Positions 1 to 64,000 of a stretch of 64,000 nt of DNA are shown here, piece by piece; positions within the stretch are counted from its first letter, which is position 1; each line of letters begins with the position of its first letter. Under the pieces are notes generated by a model that worked only from the letters and a program-made list of their open reading frames with translations, was not told where the DNA came from and did not search any database. This DNA is from Pontibacter sp. G13 (GTDB lineage Bacteria; Bacteroidota; Bacteroidia; J057): assembly GCF_031851795.1 (NCBI RefSeq), contig NZ_CP134696.1:4174501-4238500 (forward strand). Direction: 5' to 3'. The position numbers were made by a program, and so were the translations under genes.

Positions 1-31
1 AATTCCGTCTCCAACCGCAAAACGATTCTGT

Positions 32-604
32 ATGAACGTAGGATTGTACTTTGGCTCATTCAACCCCATTCACACTGGGCACTTAATCCTTGCTCAAAGC
101 GCCATCAATTCCACAGAACTGGATCAGGTCTGGTTTGTGGTTTCTCCGCAAAATCCGCTCAAGCAAAAAAAGAACCTGATTCCGGAGTACGATCGTCTCA
201 GAATGGTCGAAATGGCTATCGAGGGTAATGATCGGCTACTGGCATCCAATGTGGAGTTTTCCCTGCCGAAGCCTTCGTACACAATCGATACCCTCACGCA
301 CCTGCGCGATAAGTATAGATCCTATCAGTTTTCCATCATCATGGGGCAGGACAATCTCCAGTACCTCCACAAATGGAAAAACTATGAAGCGCTTCTCAAG
401 CACTATTTGCTGTTCGTCTATCCTCGGGTAGAATGCCCTCCAACTGAGTTTGACGATCATCCACATGTGAAGATGTTCGAGGCACCGCTCCTCAATATCT
501 CGGCCACCTACATTCGTGAACAGGTAAAATCCGGCAAATCCATCCGGTATATGGTCCCGCAAGATGTGGAAGACTATATTTTCAAAGAGCACCTGTTCCG
601 CTAA
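32..604 (+). CDS. nadD: Nicotinate-nucleotide adenylyltransferase
   Basis: Transfers AMP from ATP to nicotinic acid mononucleotide, making deamido-NAD in cytoplasmic NAD synthesis. The 190-aa product has the nucleotidyltransferase signature GSFNPIHTGH at residues 8-17 and the C-terminal ISATYIR motif of the family near residue 157. Length is normal for NadD. The ATG at 32 leads directly into the first beta strand (MNVGLYFGSFN). It is followed after 19 bases by pssA and then purS on the same strand, ending at a terminator near 1700, so the three are probably one transcript that starts before the window. In many Bacteroidota gmk lies just upstream of nadD; that is expectation, since upstream sequence is not visible. 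Confidence 0.96.
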   Translation: MNVGLYFGSFNPIHTGHLILAQSAINSTELDQVWFVVSPQNPLKQKKNLIPEYDRLRMVEMAIEGNDRLLASNVEFSLPKPSYTIDTLTHLRDKYRSYQFSIIMGQDNLQYLHKWKNYEALLKHYLLFVYPRVECPPTEFDDHPHVKMFEAPLLNISATYIREQVKSGKSIRYMVPQDVEDYIFKEHLFR

Positions 605-623
605 TCCTCTGAATCGCTTTTCA

Positions 624-1367
624 ATGAAGAAACACATCCCTAATTCCCTGACCGCCACCAATCTATTTCTCGGGTGTGTCGCTGTGCTGTTTATCGTACA
701 AGGCCATATTTGGCCGGCTGCAATCTGTGTGGGTGGCTCGTTGATTGCCGATTTTTTCGATGGGTTCGCTGCACGCATTCTGAAGGTGTCTTCTCCCATC
801 GGAAAGGAGCTGGACTCGCTGGCGGATATGGTGACCTTCGGATTTGTACCCGGTTTGATTCTCGCTCGGTTGATTCGGGTGTCTGGTGGATATGAGTTTC
901 TCCCGACCAATTGGGAGGCAAGCTGGGAAGTTTGGAGTATGGGGATTGGTTTCCTTGTGACCGTATTTTCTGCCCTCCGATTGGCCAAGTTTAATCTAGA
1001 TGAGCGGCAATCCGATGCATTTTACGGAGTTCCTACTCCTGCCAATACCATGCTGATATTTTCGCTTTGGATCATCGTCTCCCTTCAGCCGGATCATTGG
1101 ATCTCGGCGACCCTGAACCGCCCCTGGGTTTGGATGATGATATCGCTTTTGAGCGCATATTGGCTGATCATGGATGTCAAGCTTCTGGCGTTGAAGTTCA
1201 AGTCATTTGCCTTTCGACCCAATCTGTTCCGCTACGTATTGATTGGATTATCTATCATTTTGATCATCAGTTTTCAATATGTCGCGGTCCCCTTTATATT
1301 TTTGCTGTATCTTGCGCTTTCATTGATCGCCAACCAAGTAGAATCCTCAGACAAGGGGAATGCCTGA
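624..1367 (+). CDS. pssA: CDP-diacylglycerol--serine O-phosphatidyltransferase
   Basis: Integral membrane enzyme that makes phosphatidylserine, the precursor of phosphatidylethanolamine, from CDP-diacylglycerol and serine. With the ATG at 624 the product has 247 aa, and the CDP-alcohol phosphotransferase signature fits exactly: D46 G47, A50 R51, G60, D64 and D68. Several hydrophobic segments follow, including a long one near the C-terminus. An in-frame ATG at 564 would overlap nadD and add about 20 non-hydrophobic residues, so 624 (19 bases after nadD) is preferred. A phosphatidylglycerophosphate synthase is a theoretical alternative from the motif alone, but the first-helix sequence (IPNSLTATNLFLGC) is typical of PssA. 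Confidence 0.94.
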   Translation: MKKHIPNSLTATNLFLGCVAVLFIVQGHIWPAAICVGGSLIADFFDGFAARILKVSSPIGKELDSLADMVTFGFVPGLILARLIRVSGGYEFLPTNWEASWEVWSMGIGFLVTVFSALRLAKFNLDERQSDAFYGVPTPANTMLIFSLWIIVSLQPDHWISATLNRPWVWMMISLLSAYWLIMDVKLLALKFKSFAFRPNLFRYVLIGLSIILIISFQYVAVPFIFLLYLALSLIANQVESSDKGNA

Positions 1368-1412
1368 GTTGGACTTCTTTTAGCATCAAACACACTTAAC
1401 CATTACAGGATC

Positions 1413-1664
1413 GTGAAATTCAAAGCAACAATTCAAATCATGCCCCGCGAGGAAATCTTGGACCCTCAGGGAAAGGCTACTCAGTTGGGCTTGCACAACT
1501 TGGGTTTTGATGGCATGGATGCTGTACGGATTGGACGCCGGGTAGAATTGGTAGTTGACGCCGATTCTGAGGAAGCTGCCTCTGCCACTGTGCAGGAAGC
1601 TTGCAAAAAGTTGCTCGCCAATACCGTCATCGAACAATTCGAATTCGAAGTGTCTGCGGTCTAG
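1413..1664 (+). CDS. purS: Phosphoribosylformylglycinamidine synthase subunit PurS
   Basis: Small subunit of the three-part PurS-PurL-PurQ FGAM synthase; it bridges the glutaminase and synthetase subunits in purine synthesis. The 83-aa protein shows the typical pattern of an early PRxxILDPQGKA motif, then GLxxLGF and a VxxxRxGRxxEL-like strand (DAVRIGRRVELVV). The start codon is GTG at 1413, because no ATG lies in frame before the conserved first strand (KFKATIQIMP). It is the last gene before a strong terminator at 1686-1719. purL and purQ are not in this window, so the subunit genes are dispersed. Confidence 0.93.
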   Translation: MKFKATIQIMPREEILDPQGKATQLGLHNLGFDGMDAVRIGRRVELVVDADSEEAASATVQEACKKLLANTVIEQFEFEVSAV

Positions 1665-1685
1665 CCTGTATGACTACCATATATC

Positions 1686-1719
1686 AAAAAAGCCGTCCCG
1701 ATCTTGGGATGGCTTTTTT
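1686..1719 (+). terminator. Rho-independent terminator after purS
   Basis: An A-rich start, the stem GCCGTCCC pairing with GGGATGGC (one G-T wobble) and a run of six T form a standard terminator 21 bases after the purS stop. It closes the nadD-pssA-purS transcript. Confidence 0.85.
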
Positions 1720-1875
1720 GTTGGAAAAGCATTTACCCCAAGCCATAGGATGCTCCCAAAGATTGTCATTACAGGCAGTTCCCGCTGTGCAATACCTATC
1801 GCCTATGGAGAACAGGTACTGAATACCCGAATTGAGTATTTGGAGGAGGAATTATACTGTTTTGGGTAATAAATT

Positions 1876-1883
1876 TATATTTG
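1876..1883 (+). promoter_or_regulatory. Candidate TAnnTTTG promoter element for the gene at 1971
   Basis: TATATTTG matches the Bacteroidota -7 consensus TAnnTTTG and lies in the 306-base gene-free stretch between purS and the membrane protein gene. A TTTG occurs at 1861-1864, but 11 bases of spacing is too short for a -33 box, so only the -7 element is supported. Confidence 0.4.
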
Positions 1884-1970
1884 CATTAGTTCATTTTGAA
1901 TATTGGTATTAAGTGATTCGCAGCAATCACAGATGGAATTATATCATTCGCTCAACTGATTAAAAGTTAT

Positions 1971-2453
1971 ATGTCTCAACTTCAATTGTTTGAAGGCGAA
2001 AAGATGCTTTTTGCCTCAAAGGATGGTGTTCTTACGGTGACTGATTTTCGGGTTCGATTCCGCGTCGGCTCTCAAAAGAAATCAACAACTACCTCAATAC
2101 TCCTTCAAAATGTTGGCTCCATACAGGTGAAGGTCTCAGCAAATGGAACCTGGCTGATTCTTGCCTTCGTGTTGGTTGTCGGGGGAATTATGTTAGTGCC
2201 CTTAGCTCGAGAAATTGCCTTTGCCGGAATCTCGGTATTAGGGCTATTGGCTGGATTTGGATATATCGCCAGCAAAAAGAGGATTATCTCCATTTCCGCT
2301 CTCAATCGTACCGAAATCGTTTATCAAGTGAAGGGCAAATTAGCGGACAAAACCGAAAAACTGGTGGAGGTTATTGAGAAGGCAGCATATGAGGCACAGG
2401 TATCATCGCCCAAAAAGGAAGCTCCTGCTCAAGATTTTAGTGATTATCTCTAG
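1971..2453 (+). CDS. Small membrane protein with PH-like halves, unknown function
   Basis: I do not recognise a named family. The 160-aa protein begins with a soluble strand-rich part (FEGEKMLFASKDGVLTVTDF), has two adjacent hydrophobic segments at about residues 60-78 and 82-98, and then a second soluble part ending in a charged helix and an acidic C-terminus (DFSDYL). Strand-rich segments flanking a helical hairpin resemble bacterial PH-like (YdbT/YdbS-type) membrane proteins; this is inference from layout only. It is a single-gene unit with a possible promoter at 1876 and a shared terminator at 2471-2520. Confidence 0.8.
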   Translation: MSQLQLFEGEKMLFASKDGVLTVTDFRVRFRVGSQKKSTTTSILLQNVGSIQVKVSANGTWLILAFVLVVGGIMLVPLAREIAFAGISVLGLLAGFGYIASKKRIISISALNRTEIVYQVKGKLADKTEKLVEVIEKAAYEAQVSSPKKEAPAQDFSDYL

Positions 2454-2470
2454 AGATAGCCTGCTTCAAA

Positions 2471-2520
2471 AAATAGCTGCACCATTTGCGAGATGCAAGG
2501 GAGCAGCTATTTGGGTTTTA
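2471..2520. terminator. Bidirectional terminator between convergent genes
   Basis: A perfect 10-bp stem (AAATAGCTGC at 2471-2480 with its complement at 2503-2512) sits between two convergent genes. Read on the minus strand the stem is followed by seven T, a strong terminator for the HD-domain gene; on the plus strand the tail (GGGTTTTA) is weaker. Confidence 0.8.
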
Positions 2521-2537
2521 ATGAAAAGTCTCTGGCA

Positions 2538-3617
2538 TTAAGGTAGATATTCCAGCTTGTGGACCTGCCAAGGATGAATCATGCGTTCCTCTGGATCTCC
2601 AGCCTGTTCCATTTTCTCGAATGTGATCACCGCATTGGCTCCACGCGCAAATTCGATGATGTGGGATTGGATCTTGATATCGACTGGCATCCCCAATACT
2701 GCAAGCGGTTGGCCAGATCTTCCATACACAGACAAGAAGTGACGCAATTGACGCAATGCTCCGGCGAGGCTGTGCTTATCCGTTTCGATGGGGCCTAGGG
2801 CTTCTACGACATAGGTCTTGTATGCCGGGAAAAATTGAGCCGCACGCGCTTTCTGCTCCTCAACAGTTCCTCCTTGCATAATGAGCAACGGGTATTGAGG
2901 CACGGAATCGATAGGAGAAGGACTGGCCAGCAATTTCTCAACCAAGGTGAAATTAGAAGCGTTCGCAGCGGACCAAAGCGCATTCTTGTGCATGCGGTTC
3001 TTTGTGCGGAATTCAGACGTCAAGGATTGGAAGGTCCCCAACTGCTCCTCAATTTGTGGACGAATCTCATAATGGAATCGGTGGGCCAATTCCATCACGC
3101 GTTCGGGGTTTTCGCAGATTCGACCCTTCAGATCAAACCAAGTGAAGATCCCGAGCAACCGAAGATCCACCTGCAAGGCAATCCGCTTATACCGCTCTGT
3201 GGGAGATTTCTGAAGGCCCCATACCAGGGGAATGGAATGGAAGTAGATCAACCTGAGGATGGTTTCCCGATCGTCAGTGGATAGATGTGGCTGCTCCAGC
3301 AGAATGGATCGTGCAATCGGTACACTGGCAGCGGCATGACCTTTAGCCCGCCAGCGACCTTGTTCCCATTTCGTAGCGTGGATCTTCCCAGTATCATGTA
3401 ACACACACGTCCAGTACATGAGTTCTACCTCATGGTCTGTCAGATCAAACAAGTGGGCTTCTTTGACAAAAGCCTGAATCACCTGTTGGGTATGTGCCAA
3501 TACATCCCCTTCAGCATGATATCGGGGATTCTGCTGGGTATTGGCCATTGCATCCAAAATATCCGCCGGAAGTGGCAAGGGACGCTGGGCATATTGCTCT
3601 AATTCGCTACGATCCAA
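2538..3617 (-). CDS. HD-domain phosphohydrolase with a degenerate kinase-like C-terminus
   Basis: The N-terminal half is an HD-type metal-dependent phosphohydrolase: H34, H42, the H74-D75 pair (VLHDTGK) and H94 (AKGHAAAS) are all present, so the catalytic site looks intact. Residues about 225-350 show the spacing of a P-loop kinase of the polynucleotide-kinase kind (strand LLIMQGG, later LAVLGMP and IIEFARGANAVITFEK) but the Walker A GxxGxGKS is missing. The frame opens at a TTG (3617) after an upstream in-frame TAG; the next ATG is at 3548, inside the part that looks conserved, so TTG is chosen with moderate certainty. Substrate unknown. It lies alone between two terminators. Confidence 0.8.
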   Translation of the reverse strand: MDRSELEQYAQRPLPLPADILDAMANTQQNPRYHAEGDVLAHTQQVIQAFVKEAHLFDLTDHEVELMYWTCVLHDTGKIHATKWEQGRWRAKGHAAASVPIARSILLEQPHLSTDDRETILRLIYFHSIPLVWGLQKSPTERYKRIALQVDLRLLGIFTWFDLKGRICENPERVMELAHRFHYEIRPQIEEQLGTFQSLTSEFRTKNRMHKNALWSAANASNFTLVEKLLASPSPIDSVPQYPLLIMQGGTVEEQKARAAQFFPAYKTYVVEALGPIETDKHSLAGALRQLRHFLSVYGRSGQPLAVLGMPVDIKIQSHIIEFARGANAVITFEKMEQAGDPEERMIHPWQVHKLEYLP

Positions 3618-3700
3618 TTCGCTAAACTGCTAACGGTACACAAAAATGCTACAAGCTGGAGAGATTCATTCGGTGACGCAATTTCGAAAGGTATTTGGCA

Positions 3701-3735
3701 TAAAAAAACCTTCCTGCGCAAAACAGGAAGGTTTG
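3701..3735 (-). terminator. Terminator after the PorE-like gene
   Basis: An 11-bp stem (AAACCTTCCTG at 3706-3716 with CAGGAAGGTTT at 3724-3734), followed on the minus strand by seven T, lies 31 bases beyond the stop of the gene at 3766-6123. Confidence 0.88.
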
Positions 3736-3765
3736 GGTTTATTTTTCAGCCAGAATCGGTCAAAT

Positions 3766-6123
3766 CTAGCGTCCTGATGGTATTTCTTCCTCCTCACTTG
3801 ATTCTTCTTCTTCGCCGAGCTTGATCAAAATATCGGACTCTAGCTCCTCCTCTAGTTCTTCGTCCAAGTCATCCAGAAGCTCTTCGTCCCAAGCTTCTTC
3901 TCCGACTTCCGTCTCAAAATCTTCATTATACAACTCGAACATCTCGTCTTCGAGCATATCGTCCAATTCGTCATCGAAGAACAATTCCTCCGAAGTAGGG
4001 AGGTGCATATCGCCTTCGTAGTTCTCATCGATATACAAGATGAATTCTACTCGTCGATTCTTGCGCTTATTCTCCTCACTATCATTGGGGACAAGCGGTT
4101 TGGTCTCTCCAAATCCATGCGCTTGAATACGGCCCGCCTCAAACTCACCGGATGTCGAGATATAGTCCGCAATGGATTGGGCTCGTTGAACTGACAATCT
4201 CATGTTGCTTTCCGCACGCCCATCCGAGTCAGTATGCCCATCTACGTGGAGCTTGAACATCGGGTAGTGTTTTAGGAAGCGAATGATATAATCTAGCTTT
4301 GGCTTGACGGTTCCGCTGAGTTTGGAGCTATTGGAATTGAATTCCAACGATTCGAAGACGATGGGCTTATTTTGAGCAAAGCTCTCCGTGAAGATCTGAA
4401 AGGAAGTATCTCCGCTGATAACCAGATCATTCTTCACTGTCAGGAAGTTGTCCCCCATTACGTAGATCCGATACTTCCGATTGTTGACGAGGTCAAACTC
4501 AAAGAAGCCATGCTCATTGATCTTTTTGGGTGCGATTTCTACTCCTTCTTCCATATCTAGGACCATTACCGATCCCACCAATGGGTGACCAGTGGTAGAG
4601 TCCATCAAGAATCCACTCAACTGAACCACGGCATCTGGTCTTGCTTCCATGGGCATTGGGAAGGAAAACAGATCGAAATCCTGCTTGACGTGATCTTCTT
4701 CTGGGTTTTTGGAGTTGGCGTAGAAAATCTTGGTTCCGAGGCCATTGATGGAAAAGTAGTATTCATTCCCAGGCGTATTGACCAAAGGACCGATATTTTT
4801 TGGTGTTTCCCATCGGTCAGACATTCTCCGAGCTTTGAAGATGTCGTATCCACCAAAATTCTTCAGGTGTCCAGAGGAGCCAAAGTACAAGGTCTGATTG
4901 ATCCTGTGGAAAAATGGCGTCACCTCGTTGTTCGGAGTATTGATCATCGGTCCGAGGTTTTTGGCAGACGACCAGATCCCGTTGTCGTCCATCGTGGCGT
5001 AGTACAAGTCTACACCGCCAAAACCATTCTCACGATTGGAAGCAAAGAAAAGCGTTCTACCGTCGGCTGAAATATTGGGTTGTGAGTCCCAAGCATCAGA
5101 ATTAATGTCCCCGCCTAGGTTGTGGACATTGATCCAGCCTCGCGTTCCGGGGTCATAGGAAGCCTGATAGATATCGCAGTTTCCAAATCCACGTCCTTCC
5201 CGGCATCTGGTGAAGTACAGGGTTTTGGCGTCTGGGCTTAGGCATGCCGAGCCTTCATTGAATTCGGTGTTGATGGTATCGGAGAGCCGATGGGCTGCCA
5301 TCCAGCCACCAGACACAAAGTCAATTTCTGCGACGTACAGATCCTCATTCTGTCTAAAATACGGATCGACCACCTGACTCCTGTCCATTCCCGAGGTATC
5401 CCGTCTCGAGGTGAAAATCAGAACGCTGTCAGATGGATGCATGAAAGGGGCATAGTCTGCATCAGTAGAATTGATGGCAGGCCCCATATTTTCCAAGACT
5501 TTCTTGGGCGGCACCAATGGGTCAATTTGCTTCCGAAGCTCAAGCATGGCAAAGTATTCCTCTAGAGGAAGCCATTCTGTAGCTGTTTTTGCAATGAGTG
5601 AGTCGTAAGAAAACTGCATCTGCTCACCTCTGCCGTAGTTTTGGAGCTTGGCTAGCTGGAAATAGTAGATGGCCGCCGAGGTATCCTGAAGCTTCTCTTT
5701 GACGCCTCCCGCGAGCCAAAGCAGAAAGTTATTGTCGCGGAAGTTCCGAATACCAAAGTTGTTGATGTACGGAACCAGCTTTTCATCCAATTCTATTAGG
5801 ATCTCCTCAAGCTTTTCGTTGTCTCCCTGGTTGGCGGCTTTCCCTGCTTTCTTTTGTAGGTCGAGAATGACCTTCATGGCCTTCTCGTCGGCGTACATGT
5901 CGATTTCTCCCAGATTCGGGAAGTAATTCGTCAGGGATTGGTTGGCTAATACTTCCGAGTCCCCAACTCGAAGCACAATCGATTCTTTGTGGAGGATATT
6001 TTCTTCTGGTATGGGCGCTCCTTGCTCCGGTGTTTCACCTTGTGAATATCCCTGAGAAATCAGGCAAATACTGAGCAGGCAGGTCAAAAACAGAGGAAAT
6101 ATCCGCGAAAGGTGGTTCTCCAT
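3766..6123 (-). CDS. PorE-like TPR / beta-propeller / CRD / OmpA protein
   Basis: Exported envelope protein of 785 aa with the four-module order known from PorE, the protein that ties the type IX secretion system to peptidoglycan. A signal peptide covers residues 1-28. A helical TPR-like part spans about 85-200. PD40 propeller blades follow at 225-480 (SPDAKTLYFTR, SADGRTLFFASNR, FGGYDIF). A carboxypeptidase-D-like regulatory domain lies at 498-575. The OmpA C-terminal domain at about 588-700 has the peptidoglycan-binding residues (VDGHTDSDG, RLSVQRAQ, NRRVEF). An unusual 85-residue acidic tail rich in Glu and Asp follows. Many Bacteroidota carry several proteins of this layout, so an orthologous PorE role is inference; the T9SS core is 38 kb away. 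Transcribed alone, with its own terminator. Confidence 0.9.
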   Translation of the reverse strand: MENHLSRIFPLFLTCLLSICLISQGYSQGETPEQGAPIPEENILHKESIVLRVGDSEVLANQSLTNYFPNLGEIDMYADEKAMKVILDLQKKAGKAANQGDNEKLEEILIELDEKLVPYINNFGIRNFRDNNFLLWLAGGVKEKLQDTSAAIYYFQLAKLQNYGRGEQMQFSYDSLIAKTATEWLPLEEYFAMLELRKQIDPLVPPKKVLENMGPAINSTDADYAPFMHPSDSVLIFTSRRDTSGMDRSQVVDPYFRQNEDLYVAEIDFVSGGWMAAHRLSDTINTEFNEGSACLSPDAKTLYFTRCREGRGFGNCDIYQASYDPGTRGWINVHNLGGDINSDAWDSQPNISADGRTLFFASNRENGFGGVDLYYATMDDNGIWSSAKNLGPMINTPNNEVTPFFHRINQTLYFGSSGHLKNFGGYDIFKARRMSDRWETPKNIGPLVNTPGNEYYFSINGLGTKIFYANSKNPEEDHVKQDFDLFSFPMPMEARPDAVVQLSGFLMDSTTGHPLVGSVMVLDMEEGVEIAPKKINEHGFFEFDLVNNRKYRIYVMGDNFLTVKNDLVISGDTSFQIFTESFAQNKPIVFESLEFNSNSSKLSGTVKPKLDYIIRFLKHYPMFKLHVDGHTDSDGRAESNMRLSVQRAQSIADYISTSGEFEAGRIQAHGFGETKPLVPNDSEENKRKNRRVEFILYIDENYEGDMHLPTSEELFFDDELDDMLEDEMFELYNEDFETEVGEEAWDEELLDDLDEELEEELESDILIKLGEEEESSEEEEIPSGR

Positions 6124-6258
6124 AACAATGGGTTGATCACGAAATTCCTGAGTACAGAGATACTGATTTTTTCGTTTTCGGACAAAGCGAAATTCCCAAT
6201 CAATTAGCTGGGAACTTGGGATGAATGGAGGGGGTAAGATGTGCCGAATAGTGGTCTA

Positions 6259-6783
6259 TCACTGGATTCCGTAATACTGCACAAGATCATAGGTGTTCCA
6301 GCTTTTGCATTGCTCTTGCTGATATCCAAGGTCTGATACTACCTGTTGCAGTTCTTCCATATTGGGGGATTCGACCTCGATGAATGGAGGGATTGGACCC
6401 AAATCGTCTTGATAGTCGTCGATCACGATATGAGAGTTGAGGTAATCGAATTGTGTGCGGAATTTTCGGGTGCTTTTGAAGGATTGGAATCCCAGTCGCT
6501 CAAAAATCTCCACCGCGAGATCGATGTCGGAAATTCCCACTTCCAATTCCTCCATAATCTTTGCCCCAGACTTTGAGATGGGCTTTTTAAAGGTCAATTT
6601 GGTAGAATCACCCTCTTTTCGAACTCGGAGGAGCTGCCCTTGTTGGGTCAAGGACTTTTGAGGATCATCCAGAAAAACAGCATGTAATTCACCGTGAAAG
6701 GATTGGCGGGCTCCCAGCTCGGAAAGGCGATTCTTGAGCGCTTCTTGATCAATTTCGAGGATCTTGACTTCGATTTCTTTCAT
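6259..6783 (-). CDS. CYTH-domain protein (CyaB-like)
   Basis: A 174-aa CYTH (adenylate cyclase/thiamine triphosphatase) protein. The N-terminal ExExK signature is present (KEIEVKI), followed by basic and acidic strand residues that line the tunnel (LLRVRKEG, KLTFKKP, ELEVGI, RTQFDYL, FIEVES). This points to hydrolysis or cyclisation of a triphosphate; CyaB-type class IV cyclase and triphosphatase activities cannot be told apart by eye. The ATG at 6783 places the signature at residues 3-5, as in the family, and overlaps the TGA of the upstream gene in ATGA, so the two are translationally coupled. Confidence 0.88.
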   Translation of the reverse strand: MKEIEVKILEIDQEALKNRLSELGARQSFHGELHAVFLDDPQKSLTQQGQLLRVRKEGDSTKLTFKKPISKSGAKIMEELEVGISDIDLAVEIFERLGFQSFKSTRKFRTQFDYLNSHIVIDDYQDDLGPIPPFIEVESPNMEELQQVVSDLGYQQEQCKSWNTYDLVQYYGIQ

Positions 6784-7427
6784 ATTCCAATATCCACCTT
6801 TTCTCCTAAAAATGTAGGACGAGTTGGCCAGATATACAGATCCCAGCATGCATTTAATCTGGCTAGATATTCCCTCAAAAGGGTTTTTCGTCCCACGCTA
6901 CCCGATACTGACTGTGCATTGAAGGCGATGGCATCCATGTCTTCGTGGAGGGCGATCAGCAAGGCGCGCTCGTTGTGAAAAGGTTGGGAAATGATCGTGA
7001 TCCGATTTTGGCTGAAAACTTCTTTGCACCTGACAATCGAATCAAAGGTCCTGAAGCCAGCATAGTCAAGGGTAATCGCTGAACGTGGTACGCCTGAGGT
7101 TGTCAATGCCTCCATCATGGCCTCAGGTTCATTATAGCTGTGGCTATGATTATCTCCACTTACGATCAAATGCTTCACTTTGCCGGATTTGTACAAGTTG
7201 GCAGCAGCATTGATTCTTTTGGTAAAGTAGGGATTGTCTCTTCCGGAGATGGTATGAGGATTAGCTCCGAGGACCAAGCCAACGGGTCTTGCAGGAATTT
7301 CTTCAACTGTTGAATAGAGGAATGCCTGACTTTGGAAGGAAGTCCATTGGTCAACGCCCACCAAGAGGCACAGAGAAAGGCAAATGGCAAGAAAACCGAG
7401 CAGGACAATATTTCTCAAATAGCGCAT
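6780..7427 (-). CDS. SanA/YdcF-type (DUF218) membrane protein
   Basis: A 215-aa protein with one N-terminal membrane segment (residues about 6-25) and a DUF218 domain in the periplasm. The family landmarks are visible: an LGANP strand, NPYFTKRINAAANLY, a VSGDNHSHSYNEPEAM loop and a FDSIVR helix. E. coli relatives SanA and ElyC affect envelope integrity and lipid-carrier use; the chemistry is unsettled. The start is set at the ATG at 7427, immediately before the membrane segment; an earlier frame opening at 7529 would run through a terminator hairpin and is unlikely. Its stop overlaps the CYTH gene start by 4 bases. Confidence 0.88.
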   Translation of the reverse strand: MRYLRNIVLLGFLAICLSLCLLVGVDQWTSFQSQAFLYSTVEEIPARPVGLVLGANPHTISGRDNPYFTKRINAAANLYKSGKVKHLIVSGDNHSHSYNEPEAMMEALTTSGVPRSAITLDYAGFRTFDSIVRCKEVFSQNRITIISQPFHNERALLIALHEDMDAIAFNAQSVSGSVGRKTLLREYLARLNACWDLYIWPTRPTFLGEKVDIGI

Positions 7428-7516
7428 GATGAATTTTGGGGACAAGATGGATCGATTGGTCCAGAGACTTCCTGCTGTCCCAAAAGACGTAGGCGGTTCA
7501 GCCATAGGCGTAACAA

Positions 7517-7551
7517 AATCGCCCGTCAAAGTCTGGCTTTGACGGGCGATT
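7517..7551 (-). terminator. Terminator after the outer-membrane barrel gene
   Basis: A 15-bp perfect inverted repeat (7517-7531 with 7537-7551) around a 5-base loop, with a short T stretch on the minus strand, 20 bases past the stop at 7572. Confidence 0.82.
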
Positions 7552-7571
7552 GATTTTGGGGCTGCATGTCC

Positions 7572-8192
7572 TTAGAATGCCACACCCAAAGTAAAGCTGG
7601 TTCTGTGATTGATGCCTTTGATAGGTACCAAAGAGACATTGTCTACACTTTCCCACACAGAGGTCTTAAAGTCATCGTAGGAAGCATCGAACTCAAGGCC
7701 CACCCGGAGGATCTTGAAGATTTTGATGTTGGTCCCCAGAACTACGCCAAATCCTGCCCGCATATTCCCGTTCTCGATATTCTCGTAGTTGGATTGGATG
7801 ATGTCATCTCCAGTTACCACGATAGGAACGTAAACACCCGGATAGAGGGTTAAGCTATTTTTGATGACAAAATGCTTTTCCAAGCCGATCAATCCTTTGA
7901 TGTCTGTTCGGCGTGCTTCATAATCTGTCGTCAAGCCGTTGTCTACTTGGTATTTCAGATTGTCGATACCCGCTCCCAATCTGATGGCCCACTTTTTCTT
8001 GGAGTAAATCCGCAGGTTGCCCGTTAGTGTGGTGCTTCCTTGATAGTTGATGTCTGCATTGGGGGCATCCACTTTGTCGATGTTGAAGCTACTGACGTTG
8101 GCCAAGAAGCTGACTCGCTGGGCTTGGGCAATGGTTCCAGCCATCAAAAGGAATGTTGCAGTCAAGGTCAGCAGGAGGAATGACTTTTTCAT
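7572..8192 (-). CDS. Small outer-membrane beta-barrel protein
   Basis: A 206-aa exported protein. Residues 1-24 form a signal peptide ending AQAQ. The rest alternates hydrophobic and polar residues in strand-sized blocks (RLGAGIDNLKYQV, GLEKHFVIKNSLTLYPGVYVPI, RVGLEFDASYDDF) and ends in a terminal aromatic residue (LGVAF), the usual signal for barrel insertion. It resembles the general OmpW/OMP_b-brl class of Bacteroidota barrels, with no recognisable specific function. A single-gene unit with a strong terminator; the 263 bases upstream show no clear TAnnTTTG element. Confidence 0.87.
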   Translation of the reverse strand: MKKSFLLLTLTATFLLMAGTIAQAQRVSFLANVSSFNIDKVDAPNADINYQGSTTLTGNLRIYSKKKWAIRLGAGIDNLKYQVDNGLTTDYEARRTDIKGLIGLEKHFVIKNSLTLYPGVYVPIVVTGDDIIQSNYENIENGNMRAGFGVVLGTNIKIFKILRVGLEFDASYDDFKTSVWESVDNVSLVPIKGINHRTSFTLGVAF

Positions 8193-8455
8193 AAGGCGTT
8201 TTTATTGCGGTTGCAAACTTGTGAATCCGGTTACGAGCCCGTTTCGGATCAAGTTGGCTGATGGGGAGACTCCTTGTTTATCCGTGCAATGTTACAAATT
8301 GTCCGTGTAATTTCGAAGAGTCGTATCAACCCGAAAGGCCCGATGTGCCAAAATGACCGCACTCGATTGGGTGGGTTGCATGCCTTATCATACGTATGGG
8401 AGATAGCTGAATTGTTGGGTATGGGAGAATTGCATATCTGGTAAAGTAAATATTT

Positions 8456-9523
8456 CTATTTCAGAATAGTAAATACCTGATGCTCGATTTCTTCCCCCCA
8501 TTTGATGGATATTCTGTACCGCCCTGGAGGAAGCTTGATCAATGAAATGTAAGTGGTATTCTTCCCTGCAGCTGGGCGAATAATCCCTTTTCTCACAGTC
8601 GTTCCATCAGGTTTCTTAATCAAATATTTCAATTCTGTCTGGGTCCGTAAGATGGTGCCCACTGGGAGCTTTCCTCCGCGATTAAATACATCCTTGGGGA
8701 ATGCGATAAGTTCCTTTTCAACTTCAACCGTATCCGGCACCGAGACGTCGGGCTGTGTGATTGGAGCGGGAACAGAATCAGCCGGTGGGGTCGGAGATTC
8801 GGCCACACGGATGGTGTCTCCGGAATTGACTGGGAGAGATGGATCTGTTGTCGTCGCAGGAGCGGGCTGCTCTGGATTCTGTAAAGAATCTGGTAACGTC
8901 ACTTCCGCCTCTTCTTCTGGATAGGCGGTTCCGTCCGAAGAAGTCGCTGCAATCAGCTTGTCTACATCTGCGACATGATCCGAAGCAACCAATGGTTGGT
9001 CGCGTGTAACAACTCGTCGATTCCGATCTCTTGGCAAACCCGGGAAGGCAAGATCCCGATATGACCGACTTCGGTTTAGGGTAATATGCTTTTTGAGAGA
9101 GTCTGAACCTGTTGTGAATGACGTCTGGAAAGGAGTAAATGAATTGCCCGATCCGTCTTTGAGCTTGCCGGTGACCACGAGTGTGTAGGATGTCAGGGGA
9201 GCTAGCGCTTTGAAGGGCTCGAAAGTGATACTCCGAAAATCATCATTGTGGTCCAGAAAGCCTTGGATGCGGGTATCAGGTTGAAGGGTTGGGAAAACGA
9301 AGATCGAGGAGTCCGTCAAACTCCAAGGATCTATCTCCTTGACGGTATCTGGAAGCGAATACCCAATGGCAATAAAAGCAGTCCTGAATACCGCTGTATC
9401 CCCATCCTTTGGCCAAGTCCCTTGAATCGTGGGTTGCGCCATGATCGACGACGTGATCCCAAGCATGCTTAAGCAAACTAGGAACAATAGGAGGAATAAT
9501 TTGGGTCGATCGAAAACGCGCAT
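8456..9523 (-). CDS. Secreted protein with bacterial Ig-like (Big_5) domain
   Basis: A 355-aa exported protein with a signal peptide in residues 1-29 (SSIMAQ). Residues about 30-140 form an Ig-like domain of the Big_5 type (IQGTWPKDGDTAVF at the start, LAPLTSYTLVVTGKLKDGSG and FTTGSDS at the end). The middle, about 165-265, is low-complexity and rich in Pro, Thr, Ser and Asp, as in a flexible stalk. The last 80 residues form another strand-rich domain (LPPGRYRISIKWG). No catalytic motif is seen, so a structural surface or adhesion role is inferred. It lacks the classic T9SS C-terminal sorting ending. Confidence 0.8.
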   Translation of the reverse strand: MRVFDRPKLFLLLFLVCLSMLGITSSIMAQPTIQGTWPKDGDTAVFRTAFIAIGYSLPDTVKEIDPWSLTDSSIFVFPTLQPDTRIQGFLDHNDDFRSITFEPFKALAPLTSYTLVVTGKLKDGSGNSFTPFQTSFTTGSDSLKKHITLNRSRSYRDLAFPGLPRDRNRRVVTRDQPLVASDHVADVDKLIAATSSDGTAYPEEEAEVTLPDSLQNPEQPAPATTTDPSLPVNSGDTIRVAESPTPPADSVPAPITQPDVSVPDTVEVEKELIAFPKDVFNRGGKLPVGTILRTQTELKYLIKKPDGTTVRKGIIRPAAGKNTTYISLIKLPPGRYRISIKWGEEIEHQVFTILK

Positions 9524-9654
9524 ATCTATAGATCTCAGCTAGAATAAGTTAACCGCTAGTATGCGCTTTTTGATTTTTTTATTGGATAATGTATTTCATG
9601 GATAATGTGATATTTGTTATTAGTGAAATCAAGGTAAGGCCCAACATTTCCCCC

Positions 9655-9692
9655 CAAAAAGAGAGGCTGCCTCCAAAATATGGGGCAGCCTC
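9655..9692 (-). terminator. Terminator after the DUF3857 gene
   Basis: A 9-bp stem (GAGGCTGCC at 9663-9671 with GGCAGCCTC at 9684-9692) followed on the minus strand by a CTCTTTTTG tail, 25 bases past the stop at 9717. Confidence 0.82.
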
Positions 9693-9716
9693 GTTGTGGT
9701 TTTTTATGTGATAAGG

Positions 9717-11681
9717 CTATGGCTCGAGCTTGAATACAATTACCTCATTGTGTTTTTCAACCACCATCTCCATGAAGGCTTTTAGATTGGGATATTCTAA
9801 GGAGGTAAAGACAGTTTGGGAAATACTCAAGTTACACATGACCTGCAACTTGTCTCCCAGCCGTATCGAACTAAAGGTAAATACCCCAGCTCTTCCGGGA
9901 AGCATGAATCGCTTATCACCCGGAATCTCTTCGACTTCATAGCCCTCCGGAATCTCTAGGGTCAGGACAATCCGCTCCTCAATTGGTGCGCGATAATCTA
10001 CGGGATAGTTTCGTTTTTCCAGTTTGAATGGGGATTCATCCAGCGTCCAAAAGAGCATCGGATAGACGATGATTCGGTCCCCGATCACTTCGGTGAAATC
10101 ATCTGTACTGACTTCGCATTTCACGTTGAAGGATTGGGACTCTCCTTCAGTTCCACTGATTTCAATAGAGGAAAGTTCACTTTGAGGAGCTTCGCTAAGG
10201 AATTCCGCATCGAAGTATGCCTCCTCAGATTCTGCTTCAGCGTACTTTCCTTTTTGAACAGAGGCTTGATATCCTTGGTACTTTAGATTCATATTGAGGT
10301 CGAGTGTACCACTGCGCCACAAGGACGCCCCAATGGAATGGGAGGACTTGAAGGTATGATTTGGCTCAATCGGGACCCATTTGGCCAACCCCTGACGAAG
10401 CAATAAGCCCTCTCCATTGAGATCTCTCAACGGAATCATATCTGCGGGATTTGTACCATTGGTAACATCTATGATGAACGTATCCGTCTCAAGCTCGACC
10501 CTCGCAACCAGATGGTTGAGCTCTGTACTTGTCGGATTAAATGGGTTGACAATACCATGATTGCGGGTACTGATCGCCACTGGATAGGCTTTGATTCCTG
10601 CTTCACGCAATATTCCGATCGTCAGCAGGTTGAGTTCAGCGCTATTTCCTTCCAGTTTTCTGAGGAGTTGACCGATGGATTGAATAGGCCATTCGTTCAA
10701 GCGGTCGTTGAAGGAGAATTGATCCCTGACATATCCTGCGATCGCTTTGACTTGCTCTTTAGGATCTTCGCTATAATTGCCTGAATTAGCTACATCCTCA
10801 TACATTTTTTTCAAAAAGCCGCCTGTGCGCATAAATGACTCATATTGGGTATCAGTCACATAGTCATCAATCACAGCAGTCCAATTGGAGATGAGCTCTG
10901 CATACTGCCCCGATCGAGCGACATTGGTGAGGCTATAGCTCAGGCGCGTGTAAAAGTTCCGAGGCAGATTGGAGTAGGCCTCCTCTTTGAATGCGGGTAT
11001 ATGGTGGCCAAAGAAGTATTTGCCCGGGAGTCCTTGGTAGTCCGTCGTCGAGCCTTGCTGGATACCGACAATCTCTCCTAGAATATTGTGTTGGTAGTAA
11101 AACCCGTCCGCTGGATGGAAGATAGAATGTACCTCCTTGGTAGGATATTCCGACATGAAGTAGAAGTCGCGGATGTAGCGGATATTGTAGCTTTGAAGCT
11201 GATAGGAGTATTCGATGACAGATCCTGCCTTTACATTGGGAAAGGTCACTTTCAATGCAGATAGGCTTTCTGTAAGTTTTTCCGTCAGCCAATTGTCCTT
11301 GGTCAATTTAGTCGTACTCCATGATCCATCTGGTTCCTGATTGTACACCAGGCCTTTCAGGTTGGAAATGCTTTCGAGGTTGCTTTTGGAAAGGAAGGGA
11401 ACTTCAATATCTGCCAAGGACAAGGCAGATGGTTTAAGGATCTTGATTCGTACATGACGATAGTAGGACATGACCAAGTGGGTCTGCTTGATATCTGTCG
11501 TTGGGATGATCTTCTGATAATTCAGGAGAATGACAGCCGCGGCTCCGGTATCAGGCTCATAGCGTTCCATGTTGAGGTCTGCCTCGGATACCTTACCCAT
11601 TTTGGGCCTTTTTTGTGCTTTCACGGAAAAAATAATGCTGACCATCATGATAATCAGCACGGAGACTTGCTTAGCGTTCAT
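9717..11681 (-). CDS. DUF3857 / transglutaminase-fold exported protein
   Basis: A 654-aa exported protein with signal peptide in residues 1-22. Residues about 40-230 are a DUF3857 domain (SALSLADIEVPF, VKAGSVIEYSYQL). Residues about 290-430 have the transglutaminase-like fold and a C-terminal beta domain completes the standard layout. In the active-site stretch the usual GNC/GSC is GNS (EGNSAELNLLTIGILREAG), so the catalytic cysteine is absent and enzymatic activity is doubtful. Function of the family is unknown; it is common and often multicopy in Bacteroidota. Own terminator downstream. Confidence 0.88.
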   Translation of the reverse strand: MNAKQVSVLIIMMVSIIFSVKAQKRPKMGKVSEADLNMERYEPDTGAAAVILLNYQKIIPTTDIKQTHLVMSYYRHVRIKILKPSALSLADIEVPFLSKSNLESISNLKGLVYNQEPDGSWSTTKLTKDNWLTEKLTESLSALKVTFPNVKAGSVIEYSYQLQSYNIRYIRDFYFMSEYPTKEVHSIFHPADGFYYQHNILGEIVGIQQGSTTDYQGLPGKYFFGHHIPAFKEEAYSNLPRNFYTRLSYSLTNVARSGQYAELISNWTAVIDDYVTDTQYESFMRTGGFLKKMYEDVANSGNYSEDPKEQVKAIAGYVRDQFSFNDRLNEWPIQSIGQLLRKLEGNSAELNLLTIGILREAGIKAYPVAISTRNHGIVNPFNPTSTELNHLVARVELETDTFIIDVTNGTNPADMIPLRDLNGEGLLLRQGLAKWVPIEPNHTFKSSHSIGASLWRSGTLDLNMNLKYQGYQASVQKGKYAEAESEEAYFDAEFLSEAPQSELSSIEISGTEGESQSFNVKCEVSTDDFTEVIGDRIIVYPMLFWTLDESPFKLEKRNYPVDYRAPIEERIVLTLEIPEGYEVEEIPGDKRFMLPGRAGVFTFSSIRLGDKLQVMCNLSISQTVFTSLEYPNLKAFMEMVVEKHNEVIVFKLEP

Positions 11682-11821
11682 GGTAGTGTTTTTGAAGGAT
11701 TACTCAGAAGGCGAAATTAATATTCCTAATTCACAGATTAACAGAGAATTTGTAAAGAATCACTTGGGTAATAAGAGTGGTATGGATCATTTTAGGAATG
11801 GTCGTCGCGGGTATTTAACCG

Positions 11822-11860
11822 ACAACCCCTCGGAATCTAGAAAAGAGTCCGAGGGGTTGT
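11822..11860 (-). terminator. Probable terminator after the glycosyltransferase gene
   Basis: A perfect 13-bp inverted repeat (11822-11834 with 11848-11860) starts 24 bases after the stop at 11885. The T tail on the minus strand is weak, so it may act mainly as a transcript-end stabiliser. Confidence 0.6.
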
Positions 11861-11884
11861 GCAATTGGATGGATGATACCTCGT

Positions 11885-13375
11885 CTATTTCTTCCAGGCG
11901 TGCCGAAAAGAAAAAATACCAACTGCTCCGAAGCCGAACATTTGCATGATCATAAATGGCAAAATAGCACTGTCTCGATAATGGATGGCCATGACAATCC
12001 CCGCAAGGAAGTAGATGGCCAAAGCGAGCTCGAGATAGACGGCTGGCTTGACTTTTCGAGTCTTGTATTTCACATGCTGCCATTTATCGCCCTTTTGCTG
12101 GAGATTGTATTTTGGGGTGCGGATAAATGGCGTTTTCTTTCCCCAATAACCCTGCAAAACTGCCACCGAGTTGTGGAGCGAAAGCCCCATGGATAGGGAG
12201 AGAAAAGGAATATAATAAAGGAAGAAGCGCTTGAGTGCCTGTTTTAGATTGTCTTCGCGGTGAGCAAATGTCGAAAGGTAAAGAAGACCCAAACTGACAA
12301 AGCTACACATCAGAGCGGCTACTGGGAGAATGAGGAAATCAACCTTGCCCTCAAAATAGCTATGTTTCAAAAATAGCAAGGGAACACTGGTGATCCCGAG
12401 GACAAATACCAATAGGAAGACTGAGCTACTCAACAGGTGCAAAGTGCCATGAAGCTTTCGGTCAAAAGGTGCATTGGACCTCCAGACATTCCGCAACATT
12501 TTCGAAGCGACTTCGGCCCCGCCTTTCATCCATCGGTATTGTTGGGATTTGATGGCACCCATTTCAGCAGGTAATTCGGCTGGAGAACCCAAATCGTCAA
12601 CATATTCAAATTTCCAACCTTTGATCTGGGCTCGGTAGCTCAAATCAAGATCTTCCGTCAATGTATCGGCTTCCCAGCCACCCGCATCTTCGATACAGAC
12701 TTTGCGCCAGATTCCGGCTGTCCCGTTGAAATTCAGATAATATCCGCTATTCGATCGACTGAATTGCTCGATGGTAAAATGTGCATCCAGGTGAAAGGCT
12801 TGAGCTTCTGTGAAGATGGAATAGTGCTGATTCAAATGTTGCCACCTACTCTGTACCACTCCAATCTCAGGTTGTGTGAAGTGCGCGAGAGCAACTCGCA
12901 AGAAGTCGGGCCTTGGCAAAAAATCGGCATCGAAAATCGCAATGAATTCCCCTTTGGCCACAGTCATCCCATAGGCAAGGGCTCCTGCTTTGAATCCCAC
13001 TCGATCGGGTCTGCGAATATGTTGCATGTCGACTCCATTGGCTCTATGCCGAGCGACAACTTTGGCAGCCAAGTCTACAGTCTCATCTGTGGAATCGTCT
13101 AGAAGCTGTATTTCAAATCGATCCTTGGGGTAATCCATGGCAGCCACACAATCCAGCAATCTCTCGACTACATACAGTTCATTGTAGATCGGCAACTGGA
13201 TCGTCACAAACGGCAGCTCATCTTGATCTGAGAGTGGAGGTTTGGGGGAGTAGCGTTTTCTGTTGCGCCAAAAGGTCAGGACCAAGTGCAATTGCCCCAA
13301 ACTGTAGAGGAAAATCAGTGTGAGTGCGATCCCGTAGAGGGCGAACACTGCATATATGAAGATTTGAAATGCCAC
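11885..13375 (-). CDS. Membrane glycosyltransferase family 2 (cellulose-synthase-like)
   Basis: A 496-aa processive-type inverting glycosyltransferase. It has one N-terminal membrane segment (residues 5-30) and a cytoplasmic GT2 domain with the nucleotide-binding Asp (LLDDSTDET), DAD in IAIFDADFLP, TED in TLTEDLDLSY and QYRWMKGG, equivalent to QxxRW. Four or five C-terminal membrane segments follow from about residue 310. This D, DxD, TED, QxxRW pattern is that of CslA/mannan-synthase-like and cellulose-synthase-like enzymes, so it probably makes or extends a beta-linked exopolysaccharide. It lies 58 bases after a second GT2 gene; the two could share a transcript. Confidence 0.9.
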   Translation of the reverse strand: MAFQIFIYAVFALYGIALTLIFLYSLGQLHLVLTFWRNRKRYSPKPPLSDQDELPFVTIQLPIYNELYVVERLLDCVAAMDYPKDRFEIQLLDDSTDETVDLAAKVVARHRANGVDMQHIRRPDRVGFKAGALAYGMTVAKGEFIAIFDADFLPRPDFLRVALAHFTQPEIGVVQSRWQHLNQHYSIFTEAQAFHLDAHFTIEQFSRSNSGYYLNFNGTAGIWRKVCIEDAGGWEADTLTEDLDLSYRAQIKGWKFEYVDDLGSPAELPAEMGAIKSQQYRWMKGGAEVASKMLRNVWRSNAPFDRKLHGTLHLLSSSVFLLVFVLGITSVPLLFLKHSYFEGKVDFLILPVAALMCSFVSLGLLYLSTFAHREDNLKQALKRFFLYYIPFLSLSMGLSLHNSVAVLQGYWGKKTPFIRTPKYNLQQKGDKWQHVKYKTRKVKPAVYLELALAIYFLAGIVMAIHYRDSAILPFMIMQMFGFGAVGIFSFRHAWKK

Positions 13376-13433
13376 GGAAATATCGTGAAATGGGATTCTG
13401 GACTAAATTAACAATTGGGTAGCTGAAAAGGCA

Positions 13434-14153
13434 TCAGATATACTTAAATATCGTCCACAGGATTTTGTATCCAGCCATGATGGTGCCCTTGACTGTGCCA
13501 GAGACTTTGGATACGCCGATTCTTCTTCGGTAAGATACCGGAACTTCTGTGCAAGCTAGGCCTTGTTTGGCTGCTTTGACCTGCATTTCGACAGTCCATC
13601 CGTAGGTTTGGTCTACCATGCCAATTTGGAGGAGTTTGTCGAATCTGATGGCTCTAAAAGGTCCTAGGTCAGAGAACTCTACTCGGTAGATCCATTTGAT
13701 CAAGGTCGTTGCAAGCCAATTTCCAAATATCTGCTGTGGCTGCATGGAACCTGATTCTCGAGCTCCAAGCGCTCTAGAACCGATGACCATGTCCATTCCT
13801 CCGGTCCATATCGGTTCTAGCAAGGTCGCCATTTCCTCAGGATGATCGGAGTAATCACCATCCAAGAATACCACAATATCGGGTTGCTGATCTGGTGGTA
13901 GTTGTTTGAGATACGCTATCCCCGCGAGACACGCATTGCCATATCCCATTCGAGGCTCTCTGAGGACTGTTGCACCTCCTGCTTCTGCGTTGGATTCGGT
14001 GTCGTCGGTAGAGGCATTACTGATGACAACTGTTTCCTGAACCAAATCTTTGGGGATGTCTCTCAAGACAAATCCGATACTTTCGGCCTCGTTGTATGCG
14101 GGAATGAGGACTTTGACAATAGGCCTTTTGGGGTTGGGAGACATGCACTGCAA
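13434..14153 (-). CDS. Family 2 glycosyltransferase, dolichol-phosphate-mannose-synthase-like
   Basis: A soluble GT2 enzyme of about 239 aa. It opens with KVLIPAYNEAESIGFVLRDIP, carries VVISNASTDDT and the metal-binding DGDYSDHPEE, and ends with basic YRRRIGVSKVSG, all typical of the DPM1/GtrB-like group that loads a sugar onto a polyprenyl phosphate. There is no C-terminal membrane domain. The start is either the ATG at 14153 or the one at 14144 (four codons apart); nothing decides between them. The neighbouring polymerase-like GT2 suggests a joint role in surface glycan synthesis, which is inference. Confidence 0.89.
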   Translation of the reverse strand: MQCMSPNPKRPIVKVLIPAYNEAESIGFVLRDIPKDLVQETVVISNASTDDTESNAEAGGATVLREPRMGYGNACLAGIAYLKQLPPDQQPDIVVFLDGDYSDHPEEMATLLEPIWTGGMDMVIGSRALGARESGSMQPQQIFGNWLATTLIKWIYRVEFSDLGPFRAIRFDKLLQIGMVDQTYGWTVEMQVKAAKQGLACTEVPVSYRRRIGVSKVSGTVKGTIMAGYKILWTIFKYI

Positions 14154-14543
14154 ATATTTGGCTGCAAGAAACGAAAATTCAATGACTGCTTCGTCTCGTA
14201 CCTGACAACCTTGATTGCGCGATTGGCCTTCTCATTTTGCGAAGCAAATCGGCGAACGGGCAATTTTTGGGGAAGAATGGACTGGCGTTCCTTACCGACC
14301 GCTAAAATGCATGATTGGGCAAAAACATTTCTGTTTATGAAGTAATGTGCTGCTTAGGGCCTTTGTTGTTTGCTGTTATTCAGTGATTTATGGGCAAATT
14401 TGAAGGCGTGTTTTTCGCCTTTTAAGTATAGGCGTCCAAAAGGGGGGATTTTTCTGCTTTGGAAAAATGGGGTAAATAACGAGAGAAATCGAAGGAATCT
14501 CTACCCATTGCCTCAAAGACATCACCTCTAAACCCGAATTACG
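14154..14543. other. Intergenic region between divergent genes, no gene seen
   Basis: A 390-base AT-leaning stretch between the divergently transcribed GT2 and serine-hydrolase genes. It should hold both promoters, but I found no exact TAnnTTTG element on either strand and no convincing hairpin or small gene. Confidence 0.6.
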
Positions 14544-16649
14544 ATGAGATCGCGGAAAAATAAATGGATGCTGTTTGTGTTGCCGATTGTGGCAGGGCTA
14601 GGGGTATTCCTGTTTTCCAGTGGCTTTTCTTATGGGAGCGAGGAGCGATACAGCCGATACAGAACCTTCGAATTTACGGTCTGGGGAGACACCCTACGTC
14701 AAGGCCGTGCAGCTGGAGTGCAAATGGTCAATCTCTCAGCTCGGGAGACTGCCAAGGCTTCGATGATTTTGTTGAAGAATGACTCGGCCGTTCTTCCCTT
14801 CCGACACCTTGAGGAAAAGCGCTTTCACCTTCTAAGTCTTGGCCGGCCTGTTCCGGTGTTTGAGGCTACGCTGCGCAAATATGGTCATGTGACTGCTGAA
14901 TGGGCAGAGCAACCTGGGGTTCGTCCAGCATCTTCCTTCGACGGGTACAATCCTGTCATCGTCGCAGTCAATGACCCTAAATGCACCGAATCTGAATTGA
15001 GAAAATATCTCGACGAAATTGCCGAATACACAGAGGTCGTAGTCGTCAATTTCTCGGATTACTGGATCATGCGCGAAATCACGCATTTCGCGACGATGGT
15101 ACAAGCTCCCAATGAAGATCGAATCGTTCAGGATGTGGCTGCTCAAGCTCTATTTGGCGGCCTTCCTTTCCGTCGAGGAATTCCTGACGAATGGAAAGAT
15201 GATTTGAACCTTCAAGATCCTGATCAAACGGAGACTATTCGCCTCGCGTACTCTGAGCCCGAGTATTTGGGGATTTCCTCTGATTCCCTCAGCCGAATCG
15301 AAGAGATTATCTCTGAAGGAATCGAGCAGTTTGCCATGCCGGGCTGCCAAGTGCTGGTTGCGAAAGCTGGGCATGTGATCTATCACCGCTCATTTGGGTA
15401 TCACACGTATGAACGCAAGCGTCCAGTCCGAAATTCCGATATCTACGATCTGGCCTCTATCACCAAGGTCGCAGCGACCACGCTGGCTTCCATGAAGATG
15501 TATGAGGAGGGCAAACTAAGCCTTTCTGCAAGGGTAGGGGATTACCTCCACGACGGGCAATATGCCAGCTATTCTCAGACAGTGACAGATACGATGCCTG
15601 TCGAGGCCTATTTTCAGCGGGTTTCCATGGAGAATGGCAGAATTCCTCGGGGAGATACCCTGAGATACCAAGACAGCTTATTCCTGCTTCGGAGAACAGT
15701 TGCCGGACCCGAGGTGACGCATCATAGCCAAGTATTTGATATTCGATTGGCCGATTTGTTGACCCATACTTCGGGGCTTCAAGCTGGGTTGCCGATCGGA
15801 CCTTATATGCGCAGAAGTGCCCAAGACGTTTATAGTACTTCCTATTCTGAGGATTATTCGATTCCAGTTGCCAATCGTCTCTACATGCGTGAAAACTATC
15901 TGGATTCACTGTGGAATGTCACCAAGGGGCTTTCCCGTGATTCATCCAGATATCGCTATTCTTGTGTGAACATGATAGTCATGCAAAGAGTGATCGACTC
16001 TCTGGCTCAGAGTTCCATGTCAGATCTGCTTCAGCAGGAGTTCTATGATCGATTGGGGCTGCAGACTATGGGATATAACCCGCGGGAATTGTACGATCTG
16101 GATCGGTTGGTACCGACTTCCTCGGATATTTGGAGAGGGCAGATGCTGTGCGGGACCGTTCATGATCCAACTGCTGCACTGATGGGAGGAATTTCGGGGA
16201 ATGCAGGTCTATTCTCCAATGCCAATGATCTTGGGATTTTGGCTCAAATGTGGTTGAATGGAGGAAGCTATGGCGGAGAACAACTCCTGCAGGATACGAC
16301 GGTAGCCCGGTTTGCACAAAAGCAGAGAGGGCATCGTGGATTCGGATTTGATATGGCTCCCAAAAACAGCGAATATCTTGTTGCAGAGAGTGCTTCGTCT
16401 AATACCTTTGGGCATACTGGATTTACTGGGACATGTGTTTGGGTTGACCCTGTGAATGATTTGGTGTTTGTGTTCTTGTCGAATCGCATTCACCCAAGTC
16501 CCAAGAACTTCAAGATCAACGAACTTCGAATCCGTCAAAGGGTGCATCAGGTGGTATACGATGCATTGGGTATTCCATCGCGGATTCCTCAGATCATCAT
16601 GCCAAGACGCTTGGATCGCAATCAGCCAGTTTTGGCCATGAATCCTTAG
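14544..16649 (+). CDS. Exported serine beta-lactamase-like hydrolase fused to an orphan GH3 C-terminal domain
   Basis: A 701-aa protein with an N-terminal membrane or signal segment (residues 8-28). Residues about 58-215 match the C-terminal alpha/beta sandwich of family 3 glycoside hydrolases, beginning with ARETAKASMILLKNDSAVLP. Residues about 245-680 are a class-C-beta-lactamase-like hydrolase: SITK (S305, K308), YSCVN (Y472) and HTG at 624-626, plus LLTHTSGL near 405. Bacteroidota GH3/serine-hydrolase fusions normally have about 970 residues with a catalytic GH3 barrel first; that barrel is missing here. Likely periplasmic and acting on cell-wall peptides or esters. The frame is intact and ends at a terminator. 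Confidence 0.88.
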   Translation: MRSRKNKWMLFVLPIVAGLGVFLFSSGFSYGSEERYSRYRTFEFTVWGDTLRQGRAAGVQMVNLSARETAKASMILLKNDSAVLPFRHLEEKRFHLLSLGRPVPVFEATLRKYGHVTAEWAEQPGVRPASSFDGYNPVIVAVNDPKCTESELRKYLDEIAEYTEVVVVNFSDYWIMREITHFATMVQAPNEDRIVQDVAAQALFGGLPFRRGIPDEWKDDLNLQDPDQTETIRLAYSEPEYLGISSDSLSRIEEIISEGIEQFAMPGCQVLVAKAGHVIYHRSFGYHTYERKRPVRNSDIYDLASITKVAATTLASMKMYEEGKLSLSARVGDYLHDGQYASYSQTVTDTMPVEAYFQRVSMENGRIPRGDTLRYQDSLFLLRRTVAGPEVTHHSQVFDIRLADLLTHTSGLQAGLPIGPYMRRSAQDVYSTSYSEDYSIPVANRLYMRENYLDSLWNVTKGLSRDSSRYRYSCVNMIVMQRVIDSLAQSSMSDLLQQEFYDRLGLQTMGYNPRELYDLDRLVPTSSDIWRGQMLCGTVHDPTAALMGGISGNAGLFSNANDLGILAQMWLNGGSYGGEQLLQDTTVARFAQKQRGHRGFGFDMAPKNSEYLVAESASSNTFGHTGFTGTCVWVDPVNDLVFVFLSNRIHPSPKNFKINELRIRQRVHQVVYDALGIPSRIPQIIMPRRLDRNQPVLAMNP

Positions 16650-16685
16650 CATTCCAGCCTTTTGTCGAAATATAAAAAGTTGTCG

Positions 16686-16716
16686 GGACTGATTCCATAA
16701 TGGGATCGGTCCTTTT
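16686..16716 (+). terminator. Terminator after the serine hydrolase gene
   Basis: An 11-bp stem (16686-16696 with 16702-16712, two G-T pairs) with a 5-base loop and TTTT tail, 37 bases after the stop. Confidence 0.83.
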
Positions 16717-16805
16717 GATTTTGGAATGAGGAATGGATAATTGGCGGGTAGGCAAAAGGATCATCGGGAGCAGGGACTTGGAATGGGCAACTCGACAATT
16801 TGGAC

Positions 16806-16839
16806 AAAAAAAAAGCAACCCATTGGATTGCCATGTTGC
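16806..16839 (-). terminator. Terminator of the small basic protein gene
   Basis: On the minus strand a short GCAAC/GTTGC stem with a 15-base loop is followed by nine T. It lies 17 bases past the stop at 16856, which supports that small reading frame as a real gene. Confidence 0.65.
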
Positions 16840-16855
16840 GGTGCTTAGCGTTGGA

Positions 16856-17014
16856 TTAGATCGCCAAAGGTCTTTCATCGGAATCAGACATGCTGAGCAA
16901 TTTGATTCGGTTGGAAGTTTTGGATTGGTTTTGAGCTACTCGCTGGGCGTGCTGGCTCCGCATCTTGGCACTTTTCTGCTTGGAGGAACGATTGACGTGA
17001 ATTTTTCTGCTCAT
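16856..17014 (-). CDS. Small basic protein of 52 aa, unknown
   Basis: The frame starting at ATG 17014 encodes 52 residues. The first 38 are strongly basic (Lys, Arg, His, many Ser and Gln: SRKIHVNRSSKQKSAKMRSQ) and the end is acidic to neutral (SMSDSDERPLAI). It has no signal or membrane segment. A nucleic-acid or ribosome-associated role is suggested by composition only. Support for a real gene comes from the poly-T terminator directly downstream and a TAnnTTTG element about 155 bases upstream in the otherwise empty 650-base gap. An in-frame ATG at 17092 would add a less basic 26-residue leader. Confidence 0.55.
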   Translation of the reverse strand: MSRKIHVNRSSKQKSAKMRSQHAQRVAQNQSKTSNRIKLLSMSDSDERPLAI

Positions 17015-17168
17015 AGTATCGGATGTTAGTGCTAACTGGAAATCTCCCATTTTGAGTTTTAGACAATTCATTCCTATAGAAGTTTGTTTCAACTTCAGAA
17101 AAATTGAATTAATCTAAGGGTAAGGGGGGCGTAAGAGGGAGCAAAGATGGGCTATTCCCGAAAACATT

Positions 17169-17176
17169 CAAATTTA
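17169..17176 (-). promoter_or_regulatory. Candidate -7 element for the small basic protein gene
   Basis: On the minus strand the sequence reads TAAATTTG, a match to TAnnTTTG. No TTTG is found at the usual -33 distance. The predicted leader to the ATG at 17014 would be about 150 bases. Confidence 0.35.
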
Positions 17177-17331
17177 ATAAAAATCACCCAGAAATCATAA
17201 TCTGTTAAAAATGTTCAATCGATATTGGAGGTCGGATGAAAAAATAATAATCGGGCTGGAATTCTAAAATTGGGATATTTGGAGATATGGCAGAGATGAA
17301 TTGATTGATTATATCCGAATTTTGTTAAAAG

Positions 17332-17363
17332 ATGCCCGATTGGAATAGGCTCCAATCGGGCAT
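17332..17363 (-). terminator. Terminator of the fadN-fadA transcript
   Basis: A perfect 13-bp inverted repeat (17332-17344 with 17351-17363) with a 6-base loop and a CTTTTAAC tail on the minus strand, just past the fadA stop. Confidence 0.85.
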
Positions 17364-17370
17364 GCACATT

Positions 17371-18549
17371 TTAGTTGGACAGGACTTCGTAGATTCCTGC
17401 TACGCCTTGGCCACCCCCTACACAAGCGGTAACCATCCCGTATCGCTGGTTTCTCAGCTTCATTTCATTCATCAACTGAACAGAGAGCTTTGAGCCAGAA
17501 CAACCCAATGGGTGGCCCAATGCGATAGCTCCTCCGTTAACATTGATGATTTCAGGATTGAGGTCCAATTCACGAATGACCGCTAATGATTGGGCAGCAA
17601 ACGCTTCATTGAGTTCAATCTGTTGAATGTCATTGAGGCTAAGGCCCGTTTGCTTCAAAACTTTTGGAACAGCTTTGATAGGTCCCATACCCATGATGCG
17701 AGGATCTACCCCTTCTGTAGCATACCCTACCATCCGAGCGATTGGCGTCAGATTCAGCTCTTTGACCATTTTTTCCGACATGATCATCACGAAGGAGGCT
17801 CCATCGGAAGTTTGGGAAGAGTTACCAGCAGTTACAGTACCATTTTGGCGGAATACTGGACGAAGTTTGCCCAATGCAGCCAGGTTGGTGTCGCGGCGTG
17901 GTCCTTCATCTGTATCTACCACATACTTGTTGGTTTTTTGACGACCATTGGCATCTACAAATACATCCTCAACCTCGATCGGTACGATTTGATCTTTGAA
18001 TCTGCCTTCATCGATGGCTTTGAGGGCCTTTTGATGTGAGTTGTATGAGAACTCATCCATGTCTTCACGGGAGATGTTGTAATCGACCGCGACCTCTTCT
18101 GCAGTCAATCCCATCCCGAGATACCAATCAGGATGCTGAGAAGCGATTTTATAGTTCAATGCTGGTTTGTGTCCCATTACTGGAACCATCGACATGCTCT
18201 CGATTCCACCTGCGATAATGACATCTGCCATACCAGCTTTGATCTTGGCGACTCCCATGGCGATGGTTTCGAGGCCAGAGCCGCAGTAGCGATTGACTGT
18301 CACCCCAGAAACATTCATGGGCAAGGACATCAAAGAAACCATGCGAGCTACCTGCATCCCTTGTTCGGCTTCAGGTACTGCGCATCCACAGATCAGGTCA
18401 TCAACTCTCGTTGGGTCGAGTTCTGGGACCTTGTTGACGAGGGACTTGATCACTTCAGCCCCGAGATCATCCGGACGGTAATTTTTGAATCCGCCGCGGT
18501 TGGCTTTTCCTACAGCCGTACGGAGGCCGGCTACGATATATGCTTCCAT
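17371..18549 (-). CDS. fadA: Acetyl-CoA acyltransferase (3-ketoacyl-CoA thiolase)
   Basis: Thiolytic cleavage of 3-ketoacyl-CoA, the last step of fatty-acid beta-oxidation. The 392-aa length is standard for the family. The three catalytic positions are present: C89 (VNRYCGSG), H346 ([14 protein letters not shown]) and C376 (TACVGGGQG). A biosynthetic acetoacetyl-CoA thiolase would have the same residues, but the gene lies 60 bases downstream of the multifunctional fadN on the same strand, which points to degradation. Transcription ends at the hairpin at 17332-17363. Confidence 0.95.
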
Positions 18550-18609
18550 TGTACGTTTTTTGTTTCAGTGGTCTATTGACCGTTGATTACCAGTAGATAA
18601 GGGGCGTCG

Positions 18610-21063
18610 TTAGTTACGCAGAGGCTTTCCGGTCTGCAACATATGCTGCATCCGCTCCATGGTTTTCTTTTCACCCGCCAAGCTCAAGAATGCTTCACGC
18701 TCGATATCCAGCAGGTACTGCTCGGACACCTTGTTGTTGGCGCCGCTCAGGTTTCCTCCACACATTACCTCGGCCAATTTTGTGGCGATTTTGGCATCGT
18801 GCTCAGAAATGTAGTGGCCGTATCGCATTCCTCCGATGGCTGCAAGCAGGGTACTCAAAGTATTGCGGCCCAATACAGGGATATCCTTGCGCTGGGTAGG
18901 CTGAGTGTACCCGGCTTCGGCAAGCGCCAGTACGGCTTCCTTGGCTTCCTTGATCCGAAGATCTGGGTTGATAGCAACCTTGTCCGTGTCGCGGAAGATC
19001 TTCATTGCGTGAGCTTCTGCAGCGGAAGTGGCTACTTTGGCTGTCGCGATATTCATGAGATATTTTTCCAAGACTCCGACTCCAATGGCTCCGGGTTGGC
19101 TGTATTCATCCGCCGCACGCAGTGCCATTTCCTTGGTTCCACCACCGCCTGGGATCAGTCCGACACCAACTTCGACCAAGCCGATATAGGTTTCCGCATT
19201 GGCCACAGCTACATCAGAATGTAGGGTGAATTCGCAGCCTCCGCCCAACGTCATGCCATGAGGAGCGACTACCACCGGAACGGCAGAGTAGCGCATGCGC
19301 ATGGAAGTATTTTGGAAAGTACGGACTGCCAAGTTCAATTCTTCCCATTCGCCTTGCGAGGCCATCATGAGCATGAGCATGATATTGGCACCTACGGAGA
19401 AATTGGGAGCTTCATTGGCCACGACCACTCCATTGTAAGAGTTGTCCTCCGCATATTGAATGGCATGATGGATTGCCTTGATGATGCCTTCTCCGATGGA
19501 GTTCATTTTGGAATGGAACTCTACGTTCAGGACACCGTCTCCCAAGTCGATGATCGATGCATCTGAATTGGACCAGATGGTCTTTTCTTCCTTGATGTTT
19601 TCGAGGATCAGGAAGTTGGATGCGCCTGGGATGGGCTGGTAAGATTTGGTATTGATGTCGTAGTAGGACTTGACACCATTTTCAACCTTGTAGAAGGACG
19701 AGATTCCAGCGTCTAGCATTTCCTGTACCCATGGTGCCGGCTTGAGGCCTTCAGCTTCAAATGCAGCCATGGTTTCTGCTACGCCTACCATGTCCCACGT
19801 TTCGAAAGGACCTTTGTCCCAGCCAAAACCAGCATTGACTGCATCGTCAATTTGGTAGAGCGCGTCGGCAATTTCTGGAATTCGATTGGACACATATGCC
19901 CAAATCCCCAAGCTGCTGCGACGTACAAATTCTCCGCCTTTGTCTTCAGCTTTGAAAAGGAGTTTCAGGCGCTTGGCCAAGCTTGAAGTGTTTTTGACCA
20001 GCTTCAGACTTGGGATAGAGACTTTTGCCTTCGGGCGGTATTCTAGCGTTTCGAGATCGAGGGAAAGGATTTCGCGCTCCCCTTTTTCATTACGCGTCTT
20101 CTTGTAGAACCCCTGTTTGGTTTTATCTCCGAGCCATTTGTTGTCGAGCATAGTCTGCACAAACGGAGGAACCTCAAACAAGGAGTTCTCCTCATCATTT
20201 GGGCAGTTCTGTTTGAGACCATTCAGCACATGGACGGTAGTATCCAATCCTACCAGATCGCTCAATCGGAAAGTACCAGACTTGGGTTTTCCTGTAGCGG
20301 TACCAGTCAATTTATCTACCTCTTCGATAGTCAATCCCATGTCTTTCACCAATTGGAAGATCTTAGCGATGGCGTAGATCCCGATCCGGTTGGCGATGAA
20401 TGCAGGAGTGTCTTTGCAGGTTACCGTTTTCTTGCCGAGGTATTGGGAACCGTAGTTCATCATGAAATCCACCAGACCCTGTTCAGTGTCTGGTCCTGGG
20501 ATGATTTCAAGCAGGCGAAGATAACGTGGAGGGTTGAAGAAGTGAGTTCCGAGGAAATGCTTACGGAAATCCTCGCTTCTTCCTTCCTGAATCATGTGAA
20601 TGGGGATTCCGGAAGTGTTGGTGGTAATGATGGAGCCCTCTTTGCGGAGATTGTCTACTTTTTCGAAGATAATCTTCTTGATGTCGAGGCGCTCAACAAC
20701 TGCTTCGAGAATCCAATCGCACTCGGCAATTTTTTCGAAATCGTCATCAAAGTTGCCTGTCTCGATCAAGGCAGCGTCTTCGCTATTGTACAATGCTGCT
20801 GGCTTTCCTTTGACGGCAGCGGTCAGGGCTTCATTGACAATCCGATTTCGGACTGCAGGATGGGCCAAGGTAAGGCCTTTGGCGGCTTCCTTTTCAGTTA
20901 ATTCTTTAGGGACGATGTCCAGTAGTAGTACCTGTACGCCAGTATTGGCGAAATGGCATGCGATTCGGGAGCCCATAACGCCCGAACCCAATACCGCAAC
21001 ACGCTTGATGTTGCGATGCCAGCGGGTGGAAGTGTTTGTAGTGGCTTGTTCAGCGACCTGCAT
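18610..21063 (-). CDS. fadN: 3-Hydroxyacyl-CoA dehydrogenase / enoyl-CoA hydratase (FadN type)
   Basis: Bifunctional beta-oxidation enzyme of 817 aa. The order is dehydrogenase first: NAD-binding VLGSGVMGSRIA at residues 24-35, catalytic GTHFFNPPRYL and the two C-terminal dehydrogenase domains, then the enoyl-CoA hydratase domain (FSVGANI; GGGCEFTLHSD with the catalytic Glu; LIPGGGGTKEM). This is the FadN order of Bacillus, the reverse of E. coli FadB. The ATG at 21063 is preferred to one 16 codons earlier because the extra residues are not family-like. It is transcribed with fadA, and an AraC-type protein lies 670 bases upstream. Confidence 0.94.
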   Translation of the reverse strand: MQVAEQATTNTSTRWHRNIKRVAVLGSGVMGSRIACHFANTGVQVLLLDIVPKELTEKEAAKGLTLAHPAVRNRIVNEALTAAVKGKPAALYNSEDAALIETGNFDDDFEKIAECDWILEAVVERLDIKKIIFEKVDNLRKEGSIITTNTSGIPIHMIQEGRSEDFRKHFLGTHFFNPPRYLRLLEIIPGPDTEQGLVDFMMNYGSQYLGKKTVTCKDTPAFIANRIGIYAIAKIFQLVKDMGLTIEEVDKLTGTATGKPKSGTFRLSDLVGLDTTVHVLNGLKQNCPNDEENSLFEVPPFVQTMLDNKWLGDKTKQGFYKKTRNEKGEREILSLDLETLEYRPKAKVSIPSLKLVKNTSSLAKRLKLLFKAEDKGGEFVRRSSLGIWAYVSNRIPEIADALYQIDDAVNAGFGWDKGPFETWDMVGVAETMAAFEAEGLKPAPWVQEMLDAGISSFYKVENGVKSYYDINTKSYQPIPGASNFLILENIKEEKTIWSNSDASIIDLGDGVLNVEFHSKMNSIGEGIIKAIHHAIQYAEDNSYNGVVVANEAPNFSVGANIMLMLMMASQGEWEELNLAVRTFQNTSMRMRYSAVPVVVAPHGMTLGGGCEFTLHSDVAVANAETYIGLVEVGVGLIPGGGGTKEMALRAADEYSQPGAIGVGVLEKYLMNIATAKVATSAAEAHAMKIFRDTDKVAINPDLRIKEAKEAVLALAEAGYTQPTQRKDIPVLGRNTLSTLLAAIGGMRYGHYISEHDAKIATKLAEVMCGGNLSGANNKVSEQYLLDIEREAFLSLAGEKKTMERMQHMLQTGKPLRN

Positions 21064-21535
21064 GATATCGGATTTAAAGGTCTGTTGAATCTTATGTAGA
21101 CAGATGTCCAATCATGAGCGTATTGAACATCCTTAGTATATACGGTTTTGAAAAATGGGATCACAGCCTGTTTTAGGCCTCCTGTTGCTTGCAAGGATGG
21201 TGGCAGCCGAGAAGTGTGATTGTGCTGCTGAAGTGATTTTGATCGGTGGTCTACCCAGTCCCAATGATTGCTGGAAGTTTGCAGCTGGGGTGGATAGGGC
21301 ATGTAATTCTCGGGGGAATCGATGTAAGTCGTTGACCTTCTCAAAAGATCTCGATTTCGTTGACTCCAAACCGGAAGAATCGTAATTGATTCCAAGCGCA
21401 TGCCTTTTGGAATAAATGTATGCTTGCATACAATTTTATCCAAATCAAACGGAAAAACCAAGCGCTGGGTTTATTGGATCTTCAAAAGCGATCAAATCCT
21501 TACATAGAGGGGGAGAAAAATGGAGGGACGGCAAA
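21064..21535. other. Gene-free stretch upstream of fadN
   Basis: About 470 bases without a convincing gene, RNA or promoter match. It should contain the fadN promoter; no exact TAnnTTTG element is seen. Short open frames here have no family-like content. Confidence 0.5.
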
Positions 21536-21563
21536 AGCCGCCATGGTCGGTTCCATGGCGGCT
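21536..21563 (-). terminator. Terminator after the AraC-like gene
   Basis: A perfect 11-bp inverted repeat (AGCCGCCATGG with its complement, 6-base loop), followed by CTTTTGCC on the minus strand. It lies 167 bases beyond the stop of the AraC-like gene, so the transcript would have a long untranslated end. Confidence 0.6.
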
Positions 21564-21730
21564 ATGGGATTGGCAGAAGGCCTACATTAACCAATCTGTA
21601 TGCCGACGGATGTCGGCAATTGCCCAAGGTCAGGCAAATTGAGATCAAACTGCTCCTCGAATCAGGCGATTGAGTTAGACTCTAACCGTCTGAATAAAAG
21701 GAAGCTGGGGATTAACCAACTGGATGGTTG

Positions 21731-22141
21731 CTATACCGCAACGGCTGATTGATACTCAGAAGGGCTCTTTCCCGTCCATTTTTTGAAGGTCCGAGAGAAG
21801 ACGCTGATTTCGGAGAAGCCCAATAAATGGGCGATCTCCCCCTTTGTTACCTTGGGTTCTTGGAGGTAGGCGATAGCCAAATGTTTTCTTACGTGATTGA
21901 GGATCTTCTGGTAGCTGGTCCCTTCGTCCTTGAGTTTCATCTGGAGGCTGCGAACGCTCATGGATAGGTGATCAGCAACGATTTCGATCCCTGGCGTCTC
22001 TTCGCGAAGTTGCTGGAGCAGCAATTTCTGGACGCGATAGGAATATGACTCAGAGGGCGGTTGAGAACTCATGTAAGCGGATGCATGTTTTTCATGCAAT
22101 TCGAGCAACCTTGGATTGCTGGAACTGAAGCGCGATTTCAT
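21731..22141 (-). CDS. AraC-type helix-turn-helix protein lacking its sensor domain
   Basis: A 136-aa protein made almost wholly of the AraC/HTH_18 DNA-binding domain: first helix-turn-helix in IVADHLSMSVRSLQMKLKDE, second in GEIAHLLGFSEISVFSRTF, and the closing KKWTGKSPSEYQ signature. The segment before it (SSNPRLLELHEKH) matches the linker that normally follows an arabinose-binding-like sensor domain of about 190 residues. Here the gene starts at that linker; an in-frame TGA lies three codons upstream, so the sensor is absent. It may be a decayed or deliberately short regulator. Nearness to fadN-fadA makes fatty-acid genes the likely targets, by context only. Confidence 0.82.
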   Translation of the reverse strand: MKSRFSSSNPRLLELHEKHASAYMSSQPPSESYSYRVQKLLLQQLREETPGIEIVADHLSMSVRSLQMKLKDEGTSYQKILNHVRKHLAIAYLQEPKVTKGEIAHLLGFSEISVFSRTFKKWTGKSPSEYQSAVAV

Positions 22142-22694
22142 AGGTCTTCAAGATTAATTGCCAACATCTGTAAAAAGTGAAGGAATCATCTTTCACAGCG
22201 ACGAGGTGATCTTTCGCTCTCTAAAAAGTGAAGTGCCAAAGAACAACAACCTTCCTGATTCCGATCGGTGTGAGGTGAGAGGGTTGTCGGCCTCATCCAT
22301 CCGACATGATCTTGAAATTCCGAGGTGCCTTCGCTATCCGCACAGAGCAAGTCTTGGTAGCGGATAACAAGAGACGACGTCTTAGCCCAGAAAGGGACTG
22401 ATAAAGTGAAAGGAAAGGGCGCTGAACATTCAGGATATACGGGCCCTGTCCGGTCTATGACGGGATCTCAAGAAAATGCGAGTACTGATGAAAGAGATGG
22501 GTTCCCCAAAAAATAACGGAAGTGAAAAACCCCAAAAATGAATCACTGTCCGTGTTGATGGGACAAATATCAAAAACTATTCCATTTTCAGGAAGCCTCC
22601 TTTAATTTTTGAATTGAACAAATACGGGGAAAATGGCATTTTAATACTGCATACACCTTTTTTGTATGGTCGTCGCCAATCAACAGCAACCATC
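22142..22694. other. Long intergenic region between divergent genes
   Basis: About 550 bases between the AraC-like gene and the AAA+ ATPase gene. It contains a 12-bp direct repeat (listed separately) and a third related GTGAA site near 22408. No gene, RNA or strong hairpin recognised. Confidence 0.5.
22171..22233. promoter_or_regulatory. 12-bp direct repeat, possible operator
   Basis: TAAAAAGTGAAG occurs at 22171-22182 and again at 22222-22233, 51 bases apart, about five helical turns. The first copy also forms a GTGAA/TTCAC inverted pair with 22191-22195. The position, 30-90 bases upstream of the AraC-like start, suits an autoregulatory operator. Function is inference. Confidence 0.4.
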
Positions 22695-25331
22695 ATGTCC
22701 GAAAAGAATTCCAAGGAGCAAAACCACTATAAATTCAAATCCCTCAAAACCTACACCTCCACCGAATGGCTCGCCGGAAGCAAAAAGAAATACCGGCAAG
22801 TATTCGATCAAGAGGAAACCTCCTATATCTACGCCGAACTTGCATTCTACAACAAGCAGTTCGACGAGGAGGATTGGGAAGCTCAAATCAACCTCAAGGC
22901 CTTTGCTCGGCCCAAGGACAAACGCCGAAAGCCACGTGAGCTATGCGATGTGGAAATCTCCAAGCGGATCTCAAAGGACAAAAACGTCATTTACATCAGA
23001 GAAGGGTGGGGCATGGAAAGAAAAGGATCCTTCTGGAAGGAGGGGACCTACTACTGGGAAGCCTACATGGATGGCGAAATGGTCGCCAATACGCCTTTCT
23101 ATGTGTATGATGGTGGGGTCGTTACCACAGACCACAACCCATACATGGAAATCAGCTCCGTCAGACTCTACGAAGGAGCCAACTCGGACAGCAATACGGA
23201 ATTCCCAGAGTACATGACAGAGTTCTATGACAAGGAAACTCGGTTTGTGTGGGCGGATCTTCGTGCTACCAATAAATTGGACAAGGATTGGAAGTGTGAG
23301 TTGACCTTCAAATTCTACAATGCAGCACGCCAGCTCAAGGGCAAGACGGTCGAACTGGTAGATATCACCAAAAAGAATGACCAGATCCGCATTACTTCAG
23401 GGTGGGGATCTGATCATAAGGGAACTTGGTTCCCGGATACCTACACGGTTGAGATTGTTTTCATGGATGTACTGATTGGGGTGATCCCATTCAAGGTTGG
23501 TGATCACTTCGTTGGAGGTGCTACCCAGATCCTTAAGCCGCAGGCAAATCCAGAGGGGCTAATCGGATTGGCACCGAAGCCAGATGAAACTGAGCAGACG
23601 CTCGACGAGGTACTAGCTGGTTTGGATGAATTAATCGGTCTGGAAACCATCAAGACCAGAATTCGAGAGTATGCCCAATACCTCAAATTCCTCAATATTC
23701 GCAAGGAAAAAGGCTTCGAAGATTCCCAGCCAGTTAGTCTTCATGTGGTATTCGCAGGAAATCCCGGTACTGGTAAAACCACCGTGGCCCGAATGCTTGG
23801 GCAGATCTACCACAAACTAGGCTTGCTCAGCAAAGGCCATGTTCACGAAGTGGATCGAGCTGATCTAGTCGGGGAATATATCGGCCAAACAGCACCCAAA
23901 GTCCGGGCAGCCATCGAAAAAGCACGGGGAGGAATCCTGTTTATTGATGAAGCTTATTCCTTGGCTCGATCTGGCGACGATACCAAGGACTTTGGACGCG
24001 AGGTGATCGAAATGCTCGTAAAGGAAATGTCCGGAGAAAAGGGAGATCTGGCGGTAGTGGTAGCTGGCTATCCCAAGGAAATGGAGACATTCATGAATTC
24101 CAATCCGGGCCTGAAGTCTCGGATCACCATGCGGTTTGATTTTTCCGATTACACCCCGCAGGAATTGCAAGCGATCTCTAGTTACTGGGCTGAGAAGAAA
24201 GCTGTTTCCTTTGAACCAGAAGCAGTTAACTATCTCAACAAAAAACTCGTGGAGGGCTATCGCTCCCGAGATCGTACTTTTGGTAATGCTCGGTACGCGC
24301 TTTCCTTAGTGAGTGAAGCAAAAATGAATCTCGGACTTCGGGTCATGAAGGCTGAGGAACCGGATTCACTCTCACGGGAGGACCTTTCCACCATCCGGCT
24401 GGAAGATGTGCAAGAGATTTTTGAACCACATCTCCGTAAGATGCCCAATATTCCGATTGATGAGGAGTCTCTCCACGAAGCACTCGACGAGCTTGACAGC
24501 ATGATCGGTTTGGCAAGCGTGAAAAGTGAAATGCATGAACTAGTAAAACTCGTGAGATTCTATCGCGAGATCGATAAGGATGTCCTGAATCGCTTTTCGC
24601 TTCATGCGGTCTTTACCGGAAACCCGGGCACAGGTAAAACCACCGTCGCTCGAATCTTGGGGAAAATTTACAAGGCACTCGGAATCTTGGAACGAGGCAG
24701 CCTGGTTGAGGTAGATCGAGAAGCTTTGGTTTCTGGATTTACGGGACAGACTGCTATCAAAACCGCCGAATTGGTCGATCGTGCCAAAGGGGGAGTGCTT
24801 TTTATCGACGAAGCCTATTCATTGGTACAAGGAGCAGGGGATAGTTTTGGACGAGAGGCTGTAGATACGCTCCTCAAGCGGATGGAAGATATGCGGGGAG
24901 AATTAGTGGTCATTGCAGCGGGTTATCCCGACAATATGAGACTGTTCCTGGAAGCCAATCCGGGCTTGAAATCTCGATTCGATCGTAGGTTTAGATTCCC
25001 CGATTACACGGCTGAGGAGCTATTGGAAATTGCCGAGGCCATGTTTGAGTCCGAGGGAACACGATTGAACGAAGAGGCAACGGATTGTCTCAGTAGCTAC
25101 TTCCGCTATCTGCATAAGACGAAATCTAAATACTTCGGTAATGCACGTGCAGTGCGAAAGGTGGTGGAAAAGGCCATCAAGCTTCAGCACCTAAGATTGG
25201 CGGCATTGGATCCAAAGGAGCGTACACCTGATATGCTCAAGGAAATTACCTTTGCGGACGTCGCGGAATTCAAGCCAGGAAACGACAGCCTCATGGAAGG
25301 CGGAACGCAGGGCAGAGTAGGATTCCACTGA
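22695..25331 (+). CDS. Tandem CbbX/SpoVK-type AAA+ ATPase with two N-terminal beta-sandwich repeats
   Basis: An 878-aa cytoplasmic protein. Residues about 41-140 and 181-270 are two copies of one unnamed strand-rich domain; both share an EDW/KDW motif, an REGWG/TSGWG turn, G-W and TYxxE, and a final PFxV. Two AAA+ modules follow: Walker A GNPGTGKTT at 355-363 and 642-650, Walker B FIDEAYSL near 416-423 and 703-710, and GNAR sensor-2-like motifs near 530 and 815. Both ATPase sites look intact. Relatives include the Rubisco activase CbbX, SpoVK and the EccA N-terminal partners, which remodel protein complexes. The ATG at 22695 is chosen because the preceding in-frame residues from 22614 do not resemble protein. 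Substrate unknown. Confidence 0.88.
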   Translation: MSEKNSKEQNHYKFKSLKTYTSTEWLAGSKKKYRQVFDQEETSYIYAELAFYNKQFDEEDWEAQINLKAFARPKDKRRKPRELCDVEISKRISKDKNVIYIREGWGMERKGSFWKEGTYYWEAYMDGEMVANTPFYVYDGGVVTTDHNPYMEISSVRLYEGANSDSNTEFPEYMTEFYDKETRFVWADLRATNKLDKDWKCELTFKFYNAARQLKGKTVELVDITKKNDQIRITSGWGSDHKGTWFPDTYTVEIVFMDVLIGVIPFKVGDHFVGGATQILKPQANPEGLIGLAPKPDETEQTLDEVLAGLDELIGLETIKTRIREYAQYLKFLNIRKEKGFEDSQPVSLHVVFAGNPGTGKTTVARMLGQIYHKLGLLSKGHVHEVDRADLVGEYIGQTAPKVRAAIEKARGGILFIDEAYSLARSGDDTKDFGREVIEMLVKEMSGEKGDLAVVVAGYPKEMETFMNSNPGLKSRITMRFDFSDYTPQELQAISSYWAEKKAVSFEPEAVNYLNKKLVEGYRSRDRTFGNARYALSLVSEAKMNLGLRVMKAEEPDSLSREDLSTIRLEDVQEIFEPHLRKMPNIPIDEESLHEALDELDSMIGLASVKSEMHELVKLVRFYREIDKDVLNRFSLHAVFTGNPGTGKTTVARILGKIYKALGILERGSLVEVDREALVSGFTGQTAIKTAELVDRAKGGVLFIDEAYSLVQGAGDSFGREAVDTLLKRMEDMRGELVVIAAGYPDNMRLFLEANPGLKSRFDRRFRFPDYTAEELLEIAEAMFESEGTRLNEEATDCLSSYFRYLHKTKSKYFGNARAVRKVVEKAIKLQHLRLAALDPKERTPDMLKEITFADVAEFKPGNDSLMEGGTQGRVGFH

Positions 25332-25407
25332 TTGCGTCATCAAATCCGATGATTTTATTTGCTGGGTTGGGAGGAAAAGCCAAAATTAACCTCCCAACCC
25401 ATTTTTT

Positions 25408-25938
25408 ATGCACTCGCTATCCATAGGTACCAAAGTTAAGCACCCCCAGTACGGCGTGGGCGTGGTGCTAGACAATCAACACAGCTTTTACAACATCGCC
25501 TTCCCAAACATTGGGGAGAAAACCATCTCCAAAGATTCTGAAGAGATCGAATTGGTCGAACTGGCTCCACTGCCCGACCAACGTTTGAGTTTGGGAGATG
25601 TGGAGCAGGTACTCACGCAAATCCTGAGGACTTGGACAGATATTTCCGAACCCATCAAACTCGGCAAGAAGTGGGAGGGGGGCACAATGATTCTGAAGCC
25701 TTCCAATGATTCCCTCAAGTCCAAAGAGATTCCGATCGAAACATTCTTTCACAAGATCGTCATGGTGCGTGATCGTCTCCGAGTCCTTGAGCAAAACCTC
25801 AACAAGAGCAAGAATCTCTCCGATGAGGAAAAGGTCAACATGCAGCAATACATCACACGGATTTATGGAAGTTTGACTACTTTCAATGTCCTCTTCGAAT
25901 TCAAAGAAGATGCCTTCAAAGGTGAAAGCAAATCCTGA
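25408..25938 (+). CDS. Conserved 176-aa protein with a CarD/UvrD-tail-like N-terminus
   Basis: I do not know a function. Residues 5-52 form a small beta-barrel with the pattern GTKVKHPQYGVGVV, then FYNIAFPNIGEKTIS, as in the interaction domains at the end of UvrD/PcrA helicases and in CarD. The C-terminal part is helical and charged (residues 115-165). Proteins of this layout occur widely in Bacteroidota as short hypothetical genes. It starts 76 bases after the AAA+ gene, and the next gene starts one base after its stop, so it is very likely cotranscribed with the hydrolase. Confidence 0.82.
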   Translation: MHSLSIGTKVKHPQYGVGVVLDNQHSFYNIAFPNIGEKTISKDSEEIELVELAPLPDQRLSLGDVEQVLTQILRTWTDISEPIKLGKKWEGGTMILKPSNDSLKSKEIPIETFFHKIVMVRDRLRVLEQNLNKSKNLSDEEKVNMQQYITRIYGSLTTFNVLFEFKEDAFKGESKS

Positions 25939-25939
25939 T

Positions 25940-26611
25940 ATGTTTACTGCAACGCCTCATTCATTCATTTCTACCCCCGAAAAGGGAAACGTTTCAGCTT
26001 TGTTGGTCCAACCTCCCGAATCGGTCGCTTTGCTTGTCCTTGGGCATGGCGCTGGTGCAGGTATGTCTCACGAGAACATGGAGGGAATTGCCCAAGCTAT
26101 GGGACAACAAGGCATCGCTACCCTTCGCTATCAATTTCCCTACATGGAACGGGGTGGAGGTAGGGATAGCGAAAAGGTCAGTCTTGCCACGGTCCATTCC
26201 GCGGTTCAGTATGCGCATGGATTGGACCTGGGATTGAAGCTATTGGCAGGAGGCCATTCTTTTGGCGGAAGAATGACCTCGATTGCCGCTGCTCAGGGAA
26301 TGCTTGATCCCATCGAAGGATTGGTTTTCTGTAACTTTCCGCTTCATGCGCCCGGAAAACCCAGTACTCACAGAGCAGCGCATTTGACGGACATCAAGGT
26401 GCCGATGCTTTTTTTGAGCGGAAATAGAGACACATTTGCCCAACCTCCTCTGCTCACCGAAGTGATGTCCAAGATTCAGTCAAAAGCTCAGTTGCACTGG
26501 TTGGATACGGTGAATCATGGCTACAAAATCCTCAAACGGAAGCGGGTAGATGCCGAGCCAGTATTTGACGAAATGGCCCGAGTAACTCGCGAATGGCTAG
26601 GAAATCAGTAA
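25940..26611 (+). CDS. Alpha/beta hydrolase (dienelactone-hydrolase/KANL3-Tex30-like)
   Basis: A 223-aa cytoplasmic alpha/beta hydrolase. The oxyanion strand is LLVLGHGAGAGMSHENM, the nucleophile elbow GGHSFGGRM carries the Ser, the acid lies in FLSGNRDTFAQ and the His in VNHGYK, so the triad is complete. GHGAG after the first strand is typical of the KANL3/Tex30-like group; substrate unknown. The ATG at 25940 follows the TGA of the previous gene by one base; an earlier frame opening at 25886 would lie wholly inside that gene. The FAD oxidase starts two bases after its stop. Confidence 0.88.
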   Translation: MFTATPHSFISTPEKGNVSALLVQPPESVALLVLGHGAGAGMSHENMEGIAQAMGQQGIATLRYQFPYMERGGGRDSEKVSLATVHSAVQYAHGLDLGLKLLAGGHSFGGRMTSIAAAQGMLDPIEGLVFCNFPLHAPGKPSTHRAAHLTDIKVPMLFLSGNRDTFAQPPLLTEVMSKIQSKAQLHWLDTVNHGYKILKRKRVDAEPVFDEMARVTREWLGNQ

Positions 26612-26612
26612 A

Positions 26613-27923
26613 ATGTCCCAGATTCGACCCATATCTGGATGGGGGGGCTATCCCAAAGCATTACTCCCACAGCAATCCTTTTCAGGCAGCGTCTTGGAAG
26701 GTGTATGGATCGGTCGTGGAGCTGGTAGAGCTTATGGAGACGCTGCACTCGGTCCGCAAATTTTGAATAGCCGCCGTCACAACAGATTCCTTGAATTTGA
26801 TCGAACATTAGGCATTGTCACCATCGAGGCTGGCGTTACGATGCGAGAATTGATCTTAGTGGTAAGCGCCGCAGGATGGATTCCGCCTGTTATTCCGGGA
26901 ACGCAATTCATTACCTTGGGAGGAGCGGTGGCTGCAGATGTTCACGGCAAAAACCATCATCGTATTGGCTCTATCGGGAATCACATTTTGTCGATGGATC
27001 TGATTCTGGCAGATGGTACAAGGGTGACCTGTTCACCATCAGTTGATGCTTCATTATTTCAGGCCACGATCGGAGGAATGGGGTTGACAGGATGGATTGA
27101 ATCAATCACCCTTCAATTGGCTCCTTTTACGTCTTCCCAGTTTCACGTGCGCAATCAGAGATTCGACCAAGGATCATCACTGATCGAGGCTTCAGGTTGG
27201 GCTACCGAGGCATCCTTTCAGGTGGCGTGGATTGATACACTCGGGAAAGGGCAGGATCTGGGGCGTGGAATGTGGATGGTCGCTGAACCTGTACCTGCTG
27301 TGACTTCCGAATCACGCGATAGCAGAATCCTATTGCCGGAACCGAAGATGTCTGCTCCTGCTTTTTTGCCTAGCGGTTTGGTGAATAATTGGACGATTCG
27401 TGCTTTCAATCAGCTTTATTTCTTCAAAAAATCCAGTGGCAATCCTTCCCAAAACCAGCCTTTTCACCAGTTCTTTTTTCCGTTGGATGCGATCCGAAAC
27501 TGGAACAAACTTTACGGGCCCAAAGGATTTCTCCAATACCAATTTGTCCTTCCTCGCAATCGCGCTAAAGAAGGGATGAATGAGATATTGGCCCGAATGA
27601 GCCATGCGAAGATTCCGACTTTTTTGGGGGTGTTGAAGGCGATGGGGCAGGGGAGAGGATATCTTTCGTTTCCGATGGAAGGCCTTACTTTGAGTGTGGA
27701 TATTCCCTTTTCTGAAAAACGCCTCAAAATCTTGGAGGAGTGGGACGAATGCGTGATTCGATATGGAGGAAGGGTGTATTTAGCCAAAGACGCCAGAATG
27801 AAGCCAGAAGCTTTCGAAGCGATGTATCCGGAATTGGATGCCTTCAAAAAAATACTTCGAACGGTCAATCCACAAGGGAAGATCCGTTCGAAGTTATCAG
27901 AACGCCTGAATCTACATTCGTGA
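26613..27923 (+). CDS. DprE1-like FAD-binding oxidoreductase
   Basis: A 436-aa flavoprotein of the PCMH FAD-binding class. The FAD site is seen in GRGAGRAYGDAAL, the strand TIEAGVTMRELI and the long PGTQFITLGGAVAADVHGKN stretch, followed by GSIGNHI. The C-terminal half matches the decaprenylphosphoryl-ribose oxidase/sugar-lactone oxidase group (substrate-cap region, ARMKPEAFEAMYP). DprE1 oxidises a polyprenyl-phosphate ribose; outside mycobacteria the substrate of relatives is unclear. No DprE2-like reductase lies nearby. The ATG is two bases after the hydrolase stop, so translation is probably coupled. The stop is two bases from the convergent carrier gene. Confidence 0.88.
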   Translation: MSQIRPISGWGGYPKALLPQQSFSGSVLEGVWIGRGAGRAYGDAALGPQILNSRRHNRFLEFDRTLGIVTIEAGVTMRELILVVSAAGWIPPVIPGTQFITLGGAVAADVHGKNHHRIGSIGNHILSMDLILADGTRVTCSPSVDASLFQATIGGMGLTGWIESITLQLAPFTSSQFHVRNQRFDQGSSLIEASGWATEASFQVAWIDTLGKGQDLGRGMWMVAEPVPAVTSESRDSRILLPEPKMSAPAFLPSGLVNNWTIRAFNQLYFFKKSSGNPSQNQPFHQFFFPLDAIRNWNKLYGPKGFLQYQFVLPRNRAKEGMNEILARMSHAKIPTFLGVLKAMGQGRGYLSFPMEGLTLSVDIPFSEKRLKILEEWDECVIRYGGRVYLAKDARMKPEAFEAMYPELDAFKKILRTVNPQGKIRSKLSERLNLHS

Positions 27924-27925
27924 GA

Positions 27926-28423
27926 TTAGGCGAAAGAAATCAATAGCTCGTTTTTCTCCACGGAATCCTTCTCTACCACATGGATTTTAGAGACGGTTCC
28001 AGCTCCGGGAGATTTGATCACGTTCTCCATTTTCATGGCTTCCAGAATCAAAAGTGGATCTCCTTTTTCCACTTCCGTTCCTTCAGCGACTTCGATGCTG
28101 TGGATCAAGCCGGGCATTGGAGCCTTGAGCTTGTCGAGTTTCCGGACCAATGCGCTGTCCATGCCCAAATCCTTGAGCAATTTTTCCATTCTGGATTGGA
28201 TACGTACAGTCGTCTTTTTCCCATTGATGGAAAGGGTAACTGTACGCGCTTCTCGGTCGATCTTCTGCACGAAGACATTGTAGGAGTGATGATCCTTGAG
28301 GATGTGCCAAAGGCGGTCATCCATCCGGTTGATATCGGCTTCCAGCGGGGTACCGTCAATCAAGACGTGACCATTTTGCTTGTCGATCTGGAGCCGGGTT
28401 TGGTCGATAAAAGCTTCAGTCAT
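27926..28423 (-). CDS. Biotin carboxyl carrier protein
   Basis: A 165-aa acyl-CoA carboxylase carrier subunit. The last 75 residues are a biotinyl domain with the biotin-accepting lysine K131 in EAMKMEN and flanking PMPGLIHSI and GDPLLI. The first 90 residues resemble the linker region of propionyl/methylcrotonyl-CoA carboxylase alpha chains (TVTLSINGKKTTVRI). It is a separate small protein rather than a fused alpha subunit; the biotin carboxylase and carboxyltransferase subunits are not in the window. It is 17 bases downstream of an RND exporter gene and probably cotranscribed with it. Confidence 0.9.
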   Translation of the reverse strand: MTEAFIDQTRLQIDKQNGHVLIDGTPLEADINRMDDRLWHILKDHHSYNVFVQKIDREARTVTLSINGKKTTVRIQSRMEKLLKDLGMDSALVRKLDKLKAPMPGLIHSIEVAEGTEVEKGDPLLILEAMKMENVIKSPGAGTVSKIHVVEKDSVEKNELLISFA

Positions 28424-28440
28424 AGGGGGGCGGTTATGAA

Positions 28441-30858
28441 TCAGGAATCTGAAGGAATTTCCTCTTCCTGACTAATTTCTTCATGGCCGTTGGAGGAAAT
28501 ATTTTCGCTATCGGAAATCCCTCCAGTTGCTTCAGAGAAAAGCTGTTCCTCAACTTTTGGCTCTTCCTTATCGAAAGTCAGCAACAATGCTGGCAGGAAC
28601 AACAAGTTGGAGAACATGGCAATACCCAAGGTCAAGGAGGTCAACAATCCCAAGGCTTTGATGCCTCCAAAATCAGAAGCTGTAAAGCATACGAATCCAA
28701 AGAAGAGGATGATGGAAGTGTACATCATACTCACACCCGTGTCTTGGAAGGAGTTGAATACTGCTCCTTTGATAGAATCACCCAATTTCCGCGCCAATCG
28801 GTATCTCGCGAGATAGTGAATCGAGTCATCTACCGCAATACCAAACGCGACCCCAAATACCAAGGCGGTAGAGGGCTTGAGTGCGATGCCGAAGAATCCC
28901 ATGATGCCTGCCACCATCAGCAACGGAAGGACATTCGGGATAAGGGAAATCAGCACCATCCGGATGGATTGGAACAACAATCCCATGATGACGGCGATCA
29001 CGCAGAAGGCGATCAGAAGGCTCTTGAGCAGGTTCTCGATGAGCGCATCATTGGATTTGATGAAGACCTGAGTAGTGCCGGTAACGGCTGTATCGTATTT
29101 TTCGGGATCAAAGACCGCGTCCACATCTTTCTGGATCGAATCGATGAGTGCTTCCATTTCCAGCGAGCCAATGTCACGTACAGATGCTGAGATCCGCGTA
29201 ATCTGGCGGGTGGAGTCCCACAAGGTTTTGGTGGAGGAAAGGCTTCCTAGAACTGAGGAGTTCTGGACATATTGGGAAATGAAGTTGAATTCGTTGCGGG
29301 TAGGCAGGAGGTATTGATCTTTGCCGCCTCCGAAGTATGCCTGACGGGAGAATTTGGCGAAATCTGCGACACTCATGGAGCGAGACAGATCTTCATATTT
29401 GGCCAAGCTGTCCTGCATTTCTTCGATTCGTTGCAGGGTCTTCCTTCTCAGGATGCCATTTTTGCGACGGGTATCGATCATGATTTCAAATGGAAGAGCT
29501 CCATTGAACTTGTTCTCGATATACTTGAGATCCTGCAATTCGCGAGAATCTTGTGGCACATCATCCATCACAAATGCCACGGGTTTGATCAATGTCAGCC
29601 CATAAAGCGAAACTGCGGCAATGAGCCCAGTAGCCGTGAATACCATCCATCTCCGGTGTTGTACCGTGTTGTCAAGCATTCGGATTACAAAGTTCAAACC
29701 TTTGCGGTCCAAGTGTTTGGTTTGGGTTTCGGAAGGTGGAGGCAGAAAGCTGAATACAATTGGAATCAGCAGGAGGGAAATGAAGAAGGAAGCGACCACG
29801 CTCATGCCCGCCACAATCCCAAATTCACGGAGTGGAATGATGTCGGTGAATGCCATGACGCCCAATCCAATCGCTGTGGTGGCATTGGTCATGACTGTCA
29901 CGATCCCGATTTTCTCAATCACCAGAATCAGTGATTTGAGCATATTATTGGTGCGACGATACTCAATGTGGTATTTCGTGATGAGATAGACACAGTTGGG
30001 AATCGAAATGACCGCGATCAGTGCTGGAATAATTCCTGTGATCAGGGTCATTTTGTATCCCATGAGTCCAATCAATCCCATGGAGAAGATGATGGCGATC
30101 CCCACCACCAAAATGGGAAAGACGACATTGTACAGGGAGCGGAAGAATGCCAAAAGGGTGATGGCCATGACAATCAAGGCAAGTGCCAAGAATACGTAAA
30201 GCTCCTTTTTGACTGTGCTATGGTTATTGACTCGAATGACAGGCAATCCTGCGAAACGAACCGTGATATCGTGATCATCGGCAAACTTTTGGACGGGCTC
30301 TTTGGCGGTCTGGACGAGCCACACTTTGCGGTCTGTATCGAGAATCGCAGGATCAAGGGAAATGGCCATTAGGACCGTTTCACCTGACTCATCGACGAGC
30401 AGGTCGCGGTAGAAGGGCATGGATTCAACCCGATCTAGGAGGCTGTCGAGTTCTGTCTGCGTGGAGGGACGGAAGGAAACCGCTTTGGTGAGTTCGAAAG
30501 CTGCTAGGCTGTCATTTCGGCGGAGGTCGTAGGCTTTGGTGACATCGAAAACGCTCAGAACGCCTTCTTGCTCTGCAAGGGATCGACTGAGATCGTACAT
30601 CCCTTGAAAGTCCTTGAGATTCCTTAAATCCATGTTGAGGGCGGCGACCATGACATTGCCGTCGTCTCCAAAGATTTCTCGGAACTGGTGGTAGCTATTT
30701 AGGGAAGGATCGTCCGTCAGGATAGCCCCATCCATGGTCTGGACAAGTTCGGTCCCTCGTTCGGTCCACATAAATGCCGTCAACATCCCCAGTACCGCCA
30801 GGATGGGAAGTCTCTTTCTGATAATGAAGGTCGCAATAGCTTGCCACACGGGGTTCAT
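28441..30858 (-). CDS. RND-superfamily (MMPL/SSD-type) transporter
   Basis: An 805-aa inner-membrane protein of the hydrophobe/amphiphile exporter-like (MMPL) branch. One membrane segment (about 15-32), a large periplasmic loop, a block of five segments (about 220-375), a second membrane segment (about 405-425) with a second loop, and a final block of five (about 625-760) give the two-fold RND layout. Helix 4-like GIIPALIAVISIPN and helix 10-like VFGVAFGIAVDDSIHYLARYR carry the family motif with the conserved Asp pair. The C-terminal 45 residues are acidic and cytoplasmic. Substrate unknown; lipids or hopanoids are typical. Confidence 0.91.
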   Translation of the reverse strand: MNPVWQAIATFIIRKRLPILAVLGMLTAFMWTERGTELVQTMDGAILTDDPSLNSYHQFREIFGDDGNVMVAALNMDLRNLKDFQGMYDLSRSLAEQEGVLSVFDVTKAYDLRRNDSLAAFELTKAVSFRPSTQTELDSLLDRVESMPFYRDLLVDESGETVLMAISLDPAILDTDRKVWLVQTAKEPVQKFADDHDITVRFAGLPVIRVNNHSTVKKELYVFLALALIVMAITLLAFFRSLYNVVFPILVVGIAIIFSMGLIGLMGYKMTLITGIIPALIAVISIPNCVYLITKYHIEYRRTNNMLKSLILVIEKIGIVTVMTNATTAIGLGVMAFTDIIPLREFGIVAGMSVVASFFISLLLIPIVFSFLPPPSETQTKHLDRKGLNFVIRMLDNTVQHRRWMVFTATGLIAAVSLYGLTLIKPVAFVMDDVPQDSRELQDLKYIENKFNGALPFEIMIDTRRKNGILRRKTLQRIEEMQDSLAKYEDLSRSMSVADFAKFSRQAYFGGGKDQYLLPTRNEFNFISQYVQNSSVLGSLSSTKTLWDSTRQITRISASVRDIGSLEMEALIDSIQKDVDAVFDPEKYDTAVTGTTQVFIKSNDALIENLLKSLLIAFCVIAVIMGLLFQSIRMVLISLIPNVLPLLMVAGIMGFFGIALKPSTALVFGVAFGIAVDDSIHYLARYRLARKLGDSIKGAVFNSFQDTGVSMMYTSIILFFGFVCFTASDFGGIKALGLLTSLTLGIAMFSNLLFLPALLLTFDKEEPKVEEQLFSEATGGISDSENISSNGHEEISQEEEIPSDS

Positions 30859-30910
30859 AAAGCGCTAATGTAGTAATTTCTCATCACCGACTGAAACGTT
30901 ACGCTACCAG

Positions 30911-31663
30911 TCACTGGAGGGGGTTCGACGCCCTCACACGAATTTCGATGCGGCGATTTCTGCGACGGTTGGATTGGGAGCTGAAGGAAGTCTTCGGATG
31001 GAAATAGCTGTATCCTGATATGCTGAGATTGCCGGGAGGGATTCCCTGAGCCATCATCATATCTAGTACAAATTGTGCTCTTGCGGTACTGAGCTTCCAG
31101 CCTGCGAGACGGTCCTGGGGATCGGTCTCATCTGGATCGCAGTGTCCTTCGATGGAGATTTCAACATGCTCCATTCCTTTGAGCAATTCAACTATCTGGG
31201 TTACATAGGCCCTCCCTTGCTCATCAAGGGTGGTGCTGCCATGATCAAACAATAGCGCCCTGTCCAGAGAATATTGATACAGCGTACCCGATGGATACAA
31301 CTTTATGCTTGCATCTGTCGGCTGAGTCCTTGCCTGTGGCGAACTCACCGGTTGGGGAAGCTTCATCACAATGGCCCTGCCTTGATCGTCTTTCAGGTGA
31401 TCAATCCCATACGCATACTTCCGCTGCTCCTTCTGACCGTAGAAATCGCGCTCAATGTACGTTTGGAGCTGATGATTGAGGCGTTGCTCTGCCTGTAACA
31501 TCATTCTCAACGAATCGAGTTCTGTAACTCGTCCTCCGCCTCCATTCGCATTAGAGCAACCTGAAACCATACCCGCCAACACAACTGAAGCCCAGCATGC
31601 GGATCTTCCAATCCCATAGCTTTTGTACAGTACATTCCGAATATGGCCTAGAGGTCTGAACAT
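30911..31663 (-). CDS. OmpA-family lipoprotein
   Basis: An outer-membrane lipoprotein of about 250 aa. The signal ends in a lipobox (VSGCSN), making the Cys near residue 36 the lipidated residue. A short coiled-coil-like stretch (LDSLRMMLQAEQRLNHQLQTYI) follows, then a linker and an OmpA C-terminal domain over the last 120 residues (ALLFDHGSTTLDEQG, IEGHCDPDE, LSTARAQFVLDMM, RRRNRRIEIRV), which binds peptidoglycan. The frame is open to an ATG at 31681, but a promoter-like element overlaps that codon, so the ATG at 31663 is chosen; either is possible. Confidence 0.86.
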   Translation of the reverse strand: MFRPLGHIRNVLYKSYGIGRSACWASVVLAGMVSGCSNANGGGGRVTELDSLRMMLQAEQRLNHQLQTYIERDFYGQKEQRKYAYGIDHLKDDQGRAIVMKLPQPVSSPQARTQPTDASIKLYPSGTLYQYSLDRALLFDHGSTTLDEQGRAYVTQIVELLKGMEHVEISIEGHCDPDETDPQDRLAGWKLSTARAQFVLDMMMAQGIPPGNLSISGYSYFHPKTSFSSQSNRRRNRRIEIRVRASNPLQ

Positions 31664-31678
31664 CGCCGCCAAATTAAT

Positions 31679-31686
31679 CAAAATTA
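31679..31686 (-). promoter_or_regulatory. Candidate -7 element for the OmpA lipoprotein gene
   Basis: The minus strand reads TAATTTTG, matching TAnnTTTG. If used, transcription would start near 31672, just before the ATG at 31663. No clear -33 TTTG is seen. Confidence 0.35.
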
Positions 31687-31812
31687 TTCCCGAAAACTAT
31701 GACACGGCCGAAGGGATGTTTTTCTTTTCAGTGTATTTGTTATTATTTCGTTGAATTGATCATTTGTTCCCCCAAAACGCAAAGATCAACTTCAGTTTAC
31801 CCCCCTTACCGT

Positions 31813-32868
31813 ATGAGCCAGATACCCGATTTGGACATCGACTTGCTCCGCTCCCTCTGTCTGACCCCTGGAGCACCTGGTAGCGAAACCCTCGTTCGAG
31901 AATTGGTGCTCGACCAGATCAAAGATTACGTGGATCATGTTGAAACTGATCCGCTTGGCAACTTGGTCGCCATCAAAAAAGGACGCAATCCGGGCAAAGT
32001 GCTCGTGGCTGCCCACATGGATGAGATTTCATTCATCATCACCCACATCGATCCGGATGGATTTGCCAAATTTCACACACTGGGTGGTTTTGATCCCAAA
32101 ACGCTGACTTCCCAACGTGTCATCGTGCACGGTAAGGAAGATGTCTTAGGTGTCATTGGATCCAAACCGATTCACCTGATGTCCCCTGAAGAGCGGCAAA
32201 AAGCGCCCAAGCTGAAAGATTATTTCATCGATTTCGGCATGTCGGCTGATCGGGTCAAAGCACTGGTGCAAATAGGAGATAAGGTCACGCGGGAAAGAGA
32301 CCTTGTCGAATTGGGCGATTGTGTCTCTACAAAGTCCTTGGACAACCGAATCTCCGTATTCATCCTCATCGAAACGCTTAAGCGAATGGCCACCCCAGCA
32401 GTGGACTTCTATGCAGTGTTTACCGTGCAGGAAGAGGTGGGACTTCGGGGCGCCACGACCGTTACACGAAAGATCAATCCAGACTTTGGATTTGGGCTCG
32501 ATACCACCATCGCCAATGATCTTCCTGGAAGCTCGGAGGCAGAATACATCACCAAATTGGGCGGTGGAGCTGCAGTCAAGATCATGGACTCAAGTGTGAT
32601 CACCGATAGCAGGATGGTCCGATTCATGGAGGATGTGGCCAAGCGAAACAAGATTCCGACGCAGCGTGAGATCTTGACTGGGGGAGGAACCGATACCGCT
32701 GCGATTCAGCGAAGCGGAGATGGCGCCATCGTTGGCTGTGTTTCGATCCCAACTCGACATATACATTCCGTCGTGGAAATGTGTCACAAGGGCGATATCG
32801 ATCACGCGATTTCACTGCTCCAGCATTGTCTGGAAGAGCTGGATCAATTCTCTCATGATTGGGCTTAA
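31813..32868 (+). CDS. M42-family aminopeptidase
   Basis: A 351-aa dinuclear-metal aminopeptidase/cellulase-M-like enzyme that trims peptides in the cytoplasm. Metal and catalytic residues are visible: H68 and D70 in AAHMDE, the bridging Asp in KSLDNRIS, the Glu pair in TVQEEVGLRG, the Asp in GLDTT and the last His in RHIHSVVE. The ATG at 31813 is favoured because the upstream in-frame extension (from 31699) is Cys-rich and unlike the family. Purine nucleoside phosphorylase follows after 27 bases, probably in one transcript. Confidence 0.92.
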   Translation: MSQIPDLDIDLLRSLCLTPGAPGSETLVRELVLDQIKDYVDHVETDPLGNLVAIKKGRNPGKVLVAAHMDEISFIITHIDPDGFAKFHTLGGFDPKTLTSQRVIVHGKEDVLGVIGSKPIHLMSPEERQKAPKLKDYFIDFGMSADRVKALVQIGDKVTRERDLVELGDCVSTKSLDNRISVFILIETLKRMATPAVDFYAVFTVQEEVGLRGATTVTRKINPDFGFGLDTTIANDLPGSSEAEYITKLGGGAAVKIMDSSVITDSRMVRFMEDVAKRNKIPTQREILTGGGTDTAAIQRSGDGAIVGCVSIPTRHIHSVVEMCHKGDIDHAISLLQHCLEELDQFSHDWA

Positions 32869-32895
32869 TTCTTTGCCCCCAAAACCTTCTACTTC

Positions 32896-33708
32896 ATGGA
32901 AAAGAAACTCACAGAAGCATTTGAATATATCCGCAAGCAATACAGCGGAACCCCTGAAATCGGCATTGTGCTAGGAACCGGCCTTGGTGGCCTTGTCGCA
33001 GAAATCGAGGAGGAAAAGGTCATTCCCTATAATTTCATCCCACATTTCCCGATCTCAACTGTTGAAAGCCATTTCGGTAAATTGATTTTCGGGAAAATCG
33101 GCGATAAGCCCGTCGTGGCCATGCAGGGACGCTTTCACTACTATGAAGGCTATAGCATGCAGGAGATCACGTTTCCGATCCGCATCATGAAAATGTTGGG
33201 CATTCATACGCTATTTATCTCCAATGCTTCTGGCGGAATGAATCTGGATTACAAATGTGGAGACTTGATGATTATCGATGATCATATCAACCTCCAAAAT
33301 GCCAATCCATTGGTCGGGCCCAACATGGATGAATTTGGTCCCCGATTCCCAGATATGAGCCGCCCGTATGATCCTGAACTGATTCAAAAGGCTGAGGATA
33401 TTGCCGGAGAAAAAGGATACCGTGTTCACAAAGGCGTATATGTCGGCGTGACAGGCCCCAATCTGGAAACTCGCGCGGAATATCGTTTCTTGCACAGAAT
33501 TGGTGCTGACGTTGTCGGAATGTCAACGGTACCAGAAGTGATTGTCGCTCGCCACATGGATTTGCGGGTATGCGCCATTTCGGTGATTACAGATGAATGC
33601 GATCCCGACGATCTCCACCCTGTTTCCATTGAGGACGTCATTGCTGTGGCCAATGAAGCCGAGCCTAAACTGACCGATATTCTCGCTACACTGATCAAGG
33701 GTCTCTAG
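32896..33708 (+). CDS. punA: Purine-nucleoside phosphorylase (family 2)
   Basis: Phosphorolysis of purine nucleosides to base and ribose-1-phosphate in purine salvage. The 270-aa length and motifs fit the trimeric PNP/MTAP family: GIVLGTGLGGL (phosphate-binding loop), GRFHYYEGY, FISNASGGMN, GVYVGVTGPNLETRAEYR and GADVVGMSTVPE. The start is an ATG 27 bases after the M42 peptidase stop. A guanosine-inosine specific activity is usual for the group. Confidence 0.95.
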   Translation: MEKKLTEAFEYIRKQYSGTPEIGIVLGTGLGGLVAEIEEEKVIPYNFIPHFPISTVESHFGKLIFGKIGDKPVVAMQGRFHYYEGYSMQEITFPIRIMKMLGIHTLFISNASGGMNLDYKCGDLMIIDDHINLQNANPLVGPNMDEFGPRFPDMSRPYDPELIQKAEDIAGEKGYRVHKGVYVGVTGPNLETRAEYRFLHRIGADVVGMSTVPEVIVARHMDLRVCAISVITDECDPDDLHPVSIEDVIAVANEAEPKLTDILATLIKGL

Positions 33709-33745
33709 ATCTTTGATAGGTTATTTCCTGAATCGAAAAATTATA

Positions 33746-33774
33746 GCCCCTGACCAACCACTCGGTACAGGGGC
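33746..33774 (+). terminator. Hairpin between punA and the porin gene
   Basis: GCCCCTG at 33746-33752 pairs with CAGGGGC at 33768-33774. The T tail is poor, so it may be a partial terminator or a leader hairpin of the porin mRNA. Confidence 0.4.
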
Positions 33775-33787
33775 GCTACTTTATCCC

Positions 33788-35971
33788 ATGTCTAATCCGG
33801 TCCGGAACATATTTAAGGTCGTTGGCTGTCTGTTGGGTCTTTGGATCGTGCATCCCGTGACTGCCCAGATCAACCCTATCAACCCTCAGTCAGTTGACTC
33901 TTCCTTTGTCAACCCCTTCTTGAGCGATAGCACCCAAAGCGATTCAATTGGTGCTCCTGAACGAGAAATCCCCAAGGAAACCCGATGGGTCTTGCCGGAC
34001 CAACTTTTCCTACATCAACCCTATCGGCCGATGGTGGATCTCGGCTTCGAATCCTTTTACTATTGGGATCAGCTGGATTACACCCGGCAGTTTACTCAGA
34101 CAATGGGGTTGATCGGGAAGTACTATCAAGCCTTTTACGATGGCTTCGATGAGCGAAACTACGACCTCGATGCTTGGCGCAATCCCGTCATGAATCGGTT
34201 CAACCGCTATATGATCGATTCGCAGTACGGCGTACAATACATGGATTCCCGGACTCCTTTTGTAGATGTGTCATATGTGCAAGGACCGTTGAGGCTTCAG
34301 CCCACCCACGTAACCATTTCCCGCAATTACAATCCGCTCCTGAATTTCACGGCCTACATTGGCCGGACGCGTGCTACTGGGGCCTATCGGAACTTCGAGA
34401 CGAATAATTCTACCCTGTACCTTTCGTCGAATTACCACACCCGGAACAATCGCTATTTTCTGTTTGCCAATGTGAATTATAACAATCATGTAGGCTTGCA
34501 AAATGGGGGCGTTCCCAGAGCGGCATCGGGGGATTATCCTGTGGAGGACGGAATCATCCAAGATGTATTTGCCCTCTACAATCAGTCCTTTTTCAAGAGC
34601 TTTTCCGCTCCCAATCTATCCAATGCGCAGAATCGGAATTACCTCATTTCGACCCGTGTTGATCACATGTACCACCTGATCGGAGAATCAGACTCCACGA
34701 AAGGCGGGCATAGACTGACGCTGCGAAATGTCAACAGCTATGAGTTTTACCGGACGAGATTTGTGGCTACAGGCATTTCTCTTGGAGATAATTTGATTCC
34801 GGTTTTACCAACATTGGGGAATGATTCGACGGAAATCTTCGAAGGCTGGCAATCTGGCAATTTCTACACAGCTGGAGAGGCGAGTTATTCTTGGGTGCAT
34901 AGAAAAGGCTATCAGGTCAACCTCAATGGAGGGCTGAATTTTCAGCAAGTGTCCCTTTCAAAGGATACCACATTGGCCACTCAGAATATCACGGAGCAGT
35001 ACGTGAATGCCTCGATTCAATTTCCCTGGATTCGCGTTCGAGGGACTTATCGCCAGCGGTTCTCCAATTTGTATGCTGCAGCACCTACCTTAAAGGTGTC
35101 CGGAGAGGCTTTCCCATTTCCCCAAATTTCTACCTATAAAGTCGTGTCTCCTTTGGTAGGAGCGGATTCGGTGGAAACAGATTCATTGGCTGCCCCTATT
35201 GCCAAATACATTCCTTTCAAAGTCTATGGAGGGTTTGAACTGAGGAATTCCAATCCATCCATGTTCCAAACGGAGTTTTTCGGAGATTCCGGCAATGTCT
35301 ATCTGCCCAATCCAGACTTGGGTAATCAGACGCTGAGTCACCTAGATGTTGGAGCACAATTTGATTTTCCCATCGTGGTCAAAAAGGGCGACACCCTATT
35401 GCCCATGTTTATCGGCGCTAGAGGATTCATCACCAATGCCAGTAGCCTGATCTATTACGATCGGGAAATGAATGTTCGTCAGGCGGGGTCAGGCGAATCC
35501 ATGACCTGGTTGGGGGCAGATGTGCAGTTCCGCCTTCGATTCTGGCGATTCTTCTTTCTGGAAAACAAGGCTACGATCCAAGTTGGGTCCGCAGGAGGAT
35601 CAAATGAAGACCTCAGACTCATCTCCAAGAGCATTCCGCTAGTCAGTGGTAAATCCTCACTCTACTTCGATAACCAGAATGTGAAATTCGCGGAGCAATT
35701 CAGGTTCGGAATCGATGTCTTCTGGAACACCAATTTCGTCGGTCAGACAGTAGATCCGATTTCGGGTGAGTTTTTCCCCACGAATTACGAAGTGCCGGGC
35801 TATGGAAGAATGGATGCATTCATCGCTTCCCGTATTAAAGGTGTGGAGGTATTCGCCAAGCTCTATTACGCCAATGAATTCCTCGGCTACTCGGGCTATT
35901 ACACCACGCCTTTTTATCCGATGATGGAGCGTCGATTCGTCTTTGGATTGAATTGGACCTTCTTCGACTAA
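33788..35971 (+). CDS. Putative outer-membrane porin (Porin_10 type)
   Basis: A 727-aa outer-membrane barrel. The signal peptide covers about residues 1-27 (VHPVTAQ). The mature part starts with a disordered Ser/Asp/Pro stretch, then repeated amphipathic strands rich in Tyr, Asn and Phe (RTRATGAYRNFE, RYFLFANVNYNNHVGLQNGG, KVYGGFELRNSNPS) and ends in aromatic FGLNWTFFD. The layout matches the large putative-porin family restricted to Bacteroidota. The ATG at 33788 is chosen because it places the signal peptide at the N-terminus. Its stop codon overlaps the stop of the convergent rsmE by 3 bases. Confidence 0.88.
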   Translation: MSNPVRNIFKVVGCLLGLWIVHPVTAQINPINPQSVDSSFVNPFLSDSTQSDSIGAPEREIPKETRWVLPDQLFLHQPYRPMVDLGFESFYYWDQLDYTRQFTQTMGLIGKYYQAFYDGFDERNYDLDAWRNPVMNRFNRYMIDSQYGVQYMDSRTPFVDVSYVQGPLRLQPTHVTISRNYNPLLNFTAYIGRTRATGAYRNFETNNSTLYLSSNYHTRNNRYFLFANVNYNNHVGLQNGGVPRAASGDYPVEDGIIQDVFALYNQSFFKSFSAPNLSNAQNRNYLISTRVDHMYHLIGESDSTKGGHRLTLRNVNSYEFYRTRFVATGISLGDNLIPVLPTLGNDSTEIFEGWQSGNFYTAGEASYSWVHRKGYQVNLNGGLNFQQVSLSKDTTLATQNITEQYVNASIQFPWIRVRGTYRQRFSNLYAAAPTLKVSGEAFPFPQISTYKVVSPLVGADSVETDSLAAPIAKYIPFKVYGGFELRNSNPSMFQTEFFGDSGNVYLPNPDLGNQTLSHLDVGAQFDFPIVVKKGDTLLPMFIGARGFITNASSLIYYDREMNVRQAGSGESMTWLGADVQFRLRFWRFFFLENKATIQVGSAGGSNEDLRLISKSIPLVSGKSSLYFDNQNVKFAEQFRFGIDVFWNTNFVGQTVDPISGEFFPTNYEVPGYGRMDAFIASRIKGVEVFAKLYYANEFLGYSGYYTTPFYPMMERRFVFGLNWTFFD

Positions 35972-36681
35972 AACGCCTTAAATACCTTAATGGCAGAAAG
36001 CGCATACACGGCAGCGGTTTCTGTTCGTAGTCTGGTTTCCCCAAGGCTAATGGGAGTCCAATTGGCGTCTTGGGCCATTTTTACTTCTTCTGGGCTGAAA
36101 TCCCCTTCCGGCCCTATCAATAAAGTGACAGATTTGGCATTGCCGATTGGCGCACCAAATTCCTGAATAGGCTGATCTGCCTCACACCATCCCATCAGTG
36201 AAATCTCGGAGGAATGACCGTTGATCCATTCCGCAAATGGAACCTCAGGCTTTAATTCCGGAAGTCTTGAGCGCTTACATTGTTTGAGTGCGGTCTTGAG
36301 AATGGTCTGGATTCGTTCGGGCTTGAACTTGGCCTTGTATTTATCGGTGTGCTGGCATCTGAGGGGTTGAATGCTGGATACGCCCAATTCCACTGCTTTT
36401 TCCATCATCCATTCGAAGCGATCCTTGAGCCGAAGCGGCGATACTGCGAGGGTAATGTCAATCGGGGGTTCTCCCCAATTTGGGTGAGTTGTCAAAAGTT
36501 CTACCGCTACCTCGGTTTTGTCAATAGAGGTGATCCGGGCTTGGTACATATTGCCAGTACCATCGATACAGGAGATCTCGTCCCCGACAGCGTGTCGGAG
36601 GACCTTGATGCAGTGGCGTGCTTCTTCAGCCAGTAGAATTGCCCGGTTTGGATGGATGATTTGCGCAAAGAATAGCTGCAT
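35968..36681 (-). CDS. rsmE: 16S rRNA m3U1498 methyltransferase
   Basis: SPOUT-class methyltransferase that methylates N3 of U1498 in 16S rRNA. With the ATG at 36681 it has 237 aa, the normal size. Family motifs are present: an N-terminal PUA-like part (HCIKVLRHAVGDEI), SPLRLKDRFEWMMEKAVELGV, the knot-forming TLLIGPEGDFSPEEV and LGETRLRTETA. An in-frame extension to 36891 would cross the pckA promoter region and is rejected. It is divergent from pckA. Confidence 0.95.
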   Translation of the reverse strand: MQLFFAQIIHPNRAILLAEEARHCIKVLRHAVGDEISCIDGTGNMYQARITSIDKTEVAVELLTTHPNWGEPPIDITLAVSPLRLKDRFEWMMEKAVELGVSSIQPLRCQHTDKYKAKFKPERIQTILKTALKQCKRSRLPELKPEVPFAEWINGHSSEISLMGWCEADQPIQEFGAPIGNAKSVTLLIGPEGDFSPEEVKMAQDANWTPISLGETRLRTETAAVYALSAIKVFKAF

Positions 36682-36837
36682 AGGCGGCAAACAATCGAGT
36701 GATTTTAGGGTCTGGAACGATAAGCTTTCAACACAATCGCAAATTGTTGACAATCTTTCAATTTTTGTAGGGAAATGATGATAATCTGTTAAGATTTTTG
36801 GGGTTTTTGTAAATGTAACTTCCTTGTTTACAGGGAG

Positions 36838-36868
36838 TTTGATCTGAATGTCCCAACTGCTACATTTG
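36838..36868 (+). promoter_or_regulatory. pckA promoter
   Basis: TTTG at 36838-36841 and TACATTTG at 36861-36868, separated by 19 bases, match the Bacteroidota -33/-7 promoter consensus. Transcription should start near 36875, giving a leader of about 72 bases before the pckA ATG. Confidence 0.75.
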
Positions 36869-36946
36869 TGTTTTGGCTCAAAGATAAGCATGCGCCTCTT
36901 TCTGAAAAACCACTAACTGCTACAAAGTTCAAACTGCAAAAATCAC

Positions 36947-38557
36947 ATGAGCTTTAATCAAATCAAACCCACCTTTGGTCTCGAATCTCTTGGAATCAAA
37001 AATGCTGGTACTGAGTACTGGAACCTGACTCCTGCCGAGTTGGTAGAAGAGACCATTCGCAAAGGCTTGGGCACCCTCGCTGACACTGGAGCCTTGGTAG
37101 TGGACACTGGAAAATTCACCGGACGTTCGCCCAAAGACAAGTTTGTGGTTCGTGATGAGCAGACTGAAAACACAGTATGGTGGGGAGATGTCAATCACCC
37201 TATCGAAGCTGAGAAGTTTTTCGGCCTCAAAGAAAAGATGACAGCCTTCCTCGAAGGCAAAGAAATTTACATCCGCGACGTTTATGCTGGTGCAGACCCC
37301 GAGTACCGCCTCAAGGTTCGTGTAATTAACACGATCCCTTGGGCAAACCAGTTCGTGGATAACATGTTCATCCGTCCAGACCGCAAGGAATTGACTGATT
37401 TCGTGCCTGACTGGACCGTTATTGCTATTCCTCAATTCGAAGCTGACCCCGCAGTGGATGGTACTCGTCAAGGGAACTTCACTATGGTCAATTTCGCAGA
37501 GAAGACCATCTTGATCGGCGGCAGTGGCTACACTGGCGAGATTAAGAAAGGGATTTTCACCGTCATGAACTACGTCCTTCCGATGAATGGCGTGTTGGCG
37601 ATGCACTGTTCTGCGAATGTAGGCCAAGAAGGAGATACCGCGGTATTCTTTGGATTGTCTGGAACAGGTAAAACCACTTTGTCTGCAGATCCCAATCGCA
37701 AGCTGATCGGTGACGATGAGCACGGTTGGACCGATACTGGTGTGTTCAACTTCGAAGGAGGTTGTTACGCAAAGTGTATCGACTTGACTGCTGAAAAGGA
37801 GCCAGAGATCTGGGATGCCATCAAGTCTGGAGCATTGCTCGAAAACATCCGGTACTTCCCCGGAACACGCACGGTGAATTTCGAGGATACGTCGGTTACA
37901 GAGAACACACGTGTTTCTTACCCGATCGATCACATCGAAAACATCATGGTTCCTTCTCAAGGAGGAATTCCCAAGAACATCTTCTTCTTGACTTGTGATG
38001 CGTTTGGTGTTTTGCCTCCTATCTCCAAGTTGACGCCTGGCCAAGCTATGTATCAGTTCATTTCTGGATACACTGCGAAAGTTGCCGGTACTGAGGAAGG
38101 TATCGTAGAACCCGTTCCTTCTTTCTCTTCTTGCTTCGGCGAACCCTTCTTGCCTTTGCATCCTACCAAGTATGCAGAGATGTTGGGGGAGAAAATGAAG
38201 GCGAGCAATACCAATGTTTGGTTGGTGAATACCGGCTGGACAGGTGGCGCCTACGGAGAAGGATCTCGCATCAAGCTGAAATTCACTCGCGCCATGATCA
38301 CGGCTGCACTGGAAGGAAAGCTTGACAACGTGGCTACCGAGACTGATCCAGTATTCGGACTCGCATACCCAACTGATGTTCCTGGTGTGCCTAATGAAGT
38401 CCTCAATCCAAGAAATACTTGGAAAGACACAGCGAAATACGACCTCAAAGCCAAGGAATTGGCCGGCAAATTCATCGATAACTTCAAGAAGTACAGTGAC
38501 TTTGCCAATGAGGAAATCATGGCTGCATCTCCTAAGATGCCCATCGAAAACCGTTAA
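36947..38557 (+). CDS. pckA: Phosphoenolpyruvate carboxykinase (ATP)
   Basis: Converts oxaloacetate and ATP to phosphoenolpyruvate, the first step of gluconeogenesis. The 536-aa length is standard. Seen in the sequence: TGRSPKDKF (substrate Arg), the GLSGTGKTTLSAD nucleotide loop near residue 240, the metal-site DDEHGW, and NTGWTGGAYGEGSRI near residue 425. A strong promoter lies upstream and a strong terminator downstream, so it is a single-gene unit. The codons look uniform and the gene intact. A long antisense open frame across it is a shadow. Confidence 0.97.
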   Translation: MSFNQIKPTFGLESLGIKNAGTEYWNLTPAELVEETIRKGLGTLADTGALVVDTGKFTGRSPKDKFVVRDEQTENTVWWGDVNHPIEAEKFFGLKEKMTAFLEGKEIYIRDVYAGADPEYRLKVRVINTIPWANQFVDNMFIRPDRKELTDFVPDWTVIAIPQFEADPAVDGTRQGNFTMVNFAEKTILIGGSGYTGEIKKGIFTVMNYVLPMNGVLAMHCSANVGQEGDTAVFFGLSGTGKTTLSADPNRKLIGDDEHGWTDTGVFNFEGGCYAKCIDLTAEKEPEIWDAIKSGALLENIRYFPGTRTVNFEDTSVTENTRVSYPIDHIENIMVPSQGGIPKNIFFLTCDAFGVLPPISKLTPGQAMYQFISGYTAKVAGTEEGIVEPVPSFSSCFGEPFLPLHPTKYAEMLGEKMKASNTNVWLVNTGWTGGAYGEGSRIKLKFTRAMITAALEGKLDNVATETDPVFGLAYPTDVPGVPNEVLNPRNTWKDTAKYDLKAKELAGKFIDNFKKYSDFANEEIMAASPKMPIENR

Positions 38558-38587
38558 TTGATCGACCTACACGGTATGATCCTTGTA

Positions 38588-38635
38588 AGAACCAACCTTC
38601 TAGCACGATGCTAGGGGGTTGGTTCTGTGCTTTTT
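38588..38635 (+). terminator. pckA terminator
   Basis: A 10-bp outer stem (AGAACCAACC at 38588-38597 with GGTTGGTTCT at 38617-38626) enclosing an inner CTAGC/GCTAG hairpin, followed by a five-T run at 38631-38635. Confidence 0.88.
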
Positions 38636-38666
38636 GCAAGACGGGGGACTTTTTTTCGTACTTTTG
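38633..38666 (+). promoter_or_regulatory. Promoter of the DUF4271-hemC-hemD transcript
   Basis: TTTG at 38633-38636 and TACTTTTG at 38659-38666 with a 22-base spacer fit the -33/-7 consensus. The -33 box overlaps the end of the pckA terminator. Predicted start is near 38673, leaving a leader of about 220 bases before the ATG at 38892. Confidence 0.65.
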
Positions 38667-38694
38667 CATTCGTTCCGCCTATTTAGGTGAGAAG

Positions 38695-38895
38695 ATGGAC
38701 AAAAGTAAGGCGGGCATCTCGCCTGAGAATCGTGTTCAGAGACCCGAAGAAAAATGAAGCCTGGAGACCTTGCTGATGTTTTTCTTCTGCATTATCTGGG
38801 CAGGTGATTTCTGAAAAATGCCTTCGTTATTTTGTCTGCCTGCTTCAATCGGAACCTACCAAACGCTGCACACACAATCGAAATTTCGGGGATGA
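38695..38895 (+). other. Leader with three chained very short reading frames
   Basis: Within the 220-base leader, ATG frames at 38695-38757 (20 codons, preceded by AGGTGAGAAG), 38754-38807 (17 codons) and 38818-38895 (25 codons) follow one another. The first two overlap in ATGA; the third ends in a TGA that overlaps the ATG of the main gene, again ATGA. This could be translational coupling or an attenuation leader, or chance. The first peptide is charged, the second hydrophobic; neither is recognised. Confidence 0.35.
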
Positions 38896-40490
38896 ATTGG
38901 TTTCGCTGTACCCAAGTGAATGTATTACCAGTAGTTTCAGGCTGGCTCATGCTCCTGCTCGGGAGTATTGCATTCATCCCCATCAGCAGTTTCGCCCAAG
39001 AGACTCAGCTGCGTGCAGATTATCCCTATACCTTATTTGAGCCTTGCCTGCTTCAGGACCTTTCCTTTGATTGGAAGGATCTCGGCGGAAATCGACTGAA
39101 GCTTCCGATCAATGTGGATTCACTAGAATCACATGCATTGGTCACGCGATTTGATTATGAAGATACGCTCAGGGATTCCTTGTTCCTTTGGTTTGATGGG
39201 ATTTCTGGTCAGGCCGAGGTGGAGGTCAACGGAAGATTCTTGGGGGTAAACCCTGTGGCATTTAAGCCGTGGAAACTGGCATTGGCCCCTGAGTGGCTAC
39301 TACAATGCGACAATGAGCTCAATCTTCGCTTTTTCGAAGGCCGCAAGTTCGAGATGTATCCAAACGCACCTTTGGGATTGATTCGTCCTGTCTATTTGGT
39401 GAATCGAGATCAGATGATGGATCTTGCCGAAGTCAATTTGCTGAGCGGACCTGCGAATGATTCAATGATTGCAGCAGTGGCGCCTTATTATGGTACTTCG
39501 GCGTTTGTGTTTGACGAGTATGCTGCACTTCGTGCCCTTAGGCCTGTTCGGGATGCCAATATCAAATCCCTTTGGTTTCCTTTTGAACCCGGTTTGAGAA
39601 TGAAGGCCCTCTGCCGTCAAATGGGTTTTCTGCGAATTGATCGAGTGAATGAAGATCAGGCAGTAGCGATGATCAATGCGTATCCACTGGCTTCGGATGA
39701 GATTTCTTTGATTCCGAGGTTTTGGATGGATGAGGCAGGGAACCGCACTGTACATTATGATACTTATACAAAATGGGATACTTATTATCCGACTCATCCA
39801 AGTAGAGGGGAGCGGGTATGGGTTTCTCTATTTGTGCTAATACCGCTTTTGGGGCTTTATCTGATCAAATGGTCTGCTCCAAACTTCTTCGTGAATCTTC
39901 AGGCTTTATTATTTAAGCCTTCCTTGTTTGTGGATTCGACCAATGATTCCACATTTTCTAACACCAGCATGGTCATGTTCTTGACCATCATCAAACAGCT
40001 TTGTCTGGCAAGCAGCCTGGCGCTGGTCGTCTTCTTCATGGCGAGCTCTTATCAATGGGAATATTTGAATCTTTTCCGGAAGCCTAGTTTGCTCATGGAG
40101 ATTTTTCATGGAGAGTCCCATGCAGGAATGATCTTCCTCAAATGCTTGGCTATGTTTATGGTATGGTTGGTTGGGCGGCAGCTATTCTTGGGGATTTTGG
40201 GGCAAGTCTACAATATCAAAGGTCTAGCTCAAGGCGCGCTAGGGCTGGATTTGGTGGGTTCGTTTCCGCTTATTTTGGGGATTCCTGTAATCTATAGTTT
40301 GCTTTTATTCATGAACGAAGTTTGGGGGGAAGCAGCAGGAATCATTTTCCTTTTAGTGGCGTTGGCCTACATGCTTCGGGTTATGTATGTGATGTACATA
40401 GGGTTAGGGCGTTTGTTTGCCTTTTCACACGGCATGAAAATTTTGTATATTTGCACCTTCAATATTGTACCGTGCCTATTGTTGCTTTAA
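38892..40490 (+). CDS. DUF4271-type membrane protein with an exported N-terminal part
   Basis: A 532-aa protein. A signal/membrane segment lies in residues about 14-36 (ending ISSFAQ). An exported strand-rich part of about 280 residues resembles an Ig- or galactose-binding-like sandwich (DSLFLWFDGISGQAEVEVNGRFLG). The C-terminal 200 residues hold about six membrane helices of the DUF4271 kind (VGRQLFLGILGQVYNIKGLAQ, YMLRVMYVMYIGLGR). Function unknown; the family is typically next to hemD in Bacteroidota, as here. The ATG at 38892 is chosen over a TTG at 38832 because it places the signal at the N-terminus. Confidence 0.82.
   Translation: MNWFRCTQVNVLPVVSGWLMLLLGSIAFIPISSFAQETQLRADYPYTLFEPCLLQDLSFDWKDLGGNRLKLPINVDSLESHALVTRFDYEDTLRDSLFLWFDGISGQAEVEVNGRFLGVNPVAFKPWKLALAPEWLLQCDNELNLRFFEGRKFEMYPNAPLGLIRPVYLVNRDQMMDLAEVNLLSGPANDSMIAAVAPYYGTSAFVFDEYAALRALRPVRDANIKSLWFPFEPGLRMKALCRQMGFLRIDRVNEDQAVAMINAYPLASDEISLIPRFWMDEAGNRTVHYDTYTKWDTYYPTHPSRGERVWVSLFVLIPLLGLYLIKWSAPNFFVNLQALLFKPSLFVDSTNDSTFSNTSMVMFLTIIKQLCLASSLALVVFFMASSYQWEYLNLFRKPSLLMEIFHGESHAGMIFLKCLAMFMVWLVGRQLFLGILGQVYNIKGLAQGALGLDLVGSFPLILGIPVIYSLLLFMNEVWGEAAGIIFLLVALAYMLRVMYVMYIGLGRLFAFSHGMKILYICTFNIVPCLLLL
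40446..40453 (+). promoter_or_regulatory. Candidate internal promoter before hemC
   Basis: TATATTTG matches the -7 consensus inside the end of the DUF4271 gene. A TTTG lies at 40416-40419, a 26-base spacing and slightly long. It would start a transcript about 60 bases before hemC. Confidence 0.4.
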
Positions 40491-40519
40491 GGGCATGGAA
40501 TAACGGGATGTGAAGATCT

Positions 40520-41407
40520 ATGGCGATTAAGATCGGAACGAGAGGAAGTAAATTGGCTTTGTGGCAAGCAAACCATGTAATGGGATTGCTCGGGTCAGCT
40601 GGCTGGGAGTCTGAAATTCAGACCATCCAAACTACCGGTGACCGCGTACAGGACGTGCCATTGAGCCAGATGGGACTAGTCGGGATCTTCACCAAAGCGT
40701 TGGATGAAGCGCTCTTGGAGCGGAGAGTCGATATAGCTGTCCACAGTTGCAAGGATCTGCCTTCTATATTGGCAGATGGGCTAGAAATTGCCGCCTTGCT
40801 AAAGCGGGAGGATCCTCGCGATGTCCTGCTAGCCACCAATCCACAAGTCAATTTGGAGAACTTCAGCCAGAAATTGGTGATCGGTACTTCCTCTGTAAGA
40901 AGAAGGGCCCTGTTGAAGTATCATTTTGATCATTTGGAGATCAAGGACATCCGTGGCAACGTGGATACCCGAATCCAAAAAATGGAATCTGGCGAGTATG
41001 ATGGCATTATGCTTGCCTATGCTGGCGTGAAACGGATGGGGCTGACCCAGTACATCGTACAGAAGATGAACCCCGATTCCTTTACATCCGCGATCGGGCA
41101 AGGGGCAATTGCAGTAGTGTGTAGGTCTGATTTCGAGCAGAAGGAAGAATTGCGGCAATTGCTCAACCACCTGTCAACCGAACAGGCGGTAAAATGCGAA
41201 AGAGCTTTTTTGAGGACGATTGAAGGAGGCTGCCATACCCCGGCTTTTGGTCTTGCTACCGTTGTGGCGGATCAATTGAGCTTTACAGCGGGCTTGGCAG
41301 AAGAAGAAGGCAAGTACATACACAAATTAACCATTCAAGGGGCTGCTGAATCCTGCGAGCAATTGGGGATCGAAGCAGCTCAGGATGTCTTAGCAAAGGT
41401 GAACTAA
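40520..41407 (+). CDS. hemC: Hydroxymethylbilane synthase (porphobilinogen deaminase)
   Basis: Joins four porphobilinogen molecules into hydroxymethylbilane in tetrapyrrole synthesis. The 295-aa product shows IGTRGSKLALWQA at the start, HSCKDLP (catalytic Asp region), GTSSVRRRALL, IRGNVDTR and the dipyrromethane-cofactor cysteine C238 in EGGCHTP. Its ATG is 29 bases after the DUF4271 gene, and hemD follows after 14 bases. Confidence 0.96.
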   Translation: MAIKIGTRGSKLALWQANHVMGLLGSAGWESEIQTIQTTGDRVQDVPLSQMGLVGIFTKALDEALLERRVDIAVHSCKDLPSILADGLEIAALLKREDPRDVLLATNPQVNLENFSQKLVIGTSSVRRRALLKYHFDHLEIKDIRGNVDTRIQKMESGEYDGIMLAYAGVKRMGLTQYIVQKMNPDSFTSAIGQGAIAVVCRSDFEQKEELRQLLNHLSTEQAVKCERAFLRTIEGGCHTPAFGLATVVADQLSFTAGLAEEEGKYIHKLTIQGAAESCEQLGIEAAQDVLAKVN

Positions 41408-41421
41408 ATCTCAAGCTTTTT

Positions 41422-42195
41422 ATGAGTGACATAAAACCAGTCAAAAGCATCCTCATTTCACAACCTGCTCCCAGTGATGAGAATTCTCCCTACTTCAAAT
41501 TGGCCCGCAAGTGGGACATCCAAGTAGATTTCAGGAAATTCATTGCTGTGGAAGGAGTGTCTCTGAATGAATTCCGCAAGCAAGGGATCAACCCACTGGA
41601 TTTTACCGCCGTGATTTTCACCTCTAAGGTGGCGGTGGATCACTTCTTTAGCCTTTTGGAGGAAATGCGTGTAGAAATGCCACCAGAAACGAAGTATTTC
41701 TGTGTGAGTGAGTCTACCTCTAAATACCTCCAGAAGTACATCACCATCCGCAAACGAAAGCTATTTGTGGGTGAGCGTAGAGCTATGGACCTTCTGCCTT
41801 TTATTCAGAAGCACAAGAAGGAAACCTTTTTGTTCCCATGCTCCGATGTACATAGAAGAGAGCTTCCGGGTGTCATGATCGAGCAGGGTATGAAGCTGAC
41901 TGAATCGGTGATCTACCGGACGGTTCATGCGGACCTGTCAGATCTGGAGAATATCTTCTATGATATGATCTGCTTCTTTTCTCCATCTGGGATACAGTCT
42001 CTATTTAGTAATTTCCCAGATTTTAAACAGAACGATACTCGTATCGCTGTGTTTGGTCCTACTACCTCCAAAGAGGCAGTGAATTCTGGCTTGGTGGTCA
42101 ACGTCGAAGCACCTAAGCCAAACATGCCATCCATGACTTCAGCCATCGAGAAGTATCTGGCGGAAATCGGCCAAAAATCCACCCTAGAAGCATAA
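41422..42195 (+). CDS. hemD: Uroporphyrinogen-III synthase
   Basis: Cyclises hydroxymethylbilane to uroporphyrinogen III, the step after HemC. The 257-aa protein has the two-domain HemD pattern: SILISQPAP at the start, AVIFTSKVAVDHFF (first domain), the hinge and LFPCSDVHRRELPG, then CFFSPSGIQSLFSNF and AVFGPTTSKEAV near the end. Sequence conservation in this family is low, so position after hemC adds weight. It is probably the last gene of the DUF4271-hemC-hemD unit; no clear terminator is seen before the secretion genes. Confidence 0.92.
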   Translation: MSDIKPVKSILISQPAPSDENSPYFKLARKWDIQVDFRKFIAVEGVSLNEFRKQGINPLDFTAVIFTSKVAVDHFFSLLEEMRVEMPPETKYFCVSESTSKYLQKYITIRKRKLFVGERRAMDLLPFIQKHKKETFLFPCSDVHRRELPGVMIEQGMKLTESVIYRTVHADLSDLENIFYDMICFFSPSGIQSLFSNFPDFKQNDTRIAVFGPTTSKEAVNSGLVVNVEAPKPNMPSMTSAIEKYLAEIGQKSTLEA

Positions 42196-42388
42196 TAGGG
42201 AGGGTTGGCCGAATTGTAGGAATCTGTCAGTCGGGAAAGACCGGTGGTGGTTGTATGAAAAGGTGACGGAAGATGCCCAATTGATTTTTTTGAAATTGGG
42301 GATATTCCGTCATTTGGTCAAAACTGGTAAGGTTTGGTTTATTTATAGAAAATATTCATATTGAGTCAGGCTTAGTTATTTTCCCGTC

Positions 42389-43375
42389 ATGATGAGAACC
42401 TTTACTTTAATCTTGGGGTTGGTTGTCTGGGGGTTTGCGCCTGTTTTTGGGCAGAAGGCATTCCAGAATACCATGTTCCCCTACACCCAGTTTGCCTACA
42501 ATCCGGCAGCCGCTGGGACTCCCTTCCTCGGGATGTTGGAAGGCCCCAATGTGATGCTGTTTTACCGGAACCAATACACGAATATTGAAGGAGCCCCACA
42601 GATTGCTGGCGGTTCTTTTTCAATGCCCATTGGTAATGGCGAGGCGGGTTCATTTGGTGTGAATTTTTTCAACGACCAGATTGGACCTTTCAGCAATATC
42701 ATGGCCGATGTGGCTTACTCCTTCGGACTTGAAGTTGGTGCAACTGGGAAGCTCTCCTTCGGTGCCGGTTTTGGTTTCCGTCAGGTCAAGCTTGACCCAA
42801 GCCAGTGGGTGTATAATCAAGATGGTGGCCCAGACCCTGTTTTGCCATTGGCTCCTACCTCCGGAATCGTACCAGTCTTAAATGCTGGACTCCACTACCA
42901 ATCAGATAATCTCTTTGTCGGTATCGCAGGTCAGAACTTGACTGAACCTTCTATAGAGTCACTCCTCGGTGCAGAAAACTTGGGGGATGACTCCAATGTG
43001 CCTCGGACATTCTCCTTGACGGGTGGGTATCGATTTGATCTTGGCGTAGAGGGTCGTTCTTCCTTGACTCCTGCTGTCATGCTGCAATATGACCTGGTAA
43101 ATATTCCTCAGGTATCAGCGAGTGTGTATTGGAACTACGCGCCGTTGGTGGTTGGTTTGAACCAACGTTTGGTCAACAGTGAATCTACCGGCTTGATGGT
43201 AGGTGCGATGCTGAATGATCGCCTGTTTGCTGGATATGCTTTTGATTACATCTGGAACAGCCTGAACAGCGCTGGGGATGTAAGTTCGCATGAGTTGGTG
43301 GTGTCTTATACATTTACGACATCCACATCCAATCCTAGAAAGAGAAAGGATATTAACCCGAACACCAACGACTAA
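42389..43375 (+). CDS. PorP/SprF-family outer-membrane protein
   Basis: A 328-aa outer-membrane barrel of the type IX secretion PorP/SprF family. The signal peptide ends at FGQ (residue about 21) and is followed by the family opening FQNTMFPYTQFAYNPAAAG with NPAAAG. Alternating barrel strands follow (GSFGVNFFNDQIGPF, LFAGYAFDYIWN) and end in VVSYTF. The last 18 residues are a hydrophilic basic tail (NPRKRKD) after the final strand. It stands directly before gldK, as porP stands before porK in Porphyromonas. The start may be either of two adjacent ATGs (42389 or 42392). It differs from the many other SprF paralogues by its place in the core locus. Confidence 0.92.
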   Translation: MMRTFTLILGLVVWGFAPVFGQKAFQNTMFPYTQFAYNPAAAGTPFLGMLEGPNVMLFYRNQYTNIEGAPQIAGGSFSMPIGNGEAGSFGVNFFNDQIGPFSNIMADVAYSFGLEVGATGKLSFGAGFGFRQVKLDPSQWVYNQDGGPDPVLPLAPTSGIVPVLNAGLHYQSDNLFVGIAGQNLTEPSIESLLGAENLGDDSNVPRTFSLTGGYRFDLGVEGRSSLTPAVMLQYDLVNIPQVSASVYWNYAPLVVGLNQRLVNSESTGLMVGAMLNDRLFAGYAFDYIWNSLNSAGDVSSHELVVSYTFTTSTSNPRKRKDINPNTND

Positions 43376-43596
43376 AATTTTTCCCGTTACAGGTAGGGTA
43401 TATTCCTTGAAATGTGTTAAGAATAGTAGGGAATTACGTTTCAAGTAATCGGGAATCTTTTTAAAATAGCGTAATAAATTCTGAGTGGATTAATCTCAAG
43501 CGGTTTTACTTTTTTGATTGTCCGGTTACCAGGAACAACCTCTGCACAATACGTGTTTGCAACCGAAAATCGTACTTATTGAAATTGAGCGCAGAT

Positions 43597-44676
43597 ATGA
43601 AAAAGGCATTTCTCACACTTGCCGTTTTGTCGGTCATCCTTCAGGGCTGTGGCTTGTTTGGCTCGGGAGGAACTGGTCGCGCCGGTGAGTTGACAGGCGT
43701 CCAACAACGCATGGAGTGGGACCAATACCAGCCAATGGGCATGGTATATATCCCACCAGGCAGCTTCCACATGGGGCAAAACGATCAAGACGTGCCCTAT
43801 TCTCAGATCTCTCACAATAGACAGATTACCATTTCTGCCTATTTCATGGATGAGACTGAGGTAACCAACAATGAGTACCGTCAATTTGTGTTCGGTCCCT
43901 CATCAGAAGAAACTAACGCGTACCAAGAAAGTGGAGCGATTGACACAATTGACCCACGTTACGCAGACATCATCATTCCTGATACGACTGTATGGATTCG
44001 GGATTTCGCTTATTCCTACAATGAGCCGTTGATGGAAAACTACTTCTGGCATCCAGCATTTGATGACTATCCAGTAGTAGGGGTGAACTGGTACGCAGCA
44101 CAGGCATTTTGCCAGTGGAGAACTGCTCACCTGAACAACTTCCGCGAAGAGCGCGGCGAAGCTGCAATGCCTCGCTTCCGTCTTCCAACCGAAGCTGAAT
44201 GGGAGTATGGTGCCCGTGGCGGTTACGAGCACAAGCTCTACCCATGGGAAGGTCCTTACCTCCGCAACTCCAAAGGATGTTTCTTGGCTAACTTTAAGCC
44301 TGGGCGTGGAGATTACATCGCAGATAACTTTGAGTACACTGCACCTGCTAACTCCTACATCCCCAACGACTACGGTCTGTACAACATGCCAGGTAACGTA
44401 GCAGAATGGTGTGAAGATGACTTCGAAGAAGCAGGTTACACTTATTCTCACGACCTGAACCCACGCTATCTCGACCCACGTTTCAAATTAGATGATCGTG
44501 AGCCAGGTGGCGCTAAAATCCGCAAAGTTATCCGCGGTGGATCTTGGAAGGACATTGGATATTTCCTCTCCTGTGGTACAAGATCCTACGAATACGCTGA
44601 CACTGCTAAGTCCTTTATTGGATTCCGTTGCGTAGCAACCGTGATTGGTCGCTCCGGAGCAGCTGGCGGATTCTAA
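43597..44676 (+). CDS. gldK: Gliding/T9SS lipoprotein GldK (PorK)
   Basis: Outer-membrane lipoprotein that builds the periplasmic ring of the type IX secretion system with GldN. The 359-aa product has a lipobox (VILQGCG, Cys at residue 18) and a formylglycine-generating-enzyme-like (SUMF1) fold over most of its length: GMVYIPPGSFHMG, DETEVTNNEYRQF, PVVGVNWYAAQAFCQWR, RLPTEAEWEYGARGG, NMPGNVAEWCEDDF and VIRGGSWKD. The ATG at 43597 is taken rather than a TTG at 43579. A hairpin separates it from gldL. No exact TAnnTTTG lies in the 221 bases upstream. Confidence 0.96.
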   Translation: MKKAFLTLAVLSVILQGCGLFGSGGTGRAGELTGVQQRMEWDQYQPMGMVYIPPGSFHMGQNDQDVPYSQISHNRQITISAYFMDETEVTNNEYRQFVFGPSSEETNAYQESGAIDTIDPRYADIIIPDTTVWIRDFAYSYNEPLMENYFWHPAFDDYPVVGVNWYAAQAFCQWRTAHLNNFREERGEAAMPRFRLPTEAEWEYGARGGYEHKLYPWEGPYLRNSKGCFLANFKPGRGDYIADNFEYTAPANSYIPNDYGLYNMPGNVAEWCEDDFEEAGYTYSHDLNPRYLDPRFKLDDREPGGAKIRKVIRGGSWKDIGYFLSCGTRSYEYADTAKSFIGFRCVATVIGRSGAAGGF

Positions 44677-44711
44677 ATCTCTCTCCGAATTTCACTACAC
44701 AAACCAAATAA

Positions 44712-44738
44712 GGTGTTGTCTCCTATTGAGGCAACACC
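44712..44738 (+). terminator. Hairpin between gldK and gldL, possible attenuator
   Basis: An 11-bp stem (44712-44722 with 44728-44738, one G-T pair) with a 5-base loop lies between the two genes. The tail CTATTT is weak. It could reduce read-through or stabilise the gldK message, giving unequal GldK and GldL amounts. Confidence 0.55.
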
Positions 44739-44803
44739 CTATTTCACCAGCCTTTCGCTTCATCATCAGGCATAGCTAAGTTAAAGTTTAAGGAAAGTTT
44801 AAA

Positions 44804-45574
44804 ATGGCAAAGAAAAAAGGATTCTTGAAGTCCCGCGCCGGTAAGGTCGTGTTGAACTTCATTTACGGTGCCGCCGCCGCGGTGGTAATCGTTGGTGCCC
44901 TGTTTAAGATTCTTCACCTCGAAGGGGCATCTGAGATGTTGATCGTGGGGATGGGTGTTGAGGCACTTGTATTCTTGATCTCTGCATTCGATCCTCCCGC
45001 AGATGACTACGAATGGGAACGAGTGTACCCTGCTTTGGTTTCCGATAGCTACGAACCAGCTGACACTTGGGAGCCTACTGAACTTCCAAAATTGGATGGA
45101 AAAGTATTTGATGATCTGTCTACAACCTTGACTGGTTTGAATGACAACGTCGGAAAACTCAGCACTGTAGCTGATGCTGCATCTGCAACCAACGATTACG
45201 CTTCTAAAATCAAAGAAGCTTCCAGCAAAATCGAAAGCTTGAATAACAGCTACTCTGTAGCAGTTGATTCTATGTCCGGTTTCGCTAACGCCGCCACTGA
45301 CGCTCAAGCTTACCACGAGCAAGTTCAGACTATCACGAAGAACTTGAGCTCTCTGAACTCTATCTACGAGTTGGAGCTTCAGGATGCCAAGACTCACTTG
45401 AAGTCCTTGAACCAGTTCTACGGTAGCATGACTGAAGCAATGGCTAGCATGGCCGAGGCTTCTAAAGATGCTGAATCCTACAAAAAAGGCATGGCTGAGT
45501 TGAACACCAACTTGCAGAAACTCAACGGTGTCTACGGAAATATGCTCAACGCAATGGCTGGTGGAGCACGATAA
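44804..45574 (+). CDS. gldL: T9SS/gliding motor protein GldL (PorL)
   Basis: Inner-membrane stator-like part of the proton-driven GldLM motor. The 256-aa protein has two membrane helices at about residues 15-37 and 43-62; the second contains the acidic residue E53 (GVEALVFLISAFDPP), at the place of the essential membrane glutamate of the family. A long cytoplasmic region of helical repeats follows, rich in Ala, Ser and Asn (SLNSIYELELQDAK, MASMAEASKDAESYKKGM). It precedes gldM by 53 bases. Confidence 0.96.
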   Translation: MAKKKGFLKSRAGKVVLNFIYGAAAAVVIVGALFKILHLEGASEMLIVGMGVEALVFLISAFDPPADDYEWERVYPALVSDSYEPADTWEPTELPKLDGKVFDDLSTTLTGLNDNVGKLSTVADAASATNDYASKIKEASSKIESLNNSYSVAVDSMSGFANAATDAQAYHEQVQTITKNLSSLNSIYELELQDAKTHLKSLNQFYGSMTEAMASMAEASKDAESYKKGMAELNTNLQKLNGVYGNMLNAMAGGAR

Positions 45575-45627
45575 TGAGCACCCGCCCTTCTATCACTTGA
45601 TGTAAATCAAAAACAAGAGATCAGCTT

Positions 45628-47322
45628 ATGGCAGGTGGCAAATTATCTCCCCGGCAGAAGATGATCAACATGATGTATCTCGTGTTGCTCGCACTGCTGG
45701 CCATGAATGTAAGCGCCGAGATCTTGAACGCCTTTGAGAATATCAAAGTTAAGCTTCAAGTCTCCGCGACGAATGCAAATGACAACTCCTCCGCTTTCAT
45801 GGAAAGCATGAAGGCTGAAATTGCTGAGGAGATTGAGAATGAAGGAAAACGTACGAATGAAGGCTTGGTCGATACCCTCGATCAAATCAAAGCTCGTACT
45901 TCCGCGATGATCGGTATTATCGACAATCATATCCGCGTACTGGAAGACAGTATCTCTGGGCGTGACGAGGAGACAAACCAGATCCTAAAAAAGGATGAAA
46001 CCGAAAAGAACCTCCAATATTGGATGGGCATTGGCAAGGAGCAAGAAAAGAATGAAAAGCGCGGAAACGGGCAAGCCTTTATCTTGCACAATCAGCTAGA
46101 TGAATACGTTGGATACTTGATTAAAATCTATAATGAGAATAACAAGGATCCTAAACAGCGGAAAAATCCTGAAGAGGAATACATCACTGATGATCCAACG
46201 GAAACGTTGGGTGGACAGCCTAAGACTTGGGAGCGTTACACCTTCGAGGGTCCATTGGTAGCGAACACTGCTACGTTGGAAGCGATGAAGTTGGACGTTT
46301 ACGAGAAAGAAAAAGAATTGCTTGACCTCTTGAACACTCGTCTCGGGGTAGCAACCTTTAAGGCCGACGGTGTGAAAGCTTTGTTGGCTCCAGCTGCAGA
46401 GATTGTTCCTGCAGGTCTTCAGTACGAAACCAAACTTTTCGTTGTCATGACTTCTTCCGCGATGAAGCCTACTTGGTCTGCTTCTTCCGGTAATGTTAAA
46501 GAAGACGAGTCTGGTGACTTCTCAACCTTGACGATTCCTGCCAACGGAAGAGTGATTCCTAAAGGAAAGTCCGAGGGTATTCAGAAATACTCTGCAACTG
46601 TAAAGGTACCTAAGGCTACAGGTGGTTTCGAAGAAATCCCGGTAGAAGGTTCCTTCAAAGTTCGCCGCCCAGAGATTGTGGTAACCTCCGCTGCGATTCA
46701 GATCCTTTACCGCAACTGTGGTAACGATGTTAATATCGACGTTCCTGCACTCGGAGACCAATACAACCCGGTCATCGCTGCAAACGGAGGTTCTATCATC
46801 AAGTCCAAGTCTTCTAAAAAGAAGGTTCGGATCGTGCCTACGGGTAAGCAGTGTGTGGTAAATGTTAAGAGTAATACCAACGGCAAGACTGTAGATATCG
46901 GAAACATCACCTACAAAGTAGTTGATCCTCCGAAGCCATCTATCGTCATGTACGTCAACAACAAGCCATACAATGGTTCTCAAATGATTCCAAAGGCTTC
47001 CCGTGTATCCGTACGTCTCGAAGCAGATCCTGACTTCGCTGCTGCGATGCCTCAAGATGCCAACTACGGAATCACGAGTGTTGATGTACTCGCACAGCTC
47101 GCACTTGGACCTCCTACCACTGTAAACAGCATCCGTTCCAAAGGCAAAGACGCCACGAAAGGAATCGCTGTGAACATGGGTACGAAAGTTCGCCAAGCGC
47201 GCGCCGGAACTAAGGTTTATGTTCGCTTGAACGAAATCGTTCGGATCAACTTCCAAAAGAAGCCTATTCCGGATAAGCGATTTAAAGAAATTGAGCGTAC
47301 GCTTTCACTTGTAGTAAGATAA
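45628..47322 (+). CDS. gldM: T9SS/gliding motor stalk protein GldM (PorM)
   Basis: Periplasm-spanning shaft of the motor. The 564-aa protein starts with the conserved PRQKMINMMYLVLLALLAMN, whose membrane helix inserts through the GldL pentamer, then four periplasmic domains: a helical D1 (about 35-230) and three beta domains. Landmarks are YWMGIGK, KRGNGQAF, WERYTFEGPLVANTATLEA, RRPEIVV, the paired cysteines of LYRNCGN and GKQCVVNV, and NEIVRINFQ at the end. gldN starts 12 bases later. A second copy lies at 48549. Confidence 0.97.
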   Translation: MAGGKLSPRQKMINMMYLVLLALLAMNVSAEILNAFENIKVKLQVSATNANDNSSAFMESMKAEIAEEIENEGKRTNEGLVDTLDQIKARTSAMIGIIDNHIRVLEDSISGRDEETNQILKKDETEKNLQYWMGIGKEQEKNEKRGNGQAFILHNQLDEYVGYLIKIYNENNKDPKQRKNPEEEYITDDPTETLGGQPKTWERYTFEGPLVANTATLEAMKLDVYEKEKELLDLLNTRLGVATFKADGVKALLAPAAEIVPAGLQYETKLFVVMTSSAMKPTWSASSGNVKEDESGDFSTLTIPANGRVIPKGKSEGIQKYSATVKVPKATGGFEEIPVEGSFKVRRPEIVVTSAAIQILYRNCGNDVNIDVPALGDQYNPVIAANGGSIIKSKSSKKKVRIVPTGKQCVVNVKSNTNGKTVDIGNITYKVVDPPKPSIVMYVNNKPYNGSQMIPKASRVSVRLEADPDFAAAMPQDANYGITSVDVLAQLALGPPTTVNSIRSKGKDATKGIAVNMGTKVRQARAGTKVYVRLNEIVRINFQKKPIPDKRFKEIERTLSLVVR

Positions 47323-47334
47323 TATCAGCCAGAC

Positions 47335-48216
47335 ATGCGAAAACTCGTTCTAGCAAGCCTGCTGTGTAGCTGCTTCGCCATTCAAGCTTTTGCACAGTTT
47401 CCCCCACGTATCGAAGATCACTTTTGGCGTAGAAAAGTGGTCAACCGGATTGATTTGAATGAGAAGATCAACGCGCCGTTGATCAAGCGTGAGAGTCAAT
47501 ACTATCAAGACAACCAGTACTCCGACAAGGAGGGATTGGTCATGGCACTGTTCAGTGGATTGAAGGACGGTAAATTCGTTGCCTATCACCCTGATAGCTT
47601 GACTGTCCAGTTTACCTATGATGACGTCCTTTCTCGTATCCAGGAATATGAAGGTAGCCTTGGTGAAGGTAGCTTTGATGAAGGATTCGGTGATGAAGGG
47701 GACGGTAGCTTCGAGGATTTCTCCGGAGACGGAGGATTCGATGACGAGTTTGGCGGAGACGAATTCGGCGATTTCGGAGACGATTTTGGCGGAGGAGATG
47801 ATCTCGACGGTGGATTCACTGACGATGGTGCAGGTGGAATGATGGGCGACTTCGACCCAGGTCCATTTGAAAACGTAATCCACTTTGTGGAAGACCGTAT
47901 CTTCGACAAGACTCGTTCCGATATGATTTACGATATCCAGTATATCGAAATCGTATGGACTGACCCAGGTGAGACTCTTCCTGAGAAGCGCCTTTGTACA
48001 TTTGCATACAAAGAAGTGTTGGAAACATTGGACAATACCCAGTGGAAAAACCGCTTCAATGACGCAGAGTACAAAACTCTTCGCGAAGTATTCGAGCTTC
48101 GTCTGTTCCATAGCTATATCATTGACGTTTCTGGTGAAGGTCTGAGATCTCTTCCAGAATCTGAGTACCGTCGTCAGCAGCTAGTCGAGTTTGAGCACCA
48201 TCTCTGGAGCTATTAA
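47335..48216 (+). CDS. gldN: T9SS/gliding ring protein GldN (PorN) with an acidic Gly-rich insert
   Basis: Periplasmic partner of GldK and of the distal GldM domain. The 293-aa protein has a signal peptide (residues 1-21), the conserved DHFWRRKVVNRIDLNEKINAPL, and in the C-terminal half the family segments YDIQYIEIVWTDPGE and RRQQLVEFEHHLWSY. Between them, residues about 107-177 are a low-complexity insert of Gly, Asp, Glu and Phe (GDEFGDFGDDFGGGDD and similar), not part of the usual GldN core. It starts 12 bases after gldM and ends at a strong terminator. Confidence 0.95.
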   Translation: MRKLVLASLLCSCFAIQAFAQFPPRIEDHFWRRKVVNRIDLNEKINAPLIKRESQYYQDNQYSDKEGLVMALFSGLKDGKFVAYHPDSLTVQFTYDDVLSRIQEYEGSLGEGSFDEGFGDEGDGSFEDFSGDGGFDDEFGGDEFGDFGDDFGGGDDLDGGFTDDGAGGMMGDFDPGPFENVIHFVEDRIFDKTRSDMIYDIQYIEIVWTDPGETLPEKRLCTFAYKEVLETLDNTQWKNRFNDAEYKTLREVFELRLFHSYIIDVSGEGLRSLPESEYRRQQLVEFEHHLWSY

Positions 48217-48239
48217 TCGTATATCTGCGCAAGCAATAC

Positions 48240-48272
48240 GGGGTCGCCTTAACCAAGGCGACCCCTTTTTTT
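48240..48272 (+). terminator. Terminator of the gldK-gldN operon
   Basis: A perfect 11-bp stem (GGGGTCGCCTT with its complement), 4-base loop and seven T, 24 bases past the gldN stop. The second gldM gene lies beyond it and so probably has its own promoter. Confidence 0.92.
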
Positions 48273-48548
48273 GTGTTTGATTCAAAATTCTAATTCTTGT
48301 TTCGTAGTGACTAATGACTTGAAATTCTGAAACTAGGGGGCTCTAACCATTTACCTAAGGCATCAATCAGTTTCTAAATATTGGTAGACGCTATCCGTGA
48401 ATTTCTTTTTCTTCAATCTGCTGTAACGAACACTACTTGCTGCATTATTTAGGTGTAATCAGTCTTTTCAAGCAACTGTTGGCCGACAGAAGAATGCTCG
48501 ATCCGCACTCGGATTGGGGGACTGTTGTATTCATCTAAATCTTTACGC
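48273..48548 (+). other. Upstream region of the second gldM gene
   Basis: About 275 AT-rich bases between the gldN terminator and the gldM-like gene. It should hold that gene's promoter; no exact TAnnTTTG was found, and no gene or RNA is recognised. Confidence 0.5.
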
Positions 48549-50222
48549 ATGGCTAGTGGAAACCTCCCACCGCGGCAGAAGATGATCAACATGATGTACC
48601 TCGTACTGTTGGCCATTCTCGCATTGAATGTAAGCTCAGAAGTATTGGATGCCTTTGTTCAGATTCGGGGAAATCTGAATCATTCAGCCTCTCATGCTCA
48701 GACACTTTCGCAGGATTATGTCCTGATGCTCAAATCTAAAATCCAAGATGAAATCGAATTCGAAGGCAATCACAAAAATGAAGGCCTATTGGATACCTTG
48801 GATCTGATTCAGAACAAGACCCAAGCTTTGATAAAGGCCTTGGACGGTCATGTATCAGAAATGGAGGAAATCGCGACTTGGGATGAAGAATTGCAAGATT
48901 ATCGCAAAAAGGATGAGTTGGAGGTGAATTACCAATATTGGATGGGCCTCGATGAAGATGCCAACGAGCGACGGGGAAATGGTAAGGCCTTTGATTTGAG
49001 AGATGAATTGGATGCCTATGGAGACTTTATTCATGGATTTTATGCTTCAATAGGGGATTCCGCTTTGGAGGAAATTGAGCCAGAACTGATGCAAGATCCC
49101 AAGCCAGATCCCAAAGACCCCGGAAAGCGCTGGGAGCAATACACCTTTCAAGGGCCTGTAGTTGGGAATTTGGCCACGTTGGAAGCCTTGAAGTTGCATA
49201 TCCTCAATCAGGAAAAAGAACTCTTGGAACAGTTCCGAAAGCGACTTGGTGTCCACCAATTTGCTCCAGACAAGGTCATGGCTATCAGTATGCCGCAAAG
49301 TCAAGTGGTGGTTGCTGGAACTCCCTTCAAGACCCGTCTATTCGTAGGAATGGGATCTTCTCAAATTCAGCCAGATTTCAAGTCTGGATCTGGGCAGTTG
49401 AATCTGGAAGATGATGGAAACTCTGCGTGGCTGACCGTGATGGCTTCAGGCGCGAGTATCAGAAATGGTGCGGCTGAAGGAAAACAAAGATATCAGGCGA
49501 CGGTATTGGTGCCCAAGACAGATGGTTCATTCGATACGCTGACTGTATCGGAGGAATTTACTGTCCGAAAGCCGGAGGTGGTTCTGAGATCCCGTGTCAT
49601 CCAAAAGCTCTATCGCGAATGTGCCAACGAAGTGCAGATTTCCATCCCAGCATTGGATGAATATGAACCCGTTGTGTCTGTCTCCAGCGGCTCGATCAAT
49701 CAAAGAAGCAATTCTAAGGATTGGTTCCTGATCAAGCCCCGGGGCAATCAATGCAAGGTCAATGTAAAGGCGAAGGTTTCCGGTTCGGTGATTCCTGTGG
49801 AAGAGCTGGATTATCGAGTGCTTTCAACTCCCAAACCTACTGTGCAAGCTAAAATTGGGAACAAGACACTCTCTGGTTTCAATTCGATCAAGAAAGGCCA
49901 AAGCCTGAAGATTCGAATTATTCCAGAGGAAGCTTTCGCCGAAATGTATCCCAAAGATGCCAACTACCGAGTCAAGACTGTGGAGATCTACCTCAAGAAA
50001 GGAATCGGTCCCCCTCGATTGATTGGGCAAGTACCTGCATCCAATGTCAATGCCCGAAATGGCGTGACGGTGAGAATGCCTAGCGCTGTGAGAGATGCTA
50101 AAGCAGGAGACCAACTATTCATCAAACTCAAGGATGTTGAGCGACGAAATTTTGAAGGTCGATTCATCCCTGAACGGACCTTGTCCGAAAGCGAATGCAC
50201 CATTCCCTTAACGGTACAATAA
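48549..50222 (+). CDS. Second GldM-like motor stalk protein (paralogue)
   Basis: A full-length 557-aa GldM homologue directly after the gld operon. It keeps the membrane helix (PPRQKMINMMYLVLLAILALN), the D1 landmarks YWMGLDE, ERRGNGKAF and WEQYTFQGPVVGNLATLEA, RKPEVVL, both conserved cysteines (LYRECAN, GNQCKVNV), the late PKDANYRV and the final VERRNFEGRF. No second gldL accompanies it, so it would have to use the GldL of the main operon or one elsewhere. It is separated by a terminator and has its own terminator, so it can be regulated on its own. Role unknown; it could assemble a second motor or a mixed dimer. The start at 48549 aligns with GldM. Confidence 0.94.
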   Translation: MASGNLPPRQKMINMMYLVLLAILALNVSSEVLDAFVQIRGNLNHSASHAQTLSQDYVLMLKSKIQDEIEFEGNHKNEGLLDTLDLIQNKTQALIKALDGHVSEMEEIATWDEELQDYRKKDELEVNYQYWMGLDEDANERRGNGKAFDLRDELDAYGDFIHGFYASIGDSALEEIEPELMQDPKPDPKDPGKRWEQYTFQGPVVGNLATLEALKLHILNQEKELLEQFRKRLGVHQFAPDKVMAISMPQSQVVVAGTPFKTRLFVGMGSSQIQPDFKSGSGQLNLEDDGNSAWLTVMASGASIRNGAAEGKQRYQATVLVPKTDGSFDTLTVSEEFTVRKPEVVLRSRVIQKLYRECANEVQISIPALDEYEPVVSVSSGSINQRSNSKDWFLIKPRGNQCKVNVKAKVSGSVIPVEELDYRVLSTPKPTVQAKIGNKTLSGFNSIKKGQSLKIRIIPEEAFAEMYPKDANYRVKTVEIYLKKGIGPPRLIGQVPASNVNARNGVTVRMPSAVRDAKAGDQLFIKLKDVERRNFEGRFIPERTLSESECTIPLTVQ

Positions 50223-50255
50223 TCATTTTTTAAGGCTTTGATAACTGATAGCTTG

Positions 50256-50296
50256 CGTGAGGATCTTAATATGAAAGATCCTCACGTTTATTTTTG
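50256..50296 (+). terminator. Terminator of the second gldM gene
   Basis: A perfect 12-bp stem (50256-50267 with 50275-50286), 7-base loop, and a T-rich tail (TTTATTTTT), 34 bases past the stop. Confidence 0.88.
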
Positions 50297-50378
50297 GCTT
50301 TTGGAAAATCGTGGTGCATATAATTTGACGTACTACATATTTTGCCTTTTTTTGTCGAGGAAATAAGGTTACTTGAAT

Positions 50379-50867
50379 ATGGTCAAGGTGCTATTTGTTT
50401 GCCTAGGTAATATTTGCCGCTCTCCAATGGCTGAGGGACTATTTGCAAAAAAAGTAAAAGAGGCTGGTCTCGAAGATCGAATCGAAATTGACTCTTGTGG
50501 CACAGGGGCATGGCATGTCGGCGAAAGACCTGACAAACGGATGTTAGAAACGGCACAAAGCCATGACGTTTATTTGCCATCTCGTGCCCGAAAAGTGGAG
50601 CTTTCTGATTTTCAGGAGTTTGATCTGATCGTGGCGATGGATCAGAATAATCTCAAGGATCTCCAAAAACTAGCCAACCAACTGGTTGGTGAGCATGGGG
50701 AGCTCCTTAAAATGAGAGATTTTGACGTGTTGGCTAAAGGAGCTGATGTGCCCGATCCCTATTATGGGGGATTGTCTGGATTTGAGGATGTTTACCAGAT
50801 GTTGGATCGTTCAACAGATGAATTATTGAGCTATATCGAAAACAACTACTCGCTAGAAAAATCTTGA
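50379..50867 (+). CDS. Low-molecular-weight protein-tyrosine phosphatase
   Basis: A 162-aa phosphatase with the catalytic loop CLGNICRS at residues 8-15 (nucleophile C8, R14) and the general acid D126 in PDPYYGG. Length and motifs are typical. Such enzymes dephosphorylate tyrosine kinases of polysaccharide export or arginine-phosphorylated proteins; no kinase gene is nearby, so the target is open. The ATG at 50379 places the Cys loop at the normal distance; another ATG two codons earlier is possible. Confidence 0.94.
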   Translation: MVKVLFVCLGNICRSPMAEGLFAKKVKEAGLEDRIEIDSCGTGAWHVGERPDKRMLETAQSHDVYLPSRARKVELSDFQEFDLIVAMDQNNLKDLQKLANQLVGEHGELLKMRDFDVLAKGADVPDPYYGGLSGFEDVYQMLDRSTDELLSYIENNYSLEKS

Positions 50868-51020
50868 GAGACTTCTCATGGAAGGAAATTTCAGGTATTT
50901 GATTTGTTTGTTTTTCCCTTCACTCCTAATCTGAGACAGGAATGCTAAGCCCTCCTTCGGGCTATCCTGCTCGCTGTTAGTTGTATTGTTTGATTCCTCA
51001 AGCCAACTTTTCCAAGCGGT

Positions 51021-51350
51021 ATGTCTAAGCACCTAGCTATTTTAGCTCTTCTGTATCTATCTTTCGCTACCACTGCTTTTTCTCAAGTGGTTGTAGCTGA
51101 AAAGCCCGTTCCTCCCAATGTGGTGGAAAAGCTTCAGATTTGTGATCGGAACTCAAACTGGATTCGGGGTCACTGGATCTGGGCCGAACGCAACAATCAA
51201 TATGTCTGGGTAAAGGGAAGATGTGTCAAAGCAAGAAAAGGATACATCTACCAACAAGGTTACTGGAACAAAGTATCCGAGGGTTGGGTCTGGGTACCCG
51301 GTACTTGGATGAAGATTTCCAATCTTACAGCTCGGCGAAGTTCTCGCTAG
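51021..51350 (+). CDS. Small secreted YXWGXW-like repeat protein
   Basis: A 109-aa exported protein with a signal peptide in residues 1-21 (TTAFSQ). The mature part has three or four short repeats of aromatic residues of the type G-H/Y-W-x-W and Y-V-W-x-G (WIRGHWIWAERNNQYVWVKG, YWNKVSEGWVWVPGTW), similar to the YXWGXW envelope repeat family, and ends with a basic tail. Function unknown. It stands alone, with a terminator after it. Confidence 0.8.
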   Translation: MSKHLAILALLYLSFATTAFSQVVVAEKPVPPNVVEKLQICDRNSNWIRGHWIWAERNNQYVWVKGRCVKARKGYIYQQGYWNKVSEGWVWVPGTWMKISNLTARRSSR

Positions 51351-51370
51351 CTCGTACCTGAATTTGATTC

Positions 51371-51407
51371 GATAGCCTTGTGTACGCACAGGGCTATCTG
51401 CATTTTT
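51371..51407 (+). terminator. Terminator after the YXWGXW-like gene
   Basis: A 12-bp stem (51371-51382 with 51387-51398, one G-T pair) with a 4-base loop and a CATTTTTATT tail. Confidence 0.85.
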
Positions 51408-51490
51408 ATTGACGCACATGTAGGGGAATTACTTTCAACCGATCCCCTTGCATTCCCTATCTACAACATAGGCCTTGGCTCTGAAAGTTG

Positions 51491-51498
51491 TATATTTG
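51491..51498 (+). promoter_or_regulatory. metG -7 promoter element with almost no leader
   Basis: TATATTTG matches TAnnTTTG and ends seven bases before the metG ATG at 51506, so transcription would start at or within a few bases of the start codon. A -33 box at the normal spacing is not clear (TTG at 51475 is too near). Confidence 0.5.
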
Positions 51499-51505
51499 CC
51501 GCACT

Positions 51506-53584
51506 ATGAACAGTAAACGCTATACCATCACTTCTGCGCTTCCGTACGCAAACGGACCGCTGCACATTGGCCACATCGCTGGGGCCTACCTTCCTGCCGA
51601 TATCTATGTCAGATACTTGCGAATGTCTGGCAAAGAGGTCGTGTATATCTGCGGAAGTGATGAGCATGGCGCTGCCATCACACTCCGAGCCAAAAAGGAG
51701 GGAATTACTCCCAATGCCATCATCGATCGCTATCACGAATTGAATAAGGAAACCTTCAAGCAATTCGGGATCGATTTTGATATATACCATCGTACCTCAG
51801 AGCCTTTGCATCACCAAACTGCTCAGGAGTTTTTTACGACGCTTTATGATAAAGGAGAATTCTCAGAGCGTGTATCTGAGCAATTCTATGATGAGACCTT
51901 CAACCAGTTTCTCGCGGATCGGTACGTCAAGGGAACATGCCCAAAGTGCGGATACGAAAATGCGTATGGGGACCAATGCGAAAATTGCGGGACTTCCCTA
52001 AGCCCTACAGATCTGATTGATCCCAAATCTACCTTGAGTGGAAATACCCCCGTTCTCCGGGAAACTAAGCATTGGTACCTCCAATTGGATAAATACCAAC
52101 CTTGGCTGGAAGAATGGTTGTTAGAAGGCAAAAAAGGCAAGTGGAAAAACAATGTCTACGGCCAATGCAGCTCCTGGCTAAAAGAAGGATTGCAGCCTCG
52201 TTCCATGACGCGTGACTTGGACTGGGGAGTCGATGTGCCATTGGATGAAGCAGAGGGCAAAAAGCTCTACGTTTGGTTGGATGCTCCGATTGGATATATC
52301 TCCGCGACCAAGCAATGGGCAGAGGATACCGGCAACGACTGGACCAAGTATTGGCTCAAACAGGAAAATGACGAAGATGATGCGACCCTGATCCATTTCA
52401 TCGGAAAGGACAACATTGTCTTCCACTGTATCATCTTCCCGTCCATTTTGCATGCTCATGGAGGATACATCCTTCCTGACAATGTGCCAGCCAATGAGTT
52501 CTTGAATCTTGAGGGCGATAAAATGTCAACCTCTCGGAATCATGCAGTTTGGCTCCATGAATACTTGGAAGATTTCCCCGGAAAACGAGATGTGCTCCGG
52601 TATGTACTCTGTGCGATCATGCCAGAGAATAAAGATGCCGACTTCACCTGGAAAGACTTTCAAGCACGTAATAACAACGAACTCGTGGCCATTCTCGGCA
52701 ACTTCGTGAACCGTGTGGTAGTACTCAATCGCAAGTATTTCCAAGGGCAAAACCAAGCTGCCGGAGCGGCCTTGTCCAATCCAGAAGCGCAAGAAGCATT
52801 GGCACAGATCAATGAGCACGTAGCCAATATGGAGAAGGCGTTGAGCCAATTCCGATTCCGTGAAGCGCAGGCTGAATACATGAACATTGCCCGAGTTGGG
52901 AACAAATACATCACCGACCAAGAGCCTTGGAAAAAGTGGAAGGAATCCCCAGAAGCTGTTGCTGAGATCTTGTTCGTCTGTACGCAGATCGTTGCCAAGC
53001 TAGGCGTGTTTGCCAAACCATTCTTGCCGGATACAGCCGATACCATTTTGGATCTGTTGAAAGCAGGAGATCTGGGCCTCACTTTTGAGCAGGCCCGAGC
53101 GGAGCATATCTTGATCCCAGAAGGGCATCAGATGTACGCCGAGAAGGAAAATCGCATCTTGTTCGAAAAAATCGAGGATGAGGTCATTCAACAGCAGTTG
53201 GACAAACTCGCCAATGCCAAGGCTGCTGCCGATGGAGCGAATGTTCCTGCTGCCAAAGAAGAAGTGACCTTCGATGATTTCCAGACTATGGATATCCGGA
53301 TTGGAACCATCTTGGAAGCCGAGAAGGTGAAAAAAGCCAAGAAACTGCTCCAATTCAAGGTTGACACAGGGATCGACGTGAGAACTATCGTCTCAGGGGT
53401 AGCAGAATTTTTCTCTCCAGAGGAAATGGTCGGCAAGCAGGTGCCAGTTTTGGTCAATCTGAAGCCCCGCAAAATCCGCGGCGTGGAATCTCAGGGTATG
53501 ATCCTTTTTGCTGAGGATTTGCAAGGGAAACTTCATATCCTTGATCCCAAGGAATCCATTGATTCCGGATCTTCCGTGAACTAA
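51506..53584 (+). CDS. metG: Methionyl-tRNA synthetase
   Basis: Charges tRNA-Met. The 692-aa class I enzyme has the HIGH motif as HIGH at residues 20-23 (GPLHIGHIAG), the KMSKS loop as KMSTS, and a zinc knuckle with two CxxC pairs (CPKCGYENAYGDQCENCG). The C-terminal 110 residues are a tRNA-binding EMAP/Trbp domain (DFQTMDIRIGTILEAEKV, NLKPRKIRGVESQGM) joined by an Ala-rich linker. The ATG at 51506 puts the first strand (RYTITSALPYANG) at the N-terminus. Confidence 0.97.
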   Translation: MNSKRYTITSALPYANGPLHIGHIAGAYLPADIYVRYLRMSGKEVVYICGSDEHGAAITLRAKKEGITPNAIIDRYHELNKETFKQFGIDFDIYHRTSEPLHHQTAQEFFTTLYDKGEFSERVSEQFYDETFNQFLADRYVKGTCPKCGYENAYGDQCENCGTSLSPTDLIDPKSTLSGNTPVLRETKHWYLQLDKYQPWLEEWLLEGKKGKWKNNVYGQCSSWLKEGLQPRSMTRDLDWGVDVPLDEAEGKKLYVWLDAPIGYISATKQWAEDTGNDWTKYWLKQENDEDDATLIHFIGKDNIVFHCIIFPSILHAHGGYILPDNVPANEFLNLEGDKMSTSRNHAVWLHEYLEDFPGKRDVLRYVLCAIMPENKDADFTWKDFQARNNNELVAILGNFVNRVVVLNRKYFQGQNQAAGAALSNPEAQEALAQINEHVANMEKALSQFRFREAQAEYMNIARVGNKYITDQEPWKKWKESPEAVAEILFVCTQIVAKLGVFAKPFLPDTADTILDLLKAGDLGLTFEQARAEHILIPEGHQMYAEKENRILFEKIEDEVIQQQLDKLANAKAAADGANVPAAKEEVTFDDFQTMDIRIGTILEAEKVKKAKKLLQFKVDTGIDVRTIVSGVAEFFSPEEMVGKQVPVLVNLKPRKIRGVESQGMILFAEDLQGKLHILDPKESIDSGSSVN

Positions 53585-53590
53585 TTGGCT

Positions 53591-55081
53591 ATGCCCAAAT
53601 ACGCTAGACAAGCCGCAGTCATGGCCATCCTCATCGCAGGTGGCTTGGCTGCGGCTTGCAGCATTTTGTATCATTTTTACTACCTATTTCCCAACAGCAA
53701 TCAGCTGTTTCAAGTTCGCCACAATCACGTCGAGCATTTGGAATTTTACACCGATCGGTGGGATTACCATGCAGGGGATGTGTTGCCGATCTATGCCAGT
53801 TCTTCCTCTCCGGGAGAAGCGATTCTGACCATACAGAGCCTACCGGATACTACGCAGTTTTCATGGAAGCAATCCTTGAAGGTGGATTTTCAACCTGCGG
53901 GGGAATATGCCTCCGTATTGGGCTTGGATTGGGAGTCTTCAGGAACAGTTGTTTTACCCGAATCCCTTGAGTCTGGATGGTATTTGCTATCACTCCGTCA
54001 GGATGACAAGGAGCGGAGAACTTCACTTTTCGTCACGCCTCATCCTTTGGAGATCCGAAAGCGGGTGGCATTCCTGTTTTCCACCAACACTTGGAATGCC
54101 TACAATCATTGGGGCGGGCAATCGCTCTATAGCCGCAACTATTCCCCGACAGCATCTTTCCGTCGCCCTCAACTGTTGGCCGACCCCTTTCTGGAAGACA
54201 CCTATGCCCATCATCAGCTCTATTTTCAATGCGCCGCTAGAGATCTTGGTGTTTGGCAATGGGGAGCATTGGCGGAAATGGATTGGGATGCGTACCCAAT
54301 CGAAACGATCCATGACCAGGCTGATGACCTGTCCGCGTATGATATCTGGATTTGCTCCACCCATCCTGAATATTGGTCCAGAGAGATGATCAAAGGACTC
54401 AATCATTTTTTGGATCAAGGCGGGAGCTTGATGATGCTCGGGGGGAATGTCGCCGCATATGTGACAGAAGTAGATCGTACCTATCGCTCGCTTTCTGTAT
54501 GCAAGGATTGGGAAGATCATTGGCGAACTGCCGACACTTCTGGAATGAGACCATTTGGGACACAGTATGAGCTGCTGGGATTCCATACCTATGCGCCGTA
54601 TGAAGTGTTGATGCCAAACGATTGGTCGTGGGAAGGGACAGGCGTACAGGTAGGTACCTTGGTCGGAGAGGTATCCGATTGCTACGACTACACCTATATG
54701 TATGGCAATATGTGGGAATGGATCGATGGCTGGACACGTAAAGGGATGAAGGGCGCAGCATCCGGTATGGAAATCGACAAACTCTACGAAGGAACGCCGG
54801 ACAACTTTGTGCACTTGGCCTCAGGCCTGAATCCCCGCGCAGAAGGCAAAGGGGAGGTTTATCCAGAAGGTCCTCACTGGGAAAATAGGGGAGGGGCCGA
54901 TCTGGGCTATTATCTCCATCCGGGAGGAGGGATGGTCTTCACAGTGGGCTCAATCGCTTTTTCGGGGGCAGTGCCGCATGATGAGAGACTCCAACAACTC
55001 CTGCTAAATGTCATGAATCGAATGTACCAATTGGCTGACAGTTTGGATAATCAATCGATTCCCCCTAACATGAAGGAATAA
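53591..55081 (+). CDS. N,N-dimethylformamidase beta-subunit-like protein, membrane-anchored
   Basis: A 496-aa protein with an N-terminal membrane segment (residues about 9-34, with several Cys and Tyr) and a large extracytoplasmic part. The signature TNTWNAYNHWGGQSLY near residue 160, followed by the STHPEYW and GGSLMMLGGN strands, matches the C-terminal domain of the dimethylformamidase large subunit, a fold related to glutamine-amidotransferase-like domains. True DMFase activity is not implied; members of this group outside methylotrophs have unknown substrates. It starts 6 bases after metG; the next gene follows after 16 bases. Confidence 0.78.
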   Translation: MPKYARQAAVMAILIAGGLAAACSILYHFYYLFPNSNQLFQVRHNHVEHLEFYTDRWDYHAGDVLPIYASSSSPGEAILTIQSLPDTTQFSWKQSLKVDFQPAGEYASVLGLDWESSGTVVLPESLESGWYLLSLRQDDKERRTSLFVTPHPLEIRKRVAFLFSTNTWNAYNHWGGQSLYSRNYSPTASFRRPQLLADPFLEDTYAHHQLYFQCAARDLGVWQWGALAEMDWDAYPIETIHDQADDLSAYDIWICSTHPEYWSREMIKGLNHFLDQGGSLMMLGGNVAAYVTEVDRTYRSLSVCKDWEDHWRTADTSGMRPFGTQYELLGFHTYAPYEVLMPNDWSWEGTGVQVGTLVGEVSDCYDYTYMYGNMWEWIDGWTRKGMKGAASGMEIDKLYEGTPDNFVHLASGLNPRAEGKGEVYPEGPHWENRGGADLGYYLHPGGGMVFTVGSIAFSGAVPHDERLQQLLLNVMNRMYQLADSLDNQSIPPNMKE

Positions 55082-55097
55082 TTCGATTTGCCCTAAA

Positions 55098-56213
55098 ATG
55101 AAATACCTAAAACTACTCTTCAAAGCTACCTTAGGAATTATTCTGCTGATAATCCTGTATGTGGGGGGGATGATCGCTTGGAATCATGCAACAGATTTCC
55201 AGCCACCATTGGAGACTGTCGTAGAGGCTACCGCAGGCTCGGAGCGCGCAGTGACTGATACCCTCAACTTGACTATCTGGAATATCGGATATGGAGGACT
55301 CGGACAAGCATCTGATTTCTTCAACGATGGTGGAAAAAGTACGCGCACCACCCGCGCAAATACCCGCAAAAACCTCGATGCCATCTATCAGCAGGTCGAA
55401 AGTTGGAAAAACGATCAAGATTTTATCTTGCTTCAAGAAGTCGATCAATCTTCCAAGAGAAGCTACCTGGAAAATGAAATGGCTGAGATGCAGAAACGGA
55501 TGAATGGTTTTTCCTCCGCATTTGCTGTCAACTATCAGGTGGCGTATGTACCTGTTCCCTTCTCTGACCCACTTGGAGGAACGCTCTCAGGCCTACTCTC
55601 CCTTTCCAAAGCGACTCCAACTCAATCCACGAGATTTTCCTTTGAAGGCAATTATGATTGGCCTACCTATCTGTTCTTTCTGGATAGATGTTTTCTGCTA
55701 CAGCGATTTCCGGTCGAGGGGATGGATCGTGAACTTGTGGTGATCAATACCCACAATTCCGCCTATGACGATGGTACCTTGAAAGCCAAGCAGATGGCCC
55801 AGCTCAGAACTGTCCTGTTGGAGGAGTATGAAGCTGGTAATTATGTGATCGTTGGCGGGGACTGGAATCAATTTCCACCTGATTTTGAGGGATTCAAGGG
55901 CTATGAAATGCCCCGAACTGCCGAGAATGAAAACCTCTTTGTGAAGGCCGATTATCCGTCAGCAGATTGGACTTGGGCTTGGGATCCGACTACTCCGACC
56001 AATCGTGACCTAGCAGCGCCTTTTGATCCTGTGGCAACGCATCGCCAAACCTTGGACTTCTTCTTGTTATCTCCAAATGTGGAACTGCTCGAAGCCCAAG
56101 CCACGGATTTGCAATTTGGACCTTCAGATCATCAGCCTGTATCGATCCGTGTAGCATTGACTGCTGACACCTTGATGGCTGTGCCTGCTGATTTGGATGC
56201 CGCGGCAGAGTAA
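55098..56213 (+). CDS. Endonuclease/exonuclease/phosphatase-fold protein, membrane-anchored
   Basis: A 371-aa protein with one N-terminal membrane helix (residues about 7-28) and an EEP domain outside the membrane. Active-site landmarks are present in order: TIWNIGYGG (Asn), LLQEVD (metal Glu), VINTHNSAYDDG (His), GGDWNQFPP (Asp, Asn) and SDHQPV (final His). The fold covers nucleases and lipid phosphodiesterases such as sphingomyelinase; an exported, anchored form suggests a phosphodiester or lipid substrate. Sixteen bases after the dimethylformamidase-like gene, and closed by a terminator. Confidence 0.87.
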   Translation: MKYLKLLFKATLGIILLIILYVGGMIAWNHATDFQPPLETVVEATAGSERAVTDTLNLTIWNIGYGGLGQASDFFNDGGKSTRTTRANTRKNLDAIYQQVESWKNDQDFILLQEVDQSSKRSYLENEMAEMQKRMNGFSSAFAVNYQVAYVPVPFSDPLGGTLSGLLSLSKATPTQSTRFSFEGNYDWPTYLFFLDRCFLLQRFPVEGMDRELVVINTHNSAYDDGTLKAKQMAQLRTVLLEEYEAGNYVIVGGDWNQFPPDFEGFKGYEMPRTAENENLFVKADYPSADWTWAWDPTTPTNRDLAAPFDPVATHRQTLDFFLLSPNVELLEAQATDLQFGPSDHQPVSIRVALTADTLMAVPADLDAAAE

Positions 56214-56236
56214 ATCAGTTGAACCATATCGAATCG

Positions 56237-56273
56237 AAAAGCGCTATCCAGTTGAGTTGGGTAGCGCTTTTTG
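56237..56273 (+). terminator. Terminator after the EEP-fold gene
   Basis: AAAAGCGCTA pairs with TAGCGCTTTT around an 11-16 base loop, with a five-T run, about 25 bases past the stop at 56213. Confidence 0.82.
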
Positions 56274-56292
56274 AATGCAGGGGTAAATGATG

Positions 56293-56431
56293 AGGTGCGG
56301 ATGGCCATGCGGGGCGTGAAGTGCCTGGAGTGGCCGCCATTAGGCGGAGTCTGGGATCGGGTGGCGGCGATCTATCGCCACCCGATTCCAGACCGAGCGC
56401 TAGCGAGCACGGAAGGGACTGACCCAGCGAC
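56293..56431 (+). repeat. 139-bp structured repeat, copy A
   Basis: A GC-rich element made of two hairpins and a conserved tail: CCGCC/GGCGG at 56334-56338/56343-56347, an 18-bp stem at 56349-56366/56376-56393 (one G-T pair) with loop GCGATCTAT, then GACCGAGCG and GCGAGCACGGAAGGG. It aligns along its full length with the inverted copy at 58682-58820. It lies between two convergent genes and their terminators. Not recognised as a named family. Confidence 0.85.
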
Positions 56432-56498
56432 TCATGGGACAAGAGAGGAACTGAAGCCAACCACGCTGGGGCACGCCCAAATGCTTAGAATCCTTCCG

Positions 56499-56537
56499 AA
56501 AAAAACAAGGGGCCCATTCGTCTGAATGAGGCCCCTT
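56499..56537 (-). terminator. Terminator after the TPR-like gene at 56556
   Basis: An 8-bp GC-rich stem (56507-56514 with 56530-56537) extended by ATTC/GAAT, followed by GTTTTTTT on the minus strand. Confidence 0.85.
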
Positions 56538-56555
56538 CCCACGTAATGTACCAGG

Positions 56556-57344
56556 TTAATTGTCAAAAAGATCGATTGCTATGGAGTGAGTAGGCTGAAT
56601 CTCAGTAGGCACGGAACTCGGTTCAAGTCCGACCCACGCGATCCAAAAGGGTAGCGGTTGTGAAGTTGCCAACGGCTGTTGAAGCGCGTGTTTGAGTAAT
56701 TGTCTCGCCTGAATCGGTTGTTGGGATTCGGCGGAAGTTCTGGCTGCATGGAGCAGAATTGGAAACTGGTCAGGTGCTAGGCTTACTGCTTCGAGGGCGA
56801 ATAAAAGCCCATTCTGCGGTTGCCTAGTGGACAGATAGTTCTGGGACATCATGAGGGGGATCAGCGCCATCTGAGGATGGATCTGGCGGAGCGCGGCCAA
56901 TTCCTGCATACCCTCCCGATGGAGTTCGCCGGGCCATCGGGTCTTGAGCCAAGCCAATTCCACAGCGACGTGCCACTGAGAATTGAGGACTTTGCGGTAG
57001 GCTTGGACGCGCAGTTTCATGCTGGTCTTGACATCCCCTTCCAGCATGGCAAGATGGGAGAGACCGGCTTTACAGAGTGCGTTTGTTTTGGATTGTAAGA
57101 GGCCGTGTTCGAAGTGCAATCGAGCTTCTGTGAATTTGCCAACCTCCAAGTCGATCAGCCCCAGTAGGTAATGGGGGATAGGGCCTCGTAAAGGTTGGGC
57201 AGTCAAAAGGGCCTCGGCTACGCCTATGTGTCCATTCAGAATCATCCCTCTCGCCGTGCACCATTGGGGATGGTGAGGACGCGCCCAACCCACAAGGGAG
57301 GTAAGGCTCATGATGAGGAAGAGTGCGATGGAGCGTATAGGCAT
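56556..57344 (-). CDS. Exported TPR-like repeat protein, 262 aa
   Basis: Signal peptide in residues 1-21 (TSLVGWA), then helical pairs in TPR style (HYLLGLIDLEVGKFTEARLHFEHGLL, FALEAVSLAPDQFPILLHAART, ARQLLKHALQQP). No enzymatic motif. It would act as a periplasmic scaffold by fold. No close relation to the other TPR genes further right is visible. It ends at the terminator at 56499-56537; the 300 bases upstream hold the next gene's terminator and about 240 featureless bases. Confidence 0.78.
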   Translation of the reverse strand: MPIRSIALFLIMSLTSLVGWARPHHPQWCTARGMILNGHIGVAEALLTAQPLRGPIPHYLLGLIDLEVGKFTEARLHFEHGLLQSKTNALCKAGLSHLAMLEGDVKTSMKLRVQAYRKVLNSQWHVAVELAWLKTRWPGELHREGMQELAALRQIHPQMALIPLMMSQNYLSTRQPQNGLLFALEAVSLAPDQFPILLHAARTSAESQQPIQARQLLKHALQQPLATSQPLPFWIAWVGLEPSSVPTEIQPTHSIAIDLFDN

Positions 57345-57584
57345 GTGTAGCGTGTCGAGTATGCCTGAATATGCTAATTGTATGGGGGATCGGAAAAGTC
57401 AATTGGTTCGTGAGATTTCTGCCTGAAATCCATTCCGATTCTTGGAAAATAATTGACCTCTCAAATAATTTCTGCCCCTATCAGCTATAAACCGCCTTCC
57501 TCCTTCATTTAGGGGGATTTCTTTTTCCCTCCGCAATTACCGCAACGATGTAGTTCACGACGAGAGCCCATCGGTGTTAGGCAC

Positions 57585-57616
57585 AAAAAAACGGCTGCCC
57601 AACGAGTGGACAACCG
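57585..57616 (-). terminator. Terminator after the gene at 57646
   Basis: A 9-bp stem (57592-57600 with 57608-57616, two G-T pairs), 7-base loop and seven T on the minus strand, 30 bases past the stop. Confidence 0.8.
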
Positions 57617-57645
57617 GCTAAAGCAGTTTGGAACAACTGATTCTT

Positions 57646-58485
57646 CTATTTCAGAGCGGCATGCGCAGGACCGATTGGATCGGGAGATGCCGCATACGGT
57701 GCTAGTTTTGACAGGATCGTTTCGTAAGAACGAATTTTATCATTGGTTATTTGACCATATAGGGCATGACCCTCCATTTGTATGAGCGCGTTGAGGGCCT
57801 CCATGAGCGTATTCAACTCTACTTGCGACAAGGATTCAGGCGGCTGGGTTCCCCAGATATTCAAAATCCGATCGGCGGCGGGTTTTTCGGAAAATACCAA
57901 GGAAGGATCGGATTCTCGTTCCTGCTTGGCGATTTGAAGCAAAAGCGCATACCCCCGAATATCCGTTTCTGCCATCTCCACAAACACTTGCGCATGGGAC
58001 GCTGCCTCTTCATTCAATCCCATTTTCGCGGCCAATTTTCCGATCCGGTAGTACAAGGTCGCTGGAGGATCACTACTCAAGGAAATCGAATGCTTCAAGT
58101 ATTGAAGGGCCTGCTCCTGTAATTCCCTCGCCATGCTTGCCTGACTGAGTCCCAAATCAGCCAAAGAATCTGCTTGCGAAAATCCAATTCTCGCCATTGA
58201 TTCGAAATCGATCGACTTCGGGGGACTAGTCAGCATTTGGGCAATTTCCTCAGCCTTGGCGGCATTTTCGAATTTGAAATCCGATTGAGCTTTTAGGTCC
58301 TTGCTGTAGGACTCGATCGCCGTGGCTGCTCGTTCAAGCTGGTCTGCCAGCACCAGGCTTGATTCGTAGGTGAGTTGAGCGGATTGCCTATCGGTCAGGT
58401 TTTGGGCCTCTTTGTAGATCTGGATAGCCAATACTGCTACTGCAGCAGTGACTCCGCCGATGATCCAGCCTGCATATTTGTTCAT
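57646..58485 (-). CDS. Membrane-anchored helical (TPR-like) protein, 279 aa
   Basis: I do not recognise a family. One N-terminal membrane helix (residues 6-22) is followed by a helical, charged extracytoplasmic region; residues about 120-190 fit two or three TPR units (ALQYLKHSISLSSDPPATLYYRIGKLAAKMGLNEEAASHAQVF is the region, described by position 127-170). The rest is predicted coiled or helical. A scaffold role is likely by fold only. The 139-bp repeat copy B lies upstream of its start. Confidence 0.75.
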   Translation of the reverse strand: MNKYAGWIIGGVTAAVAVLAIQIYKEAQNLTDRQSAQLTYESSLVLADQLERAATAIESYSKDLKAQSDFKFENAAKAEEIAQMLTSPPKSIDFESMARIGFSQADSLADLGLSQASMARELQEQALQYLKHSISLSSDPPATLYYRIGKLAAKMGLNEEAASHAQVFVEMAETDIRGYALLLQIAKQERESDPSLVFSEKPAADRILNIWGTQPPESLSQVELNTLMEALNALIQMEGHALYGQITNDKIRSYETILSKLAPYAASPDPIGPAHAALK

Positions 58486-58681
58486 GGGATCGGTAGATGG
58501 AGAGTGAACAAGAGATTGTTTAATGATGTGAATATATCAATTGGACAAAATAATACAAGTGGCATTTCGGCATATCTCTTTCAAGAACCTAAATTTGCTT
58601 GATTGAAAACTATTTGCTGTTTCTAATGATTATTTGGGCGTGTCCGGCGTGCTTGGCATCAAGAGATTTCCTTGGCAGCAA

Positions 58682-58820
58682 GGTCGCCGGTCTGGCCCTT
58701 CCGTGCTCGCTGATCGCTCGGTCTCGGATCTGGAGGCGAGATATCGCCGCCTCCAGATCCGAGACTCCCCCTGACGGGGGCCACTACAGGCCCATCACGC
58801 CGCACCTGCCAGCCGCACTT
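58682..58820 (-). repeat. 139-bp structured repeat, copy B (inverted)
   Basis: The inverted partner of copy A. Stem 1 is CCCCC/GGGGG (58767-58771/58776-58780); stem 2 is a perfect 18-bp pair at 58721-58738/58748-58765. Where the stems differ from copy A both strands have changed together, keeping pairing, whereas the tail CGAGCACGGAAGGG is kept unchanged. It starts 15 bases beyond the stop of the gene at 58835. Confidence 0.85.
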
Positions 58821-58834
58821 CCATCGAATGCCTT

Positions 58835-59647
58835 TTACCGCCGCTTCTCGCAATATTCCTTGAGATTCTGAATGCGCGGATAATTCGGATCGAGCGCCAA
58901 GATCTTTTCGATATAAGGCCTAGCATCCTCGCAGTGGTAGTTGTCCTCCGCTCCCGTTGGATTGAAGTGGTAGTTGGCCATGACCTCGTAGGCGATGATC
59001 AATTTTTCCTGTTGCTGATTCGTCAGGTCCTCGATCGGGATATGGCCAAACTGTTGAATCAGCTCCTCGGCAGGGCCTTTTACCTTCCACTTGCTCCCAT
59101 CTGGATCAAGTTCAGTGGCAATTCTGAATCTTATGTTTTGTATTCGAAGGGTATCGGGAGCAAGGCTATGGCACCTTTGAAAGGTCGTATCTGCTTGGGC
59201 TAGCTTGCCTGATTGATACTGAGCCATCCCCAATTGGTAGAGATCAGAGAAGCTTGGAGATGGGGCTTCAGCCAATGCTTGCTCTCGGTACGCTGCTTCA
59301 ATCGCGTAGATGGGCTTAGTGTCCTCCATCTTGATCTTACTAAGGGTTTTGAGACTGTCTGATTCATGGAGATACTGTTGCCAGAGCAAGGATTTCCGTT
59401 GAAGTTCTTGCTCAGTCTTTTCGTCTCGAAGATGTTTGGGAGGCGGACATAAGACTTGGAGATCAGCGGCCTGCTTCAATGCCGCTCGGGACCGTTTTCG
59501 AAGGTCGCTTGCTTCGACCCTAATACTGCGCGCCACTGCATGGCAGGAGTCAGCCAGTTCCAAGAGCCTGTCCACAGACTGCGCAGTTGCTGGAGAAGCA
59601 TTCAAGGTCATCCATCCAGCAATGGCGAGATATAGAGGAACTTTCAT
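58835..59647 (-). CDS. Exported TPR-type protein, paralogue of the two genes to the right
   Basis: A 270-aa exported protein (signal peptide residues 1-23, SPATAQ). The first half carries LLELADSCHAVARSIRVEASDLRKR and a Cys-Pro-Pro-Pro stretch. The second half holds TPR units and the shared ending with ANYHFNPTGAEDNYHCEDARPYIEKI, homologous to the C-terminus of the 619-aa TPR protein at 60964. So it is a shortened relative of that protein. Its N-terminal half (59327-59647) is the left end of a 1069-bp tandem duplication. It lacks the poly-T terminator found after its two paralogues; the 139-bp repeat stands there instead. Confidence 0.82.
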   Translation of the reverse strand: MKVPLYLAIAGWMTLNASPATAQSVDRLLELADSCHAVARSIRVEASDLRKRSRAALKQAADLQVLCPPPKHLRDEKTEQELQRKSLLWQQYLHESDSLKTLSKIKMEDTKPIYAIEAAYREQALAEAPSPSFSDLYQLGMAQYQSGKLAQADTTFQRCHSLAPDTLRIQNIRFRIATELDPDGSKWKVKGPAEELIQQFGHIPIEDLTNQQQEKLIIAYEVMANYHFNPTGAEDNYHCEDARPYIEKILALDPNYPRIQNLKEYCEKRR

Positions 59648-60395
59648 GGTGATTCTGTTGATGAGGTTGAATCAAGATAAGATTTCTCACAAACAGATTC
59701 AATGGCAAGCTTTTGGTACCCATAGATTCCCCCTTGGGGTTCTGGAAATTTATGTATTCATGGGAGAGGAAAAAGCGAGAAGCTGCAAATCCACATTTGC
59801 AGCCGAAAAGGAGACCACAAGCAGCTTCAAAAAAAAAGCGGGTGCCCAATGCATTGGGCACCCGCAGGCGTGTTTGTTTGGGACTGGTCCCGGATTATCT
59901 GTTTTCGGCGCAGTAATCAGCCAAGCTCTTGATACGAGCATAGTCTGGAGAGATCTCGTAGATTTTGTCTACGAAAGGCTGCGCGTCATCACAGTGGTAG
60001 TTTCCATCCTCACCGGTTGGGTTGAAGTTGTAGTTGGCCAATACTTCGTAAGCGACCAACAAAGCTTCTTTTTCTTTGGCACCCAAGGAAGCGGCGTCCA
60101 TTTCACCCCATACATTTGCGATGTCGGTAGCAGGCACTTTCACGAGCCAGTCCATGGTTTCTTCGTCTTCTCCTTCGAGGGAGTTGGCGATACGCATCCG
60201 GTATGAGTAAGGCGCGAGGTAGTCAGCCTTGAGTTCGTGGCAACGCTTGAAGGTTTCGTCAGCTTCTTTGAGCATGCCTGCATTGTACTGCGCCAATGCG
60301 AGTTTGTAGATCAAAGTCAAGCTTTCAGATTCGGCGATTTCCAATGCCTTCTCGCGGTAGTGAGCTTCCAGCGCGTAGACAGGCTTGGTTTCCTC
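59327..60395 (-). repeat. 1069-bp tandem duplication, copy 1
   Basis: Near-identical to 60396-61464, directly adjacent, exact period 1069. It covers the N-terminal half of the gene at 58835, the intergenic region with terminator, and the C-terminal half of the chimeric gene. All three junctions (59322-59326, 60391-60395, 61460-61464) read TCCTC. Confidence 0.92.
59829..59865 (-). terminator. Terminator after the chimeric TPR gene
   Basis: A perfect 28-base palindrome (59838-59865, core CAATGCATTG) followed on the minus strand by nine T. Copied in the duplication at 60898-60934. Confidence 0.9.
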
Positions 60396-60716
60396 GATCT
60401 TGATCCGACTAAGGGTTTTGAGACTGTCTGATTCATGGAGATACTGTTGCCGGAGCAAGGATTTCTGTTGAAGTTCTTGCTCAGTCTTTTCGTCTCGAAG
60501 ATGTTTGGGAGGCGGACAGAAGACTTGGAGACTAGCGGCCTGCTTCAACGCCGCTCGGGACCATTTTCGAAGGTCGCCTGCTTCGGCTTTGATACTGCGC
60601 GCCACTGCATGGCAGGAGTCAGCCAGTTCCAAGAGCCTGTCCACAGACTGCGCAGTTACTGGAGAAGCATTCAAGGTCATCCATCCAGCGATGGCGAGAT
60701 ATAGAATAACTTTCAT
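59895..60716 (-). CDS. Chimeric exported TPR protein made by tandem duplication
   Basis: A 273-aa protein built from two parents. Residues 1 to about 107 (signal peptide, LLELADSCHAVARS, CPPPKHLRDEKTEQEL) are a diverged copy of the N-terminus of the gene at 58835, with about a dozen amino-acid changes. From ETKPVYALEAHYREKALEI on, it equals the C-terminus of the 619-aa TPR protein, with no amino-acid difference that I can see. The fusion point is at 60395/60396. The frame is open and both its upstream region and its terminator were copied, so it is likely expressed. The function may be to compete with or extend the parent proteins; this is inference. Confidence 0.85.
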   Translation of the reverse strand: MKVILYLAIAGWMTLNASPVTAQSVDRLLELADSCHAVARSIKAEAGDLRKWSRAALKQAASLQVFCPPPKHLRDEKTEQELQQKSLLRQQYLHESDSLKTLSRIKIEETKPVYALEAHYREKALEIAESESLTLIYKLALAQYNAGMLKEADETFKRCHELKADYLAPYSYRMRIANSLEGEDEETMDWLVKVPATDIANVWGEMDAASLGAKEKEALLVAYEVLANYNFNPTGEDGNYHCDDAQPFVDKIYEISPDYARIKSLADYCAENR

Positions 60717-61464
60717 GGTGATTCTGTTGATGAGGTTGAATCAAGATAAGATTTCTCACAACAGATTCAATGGCAAGCTTTTGGTACCCATAGATTCCCC
60801 CTTGATGTTCTGGAAATCTATGTATTCATGGGAGAGGAAAAAGCGAGAAGCTGCAAATCCACATTTGCAGCCGAAAAAGAAGACCACAAGCAGCTTCAAA
60901 AAAAAAGCGGGTGCCCAATGCATTGGGCACCCGCAGGCGTGTTTGTTTGGGACTGGTCCCGGATTATCTGTTTTCGGCGCAGTAATCAGCCAAGCTCTTG
61001 ATACGAGCATAGTCTGGAGAGATCTCGTAGATTTTGTCTACGAAAGGCTGCGCGTCATCACAGTGGTAGTTTCCATCCTCACCGGTTGGGTTGAAGTTGT
61101 AGTTGGCCAATACTTCGTAAGCGACCAACAAAGCTTCTTTTTCTTTGGCACCCAAGGAAGCGGCGTCCATTTCACCCCATACATTTGCGATGTCGGTAGC
61201 AGGCACTTTCACGAGCCAGTCCATGGTTTCTTCGTCTTCTCCTTCGAGGGAGTTGGCGATACGCATCCGGTATGAGTAAGGCGCGAGGTAGTCAGCCTTG
61301 AGTTCGTGGCAACGCTTGAAGGTTTCGTCAGCTTCTTTGAGCATGCCTGCATTGTACTGCGCCAATGCGAGTTTGTAGATCAAAGTCAAGCTTTCAGATT
61401 CGGCGATTTCCAATGCCTTCTCGCGGTAGTGAGCTTCCAGCGCGTAGACAGGCTTGGTTTCCTC
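60396..61464 (-). repeat. 1069-bp tandem duplication, copy 2
   Basis: The second copy, covering the N-terminal half of the chimeric gene, the intergenic region and the C-terminal half of the 619-aa TPR gene. Differences from copy 1 cluster in the N-terminal coding half and a few intergenic bases; the C-terminal coding half looks identical. Confidence 0.92.
60898..60934 (-). terminator. Terminator after the 619-aa TPR gene
   Basis: Same perfect 28-base palindrome (60907-60934) with nine T on the minus strand, 30 bases past the stop. Confidence 0.9.
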
Positions 61465-62823
61465 CATTTTGGTGGCCATTTGCGCCTTCAAATCTTCGGA
61501 GATACCCAACTGCTCCTCGCGGACCGCAAATTTAGCCTTCGCAGCTTCTGGATCGGTTTCACGAAGCGTGTTGTACTCATTGGTAGCTTCTTGTGCCTTT
61601 TTCAATGCAGCACGAGAATCTTTTCTCAATTGAGCAGCTTCCGCTTTGATGCCTTTTGCTTGCTTATTGTAGGAATCCGCCAATTCTTCGTAGAATACAT
61701 CCTTGGCAGGATTCTTCATGATCATTTTGGAGTAGTACTCATCTGCTTGGGTCAAATCATCTTTTGCGCGGTAGATATCACCCATGGTCTTGTAGTCTTC
61801 CCAGATGATGTACTGCTCTTTACGATCCTTGAAGTATTCGTCCATAGCAGCGAGGGCAGCATCTTGGTTGCCTTTCTGGTTTTGGATGATCCCTTCCAGA
61901 CGGAGCATGACTTTGGTGACAGTATCTTCCTTGATTTCTTGCAATTCACCCAAAGCTTCGTCGAAGTCTCCGGAAAGGTACAAGAAGGAAGCATAGCGGA
62001 TACGCGCTTTTACATCGTTACCGGTCAATTCTACATAGCGCTCCATGTCATCACGAGCGTCACCGAATTTCTTCTGGATCAAGCGGATCTCAGCACGTAC
62101 GCGGTATGCAGGTGGGTATTCGGAGTCAAGTTCAATCGCTTGATTAGCGAAGTCCAATGCCTTTTTGAAGTCAGCACCTTGGTTGGTCTCCTTACCTTGT
62201 TCGAAGTAAAGTTCCGCCAAGCTAGCGTAGAGGCTTGGAGAGTTGTCAACGATGGTGATCGCCTTTTCGAACTCCTCGATCGCCAATTCAGGTACACCTG
62301 TTTGCTTGTAGTAGGTAGCCAACAAGATGTAAGACTGAGGATTCTCAGGATACTTCTCACGCGTTTGGTAGAGGATCTTTTTTGCTTCGGCGATCTCAGA
62401 GCGACCTCCCAACAAGTAAGCCTCAGCTACAGCAAACTCCACTTCAGGGTCTTTGCCTTTACCGTACTTCAGGGCATTTTCGAGGGAAAGGTTGGCATCC
62501 GCCAATTCTCCATCGAGCATTTCCATACGACCTTTACCGGCAGTACCAATTGGGGAGCGTGGCTTTTCTTCGAGGGCTTTTTGGAAGTCCTCGCGAGCAC
62601 CTTCGTAGTTTTCGCCCAAATAGTCGATCATTCCCAACCAGTAGTACACTTGGTCCTTGTTCTTGATCTTCTGGGTAGTATAGCCTTCCAACTCTTCCTG
62701 GGCCTCGGCAGTTTTACCGCCCCGGATGTTGGCGATGGCGTTTGACAGATCTACCTGAGCGAATGCACCTGTCTGGGCCAACAGGATTACGCTCGCGCAG
62801 AAAGTCAATACACGTTTCAACAT
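60964..62823 (-). CDS. Exported tetratricopeptide-repeat protein, 619 aa
   Basis: A periplasmic scaffold protein. The signal peptide covers residues 1-22 (TGAFAQ). About ten TPR units follow between residues 30 and 380 (WLGMIDYLGENYEGAREDFQKAL-type helices), then a charged helical stretch (about 395-440) and a C-terminal TPR region ending with the Asn-Tyr-His-Cys and DYCAENR pattern. It lies 44 bases downstream of the PstS-like lipoprotein gene on the same strand. In Bacteroidota a TPR protein commonly closes an ExbB-ExbD-TonB-PstS-TPR set, so a link to TonB-dependent uptake is inferred. Its C-terminal half was the donor for the chimeric gene. Confidence 0.88.
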   Translation of the reverse strand: MLKRVLTFCASVILLAQTGAFAQVDLSNAIANIRGGKTAEAQEELEGYTTQKIKNKDQVYYWLGMIDYLGENYEGAREDFQKALEEKPRSPIGTAGKGRMEMLDGELADANLSLENALKYGKGKDPEVEFAVAEAYLLGGRSEIAEAKKILYQTREKYPENPQSYILLATYYKQTGVPELAIEEFEKAITIVDNSPSLYASLAELYFEQGKETNQGADFKKALDFANQAIELDSEYPPAYRVRAEIRLIQKKFGDARDDMERYVELTGNDVKARIRYASFLYLSGDFDEALGELQEIKEDTVTKVMLRLEGIIQNQKGNQDAALAAMDEYFKDRKEQYIIWEDYKTMGDIYRAKDDLTQADEYYSKMIMKNPAKDVFYEELADSYNKQAKGIKAEAAQLRKDSRAALKKAQEATNEYNTLRETDPEAAKAKFAVREEQLGISEDLKAQMATKMEETKPVYALEAHYREKALEIAESESLTLIYKLALAQYNAGMLKEADETFKRCHELKADYLAPYSYRMRIANSLEGEDEETMDWLVKVPATDIANVWGEMDAASLGAKEKEALLVAYEVLANYNFNPTGEDGNYHCDDAQPFVDKIYEISPDYARIKSLADYCAENR

Positions 62824-62867
62824 AATCGTAATCGGTTAAAAATATGTTCAAATATCAGGTTACAGGG

Positions 62868-63944
62868 TCATGTTTCGGTCGAATCGACCTGGGCGGTGGC
62901 TTTGCGCTGCTTGGGGAATTTTACCTCACGAGGGATTCCTTTGTGCGCATTCAAACCCGCTTTGTGGACAATTCGTTGTCCTTGCGGGCCATTTAGATAT
63001 GACACAAACCCAGTTCCGAGCCCAAAAATGGATTCTCGAAGAATGGTGGTCATGTGCCTCCGCAATGGATAGCAATCCGTCGCCAAATAACTCTGCCAAG
63101 GTCCTACATATTTCAAATCGTAGGGACAGGGGCCATTGGCGCCGTCTTGTTTCTCCAATAAAACCAGTTGGAGACCATCCATCAGCTCTTGGCTCATGAT
63201 CTGATCTGAATCACTGAGCCAAGCCCATCCCACAAATCCAATGGCTCCGGGATTGGTCTTCACATATTCTAACAGGGCAGTAGAGCTATCCATCGCAAAT
63301 ACATTGCTGCTGGAGATCGCCTGGCCACCCATGATGCTGTCAGTCAAAAATCTCAGTACGCTAGACTGAGGATGGTCGAATATCAACGAAATTTTGTCTT
63401 CTGGTGCCGCTGGATCAATCTGCTTCCACGACGTGATCTTACCTGATAGGACGCCTTGAAGCTCAGCCTTGTCCAGTTTCATGACAGGGTTGCTGGGGTG
63501 GTTCACCACGGCAATGGCATCACGGCCGAAGCTGGTATAATCCGGCAGAACTGTCTGGTCCACCAAAAACTTTTTCTCGTCGTCAGTCAGAATTCGAGAA
63601 GAGATGACCAGTCGGATATCCCGATTGTTCAACATTTCTTGAATGGCCTCCTCAGCGGGTAGGTAAGTTGCGTGGATCACCGCCTTGGCGTTGACGGCAT
63701 GAAAAACCTCCAATTCCTGCTCGATGATAGGCTTGAGGGATTCATCGACGACAATTTCGATTTCTCCCACCGTAGCATGCTCCTTGGCGGGAGCGGTAGA
63801 TGGGGTAGGAGTGGGTTGCGTAGAATCGGCTGAAGATGGTTCAGGCTGTTCTATGGGAGTAGTACTGGAGTTGGGGCTAGATTGGCAGGCTGCCAGGACC
63901 ACCATCATAGAGGCAGTGAAAATGGCCCATCGAAATGCACTCAT
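62868..63944 (-). CDS. PstS-like phosphate-binding lipoprotein
   Basis: A 358-aa lipoprotein of the periplasmic phosphate-binding (PBP_like_2/PstS) fold. With the ATG at 63944 the signal ends in a lipobox (VVLAACQSS); an ATG at 63992 would add 16 charged residues. A Pro/Thr/Ser linker (about 28-55) precedes the binding domain: GEIEIVVDESLKPI at the start, RDIRLVISSRILTDDE, DAIAVVNHPSNPV, LQGVLSGKITSWKQI and NPGAIGFVGWAW in the order seen in PstS. No ABC permease genes adjoin; the next gene is the TPR protein. In this phylum such proteins accompany TonB/ExbBD rather than Pst transporters, so phosphate import by an ABC system is not certain. Confidence 0.87.
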   Translation of the reverse strand: MSAFRWAIFTASMMVVLAACQSSPNSSTTPIEQPEPSSADSTQPTPTPSTAPAKEHATVGEIEIVVDESLKPIIEQELEVFHAVNAKAVIHATYLPAEEAIQEMLNNRDIRLVISSRILTDDEKKFLVDQTVLPDYTSFGRDAIAVVNHPSNPVMKLDKAELQGVLSGKITSWKQIDPAAPEDKISLIFDHPQSSVLRFLTDSIMGGQAISSSNVFAMDSSTALLEYVKTNPGAIGFVGWAWLSDSDQIMSQELMDGLQLVLLEKQDGANGPCPYDLKYVGPWQSYLATDCYPLRRHMTTILRESIFGLGTGFVSYLNGPQGQRIVHKAGLNAHKGIPREVKFPKQRKATAQVDSTET

Positions 63945-64000
63945 CTTTGATCGATTCTCATTTGCGATGACAAATTTAGGATATTTTTTCAAGAATTCTG

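Follow-up and report, generated by a model that had tools for sequence, protein, structure and literature searches.

A second full-length member of the GldM/PorM family is encoded beside the gldKLMN operon in the window (the whole stretch of 64,000 nucleotides of Pontibacter sp. G13 DNA that was analyzed), in a genome with a single recognizable GldL. This genome is far from being alone in combining two GldM with one GldL, and the arrangement is more general than the initial annotation of this DNA had supposed. From sequence comparisons, we propose with a probability of roughly 0.55 that the second protein, GldM2, is an alternative axle for a shared GldL wheel, with a tip that has been released or re-targeted. 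This figure, which we hold loosely, refers to a second shaft that would be either homodimeric or freely exchanging.

According to the account in PMC12239597, the GldLM motor is an asymmetric assembly of five GldL and two GldM subunits, in which only a single GldM at any moment has its Arg9 paired with Glu49 of GldL. The periplasmic arm of GldM is described as driving the GldKN ring, in whose place a model from 2025 has a GldJKN track (PMC12635249); in the modeling described in the same source, the tip of the PorM dimer, i.e., domain D4, lies in a cleft between PorN copies.

The gldM2 gene and its surroundings

On its 5' side, gldM2 is preceded by porP/sprF, gldK, gldL, gldM and gldN, in that order. 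The features of the locus are:

42389..43375, + strand: porP/sprF-type outer-membrane protein, from profile matches
43579..44676, + strand: gldK, 466 bits against a cut-off of 350
44804..45574, + strand: gldL, 256 aa, 217 bits against a cut-off of 68
45628..47322, + strand: gldM, the operon copy, 564 aa
47335..48216, + strand: gldN, over the cut-off of PF19841; 72 bits on TIGR03523, below its cut-off of 86
48240..48265, + strand: terminator-like hairpin between gldN and gldM2, 11 pairs, 8 of them G-C, T7
48549..50222, + strand: gldM2, second full-length GldM/PorM, 557 aa, ATG start, no internal stops; part with the transmembrane (TM) helix 1-36, D1 37-232, D2 233-341, D3 342-425, D4 426-557
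50255..50287, + strand: terminator-like hairpin 3' of gldM2, 13 pairs, 6 of them G-C

On the TIGR03517 model (cut-off 180), GldM2 scored 238.4 bits and the operon GldM 220.7 bits. GldM2 was also over the cut-offs of PF12081, PF21601, PF21602 and PF12080, i.e., the four periplasmic domains D1-D4, and it is from these Pfam matches that the domain borders given above were taken. The two proteins are 41% identical over 564 columns (BLASTP). A single-chain AlphaFold2 model of GldM2 had a pLDDT of 85.5 and a pTM of 0.46, with D4 among its best-modeled parts, and its five top PDB matches were all PorM or GldM chains (7cmg, 6ey4, 6ey5). The GldLM chains 7sau and 7sax ranked 12 and 40, with target TM-scores of 0.78 and 0.76; whole-chain TM-scores were low when expressed by query (0.27-0.31), and the placing of the domains relative to each other differs. 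By the sequence features tested, GldM2 is therefore a member of the GldM/PorM family in which only the usual linkage to gldL is missing, and since that linkage, usual as it is, lies outside the family model, its membership stands.

The gaps between genes are 53 bases for gldL-gldM, 12 bases for gldM-gldN and 332 bases for gldN-gldM2. From the long gap and the hairpin within it, gldM2 is apparently a transcription unit separate from gldKLMN, and it is thus predicted not to be co-transcribed with gldL. The hairpin scan yielded 19 terminator-like sites per 12 kb, compared with 11.5 from shuffled sequence, so that a single site is little proof; the hairpins on the two sides of gldM2 were among the longest and most G-C-rich of the scan.

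A profile search of the three contigs of the home genome (7.67 Mb, 98% complete) found two GldM and one GldL over the cut-off, with no second GldL over the cut-off. A 160-aa membrane protein encoded near C1:4852307 (L033:1357-1839), which has a stretch resembling the first GldL helix, was considered as a hidden second GldL and rejected: it reached 21 bits on GldL_N, below the cut-off of 24, and no Glu was seen in the would-be second helix. Several further Bacteroidia genomes have similar short, weak GldL matches. The home genome also has a second, unlinked GldN (L138:8020-8922, corresponding to C1:3332106-3332915), with 75 bits on PF19841. Two or more GldN matches were present in 11 of the 13 genomes of the family, and the unlinked GldN was rejected as a ring partner of GldM2, since an extra GldN is also found in three genomes (G002-G004) that have one GldM. 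Because the home genome encodes a GldJ-like protein (C1:3468730; 331 bits on TIGR03530, below the cut-off of 382.9), the secretion ring and the gliding track are both possible targets of GldM2 there. All 18 sampled genomes of the order, with or without gldM2, have a GldJ-like protein. No genome was shared between the 74 that have two strong GldM outside the host's family and the 49 with a GldJ match, a result of little weight given that the model finds mainly the short type of GldJ. Elsewhere in the window, a tandem repeat with a period of about 1069 (59169-61174) overlies minus-strand genes with weak TPR matches; one stretch of 300 bases is 100% identical and others are 79-97% identical, and the repeat is a recent tandem duplication.

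The host's family (f1) was sampled with 13 genomes, including the home genome. The order gldM-gldN-gldM2 was found on one contig in five of them, the home genome counted (G000, G006, G007, G008 and G010), while in two others (G001 and G009) the second GldM is on another contig and does not follow gldN. In G005 the contig stops within the start of a GldM directly after gldN. Two genomes are uninformative on gldM2, i.e., G011, where the contig stops at gldN, and G012 (87% complete), where no GldL or full GldM was found. The three genomes of one genus (G002-G004) have a single GldM each, and the gene that follows gldN in G003 does not encode a GldM. A single GldL over the cut-off was present in 12 of the 13 genomes, with none found in G012. 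All five tandem genomes have a terminator-like hairpin in the gap from gldN to gldM2; the total numbers of sites in the other four were 2, 7, 4 and 6, compared with 2.6, 3.6, 3.0 and 2.9 from shuffles, so that the telling point is the shared position after gldN.

In a tree of 61 GldM, the eight second (orphan) copies, which come from eight genomes of seven genera including the home genome, formed one clade with a support of 99/99. Operon and orphan copies of the family grouped together (87/95), with the single copies of G002-G004 outside the group. This points to one duplication, or to one duplication plus a loss in the genus of G002-G004, followed by retention. The operon copies did not form a clean clade, the copy from G001, which is cut by a contig end, standing beside the orphan clade with weak support (82/83). 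End branches were 0.51-0.82 for the orphans and 0.20-0.52 for the operon copies.

These comparisons bear on several points made in the initial annotation. It had described a complete GldM homologue of similar length, and this agrees with the lengths (557 vs 564 aa), the profile score and the presence of all four domains. The strong terminator before the gene and the terminator of its own correspond to the hairpins at 48240-48265 and 50255-50287, which are terminator-like in a scan with 19 sites against 11.5 expected. The lack of a gldL partner extends to the whole genome, with its one GldL over the cut-off, and the order gldM-gldN-gldM2 recurs in the five tandem genomes. A decayed or lineage-private copy, which had been named as the contrary outcome, is not what we found, because the gene is intact and its orthologues in eight family genomes group as a single clade. 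The two cysteines described as conserved are both present in GldM2 of the window, but they do not serve together as a landmark of the group: Cys358 is present in all eight orthologues, whereas Cys402 is present in three (those of the window, G001 and G006).

Second GldM genes across the Bacteroidia

A GldM over the cut-off was found in 381 of 396 Bacteroidia genomes. Two strong GldM matches were present in 80 of the 396, spread over 24 family codes, and 77 of these 80 had one strong GldL match, with two in G065 and G380 and none in G158. These numbers are a hand tally at strict thresholds (E <= 1e-45 for GldM and E <= 1e-25 for GldL), in which the best few candidates per genome were scored. 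The GldM count misses split alignments, such as that of G187, which has two GldM on a detailed look, and a GldL as divergent as one in G093 (75 bits) would escape the GldL threshold. In the 29 of the 80 genomes that were looked at individually (six of f1 and 23 others), the two matches were confirmed as separate genes. When 57 multi-match genomes were followed in detail, 21 had two full-length GldM over the cut-off together with one GldL over the cut-off, and three (G065, G194 and G380) had two GldM and two GldL each. G093, which is one of the 77, has two full-length GldM, the operon GldL, and the divergent GldL of 75 bits beside a third GldM that is below the cut-off.

In many other lineages the orphan genes are unlinked to the operon, and the surrounding stretches of 4.6-8 kb are free of gldL, gldK and gldN. 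In seven MAG loci (L065, L072, L076, L089, L095, L099 and L113), the second gldM lies a few kilobases after gldN. No second gldL was present in the available stretches of these loci, of which L072 lacks the gldL-gldM junction and several stop shortly beyond the second gldM. In the interval from gldN to the second gldM, six of the seven (all except L076) have a gene of about 640 aa, which gave ABC-transporter ATPase domain matches in the three tested (L065, L089 and L113) and which we would guess to be of the ABC-F type. Further GldN-like genes lie in the same interval in L065 and L076. The copies from the MAG loci formed two clades, each supported at 100/100, which were sisters at 100/100 in the tree of 61 GldM.

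A wider tree was built from 81 chosen rows, taken from the genomes followed in detail, from six additional genomes and from the earlier loci, by a quick search with SH-aLRT support only. In this tree, operon and orphan copies grouped within their own lineage with starred support in nine cases, i.e., f1, f15, f18, f19, f25, f29, f34, f37 and f57. Besides these nine, f43 gave a grouping, and ten orphans from nine families made up a single deep clade (support 100). The groupings suggest at least nine independent duplications of GldM, unless gene conversion makes old duplicates look recent.

Three further arrangements were seen in these genomes. An extra gldN adjoins the second gldM in G056, G083, G093, G157 and G187. 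Divergent second gldL-gldM pairs lie away from the main operon in four genomes (G049:C5, G053:C44, G194:C4 and G093:C9), and these, unlike the orphan genes, are likely to be true second motors. There are also open frames of about 220-250 aa that match D3-D4 only (G173:C125, G173:C128 and G190:C1:2551244-2552440), some of them side by side, which perhaps represent free-standing shaft tips.

The membrane helix and the D4 tip

Arg9 was present in all 31 orphans that have an N-terminus (two of the 33 orphan rows do not) and in all 45 operon or gldL-adjacent rows, and it was invariant across 52 aligned GldM. When the operon and orphan copies of the same genome were compared, the mean identity of the helix part was 72% in f1 and 83% in 23 other genomes, while that of D4 was 40% and 33%, respectively. 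Since there is no other recognizable GldL and the helix with its proton-coupling Arg9 is kept, GldM2 is likely to dock on the same GldL as the operon GldM. Three GldM-like proteins of other f1 genomes have a different N-terminus: in L139:8972-10603 (-), L140:9445-11055 (-) and L141:9308-11101 (+), from G009, G008 and G009, respectively, the TM helix is apparently replaced by a lipoprotein signal, with a Cys shortly before a LDAFEQNY-like stretch. The lipobox pattern matched L139 and L140, and L141 was assigned by eye; all three seem to be a GldM arm that lacks the GldL-binding helix.

We compared the conservation of each domain among operon copies and among orphans in five lineages, i.e., f1, the deep clade, f15, f43 and f18, of which f43 and f18 comprise two genomes each. 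In all five, D4 was less conserved among the orphans. In that order of lineages, the D4 identities (operon/orphan) were 58/35, 44/28, 87/46, 57/21 and 50/30%, whereas those of D1 were 47/45, 39/41, 84/77, 51/44 and 45/52%. Pairwise realignment of each domain gave similar D4 values (59/36, 44/29, 87/46, 58/29 and 48/33%). The difference was not confined to D4 in every lineage: the f1 orphans also showed lower conservation of the helix part (89/72), D2 (59/45) and D3 (60/45), and D3 was less conserved in the orphans of f43 and f18. The f18 orphans exceeded the operon copies in the conservation of the helix part, D1 and D2. The f15 identity set consisted of G103, G157 and five of the seven MAG loci, L089 and L099 being omitted (the latter is apparently the same record as G103), and the deep-clade set of nine of the ten orphans in the tree, with G263 left out.

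The same asymmetry was seen at individual sites. Positions of D4 fixed only in operon copies outnumbered those fixed only in orphans by 41:2 in f1 (G001, with its operon copy cut by the contig end, being dropped from this set), 16:1 in the deep clade, 57:1 in f15, 42:7 in f43 and 27:6 in f18. This skew exceeded that of D1-D3, with Fisher p-values of 1.5e-3, 8.5e-4, 6.6e-7, 2.3e-3 and 3.8e-4, respectively, which serve as guides because sites and rows are not independent. The ratio of D4 divergence to the mean divergence of D1-D3 was 0.70-1.08 for operon copies and 1.19-2.25 for orphans; four single-copy sets gave 0.57, 0.99, 1.11 and 1.43, of which the value of 1.43, from the two genomes of f70, is within the orphan range. 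Despite the 41:2 ratio in f1, the D4 fold is retained in GldM2, as judged from the Pfam match and the AlphaFold2 model.

In f15 (rows L072, L089, L095, L099 and L076), dN/dS for D4 was 0.11-0.36 in orphans and 0.02-0.14 in operon copies, with dS mostly above 1 and near saturation; the corresponding values for D1-D3 were 0.06-0.18 and 0.04-0.13. These values indicate that the f15 orphans are under purifying selection throughout, and that it is looser at the tip; no positive selection was seen on the orphan D4 of f15 at these dN/dS and dS values. The divergence of D4 may thus represent relaxed constraint rather than a new partner.

Interpretation and relation to known motors

Because the helix and the build of the arm are kept and the sequence of the tip is not, the reading we favor for GldM2 is that of an alternative axle serving the same wheel. 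Its N-terminal helix would enter the same GldL pentamer as that of GldM; its periplasmic arm has the normal four-domain build and ends in a tip freed from the sequence that the operon GldM keeps. A common wheel would in this way be fitted with a second shaft under separate transcription, which might push on another distal partner or on one of altered shape, or grip the GldN surface less strictly. The initial annotation had suggested both that GldM2 uses the same GldL, which the retained helix and the Arg9 facing GldL make likely, and that it has a different distal interface, with which the divergence of D4 in the orphans fits.

Another way to employ a second shaft would be a heterodimer, in which GldM and GldM2 are mainly or always paired within one GldL pentamer and D4 of GldM2 serves to regulate or to space. 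Contact with GldN would then require the D4 of one chain only, freeing that of GldM2 from the GldN surface. This idea fits with the greater drift of D4 than of D1-D3 in orphans and with an AlphaFold 3 model described in PMC12635249, in which, at weak confidence metrics, most contacts of the PorM tip with PorN come from one D4. Loci with one wheel and two axle genes are also known, according to descriptions of aglR with aglQ and aglS, which are both of the ExbD/TolR type (PMC3169522), and of exbB with two exbD in Riemerella (PMC4446302). However, the hairpins before gldM2 in five of five tandem genomes are awkward for an obligate 1:1 partner, as are the orphans elsewhere that have no gldL, gldK or gldN within 4.6-8 kb; in addition, none of the 31 orphans has lost Arg9, a loss that a mixed axle might tolerate. 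We consider such a mixed axle rather unlikely, and the separate position of gldM2 and the unlinked orphan genes are the reason for favoring a homodimeric or freely exchanging shaft.

Two other explanations appear improbable to us, to a similar degree. If gldM2 were a back-up doing the job of gldM, or a means of raising its dosage, the shared length, fold and domain order would be accounted for, but redundancy should relax all domains alike; instead most lineages show a similar degree of D1 conservation in orphan and operon copies, D4 changes most in five of five, and gldM2 has stayed intact with about 41% of its residues identical to those of the operon GldM, its clade extending across seven genera. 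Alternatively, GldM2 might stand in the inner membrane outside GldL, as a free-standing periplasmic arm with the function of a scaffold, sensor or decoy. That it has no gldL of its own would agree with this, and the GldM-like putative lipoproteins of relatives (L139, L140 and L141) suggest that GldM arms may work away from GldL, yet the helix and its Arg9 persist in all 31 orphans that have an N-terminus, which would be needless in a mere anchor.

For the Bacteroidia as a whole, we would suggest tentatively, and with the odds somewhat against it, that interchangeable shafts for one GldL wheel have evolved repeatedly, working alone or mixed with GldM, and that their D4 tips re-target or gate the output. 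If this were true, the two-chain axle of the 5:2 motor would be split between two specialized proteins, one of them gripping the GldN track and the other having a different role. In 5:2 motors an axle of two chains is seated asymmetrically within a ring of five-fold symmetry, and an arrangement with one ring gene and two axle genes offers a direct test of whether the axle needs two identical chains, as well as a test of whether the tip of the shaft sets the output of the motor, i.e., secretion or gliding. The D4 signature is a pointer to where a partner should be sought.

Our finding of two strong GldM and one strong GldL in 77 of 396 Bacteroidia genomes may be set against a review of these motors, whose section 8 gives the annotated counts of GldL and GldM as similar (PMC9389320). 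A phylogeny of the type 9 secretion system (T9SS) is described as having kept the best hit per strain only (PMC7323717), which would hide paralogues. A description of a second GldM did not appear in our literature search, which included the accessible text of PMC12239597, PMC9389320, PMC12635249, PMC8986121, PMC11354047 and PMC7323717; the search left most subscription papers aside, and an earlier notice, e.g., in a genome survey, is possible. What is new in the second GldM with one GldL is chiefly that it is a variant, arising repeatedly, of an already known motor.

The closest relative of GldM2 among characterized proteins is the GldM/PorM of the 5:2 GldLM (PorLM) motor of Flavobacterium johnsoniae and Porphyromonas gingivalis, with which it shares the family, the four domains and the Arg9 helix. 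It differs in lying outside the gldKLMN unit, in having no GldL of its own, in its divergent D4, and in being present beside a complete operon copy. Duplication of GldN, which has the paralogue GldO, likewise affects one part of the same machine, but GldN is a ring or track protein and not the shaft of the motor. The AglR-AglQ-AglS gliding motor of Myxococcus xanthus also combines one wheel-type gene with two axle-type genes, although its proteins are reported to belong to the MotA/TolQ and ExbD/TolR families and both of its axle genes are clustered with the wheel gene (PMC3169522). Duplicated exbD genes with one wheel gene are described as tonB-exbB-exbD1-exbD2 in Xanthomonas campestris (PMC3551730) and as exbB2-exbD21-exbD22-tonB2 in Riemerella (PMC4446302), and the former report describes exbD2 as dispensable for iron uptake and needed for other functions; here the family and the task differ, and the exbD copies lie in one cluster. 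The likeness of GldM2 to AglRQS and to ExbB-ExbD1-ExbD2 is one of working principle only, between different protein families, with gldM2 lying beyond a terminator-like hairpin.
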